Source: an uncultured Collinsella sp.
GTDB taxonomy: Bacteria; Actinomycetota; Coriobacteriia; Coriobacteriales; Coriobacteriaceae
Direction of reading: 5' to 3'
NCBI GenBank assembly: GCA_902494465.1
Contig: CABUTH010000033.1
Coordinates: 1-14,664 of the forward strand
DNA length: 14,664 nt
This document shows positions 1 through 14,664 of the stretch, piece after piece (position 1 is the stretch's first letter; the number at the start of each line of letters is the position of its first letter). Under the pieces are notes generated by a model. It had not been told where the DNA came from. It did no database searches and worked only from the letters and a program-made list of their open reading frames with translations. The position numbers and the translations under genes were made by a program.

Positions 1-2
1 CC

Positions 3-749
3 TTTACGCTTTCGGACGAGACCATGGATAAGATGGCCGAGGCCAACAACGGCCTGACCGGCTTCCACATCCATGTGTGCGAGGGCATGAACGACGTGTG
101 GGACTCCCGCCTCAACCGCGGTGGCATCAGCCCCGTCGAGCGCCTGCTGCAGCACAACCTGCTGGGTCCCGACACCATGCTGGGCCACTGCATCCACGTG
201 ACGCCTGCCGAGATGGATATCGTCAAGGAGTCCGGCACTTGGCTGGTCAACAACCCCGAATCCAATATGGGCAACGCCGTGGGCTGCGCCCCCGTGCTCG
301 AGTTCTTCCGCCGCGGCATCCCCGTGTGCATGGGCACCGACGCCTACACCCACGATATGCTCGAGAGCCTTAAGGTCTTCCTGATTATTCAGCGCCACAA
401 CGCCGCCATGCCCAACGTGGGCTGGTGCGAGGCCATGACGATGCTGTTCGAGAACAACGCCAAGATGGCGAGCAAGTACTTCGATCGCAAGCTCGGTGTG
501 CTCGAGGCCGGCGCTGCCGCCGACGTTATCGTTATGGACTACAAGCCCTTTACGCCGCTGAGCGAGGAGAATATCGACGGCCACATGCTCTTTGGCATGA
601 TGGGCAAAAACTGCCGCACCACCATCATCAACGGCCGCGTCCTGTACAAGGATCGCGAGTTCGTTGGCATTGATGAGGACAAGATCAACGCGTGGACCAT
701 GGCCGAGTCCAAGAAGCTCTGGAGCACGCTCAACGATCGCACCTACTAA
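3..749 (+). CDS. ssnA: SsnA-type aminohydrolase, 3' part (5' end outside window)
   Basis: The reading frame is already open at base 3 (F-T-L-S-D-E-T before the first Met at 24), so the gene starts upstream and this is roughly the C-terminal half of a protein usually near 440 aa. It belongs to the metal-dependent amidohydrolase superfamily (SsnA / chlorohydrolase-like). Visible metal-site motifs are FHIHVCEG (His, about codons 14-21 counted from the Met at 24), GHCIHV, and the GTDAYTHD Asp loop; the N-terminal HxH motif is outside the window. The end matches the usual amidohydrolase beta-sandwich closure (ADVIVMDY, then TIINGRVLYKDREFVG). SsnA is encoded with ygfK and xdhD in purine and uric acid clusters, where its exact substrate is not settled. 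It lies 149 nt upstream of ygfK on the same strand and probably shares its transcript. The family call is confident; the reaction is not. Confidence 0.88.
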   Translation, partial: FTLSDETMDKMAEANNGLTGFHIHVCEGMNDVWDSRLNRGGISPVERLLQHNLLGPDTMLGHCIHVTPAEMDIVKESGTWLVNNPESNMGNAVGCAPVLEFFRRGIPVCMGTDAYTHDMLESLKVFLIIQRHNAAMPNVGWCEAMTMLFENNAKMASKYFDRKLGVLEAGAAADVIVMDYKPFTPLSEENIDGHMLFGMMGKNCRTTIINGRVLYKDREFVGIDEDKINAWTMAESKKLWSTLNDRTY

Positions 750-764
750 TTCACAAGTAGATTC

Positions 765-798
765 GCGCGCATCGGATGTTTCGCCACATCCGGCGCGC
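765..798 (+). other. Strong hairpin between ssnA and ygfK
   Basis: Bases 773-779 (CGGATGT) pair with 786-792 (ACATCCG) around a 6-nt loop. GCGCGC at 765-770 then pairs with GCGCGC at 793-798 past a 2-nt bulge, giving 13 bp in all. No T-run follows, so it is not a classic intrinsic terminator. It could be an RNA processing or stability element or a partial attenuator that sets the ygfK level relative to ssnA. The rest of 750-898 is GC-rich and untranslated, with the ygfK ribosome site at its end. Confidence 0.55.
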
Positions 799-898
799 GC
801 ATAGGCGGCCTCCGCGGGGTCGCCGGCGCTGTGCTAGCGCTACACCGTATTTGCGCCCGCCGCGCGGTCTCGCCGGGCGTTACAGAGAGGAACTCATT

Positions 899-3898
899 AT
901 GAGCGACATCATGAGGCCGATCCCGTTTTCGCAGCTGATGAACTGGATCATCGAGGAGCACAAGACTCAGGGCGCCGTCTTTGGCGTGCGCAAGATGGTC
1001 ACGACCAACCAGGAGGGCGCGCTTCCCATTTTTGACGAGCGCATCGAGACTCCGTTTGGCCCGGCCGCCGGTCCCAATACGCAGTTGGCCCAGAACATCG
1101 TGGCATCCTACGTGGCTGGTTCCCGCTTCTTTGAGCTCAAGACCGTTCAGGTTATGGACGGCGAGGAGCTCTCCAAGTGTGTCAACAAGCCCTGCATTGT
1201 GGCGCAGGACGAGTGCTACAACTGCGAGTGGTCGACCGAGCTCGAGGTTCCGCAGGCTTTTGCCGAGTACGTGAAGGCATGGTTTGCCTGCCACCTGATC
1301 GCTCACGAGTACGGCCTGGGCAGCCCGGACGGCTTTGTCTTCAACATGTCCGTGGGTTATGACCTGGAGGGCATCAAGAGCCCCAAGGTCGACGCCTACA
1401 TCGAGGGCATGAAGGACGCCAGCGGCTCCGACGCCTGGAATGAGTGCCGCGCATGGGCGCTCGCCAACCTGGACAAGTTTGAGCATGTCGACGCCGCGTT
1501 TGTCGAGTCCATCCCGGCACGCGTCTCCAACTCCATCACCGAGTCTACCCTGCACGGCTGCCCGCCCGCCGAGATCGAGCGCATCGCGACCTACCTCATC
1601 ACCGAGAAGGGCCTCAACACCTACATCAAGTGCAACCCCACGCTGCTGGGCTATGAGTTTGCACGTCAGCGCCTCAACGAGCTGGGCTTTGACTACATCG
1701 TCTTCGACGATACGCACTTCCGCGAGGACCTGCAGTGGGCCGACGCCGTGCCCATGTTCGAGCGCCTGATTGCCCTGTGCGCCGAGCGCGGCCTGGAGTT
1801 TGGCGTCAAGCTCACCAACACCTTCCCCGTCGACGTGACGAGGAACGAGCTGCCTTCCACCGAGATGTACATGTCCGGCCGTTCGCTGTTCTCGCTGACC
1901 ATCGAGGCTGCCCGTCGCATTACCGAGCAGTTCGATGGCAAGCTGCGCATCAGCTACTCCGGCGGTGCTACGGTCTACAACATCCGCGCCCTGTACGATG
2001 CCGGCATTTGGCCCGTTACCCTGGCGACCGACGTGCTCAAGCCTGGTGGCTACGAGCGCTTTAGCCAGATGGCCGGCGAGTTTACCGACCTGGATGGCAA
2101 GCCGTTCGCGGGCGTCTCTCTCGAGGCCGTGACTGCGATCCAGACCGACTCACTCACCAACCCGCTCTACAAGAAGCCGCTGCGTCCGCTGCCCGACCGC
2201 AAGGTCGCCGGCAAGAGCCCTCTTTCCGATTGCTTTACCACGCCGTGCCGCACGAGCTGCCCCATCCAGCAGGATATTCCCGCCTACCTGGCGGCCGTTG
2301 ACGAGGGCCGCTACGAGGACGCACTCAATATCATCATCGAGCGCAACGCCCTGCCGTTCATTACCGGCACCATCTGCCCGCATCCCTGCGGCCGTGCCTG
2401 CGAGCGTGCGTTCTACGAGCCCGAGGGCGCCCAGATTCGCGCCAGCAAGCTCAAGGCCGCCCGCGAGGCCATGACCGCCGTGCTGCCCAAGCTGCGCGCC
2501 CAGGCCATCGCCAACGACGGCGAGCGCAACGTTGCCGTTATCGGCGGCGGCCCGGCCGGCCTGGCGACGGCGTTCTTCCTGACGCGTGCCGGCGTGCCCG
2601 TCACCATCTTTGAGGCCCGCGATTCGCTCGGCGGCGTGGTCCGTCACGTGATTCCCGAGTTCCGTATCGCGAGCGACGATATCTCCCACGATGCCGAGCT
2701 CTGCCTAGCCTTTGGCGCCAAGGTGCAGCTCAACGCTCGCGTTGATTCCATTGACGAGCTCAAGGACCAGGGCTTTACCGACGTGGTCGTGGCCACCGGT
2801 GCCTGGATGCCCGGCTCTGCGGGCCTGGGCGAGGGCGCCGAGCTCGACGTGCTGGAGTTCCTCGAGGCCGCCAAGAAGGGCGAGAAGCTCGAGCTGGGCG
2901 AGGACGTCGTGGTCATTGGCGCCGGCAACACCGCCATGGACGCGGCCCGCGTGGCCAAGCGCCTGGCCGGCGTGAAGAACGTGCGCCTGGTCTACCGCCG
3001 CACCAAGAAGCAGATGCCCGCCGATGAGGAAGAGCTCGATCTTGCTCTTGCCGACGGCGTTGAGTTCTGCGAGCTGCTGGCACCTAAGGCACTCAACGGC
3101 GCCGTGCTGACCTGCGATGTTATGGAGCTTGGCGAGCCGGATGCAAGTGGCCGCCGCAGCCTCGTCGCCACGGGCGAGACTGTTGAGCTTCCCGCCACCA
3201 CGGTGATCTGCGCCGTGGGCGAGGGCATCGACGCTAGCCTGTACGATGCCGCGGGCGTCGAGCGCGACCGTCGCGGCCGCCTTGCCGCTACCTCCACCGG
3301 CGTCGAGGGCGTCTGGGCTGCGGGCGACTGCCGCCGCGGTCCTGCCACCGTGGTCGAGGCTATCGCCGATGCCGCCGAGGTCGCCCGTGCCATCGCCGAC
3401 GTGGACTTTAACAAGTACGCCGACTGCAACGAGCAGGCCGGCCGCGAGGACACTTGCTACGAGCGCAAGGGGTCGCTGTGCCGCGACAAGCGCAACTGCA
3501 CCAAGACCCGCTGCCTGGGCTGCGGCTCGGTGTGCGAGGTCTGCTGCGACGTGTGCCCCAACCGCGCCAACGTGGCAATTAAGGTGCCGGGCCTGGCCAA
3601 GCATCAGGTCGTCCATGTCGACGGCATGTGCAATGAGTGCGGCAACTGCGCCGTGTTCTGCCCTTACCAGGAGGGTCGTCCCTACAAGGACAAGCTCACC
3701 CTGTTCTGGAGCGAGGAGGACATGGAGAACTCCGAGAACGAGGGCTTCCTGGCCGTGGACGAGGACCACTTTAAGGTTCGCGTCGCCGGCACGGTCCGCA
3801 CCGTCTCGGTCGATGCCGTCAACACCGGTCTTCCCGAGGCCGTCCGCCTGACCATCAGGGCTGTGCGCGACAACTATTCGTACCTTCTTAAGAAATAG
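899..3898 (+). CDS. ygfK: YgfK, multidomain Fe-S/flavin oxidoreductase ('putative selenate reductase subunit')
   Basis: This is a 999-aa protein (E. coli YgfK is about 1030 aa). The ATG at 899 is chosen because AGAGAGG at 884-890 sits 8 nt before it; the frame is open back to 776 but that stretch reads as Arg/Pro-rich filler. Residues 1 to about 430 form a dihydroorotate dehydrogenase-like part (PFGPAAGPNTQLAQN near residue 50). A DPD/glutamate-synthase-like Cys domain follows (C445, C450, C454, then ICPHPCGRACERAF), then an FAD Rossmann motif GGGPAG (549-554), an NAD(P) motif GAGNTAMDAA (from 674) and the FAD-closing WAAGD (806-810). Two Fe-S sets close the protein: C872/C875/C879/C882/C883/C886 and C911/C914/C917/C921. 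This suits electron transfer between NAD(P)H, flavin and Fe-S partners in the cytoplasm. It is the second gene of the purine cluster, 11 nt before the ferredoxin gene. The 'selenate reductase' name is historical; purine or uric acid breakdown is the better context. Confidence 0.92.
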   Translation: MSDIMRPIPFSQLMNWIIEEHKTQGAVFGVRKMVTTNQEGALPIFDERIETPFGPAAGPNTQLAQNIVASYVAGSRFFELKTVQVMDGEELSKCVNKPCIVAQDECYNCEWSTELEVPQAFAEYVKAWFACHLIAHEYGLGSPDGFVFNMSVGYDLEGIKSPKVDAYIEGMKDASGSDAWNECRAWALANLDKFEHVDAAFVESIPARVSNSITESTLHGCPPAEIERIATYLITEKGLNTYIKCNPTLLGYEFARQRLNELGFDYIVFDDTHFREDLQWADAVPMFERLIALCAERGLEFGVKLTNTFPVDVTRNELPSTEMYMSGRSLFSLTIEAARRITEQFDGKLRISYSGGATVYNIRALYDAGIWPVTLATDVLKPGGYERFSQMAGEFTDLDGKPFAGVSLEAVTAIQTDSLTNPLYKKPLRPLPDRKVAGKSPLSDCFTTPCRTSCPIQQDIPAYLAAVDEGRYEDALNIIIERNALPFITGTICPHPCGRACERAFYEPEGAQIRASKLKAAREAMTAVLPKLRAQAIANDGERNVAVIGGGPAGLATAFFLTRAGVPVTIFEARDSLGGVVRHVIPEFRIASDDISHDAELCLAFGAKVQLNARVDSIDELKDQGFTDVVVATGAWMPGSAGLGEGAELDVLEFLEAAKKGEKLELGEDVVVIGAGNTAMDAARVAKRLAGVKNVRLVYRRTKKQMPADEEELDLALADGVEFCELLAPKALNGAVLTCDVMELGEPDASGRRSLVATGETVELPATTVICAVGEGIDASLYDAAGVERDRRGRLAATSTGVEGVWAAGDCRRGPATVVEAIADAAEVARAIADVDFNKYADCNEQAGREDTCYERKGSLCRDKRNCTKTRCLGCGSVCEVCCDVCPNRANVAIKVPGLAKHQVVHVDGMCNECGNCAVFCPYQEGRPYKDKLTLFWSEEDMENSENEGFLAVDEDHFKVRVAGTVRTVSVDAVNTGLPEAVRLTIRAVRDNYSYLLKK

Positions 3899-3909
3899 GC
3901 GAGTCTCTT

Positions 3910-4389
3910 ATGGCCAAATCCATTCAACATAACGTGGCCTACGTTGCCTGCGGAAGCGGTTGCGCCTCCGCAGGCGGCGACGCCCACTGCAGCGAAGGCT
4001 GCATTGGCTGTGGCGCCTGCGTCACGGCCTGCCCCCACGGCGCCATTGCGCTGGTCGATGGCATCGCCCGCGTGGACCGCTCCAAGTGCACGGGCTGTGG
4101 CCTGTGCGGCATGGCGTGCCCGCAGCGCGTGATTGCCTTCGTCCCCGGCTACCAGAACATTCTGGTGCGCTGCAACAACACCGATAAGGGCGCCATTGCG
4201 CGCAAGGTCTGCGACACGAGCTGCATCGGTTGCGGTATGTGCGCCAAAAAGTGCCCTGCCGGCGCTATCCGCATCGAGGACAACTGCGCCCATATCGACG
4301 GCGTGGACTGCCTGTCGTGCGGCATGTGCGCCGTCGTCTGCCCGCATGGCGCCATCCACGACCGCACCGGCATCGCCGCCGGCGTGTAG
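3910..4389 (+). CDS. Four-cluster [4Fe-4S] ferredoxin-like electron carrier
   Basis: This is a 159-aa soluble protein with four CxxCxxCxxxCP motifs: C31/34/37/41, C60/63/66/70, C105/108/111/115 and C134/137/140/144. They are arranged as two double-cluster modules joined by a short linker (about residues 75-100). Extra cysteines at 14, 18, 27, 88, 101 and 126 could ligate or tune further centres. No signal peptide, membrane segment or flavin motif is visible. The ATG at 3910 lies 11 nt after the ygfK stop with a weak ribosome site (AGGCGAG), which suggests translational linkage to ygfK. The xdhD-like gene begins 12 nt after its stop. Its position between the Mo hydroxylase and YgfK suggests that it shuttles electrons between them. 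That role is inferred from context; the Fe-S assignment is direct. Confidence 0.9.
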   Translation: MAKSIQHNVAYVACGSGCASAGGDAHCSEGCIGCGACVTACPHGAIALVDGIARVDRSKCTGCGLCGMACPQRVIAFVPGYQNILVRCNNTDKGAIARKVCDTSCIGCGMCAKKCPAGAIRIEDNCAHIDGVDCLSCGMCAVVCPHGAIHDRTGIAAGV

Positions 4390-4401
4390 AAGGGAATCAC
4401 C

Positions 4402-7179
4402 ATGGCACAGGAATTCACTTTTACCGTTAACGGCGTCGAGCGCACGACGACGGAGAATAAACCGCTGCTGCGCTACCTGCGCGACGACCTGCATATCCAT
4501 TCCGCCAAGGACGGCTGCTCCGAGGGCGCCTGCGGCACCTGCACCATTCATGTGGACGGTGCGGCCGTCAAGGCGTGCGTGCTGACCACCGCTCTTGCCG
4601 CCGGCCGCAACATCGTGACCGTCGAGGGCCTGCCCGAGGACGTGCGCGAGGCCTTTGTGTACGCCTTTGGCGCCGTGGGCGCCGTGCAGTGCGGTTTTTG
4701 CATTCCCGGCATGGTCATGGCGGGTGCGGCGCTCATCGCCGAGGACCCCGAGCCCACTGAGGAGCAGATCAAGTACGCCATTCGCGGTAACGTCTGTCGC
4801 TGCACCGGCTACAAAAAGATTATCGAGGGCATCTCGCTGGCCGCTGCGGTGCTCCGCGGCGAAAAGCAGATCGACGAGGACCTGGAGCGCGGCGATGACT
4901 ACGGCGTGGGCAAGCGCGCCTTCCGTATTGACGTGCGCAAGAAGGTGCTCGGCGAGGGCAAGTATCCCGACGACATCGACGAGATCGACCAGCCGGGCCT
5001 GACCTACGCCAGCGCCGTGCGCTCCAAGTATCCGCGTGCCCGCGTGCTCTCCATCGATACCTCCAAGGCCGAGGCCCTACCCGGTGTGGTTGGCATCCTG
5101 CGCGCCGAGGACGTGCCGGTCAACCAGGTCGGCCACCTTATCCAGGACTGGGACGTCATGATCGCCCAGGGCGACATCACCCGCTGCGTGGGCGATGCCA
5201 TCGTGCTGGTGGTTGCCGAGGACGAGGCGACGCTCGAGAAGGCCAAGAAGCTCGTAAAGATTGATTACGAGCCGCTGGAGCCCGTGCGCAACATCGCCGA
5301 GGCCAGGTCTGCCGACGCCTCGCGCCTGCACGACAGCTTCTTTGCCTTTGGCAACACGGTGGAGCTCAAGGACAACGTGTGCCAGAGCCGTCACGTGACG
5401 CGCGGTGACGCCGCCAAGGCGCTGGCAGAGAGCGCGTTTACCGTGACGCAGCGCTTTACCACGCCCTTTACCGAGCATGCCTTCTTGGAGCCCGAGTGCG
5501 CCGTTGCCTTCCCGTACAAGAATGGCGTCAAGGTGCAGTCGACCGACCAGGGCGCCTACGACACGCGCAAAGAGTGCGCTCACATGTTTGGCTGGGATAG
5601 CGAGCCCGAGCGCGTGGTCGTCGAGACCATGCTCGTGGGTGGCGGCTTTGGCGGCAAGGAGGACGTGTCCATCCAGCACTTGGCCGCGCTCGCCGCATAT
5701 AAGTTCCAGCGTCCTGTGAAGTGTAAGCTCACGCGTGCCGAGTCGCTCGCTTTCCATCCCAAGCGTCACGCCATGGACGGCACCTTTACACTGGGCTGCG
5801 ACGCCGAGGGCAACTTTACCGGCCTGGATTGCGAGATCAACTTTGATACCGGCGCCTACGCGTCGCTGTGCGGCCCGGTGCTCGAGCGCGCCTGTACGCA
5901 TGCCGTCGGCCCCTACAAGTACCAGAACACCGACATTCGCGGCTTTGGCTACTACACCAACAACCCGCCCGCCGGTGCGTACCGCGGCTTTGGCGTTTGC
6001 CAGTCCGAGTTTGCGCTCGAGAGCCTGATCGACCTGCTGGCCGAGAAGGTCGGCCTGGATCCGTGGGAGATCCGCTACCGTAACGCCATCGAGCCGGGCG
6101 AGGTTTTGCCCAACGGCCAGATTGCCGATTGCTCCACGGCACTGAAGGAGACGCTGCTCGAGGTCAAGGATGCCTACTACGCGCATCCCGGACACGCTGG
6201 TATCGCCTGCGCCATGAAGAACGCCGGCGTGGGCGTGGGCCTGCCCGATGCCGGCCGCTGCAAGATTCGCGTCGAGAACGGCGTGGCCGTGGTCTATGCC
6301 GCCACGTCCGACATCGGCCAGGGCTGCAACACCGTCTTTTTGCAGGACGTTGCCGAGGCATGCGGTCTGCCGCTTCACTGTATTGCCAACGGCGAGTGTT
6401 CTACCGAGAACGCTCCCGACTCCGGCACCACGTCTGGCTCGCGTCAGACGGTCGTGACCGGCGAGGCCGTGCGCGGTGCCGCCTTCCTGCTGCGCGATGC
6501 CATGCTTGACATCGAGGCCGGCAAGCCCGCACCCGATACTCCCGTGAGCGCGCATGGCGACGGCGTCAAGATCGAGTACGACGACGGTCGCGCCTATCAG
6601 CTGCACACGCAGGAGCTCGTCGCCGGCCAGGGTATGCATCCTCAGGATCCCGCGGCCGCCATCAAGGCGCTCGAGGGATGCGAGTTTGGCTACGTGTACC
6701 TGGAGCCGACCGACAAGCTGGGTGCGGATGTTCCCAACCCCAAGAGCCACATCTGCTACGGCTTTGCCACACATGTGGTCATTTTGGATGATGACGGCCG
6801 CGTGAGCGAGGTCTATGCCGCGCACGATTCCGGCAAGGTGGTCAATCCCATCTCCATCCAGGGTCAGATCGAAGGCGGCGTGCTCATGGGTATGGGCTAT
6901 GCGCTTACCGAGGACTGGCCGCTCAAGGACTGCGTACCCCAGGCAAGGTACGGTACGCTCGGGTTGTTCCGTGCGCCCGAGATTCCGGATATCCACGCCA
7001 TTTACGTGGAGAAGGACGAGCTGTTGCCCGTGGCATACGGCGGCAAGGGCATTGGAGAGATCGCAACGATTCCCACGGCGCCCGCCGTACAGAACGCCTA
7101 CCGCGCGTTTGACGGCAAACTGCGTCCAGATCTGCCCATGGTGGATACGCCTTACAGCCGCGTCCGCAACCGCGGGTAG
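4402..7179 (+). CDS. xdhD: XdhD-type molybdenum hydroxylase (selenium-dependent xanthine dehydrogenase family), [2Fe-2S]/Moco fusion
   Basis: This is a 925-aa protein (E. coli XdhD is about 956 aa). The ATG at 4402 follows GAAGGG with good spacing. Residues 1-80 are a plant-type [2Fe-2S] ferredoxin domain (C39, C44, C47, C59). Residues 90-140 are the helical [2Fe-2S] domain (C97, C100, C132, C134; QCGFC and CRCTGY). From about 170 on it is the xanthine dehydrogenase Moco domain, with GGGFGGKE (413-420), PAGAYRGFG with R528, TSDIGQG, and the late GIGE motif with E886 as the expected catalytic Glu. The FAD domain of classical xanthine dehydrogenases is absent. The family hydroxylates purines such as xanthine or hypoxanthine, or runs reductively in uric acid use. 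Selenium, where used, is a labile Mo ligand inserted after translation, so no in-frame UGA is expected and none is seen. It is the last gene of the operon, followed by a terminator. Substrate and direction cannot be read from sequence. Confidence 0.9.
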   Translation: MAQEFTFTVNGVERTTTENKPLLRYLRDDLHIHSAKDGCSEGACGTCTIHVDGAAVKACVLTTALAAGRNIVTVEGLPEDVREAFVYAFGAVGAVQCGFCIPGMVMAGAALIAEDPEPTEEQIKYAIRGNVCRCTGYKKIIEGISLAAAVLRGEKQIDEDLERGDDYGVGKRAFRIDVRKKVLGEGKYPDDIDEIDQPGLTYASAVRSKYPRARVLSIDTSKAEALPGVVGILRAEDVPVNQVGHLIQDWDVMIAQGDITRCVGDAIVLVVAEDEATLEKAKKLVKIDYEPLEPVRNIAEARSADASRLHDSFFAFGNTVELKDNVCQSRHVTRGDAAKALAESAFTVTQRFTTPFTEHAFLEPECAVAFPYKNGVKVQSTDQGAYDTRKECAHMFGWDSEPERVVVETMLVGGGFGGKEDVSIQHLAALAAYKFQRPVKCKLTRAESLAFHPKRHAMDGTFTLGCDAEGNFTGLDCEINFDTGAYASLCGPVLERACTHAVGPYKYQNTDIRGFGYYTNNPPAGAYRGFGVCQSEFALESLIDLLAEKVGLDPWEIRYRNAIEPGEVLPNGQIADCSTALKETLLEVKDAYYAHPGHAGIACAMKNAGVGVGLPDAGRCKIRVENGVAVVYAATSDIGQGCNTVFLQDVAEACGLPLHCIANGECSTENAPDSGTTSGSRQTVVTGEAVRGAAFLLRDAMLDIEAGKPAPDTPVSAHGDGVKIEYDDGRAYQLHTQELVAGQGMHPQDPAAAIKALEGCEFGYVYLEPTDKLGADVPNPKSHICYGFATHVVILDDDGRVSEVYAAHDSGKVVNPISIQGQIEGGVLMGMGYALTEDWPLKDCVPQARYGTLGLFRAPEIPDIHAIYVEKDELLPVAYGGKGIGEIATIPTAPAVQNAYRAFDGKLRPDLPMVDTPYSRVRNRG

Positions 7180-7248
7180 GGTAGGGCGCGGACGGTCATT
7201 GCTGACGAGCTGTTCGCGCTCAACATCAACTGTATATGCTGCGCCTTT

Positions 7249-7284
7249 GGCCCCAGCTCCATCGCGAGCCGGGGCCTTTTGTTT
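7249..7284 (+). terminator. Intrinsic terminator of the ssnA-ygfK-ferredoxin-xdhD operon
   Basis: GGCCCC (7249-7254) pairs with GGGGCC (7271-7276), and an inner GCT/AGC pairing extends the stem past one mismatch around an 8-nt loop. TTTTGTTT follows at 7277-7284. It lies 70 nt after the xdhD stop. Confidence 0.85.
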
Positions 7285-7300
7285 GGAGCGCCTCCGCATG

Positions 7301-7624
7301 CGGAAGCTGCGTCCCGGAATCCAGCCTCGGAACGGGATTAACTTTCCCAACGGGGCCGCATGCGGAAACTGCGTCCCGGAATCGTGCCTCAGAATGGGAT
7401 GTGTTTTCCGCTGGCCGGCCGTTTGGAAAGTGCATCCCAGTTTGAGCGTTTATTTTGGGATGCGGTTTCCGCTGAAGGACTCAACCGGAAAGCACGACCC
7501 GTTCCGAGACCTGATTCCGGGACACGCTTTCCGCTAGGCCCGCCATCCGGAAAGTGCATCCCGTTTTGAGCGTCCAGGCTGGGCCGCGCTTTCCGTTGGC
7601 GTGGCCGTTGGGAAAACGCGGCCC
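7301..7624. repeat. Palindromic repeat array A (five 48-bp units plus a half unit, 61-62-bp period)
   Basis: Five imperfect palindromes lie at 7301-7348, 7363-7410, 7424-7471, 7486-7533 and 7548-7595, with a left half unit at 7610-7624. Each has a left arm close to CGGAAAnTGCGTCCCG, a centre related to GAATnnnGCCTCnGAA, and a right arm close to GGGATGCGnTTTCCG. Variable spacers of 13-14 bp separate the units. The array fills the gap between the convergent xdhD and nuclease-fold genes. Short open frames crossing it are by-products of the repeats. No gene is supported between 7180 and 7667. Confidence 0.9.
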
Positions 7625-7667
7625 AGATAGGGGGGATGCGATCCGGCGATGCACGGCCTAGCAGCTC

Positions 7668-8666
7668 CTACAGCTCCACGTCGTTGAGCCACGTCGGTAG
7701 AGCGGTCTGCCGGATGCCTGCCGTCTGCAGCTTTTTGGCGAGCATTCCTGCCGAGCGGACCTCGTTCATGGTAAAGCGCAGCAGAGGGTGACCGTAGAGC
7801 GATAGGTGCGCCTCGCGCTGTCGTTCGGCAACGAGCGCCTCGGCGGTGGTGCGTCCGGCCAGCATGGTCTGGTCGGTATATTTGATGAGCCCGTCGAGCT
7901 CGCCCAGCGTGAGTTCCCGCGCCTGGCGCTCCCAGGCAAAGTCCGTTCGTATGGGCTTGGCCGAATCGAAGGGGTCCGTCAGCTTGTATTGAAGCCAGTC
8001 GGGCGCAAAGCCCGTCTCGATCATGATGGCTCGGGCGACCGATTCCCCGCCGCTCTCGGCGCGGGCGTCGGCATATCGAAGCGTTGTGAGGGCGGTGCGA
8101 ATCGCGCGACCATTGCGGGCAGTCGCTCGTTGCTCAACGGCCTCCATCAGCTGTTCCGACGCAAGGCCGAGCTTTGAGATCGCCGAATCGGCAATGGGCA
8201 TGCCGTCGGCAAAACCAGTTTGCAGCAGGCAATCTGTGGCCGTTTGGATGGGCGGCGTTACCGATATGCCGGCTCTGCGTATTGCTCCGGCCGGCTCAAT
8301 CTGGTGTCGCTGAATATGTGCGCCCGGACGAGCCGACGGCTTTGTCGAGCTGCAAACATGCACGACGTTCAGGTGTCGCCACGAGACCTCGAGCCCCAGC
8401 AGGCAAGCTGCCGAAAACGAGCAGAACGTCCAATCGGGATGGATGATCGCAAGGGCGCGGAGGATTTCGCAATGGCGTTGCGCTCGGTTGAGTTCATCCC
8501 AGCGCGTTTTTCGCGCAAACAACCCCGGCATGGGCGAGACAACCGTGCCGCTGGTGCGCCGAAGGAGCGCTTTTCGGATCGCCGTGCTCGGGGGAATCAG
8601 ACAGCGCCCCTCTTGTTCGGCTTGAGTGAGCAGTTGGTCGATGAGCTGGTCATTGCAATGGGTCAT
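7668..8666 (-). CDS. AbiEi-like / DUF559-type nuclease-fold protein
   Basis: This is a 332-aa protein. Its ATG at 8666 is preceded by AAAAGGAGG, an excellent ribosome site with 9-nt spacing. The N-terminal part (about 1-100), with PGLFARKTRWDELNRAQRH and WTFCSFSAACLLGLEV, resembles the N-terminal region of actinobacterial AbiEi-like proteins. The C-terminal part carries the pattern of a Vsr/DUF559 restriction-like fold: E208 (GGESVAR), D242 (RTDFAW), E257-L-D-G with K262, then ERQREAHLSLYGHPLLRFT (281-299). Related proteins are often labelled type IV antitoxin AbiEi or DUF559. No AbiEii nucleotidyltransferase toxin gene is adjacent, so it appears to be an orphan. Base use is less GC-biased than in the operon upstream, in line with an accessory gene. 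The fold is moderately supported; whether it cuts DNA, regulates or defends is unknown. Confidence 0.65.
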   Translation of the reverse strand: MTHCNDQLIDQLLTQAEQEGRCLIPPSTAIRKALLRRTSGTVVSPMPGLFARKTRWDELNRAQRHCEILRALAIIHPDWTFCSFSAACLLGLEVSWRHLNVVHVCSSTKPSARPGAHIQRHQIEPAGAIRRAGISVTPPIQTATDCLLQTGFADGMPIADSAISKLGLASEQLMEAVEQRATARNGRAIRTALTTLRYADARAESGGESVARAIMIETGFAPDWLQYKLTDPFDSAKPIRTDFAWERQARELTLGELDGLIKYTDQTMLAGRTTAEALVAERQREAHLSLYGHPLLRFTMNEVRSAGMLAKKLQTAGIRQTALPTWLNDVEL

Positions 8667-8962
8667 GAGCTACCGCCTCCTTTTGGGTAGCAAAAACGTA
8701 TCAGCTGGAACTTGCCGCTCAGCTGACCAAAAGCTGACCAAAATCTAACCATGCAGGCAGATGGCCGGGTTTTGACGTCATTTTTTGAAGCTGAATCGGT
8801 GGGCGGTAATTGGCGACCTTGAACGGTAGCGAGTTATGAAGAATGGGTAAGTTTCGGGACGTGTACTTTTTTGAAAAAGAGCATTCTATCTGCTGTTTTG
8901 TGTCTCTGGATCGCATGTTTGAAGGTCTGTGATAAGGGCGACGGATTGTCGTCTTGTATCTG
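8667..8962. other. Intergenic region between divergent genes, with an 11-bp tandem repeat
   Basis: No convincing gene was found. GCTGACCAAAA occurs twice in tandem at 8722-8732 and 8733-8743, followed by a decayed third copy (TCTAACCATGC, 8744-8754). It ends about 56 nt upstream of the - strand nuclease-fold gene and could be an operator. TGACGTCA at 8773-8780 is a perfect 8-bp palindrome. No promoter with good -35 and -10 elements could be fixed in either direction. Confidence 0.5.
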
Positions 8963-9009
8963 CGGAAACTACGGCCCAGTTTTGGCTCCAGAACGGGATG
9001 CATTTTCCG
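8963..9009. repeat. Palindromic repeat B (single 47-bp unit)
   Basis: This is one isolated copy of the unit seen in arrays A and C. The left arm starts with CGGAAACTACGGCCC, the centre contains TTTGGCTCCAGAA, and the right arm is CGGGATGCATTTTCCG. As a solitary copy it shows that the left-arm-to-right-arm segment is the natural unit of the family. It lies upstream of the ATPase gene. Confidence 0.85.
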
Positions 9010-9065
9010 GAACGGTCCACGTGCGGTGGTGTACCGCCCCTTTTGCGTGCGCTGCCTGTCGAATT

Positions 9066-9117
9066 ACGTTATAGCTAGCTATATTATAGGAAGGTATAAT
9101 ATGGCTAGCTATAACGT
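9066..9117. promoter_or_regulatory. 23-bp inverted repeat upstream of the ATPase gene (candidate operator or promoter region)
   Basis: Bases 9066-9088 pair with 9095-9117 at 22 of 23 positions; the only exception is T9080 opposite G9103. The loop is GGAAGG. The arms hold ACGTTATAGCTAGC and its complement, with TATAAT at 9095-9100. It ends 17 nt before the ATPase start codon, so in RNA it would be a long hairpin next to the ribosome site; in DNA it would be a symmetric protein-binding site overlapping a -10-like element. No good -35 was found at 17 bp from TATAAT. Confidence 0.7.
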
Positions 9118-9134
9118 GAAGGAAGGATGGCCCT

Positions 9135-10526
9135 ATGTTTATCGGAAGAACAGCGGAAATGTCCGAGCTCAATCGACTGTATGGCACGGGCTCCTTTGAG
9201 ATGCCTGTGATTTACGGCCGCCGTCGCGTGGGTAAAACGCGCCTTATCACAGAGTTCATCCAAGGTAAGAAGGCTATTTACTTTCAAGCTCGTCGTACCA
9301 ATGCAGTGGCAAACCTGCACGGCTTTAGCCAGGCGATACTTGCGGGTTCGGTTGGTGCTGCAGGTGTGTCGTTTCGTAGTTTTGACGAGGCATTCGATGC
9401 GTTGGCCACCATGGCTCGCACGGAACGTTTGATTGTTGTGATTGACGAGTATCCCTATCTCGTCCAATCGAATCCCGAGATCAGCTCGTTGCTGCAAGAC
9501 AAGATCGATCACTTGTACAAAGAGACCAAGCTCATGCTTATCCTGTGCGGCTCGTCTCTTTCGTTTATGGAGGAACAGGTGTTGGGCTACGAGAGCCCAC
9601 TATACGGTAGGCGTACGGCCCAGTTTAAGATCTTGCCGCTCGATTTTATGACGACCCTCGGCCTGTGGCAGAGCATGGGTCGCGAAGACGCTGCAGTTTG
9701 CTATGGCATGACGGGCGGCATTCCTGCATATATCGAGAAAGTCGATCCTGCCGCACCGCTCAAGGACAACATCAAACGTCTTTTTCTTACTCCTACGGGC
9801 TATCTCTTTGAGGAGCCGAGTAACCTGCTATTGCAAGAGTGCCGCAATCCCGAGCAATATGATGCGATCGTGCAAGCAATTGCTCAGGGGCGCTCGAAGA
9901 TCTCGGAGATTGCGAGCTCTACGGGAATCCCTGCGAGCAACGTAAAGGGCTATGTGGATAAGCTGGCGTCGCTTGGGATTGTCGAGCGCGAGCTGCCCCT
10001 AAACGAGACGAGCAATAAGCGAGCCGTGTATCTGCTGAGCGACCAGATGTTTAGGTTCTGGTACAAGTTTGTTCCGCAGAACATCGGGCTGATTCAAAAC
10101 GATATGGCCGAGATGGCGTATAAGCGTATTGAGCCGTACGTATCGGATTACATGGGTACGGTCTTTGAGCTTATATGCAGGCAATATGTTTACGAACTCG
10201 CGCGCGCGGGCCGGCTCGATGTGGTTCCGGCGAGCGTCGGGCGCTGGTGGGGGACGGATAATCGCACGCATGCGCAGGAAGAAATCGACTTGATTGTTGA
10301 CGATGGCGAGGGCACTGCGCTGTTTGCGGAGTGCAAATGGCGCAGTGAACCGGTAGGCGAGGATGTTCTGGAAAAGCTCGTGTACCGAAGCGAGCTCTTT
10401 AGGCGGCAGCATAAAAGCTACGTGATCTTCTCGAAGCGTGGCTTTACGCAAGGATGTCAGGAAGCTGCGGCGAGCAGGGGAGATGCCAAGCTGATTTCGT
10501 TTGCCGAGATGTGCGAGCGGAGATAA
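9135..10526 (+). CDS. AAA ATPase, archaeal-ATPase/DUF234 type, with PD-(D/E)XK-like C-terminus
   Basis: This is a 463-aa protein. The ATG at 9135 follows AAGGAAGG with about 8-nt spacing. Walker A is GRRRVGKT (28-35) and Walker B is LIVVIDE (99-105), followed by a sensor-like LILCGSSLSFM (from 135). Residues from about 243 to 300 read as a winged helix (SKISEIASSTGIPASNVKGYV). The C-terminal DUF234 region contains E345 (GTVFELICRQ), D385 (EEIDLIVDD) and E399-C-K401 (FAECKW), the layout of a restriction-type nuclease core. Members of this family are widespread and mostly uncharacterised, with accessory-gene behaviour. The gene uses more A/T at third positions than the purine operon. It stands alone on its strand, preceded by a large palindrome and flanked by copies of the 48-bp repeat. 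Family and domains are confident; the biological role is unknown. Confidence 0.85.
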   Translation: MFIGRTAEMSELNRLYGTGSFEMPVIYGRRRVGKTRLITEFIQGKKAIYFQARRTNAVANLHGFSQAILAGSVGAAGVSFRSFDEAFDALATMARTERLIVVIDEYPYLVQSNPEISSLLQDKIDHLYKETKLMLILCGSSLSFMEEQVLGYESPLYGRRTAQFKILPLDFMTTLGLWQSMGREDAAVCYGMTGGIPAYIEKVDPAAPLKDNIKRLFLTPTGYLFEEPSNLLLQECRNPEQYDAIVQAIAQGRSKISEIASSTGIPASNVKGYVDKLASLGIVERELPLNETSNKRAVYLLSDQMFRFWYKFVPQNIGLIQNDMAEMAYKRIEPYVSDYMGTVFELICRQYVYELARAGRLDVVPASVGRWWGTDNRTHAQEEIDLIVDDGEGTALFAECKWRSEPVGEDVLEKLVYRSELFRRQHKSYVIFSKRGFTQGCQEAAASRGDAKLISFAEMCERR

Positions 10527-10546
10527 CCAAGCGCGCTCTGATGTGA

Positions 10547-10849
10547 TGCTCGGAATGGGATGCGCTTTCCTTTTGCAACCCTTGGCGGAAAGCGTGTCCC
10601 AGATTTCGGCTTCAGAATGGGATGCCGTTTCCGGATCGGCCCTCAGGCGGAAACTACGACCCGGAATTTGGCTCCAAAACGGGATACGCTTTCCCGGTGG
10701 CATCTCTAGCGGAAACTGCATCCAGGAATGAGCTCTCGGAACGGGACACGCTTTCCCATCGGGGCTTCAAACGGAAACCGTGTTCCGGAATTGAGCCTCA
10801 GGGTGGGACGCATTTTCCGGTAGAGGCCTGGGACGGAAGGCGTGTCCCA
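10547..10849. repeat. Palindromic repeat array C (four 48-bp units with a half unit at each end, 62-bp period)
   Basis: A right half unit (10547-10571, CTCGGAATGGGATGCGC then TTTCC) is followed by full units at 10586-10633, 10648-10695, 10710-10757 and 10772-10819 and a left half unit at 10834-10849. Successive starts are exactly 62 bp apart. The arm and centre sequences match arrays A and B. The array begins about 20 nt after the ATPase stop, in the gap before the convergent small-peptide gene. Adjacent right and left arms can also pair: TGGGATGCGCTTTCC (10556-10570) is complementary to 10586-10601 apart from small mismatches, so a long hairpin would close the ATPase transcript. No gene is supported here. 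Confidence 0.9.
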
Positions 10850-10918
10850 GAATCCGGCTAATCCGATGGCCAGGTGGTTGAGCGAGCGGGCTCCGGGGCT
10901 CCATTACTGAAAATTCAT

Positions 10919-10947
10919 TTGTTAAACCTGGCAACCGTAGGTAGAAT
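10919..10947 (+). promoter_or_regulatory. Sigma-70-type promoter driving a short + strand RNA
   Basis: TTGTTA (10919-10924) and TAGAAT (10942-10947) are separated by exactly 17 bp, a close match to a vegetative promoter. The predicted start is near 10954. No ribosome site and open frame follow, which points to a non-coding transcript. Confidence 0.7.
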
Positions 10948-10990
10948 AAAGTCGACGGCAGCCCAAGGGTGATAGCTGGGCAGCGCCGTT
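10945..10990 (-). terminator. Candidate terminator of the - strand small-peptide mRNA
   Basis: Read on the - strand, ACGGC...GCCGT with the inner TGCCCA/TGGGC pairing is followed by CGACTTTATT. The same bases form the 5' hairpin of the + strand RNA, so the two transcripts would overlap fully at their 3' parts. The T-run is short. Confidence 0.4.
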
Positions 10991-11038
10991 ACTTAGTTCA
11001 AGGGGTCAATGCCTTAACGGCGTCGACCCCTCTTCTTT
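10954..11038 (+). ncRNA. Candidate antisense RNA (putative type I antitoxin)
   Basis: This is a predicted RNA of about 85 nt between the promoter at 10919-10947 and a terminator-like hairpin at 11001-11038. Its 5' half folds as ACGGC(10955-10959)/GCCGT(10985-10989) enclosing GCCCA/TGGGC (10961-10965/10977-10981). Its 3' half overlaps the last 25 or so bases of the 41-codon gene on the opposite strand and its 3' untranslated region, the 3'-overlap layout known for TxpA/RatA-like pairs. CGCCGTT (10984-10990) can alternatively pair with AACGGCG (11016-11022), crossing the terminator stem. Expression is not shown by sequence. Confidence 0.5.
11001..11038 (+). terminator. Terminator-like hairpin of the + strand RNA
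   Basis: AGGGGTC (11001-11007) pairs with GACCCCT (11025-11031), with an inner GCC/GGC helix (11011-11013/11019-11021). The T-rich TCTTCTTTT follows. It overlaps the 3' end of the - strand small gene. Confidence 0.6.
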
Positions 11039-11139
11039 TGCTTCGTACGCTGCTTAAGTGCCTCGGAAAGTCCGATAAGCGCCGTGAGGAGCGAGACCAA
11101 AGAGGTCAGGAGCTTCACGAAATCAATCAGATCGGTCAT
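11014..11139 (-). CDS. 41-aa membrane peptide, putative type I toxin-like
   Basis: The ATG at 11139 is chosen because GGGAGGTGAT, almost a perfect anti-16S match, ends 4 nt before it; an in-frame ATG two codons upstream overlaps the ribosome site and is too close. The peptide starts MTDLIDFVKLLTSLV. A hydrophobic helix spans about residues 3-25, and a very basic tail (QRTKQKKRGRRR) has 9 basic residues in the last 13. Length, a single membrane helix and a charged tail match the general design of small type I toxins such as TxpA, BsrG and Fst, although no sequence identity to a named one is claimed. Its 3' end converges with a candidate antisense RNA. A constitutive structural microprotein or holin-like peptide is the main alternative. 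That it is a gene is likely from the ribosome site; toxicity is inference. Confidence 0.65.
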   Translation of the reverse strand: MTDLIDFVKLLTSLVSLLTALIGLSEALKQRTKQKKRGRRR

Positions 11140-11243
11140 GGGCATCACCTCCCGTCGCATGGAGGGCGCTGCCCGGCACATGGAACTGCCGTCAACAATA
11201 ACCAGTCTATCAAACTGCAGCCATAAATACGAATATATGTTCG

Positions 11244-11272
11244 ATAATAACAGCGATCTGACCATCTCAAAA
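11244..11272 (-). promoter_or_regulatory. Possible promoter for the 41-aa peptide gene
   Basis: On the - strand, TATTAT (11244-11249) lies 17 bp downstream of a weak TTTTGA (11267-11272). This would give a leader of about 100 nt, and long leaders are usual for type I toxin mRNAs. The -35 match is poor. The 11200-11250 stretch is the most AT-rich part of this divergent gap and may also carry the exonuclease promoter. Confidence 0.3.
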
Positions 11273-11353
11273 CGCAGCTTTACGCAAGGATGCCGGGTAG
11301 CCGCGCTGGGCGATTTCATGTCCGCACGAGCGCCTATCCTTACGGCAATGTAG
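11258..11353 (+). pseudogene. Decayed 3' fragment of a second DUF234-type ATPase gene
   Basis: The frame reads LTISKRSFTQGCRVAAL and ends at a TAG (11351-11353). The intact ATPase reads VIFSKRGFTQGCQEAAA at residues 430-446, about 20 residues before its end. At DNA level GCTTTACGCAAGGATG is identical at 10441-10456 and 11277-11292. Upstream of about 11258 the similarity fades, and no ATPase motifs remain. This looks like the tail of a lost paralogue, left between the small-peptide gene and the exonuclease gene. Confidence 0.55.
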
Positions 11354-11397
11354 CTGCCTGTGAAACAGGCGGCAGCTGACGGAGAAAGGCCCTCGCC

Positions 11398-12132
11398 GTG
11401 CCAGACAAAAAGACGCCGTGTATCTCGGCTATCGATACGACGAACTTTGCGCGCCAGATCGTGCTGGACTTTGAGTTTGCGCCGGTGCCAAGGCAGCGCC
11501 AGCGCCGCGGGTTGCGCAACGAGATTATCGAGGTCGGCGCGGTTAAGCTCGATAACCGCGGCAACGTTATAGGCGAGTTCTCGCAGTTTGTGCAGACAGA
11601 ATTTACCGAAGGCGTTGCGTTTCCCGTCCGCGAGCTTACGGGGATATCGGCCGTGGACACCGCGATGGCTGATCCGCTCTATGTGGTGATCAAAAGACTC
11701 GGCGATTGGATCGGTCGCTACTCCGCCCAGATAGTTTGCTGGAGCGGGGCGGATCATCGACAGCTTATGACCGAGTGCCAGGCAAAGCACATGGACCTTT
11801 CCGCATTCCCTACGGACTGGGCCGACCTGCAGGCGTTTTACACTTCGATCATGGACGTGGGCAGCCACGGGTGCGTCTCTTTGAGTGACGCGGCAACGTG
11901 GTTTGGCATCGAGTTCGACGAGTCGACGGGTCACGCCCACAGCGCCTTAGCCGATGCGCGCGTGACCGCCAAGCTGCTCAAGCAGGTGATGGATGGGGAC
12001 TACCGCGTGAGCCCGCACGTCCAGGAAGTCCGCCAGCGGTGGGGGAGGGGCGAGCGAGCCCAGACGCGCCTTTCCAGCAAGTGCCCCGAGCTGGGCGACC
12101 TGCTGCTGAGGCTGAAGGCGGAGGGGAGGTAG
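11398..12132 (+). CDS. DEDDh-family 3'-5' exonuclease
   Basis: This is a 244-aa protein starting at GTG 11398, 8 nt after the GGAGAAAGG ribosome site. Exo I is LDFEF with D24 and E26, followed by the typical EIIEVGAVKLD (41-52). Exo II is CWSGADHRQL with D119. Exo III is HAHSALADA with H181 and D186, completing the D-E-D-D-h set. The tail (about 205-244) is basic and lacks a recognisable extra domain. The WSGADHRQL region looks more like the KapD/ERI-1-type branch than the polymerase III epsilon subunit. Expected activity is metal-dependent 3'-5' removal of nucleotides from DNA or RNA ends in the cytoplasm. It is a single gene, convergent with the 140-aa gene that follows. The catalytic family is confident; the substrate is not known. 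Confidence 0.85.
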   Translation: MPDKKTPCISAIDTTNFARQIVLDFEFAPVPRQRQRRGLRNEIIEVGAVKLDNRGNVIGEFSQFVQTEFTEGVAFPVRELTGISAVDTAMADPLYVVIKRLGDWIGRYSAQIVCWSGADHRQLMTECQAKHMDLSAFPTDWADLQAFYTSIMDVGSHGCVSLSDAATWFGIEFDESTGHAHSALADARVTAKLLKQVMDGDYRVSPHVQEVRQRWGRGERAQTRLSSKCPELGDLLLRLKAEGR

Positions 12133-12242
12133 GCCTTTGGAGAACGCCATTCGGTTTGGCATGGCAGGGCTGTAAGCGCGACTTCGCACTGCTGTTTGAA
12201 TCGAAGCATCAACCAGTATGACGAGCTGTCTGGTCTGTCTGC

Positions 12243-12665
12243 CTAAACCATCGCAATCCCGCGGGCCGCACTCAACAGCTCATACTCCCTTTCGCTCCAC
12301 TGCCGCAGCTCGGCTGTGCGTACGGCGTCGCGACACAGGTCCAGAAACACCTCAGCTCCCTCGCAGAAGCACTCGCGGGCAAAGTCGCCCGAGCCGCTTG
12401 CGACGCACGCGCCGTCGGCAAAGAGCTTCCAGCTAGACGGCTCACGCAAATCGTCTCCGAACAACTTAATCTGTAGCACATGCGGATTGCCAGCAGCGCA
12501 GAGCTCTTCCTCGAGCTTCTGTACCGTGAAGCGCATCTGGTGGGAGAGGCTGTTCTTGACCATGGCCGAGGCATAGCCGCTCGGCTCGTCCAGAAGATGC
12601 ATTCGTTTTGGCTTGGCTGCCAGGTTGTGGAAGTTGCGCTCACTGCGCACGGAGAAATTGTCCAT
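12243..12665 (-). CDS. Conserved-looking hypothetical protein, 140 aa
   Basis: The ATG at 12665 is chosen because AAAGGAG lies 5 nt upstream; the frame stays open to 12878 but the extra part crosses a tandem repeat and hairpins. The protein starts MDNFSVRSERNFHNLAAKPK. Residues 1-35 are basic and polar, and 36-60 include a likely helix (YASAMVKNSLSHQMRFTVQKL). The second half is acidic with four cysteines (C86, C100, C102, C112 approximately), ending in an Arg/Glu-rich helix. No signal peptide or membrane segment is visible, so it is presumably cytosolic. I do not recognise the family and assign no function. It converges with the exonuclease gene; no strong terminator is seen in the 110-nt gap between them. 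Confidence 0.7.
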   Translation of the reverse strand: MDNFSVRSERNFHNLAAKPKRMHLLDEPSGYASAMVKNSLSHQMRFTVQKLEEELCAAGNPHVLQIKLFGDDLREPSSWKLFADGACVASGSGDFARECFCEGAEVFLDLCRDAVRTAELRQWSEREYELLSAARGIAMV

Positions 12666-12766
12666 ACGGACTCCTTTCATCAATGTTGGCAGGGCCACCG
12701 TGCCTCTTGGCCGGTTGGCGTCGGGATCGTGGAGCCAACTCTCTACCCCGACTCTGGATAAAACGC

Positions 12767-12783
12767 GCCCGCTCCTTGCGGGC
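12767..12783 (-). terminator. Small GC hairpin with a T-run on the - strand
   Basis: GCCCGC (12767-12772) pairs with GCGGGC (12778-12783) around a 5-nt loop. On the - strand GCGTTTTAT follows, as in a weak intrinsic terminator. It would stop transcription coming from the membrane protein gene before the 140-aa gene. Confidence 0.4.
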
Positions 12784-12796
12784 AAGATGGAGTCTA

Positions 12797-12826
12797 TCAA
12801 CGTGTACGGACTCAACGTGTACGGAC
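12797..12826. repeat. Perfect 15-bp tandem duplication
   Basis: TCAACGTGTACGGAC occurs twice back to back (12797-12811 and 12812-12826), each copy containing the palindrome GTAC. It lies between two hairpins, 130-160 nt upstream of the 140-aa gene. It may be a binding site or a replication slip. Confidence 0.85.
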
Positions 12827-12836
12827 AGAAATCAAG

Positions 12837-12866
12837 CGCCATCCGCGAAATGACGCGCGGATGGCG
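12837..12866. terminator. 11-bp perfect hairpin, probable terminator of the - strand membrane protein gene
   Basis: CGCCATCCGCG (12837-12847) pairs perfectly with CGCGGATGGCG (12856-12866) around an 8-nt loop. On the - strand CTTGATTTCTG follows, a moderate T-rich tail; on the + strand TTGGTTTCCC follows. It lies 180 nt after the - strand gene that ends at 13046. Confidence 0.5.
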
Positions 12867-12898
12867 TTGGTTTCCCAAGTGATTATTTGGCTTTCATC

Positions 12899-12981
12899 CG
12901 GAAAAGTGTCGAAATCAGCCGTGTAAAAGTACGGAAAAGTGTCGAAATAGGCACCTTAAAACTTCGGAAAAGTGTAGTTGG
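12899..12981. repeat. Three iteron-like repeats at exact 33-bp spacing
   Basis: CGGAAAAGTGTCGAAAT occurs at 12899-12915 and 12932-12948, and a third copy shares its first 11 bases (CGGAAAAGTGT) at 12965. The starts are 33 bp apart, close to three helical turns. The spacers share a TAAAA-rich motif. With the two hairpins and the 15-bp tandem repeat they fill the 12666-13045 gap, in which I see no gene. Confidence 0.85.
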
Positions 12982-13045
12982 ATGACAAAACAGTACTTAG
13001 AAGCCGATGCTGGATGCGGGATCCTGCGGCTGCCTTCAGCCCTCG

Positions 13046-14032
13046 CTACTCGTCGTCTCCGTCGTTGGGGTCGCCCTTGAGGGTGTTGATGTCCAGGTAC
13101 TGGTTATCGTCCTCTTTTTGCTGGGTTTCCGACTCCGCTTGGGTGGGGCCGCGGAACAGCTGGAATCCCTCAAACGCAATGACACCGAGCAGGGCAATGA
13201 TAATGGCGATAAAGGCAACCTTGACTGCCTGCGGAAATTCCGAGAAACGCAGCGCCTTTTCCTCGGCGTAATAATCGGCGAAGCGCTCTTCGCCCGTGCT
13301 TTTGGTATACGCCGGCGCGGACGCGGCCTCCGGGTCATATTCCGGTGCGGGCGTGGCAGCGTACGGATCGTTGAGATAATCGCTCGATGCGGTGCCATAA
13401 TCCTCGGTCTCGATGCGACCGTTGCCAGCATAGCCATCGGAATAATCGGAATATGCCGCACCGCCCTCATAGTCCGCGGCGCTCGTGTTGGCGGCAAAAA
13501 GCGGGTTAACTGGAACGTCGAGCGCCGGCATGCCGGTAGAGGTCTCATCCAGATCGGCTGCAGCCCAGGAATCGTAGGCAACCTGATGGGCAACGGGCTC
13601 ATCGAGCCTTGCGACCGGAGGCTTGCGTGCCGCAGGAACAGGCAACTGCTGGGCGCTGTACATAACGGTGCTGTCGGCCGATTTGCCCTGCGTCGCTGCA
13701 GCGAGAAATGCCGCCGTCTCGGACGGGTCGCTTGCGGGGCGGGGAGCGGGCGTGGGCGCCGAAGTGGGTGCGGGCGTAGGCGCGGGCGTCGAAACAGGCG
13801 ACTGCGCAGGAGTCGGCGCAGATGCGGTCTTAGGCGCAAGTGCGGGATTGGGGTTTGACGGGCGAGCCCCGCCGCTCATGAGTTCGTCGGCGGTCCACGG
13901 GCGATCATCCATCACGTCGTCAAGGCTCAGCGAAAACAGGTCGTCTTCACTCTCATCGAACATGTGGTGCACATGTCCACCAATTGCCGGAATCAATCCG
14001 CGAGCGGTGCATGATGCCTTGCTCAACGCCAT
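13046..14032 (-). CDS. Pro/Ala-rich single-pass membrane protein of unknown function
   Basis: This is a 328-aa protein. The ATG at 14032 is chosen for AAAGGA 9 nt upstream; a later Met at residue 24 lacks a ribosome site. Residues 1-23 are short and basic with Cys8 and His20/22/23. An acidic patch follows (DESEDDLFSLSLDDVMDD), then a long disordered stretch with a TPAP-type Pro/Ala repeat (about 75-100) and a Tyr/Asp/Ala-rich part (about 185-250). One strong membrane helix lies at about 271-290 (VAFIAIIIALLGVIAF). The 35-residue tail is polar and acidic. No enzymatic motif is visible. The N-terminal region is probably cytoplasmic, given the K/R residues before the helix and no signal peptide. 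The gene is preceded by a perfect -10 box. A scaffold, envelope or division-associated role is possible but not supported. Confidence 0.75.
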   Translation of the reverse strand: MALSKASCTARGLIPAIGGHVHHMFDESEDDLFSLSLDDVMDDRPWTADELMSGGARPSNPNPALAPKTASAPTPAQSPVSTPAPTPAPTSAPTPAPRPASDPSETAAFLAAATQGKSADSTVMYSAQQLPVPAARKPPVARLDEPVAHQVAYDSWAAADLDETSTGMPALDVPVNPLFAANTSAADYEGGAAYSDYSDGYAGNGRIETEDYGTASSDYLNDPYAATPAPEYDPEAASAPAYTKSTGEERFADYYAEEKALRFSEFPQAVKVAFIAIIIALLGVIAFEGFQLFRGPTQAESETQQKEDDNQYLDINTLKGDPNDGDDE

Positions 14033-14066
14033 TCTGTTCCATCCTTTCGAAATACTAATGACATCG

Positions 14067-14072
14067 ATTATA
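14067..14072 (-). promoter_or_regulatory. -10 box for the membrane protein gene
   Basis: TATAAT on the - strand lies 34 nt upstream of the start codon at 14032. No good -35 lies 16-18 bp away, so it may depend on an activator. Confidence 0.5.
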
Positions 14073-14155
14073 TGGAACTTCCCAAGCTGCTCGGTCTTGG
14101 ATTCGTGCTTTCCAGAACTCGCGCCCAAAAGGGGAGGGGCAATCCATGCGAGTGC

Positions 14156-14662
14156 CTACTTGTCGCCGGCCGCCGCCTTGGCCTCATTGAGGTAGCTATA
14201 GAAGCTGTACTTGGAGATGCCAAAGAACTCGCAGGCGCGCTCGCTCGACTTGGAAATGAGGAAGGCGCCGCGACGGTCGAGGTAGCCAATGGCACGAATG
14301 CGCTCGTCTTTGGTCATGAGTGCCGCGGGCTTGCCCACAAACTGCTCGCACTCGTGCAGCAGGTCCTCGAGCAGGTCGCCGATGTTCTTGGTAATGGGCT
14401 CGGGCTCGGTATAGCCCGTGCCGCCGGTGCCGGTAAAGGCGTCGAGCGAACGCTCAAAAGCCTTCATGAGCGTAATGTCAAAGTTAATGCCCAAAATGCC
14501 GACGGGCTTGCCCTCATCGTTGCGGATAAAGATCGTCGACGATTTGAGCAGCTTACCGTCGGTGGTTTTGGTGAGGTATGGCTCGCGGTCGTGTACGTCG
14601 GTGGCGCCCTCGTGCATGGACTCAAACACGATATGGCTGGGGCCGTCACCCAGTTTGCGCCC
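14156..14662 (-). CDS. YheO-like PAS/HTH transcription regulator, 3' part (5' end outside window)
   Basis: The frame is open to the window edge (GRKLGDGPSH precedes the first possible GTG start at 14629), so the gene begins beyond it. The visible part holds the end of a YheO-type PAS domain (YLTKTTDGKLLKSSTIFI, then GKPVGILGINFDIT). A Gly/Thr/Pro linker (GTGGTGYTEPEP) follows, then a C-terminal helix-turn-helix (TKDERIRAIGYLDRRGAFLI, then ACEFFGISKYSFYSYLNEAK). This architecture is that of the YheO/DauR family, cytosolic regulators that sense small molecules and often control nearby amino-acid or purine-related genes. It is transcribed towards the membrane protein gene 123 nt downstream, which has its own -10 box. 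The ligand and targets cannot be read here. Confidence 0.88.
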   Translation of the reverse strand, partial: GRKLGDGPSHIVFESMHEGATDVHDREPYLTKTTDGKLLKSSTIFIRNDEGKPVGILGINFDITLMKAFERSLDAFTGTGGTGYTEPEPITKNIGDLLEDLLHECEQFVGKPAALMTKDERIRAIGYLDRRGAFLISKSSERACEFFGISKYSFYSYLNEAKAAAGDK

Positions 14663-14664
14663 GC

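Follow-up and report, generated by a model that had tools for sequence, protein, structure and literature searches.

Systems for nucleoid occlusion and those that define chromosome domains, of the Noc, SlmA and MatP types, have many conserved symmetric sites; those of the Noc type are missing around the terminus and are read by a ParB paralogue. REPs are linked to RAYT (Y1_Tnp) genes that have REPs of their own on either side, and BIME-2 elements bind DNA gyrase. The accessible part of PMC2817692 describes BIMEs and REP sequences as intergenic and palindrome-rich, with regular spacing, alternating orientation and a copy number that varies by strain; the REP palindromes are said there to be maintained by complementary changes. 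REPs are also insertion targets of IS elements, according to the available portion of PMC1525189. As far as the accessible text of PMC3898611 goes, the NIMEs of Neisseria are intergenic arrays of short inverted repeats beside variable surface-type genes and have been suggested to promote gene exchange. The dRS3 repeat has the form ATTCCC(N8)GGGAAT.

We compared these systems with a repeat family in 14,664 nucleotides of DNA from an uncultured Collinsella sp. (hereafter the window). The layout resembles that of BIMEs and NIMEs, but linkage to RAYT genes, pairing between arms and the dRS3 pattern were not found. Like BIMEs, the arrays are extragenic, alternating, regularly spaced and strain-variable in copy number, and one unit carries an inserted element in its loop; however, the site is only 16 bp and the step 31 bp. 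Like NIMEs, they are intergenic inverted-repeat arrays near surface-type genes, but their spacing is fixed, and the dRS3 pattern is absent from them, the only window matches with 2 mismatches lying at 8578 and 9909 (0.41 expected). They share with CRISPRs a near-constant spacer length and variable spacer sequence. However, the arrays alternate in orientation, many arms are unlike each other and spacers are 13-14 bp. Repeat copies are ~60-76% alike over 36-111 nt rather than near-identical direct repeats, and the alternating orientation and low copy similarity rule out a CRISPR; a Pfam scan of nine proteins from the window found no Cas domain. An initial inspection of the letters alone (the sequence-only reading) had held that the repeat fits neither CRISPR nor BIME; the first half stands, whereas the second was too strong in view of the BIME-like layout. 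As in the Noc, SlmA and MatP types, conserved symmetric sites are numerous, but here they form phased arrays instead of single sites, any depletion near the terminus is modest with exceptions, and no ParB paralogue is clade-wide.

Repeat architecture and distribution

A weight-matrix scan recovered 23 arms in the window (11 at 7301-7625, 2 at 8963-9009 and 10 at 10556-10849), which make up, in three intergenic clusters, ten units of 48 bp plus half units at 7610, 10556 and 10834. The sequence-only reading had counted the same numbers of units, half units and clusters, and the 61-62 bp period that it gave was also seen by model-free repeat finding, as an eight-copy 36-nt family inside the clusters. 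Scores were 13.2-20.6 for 22 of the 23 arms and 10.9 for the other, values flattered by a matrix trained on these same arms; ten Markov-shuffled windows gave 5-22 weak matches each at a score of at least 6, with a top score of 15.9.

Array A (7301..7625) consists of units at 7301-7348, 7363-7410, 7424-7471, 7486-7533 and 7548-7595 and a half unit at 7610-7625. It lies between convergent genes, namely its left neighbour F10, a molybdenum hydroxylase-type oxidoreductase (4402..7179, forward strand; Pfam MoCoBD_1, MoCoBD_2 and Fer2_2), and F18 (7668..8666, reverse strand), whose 332-aa product has no Pfam or NCBIfam match. Array B (8963..9009), a single unit with a 31-bp arm step, separates F18 from the divergent F11 (9135..10526, forward strand), which has domain matches to ATPase_2 and DUF234. 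Array C (10556..10849) has half units at 10556-10571 and 10834-10849 and units at 10586-10633, 10648-10695, 10710-10757 and 10772-10819, and stands between the tandem genes F11 and F41, the right neighbour (11398..12132, forward strand; exonuclease domain, Pfam RNase_T).

The 16-bp arm motif is [CG]GGAAA[CG]YGYRTCCC[AG], and its orientation inverts every ~31 bp; arm-start steps in the window alternate between 32 and 30 bp, apart from one of 29 and one of 31 bp. The repeat is better read as one flipping 16-bp motif than as a 48-bp unit, and the basic step is an inverted half-period of ~31 bp, two of which make up the 62 bp originally reported. The arrays were not reported by Tandem Repeats Finder at its default score. 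That the family is unnamed agrees with our searches, as nothing in the window scored above the cut-off of an Rfam family and the literature searches turned up no published description.

Of 41 Collinsella genomes searched with a two-arm pattern allowing at most 2 mismatches, 22 matched, and unit counts in 21 of these ran from 22 to 56; a reversed control pattern had zero matches in the same 41. The nearest genome gave 33 matches per strand versus 0 for the control. Outside Collinsella, four genomes had 1-2 matches, a number of genomes similar to that for the control pattern (3 of 396), and the array in a Christensenellaceae stretch (L109) consists of a single pair of weak arms, which we took as chance. 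The repeat family is specific to a clade, Collinsella aerofaciens strains and their close kin, with dozens of copies each. A viral origin was rejected because the exact pattern had no match in viral contigs, nor array C in phages; a plasmid origin was rejected likewise, the one plasmid-collection match of array A being an 899,693-bp C. aerofaciens record of the same size as contig 6 of genome G007. Across genomes, motif starts were 32 bp apart inside the unit in 347 of 354 pairs, and the between-unit step (n=286) was 30 bp in 239 and 29 bp in 42; in these counts, as in those of array length and orthologous pairs below and in the one of the two gene-context counts that started from 90 arrays, only identical sequences were merged, so related strains are counted repeatedly. 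The period is therefore kept in other copies, and the variable spacers with constant unit and period, first remarked on in the window, hold in other genomes too.

Core conservation and candidate binding sites

Among 398 non-identical orthologous array pairs, which are not independent of one another, the core GGAAA..CCC differed at 294 of 15,017 compared sites (2.0%), versus 13.5% for loops, 13.4% for spacers, 15.7% for degenerate arm positions and 10.0% for flanks; it was less divergent than the flank in 377 of the 398. A smaller same-length set, limited to pairs in which the motif scan recognised each sequence, a requirement that favours the core, gave 0.8% for cores, 3.2% for spacers, 4.0% for loops and 7.9% for flanks, so that loops and spacers were also below flanks. 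Gap openings per kb in the 398-pair alignments, whole-unit changes included, were no rarer in loops (6.9) or spacers (9.6) than in flanks (6.6).

Arm positions 7-12 and 16 did not covary (z -0.8 to 1.8; 175 non-redundant units), unlike REP palindromes as portrayed in the accessible part of PMC2817692. Therefore, the repeat is not a selected hairpin, and its arms look like independent sites. The original term "palindromic" is correct for the sequence but, given this lack of covariation, misleading for function. Neighbouring variable positions showed low linkage throughout, which is uninformative. The family separates hairpin-forming units from paired protein sites, which are often lumped together as palindromic repeats.

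The conserved core and fixed spacing suggest protein docking sites, and we read each array, with about even confidence, as a row of phased sites to which a putative sequence-specific DNA-binding protein would bind. Each 16-bp arm would be one site and each 48-bp unit a facing pair of sites with a fixed 16-bp centre between them. With units every ~62 bp, sites would recur every ~3 helical turns, a step that fits phasing on the same face of the DNA. Binding by the putative protein may be cooperative and serve to mark or organise positions between genes, chiefly at 3' ends, and the conserved core, exact helical-scale spacing and variable unit number together offer a direct handle on it. A ParB paralogue of the Noc type was rejected as the reader because it is not clade-wide, 12 of 21 array-bearing genomes having a single ParB_N protein. 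However, frequent unit exchange between arrays could alone keep the core uniform, and the gap-opening rates and the low divergence of loops and spacers in the smaller set also count against the binding-site reading.

Gene context and chromosomal placement

Arrays favour convergent gene ends: among distinct flanking-gene configurations, with genes called by a custom codon-usage script rather than a standard gene finder, 17 of 38 with arrays were convergent versus 25 of 228 without. The context counts exclude arrays located at the edge of a stretch (in one count, 23 of 90 arrays), and in both counts no array lay inside a called gene. The convergent bias would also be expected if the units acted as 3'-end RNA hairpins, shielding transcripts or terminating transcription, and among five window units four have folding energies of -16.2 to -18.9 kcal/mol (best z -3.17). 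However, the fifth is no more stable than its shuffled versions (z -0.08), the arm positions do not covary, and no terminator-like site falls inside an array, the region having four versus 4.4 in shuffles in a scan of loops of 3-8 only; by eye, the hairpin with a T run at L080 precedes the array on its upstream side and is retained in empty alleles. We consider an RNA role very unlikely.

Measured from dnaA, 22 mapped loci lie at a mean of 0.37 of the half-chromosome (p 0.018), in a set compiled by hand in which locus e is a partial match (p 0.012 without it), locus h was dropped for lack of a match and L194 was counted with its own locus. Beyond 0.62 of the half-chromosome there were 3 of the 22, versus 8.4 expected, at most a modest terminus depletion with exceptions. 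Arrays perhaps favour the origin side of the chromosome. Polarity with respect to fork direction was 40 to 9 and 27 to 9 by unit, whereas by locus 8 were for, 2 against and 5 mixed (p 0.11); strong by unit but not by locus, it is a lead only. A bolder extension of the binding-site reading, which strikes us as improbable, is a clade-specific chromosome-organising system: a dedicated protein would use phased, polar arrays, origin-sided and fork-oriented, as nucleation points, and the arrays would double as boundaries of accessory-gene cassettes. If origin bias and fork polarity hold, chromosome organisation in this branch of the phylum would become directly testable.

Array turnover and accessory genes

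Arrays differ between strains by whole ~62-bp units with their ends fixed; for example, the L032 ortholog of array B contains 8 arms and exceeds it in length by 186 bp. In L083 the array is chimeric: its left flank corresponds to that of array A and its right end to that of array B. This one clear chimera and the unit-step changes are directly observed. Crossovers (18 rows, both strands counted) are scattered over arms and loop, and a crossover at one fixed base was rejected on this spread. Collinsella aerofaciens is common in the human gut, and the strain-variable unit number could serve strain typing.

Under the binding-site reading, the shared core and frame would let arms misalign and recombine in register, so that whole units are gained or lost and two arrays may fuse with loss of the intervening gene, or the reverse may happen; both the direction and an enzyme are our inference. 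Recombination in register would make array loci boundaries of exchangeable accessory genes. Genes between arrays are missing in other strains at the F10-F41 and F4-F1 loci; at F10-F41, F18 is missing from L083 and L049, and F11 from L049 and from between F18 and F41 in L139. Such differing cargo, the crossovers within arms or loops, and the surface-type and restriction genes close to arrays could also mean that the arrays are NIME-like recombination hot spots, kept for promoting exchange of neighbouring genes between strains. We rate this as quite improbable, as exchange needs neither the exact 32/30 spacing nor a conserved core, and accessory genes may merely be tolerated at array sites.

At eight array loci of named strains, the matching stretches from G001, G002 and G024 hold no array. 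Presence and absence at orthologous sites, together with a copy number restricted to the clade, would suit a selfish palindromic element of MITE-like or REP-like kind, one that has no host function, is non-autonomous and relies for its copying on a transposase or recombinase acting in trans. Six arms, the commonest array length (22 of 92), would possibly be its mobile form, and the inserted units at F12/F5, judged by eye, are unlike the adjacent ones. However, the core remains conserved after insertion, and the empty sites, also by eye, are replaced stretches of ~7-50 bp with no clean target duplication. Y1_Tnp genes occur in 35 of 41 genomes, both array-bearing and array-free, and none of the 20 stretches around them that the check covered among the listed places held an array, on which ground RAYT-driven REPs were rejected; 11 array-bearing genomes supplied 18 of these stretches and array-free genomes the other 2. 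We regard a selfish origin as somewhat unlikely. One gene of RAYT size was accompanied by its own, different repeats.

Motif, spacing and distribution of the repeat

The repeat is real, clade-specific, conserved at its core and exactly spaced. A weight-matrix scan of the window located a 16-bp motif at 23 places, grouped in three intergenic clusters, with 11 copies in array A (7301-7625), 2 in array B (8963-9009) and 10 in array C (10556-10849), in agreement with the ten full and three half units counted in the sequence-only reading. Since the motif flips orientation with each successive copy, the basic structure is a step of about 31 bp between inverted sites, and the 62-bp period described in that reading corresponds to two such steps. 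The consensus of 467 arms from the window and 80 listed loci is [CG]GGAAA[CG]YGYRTCCC[AG]. Spacing was counted between consecutive arms scoring at least 11 and lying 16-60 bp apart in all collected loci, with identical stretches merged. The step from a plus to a minus arm was 32 bp in 347 of 354 cases (31 in 5, 18 in 2), and that from a minus to a plus arm was 30 bp in 239 of 286 and 29 bp in 42 (31 once, 32 once, 21 twice and 56 once); besides these alternating pairs, three consecutive pairs had the same orientation. Both ends were complete units in 48 of 90 arrays and half units in 3, and 39 arrays had a half unit at one end.

A genome search with a two-arm pattern, allowing at most two mismatches, gave matches in 22 of the 41 Collinsella genomes, of which 21 carry 22-56 units and the other just one; the reversed pattern used as a control matched none of the 41. 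Across the class (396 genomes), four genomes outside Collinsella have one or two matches and the control pattern matches three. A scan of named genomes matched at least 120 stretches; among the 80 matches listed, 79 have Collinsella in their titles, often as C. aerofaciens, and the remaining one, a solitary pair of weak arms, comes from a Christensenellaceae record. A protein encoded beside an array shows 97-100% identity among the 21 array-rich genomes, against 80% in the array-free genome G013, so the carriers appear to form a single complex of closely related species. The plasmid collection also holds an 899,693-bp C. aerofaciens "plasmid" (NZ_OY725717.1) that equals G007 contig 6 in length and is probably a piece of chromosome.

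Conservation of the arms

The arm core was taken as positions 2-6 and 13-15. Among 398 non-identical orthologous full-length pairs, in which the query but not the subject had to pass the motif scan, 2.0% of core sites differ; the corresponding values are 15.7% for degenerate arm positions, 15.9% for arm ends, 13.5% for loops, 13.4% for spacers and 10.0% for flanks. Gap openings per kb in loops and spacers, a count that includes whole-unit changes, were not below those in flanks. When both sequences passed the scan and had the same length, differences were 0.8% in the core, 7.1% at degenerate positions, 4.0% in loops, 3.2% in spacers and 7.9% in flanks. With the core fixed, the degenerate positions free and the distances fixed, the arms look like putative protein-binding sites, as judged from sequence comparison. 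An alternative reading is that the core is uniform because units are frequently exchanged between arrays. In our best reading, the arrays are phased putative protein-binding sites that also recombine in frame.

A selected hairpin was rejected as an account of the unit, since arm positions 7-12 and 16 pair at chance level (z -0.8 to 1.8 in 175 non-redundant units). In the same units, loop-end positions 17-19 are anti-complementary (z -4.1 to -7.4), an effect of the directionality of the loop, which reads roughly GAAT....CTCAGAA. Excess pairing in the loop is confined to its very centre (position 24, z 4.9). Pairing across the spacer reached a z of 2.1 at most (121 pairs), and a redundant set gave a slight excess there (12.43 vs 12.14 of 16). 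Array units can fold as RNA because one motif is used in both orientations.

Turnover, cargo and genomic setting

At a convergent locus between F12 and F5 genes, the longest array in 21 genomes has 2 arms in 13, 3 in 1, 4 in 2, 6 in 2, 7 in 1 and 8 in 2. In 20 of these genomes, this array starts 43 or 44 bp past a shared stop codon. Array B, with 2 arms in the window, has 8 at the orthologous place in locus L032, where it is longer by 186 bp, or three 62-bp periods (150 of 167 aligned bases match). Among 134 array pairs with shared flanks, 18 rows, both strands counted, show units cleanly gained or lost, and their crossovers fall in arms or the loop. Similar 31-bp pieces recur across different arrays of different strains. 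Eight named-strain array loci matched 20 stretches without an array from genomes G001, G002 and G024; in array-free alleles, 7-50 bp of other sequence replaces the array where both flanks align. Judged by eye, the loop of one unit beside the F5 gene of genome G021 (L194) is interrupted by an element that has inverted ends of 12 bp and a frame of 395 aa, and a 3-bp duplication accompanies the insertion; REPs are known to receive IS insertions (PMC1525189).

The window has the order oxidoreductase gene (F10, 4402..7179), array A, F18 (7668..8666, minus strand), array B, ATPase gene (F11, 9135..10526), array C and exonuclease gene (F41, 11398..12132). Locus L083 lacks F18, and its one array matches parts of two others, namely the left flank plus first arm of the F10-side array in L049 (89%) and the right end of array B in L032 (92%). 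In L139, one array is flanked by F18 and F41 and F11 is missing; in L049, F10 is present without F18, F11 or F41 beside it. Strains differ at the F4/F1 locus, where an array stands alone in some, a gene for a 1,363-aa protein with a weak fn3 domain is present in others, and a module with SipW-type genes in still others; this cargo has arrays on its visible sides, with end pieces in common. An MmeI-type restriction gene adjoins an array in L033. The arrays may drive this exchange of cargo or only tolerate it. In L135 (2270-4043), a serine recombinase gene adjoins an array of three arms. The stretch around them is similar to L137 at its tmRNA end, but an intact tmRNA was not found in it, and this is probably an element inserted in the tmRNA gene. 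Just upstream of the ATPase gene, a 23-bp inverted repeat built on TAGCTAGCTATA (9066-9117, 96% complementary) is placed like an operator.

Context was counted for 67 of 90 arrays (window and 79 loci), with 23 at sequence edges excluded. All 67 lie outside called genes, 38 of them between convergent genes, 20 between tandem and 9 between divergent ones; for comparison, 63 of 407 gene pairs are convergent. With each flanking-gene configuration counted once, 17 of 38 with an array are convergent vs 25 of 228 array-free (p = 3e-6). A tRNA or tmRNA gene is also present in 7 of 16 chosen loci. With dnaA as the origin, 22 mapped loci lie at a mean distance of 0.37 of the half-chromosome, against an expected 0.5 (p = 0.018); loci near +0.9 and +1.0 Mb are exceptions. 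Polar units point the way the fork moves in 40 of 49 cases in G001 and G002 and 27 of 36 in G024; when loci are counted instead, 8 show agreement, 2 the opposite and 5 a mixture. We regard both the origin-side bias and the polarity of units with fork direction as leads.

Comparison with known repeats

BIMEs share the layout of the arrays. Two further traits are reported for BIMEs (PMC2817692), and neither was found here: 20 stretches around Y1-transposase genes, searched for a transposase link, held no array, and the arms showed no complementary changes. NIMEs are likewise intergenic arrays adjoining variable genes (PMC3898611), although their dRS3 is absent from the Collinsella arrays. Searches of the open Collinsella literature, with PMC8040213 and PMC7771070 among the papers, found no description of the repeat; PMC8040213 tabulates its palindromic candidates in supplements. 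Locus L159 (G001:C1:671000-677000) has 33-bp-spaced repeats of its own (GGGGACAGAC type) at 2427-2481 and 3422-3470, flanking a Y1-transposase gene, and these likely form a RAYT/REP family separate from the arrays. The window also contains a 33-bp tandem repeat of 2.3 copies (12899-12975), which starts CGGAAAAGTGTCGAAATAAG and is unrelated to the arrays in layout.
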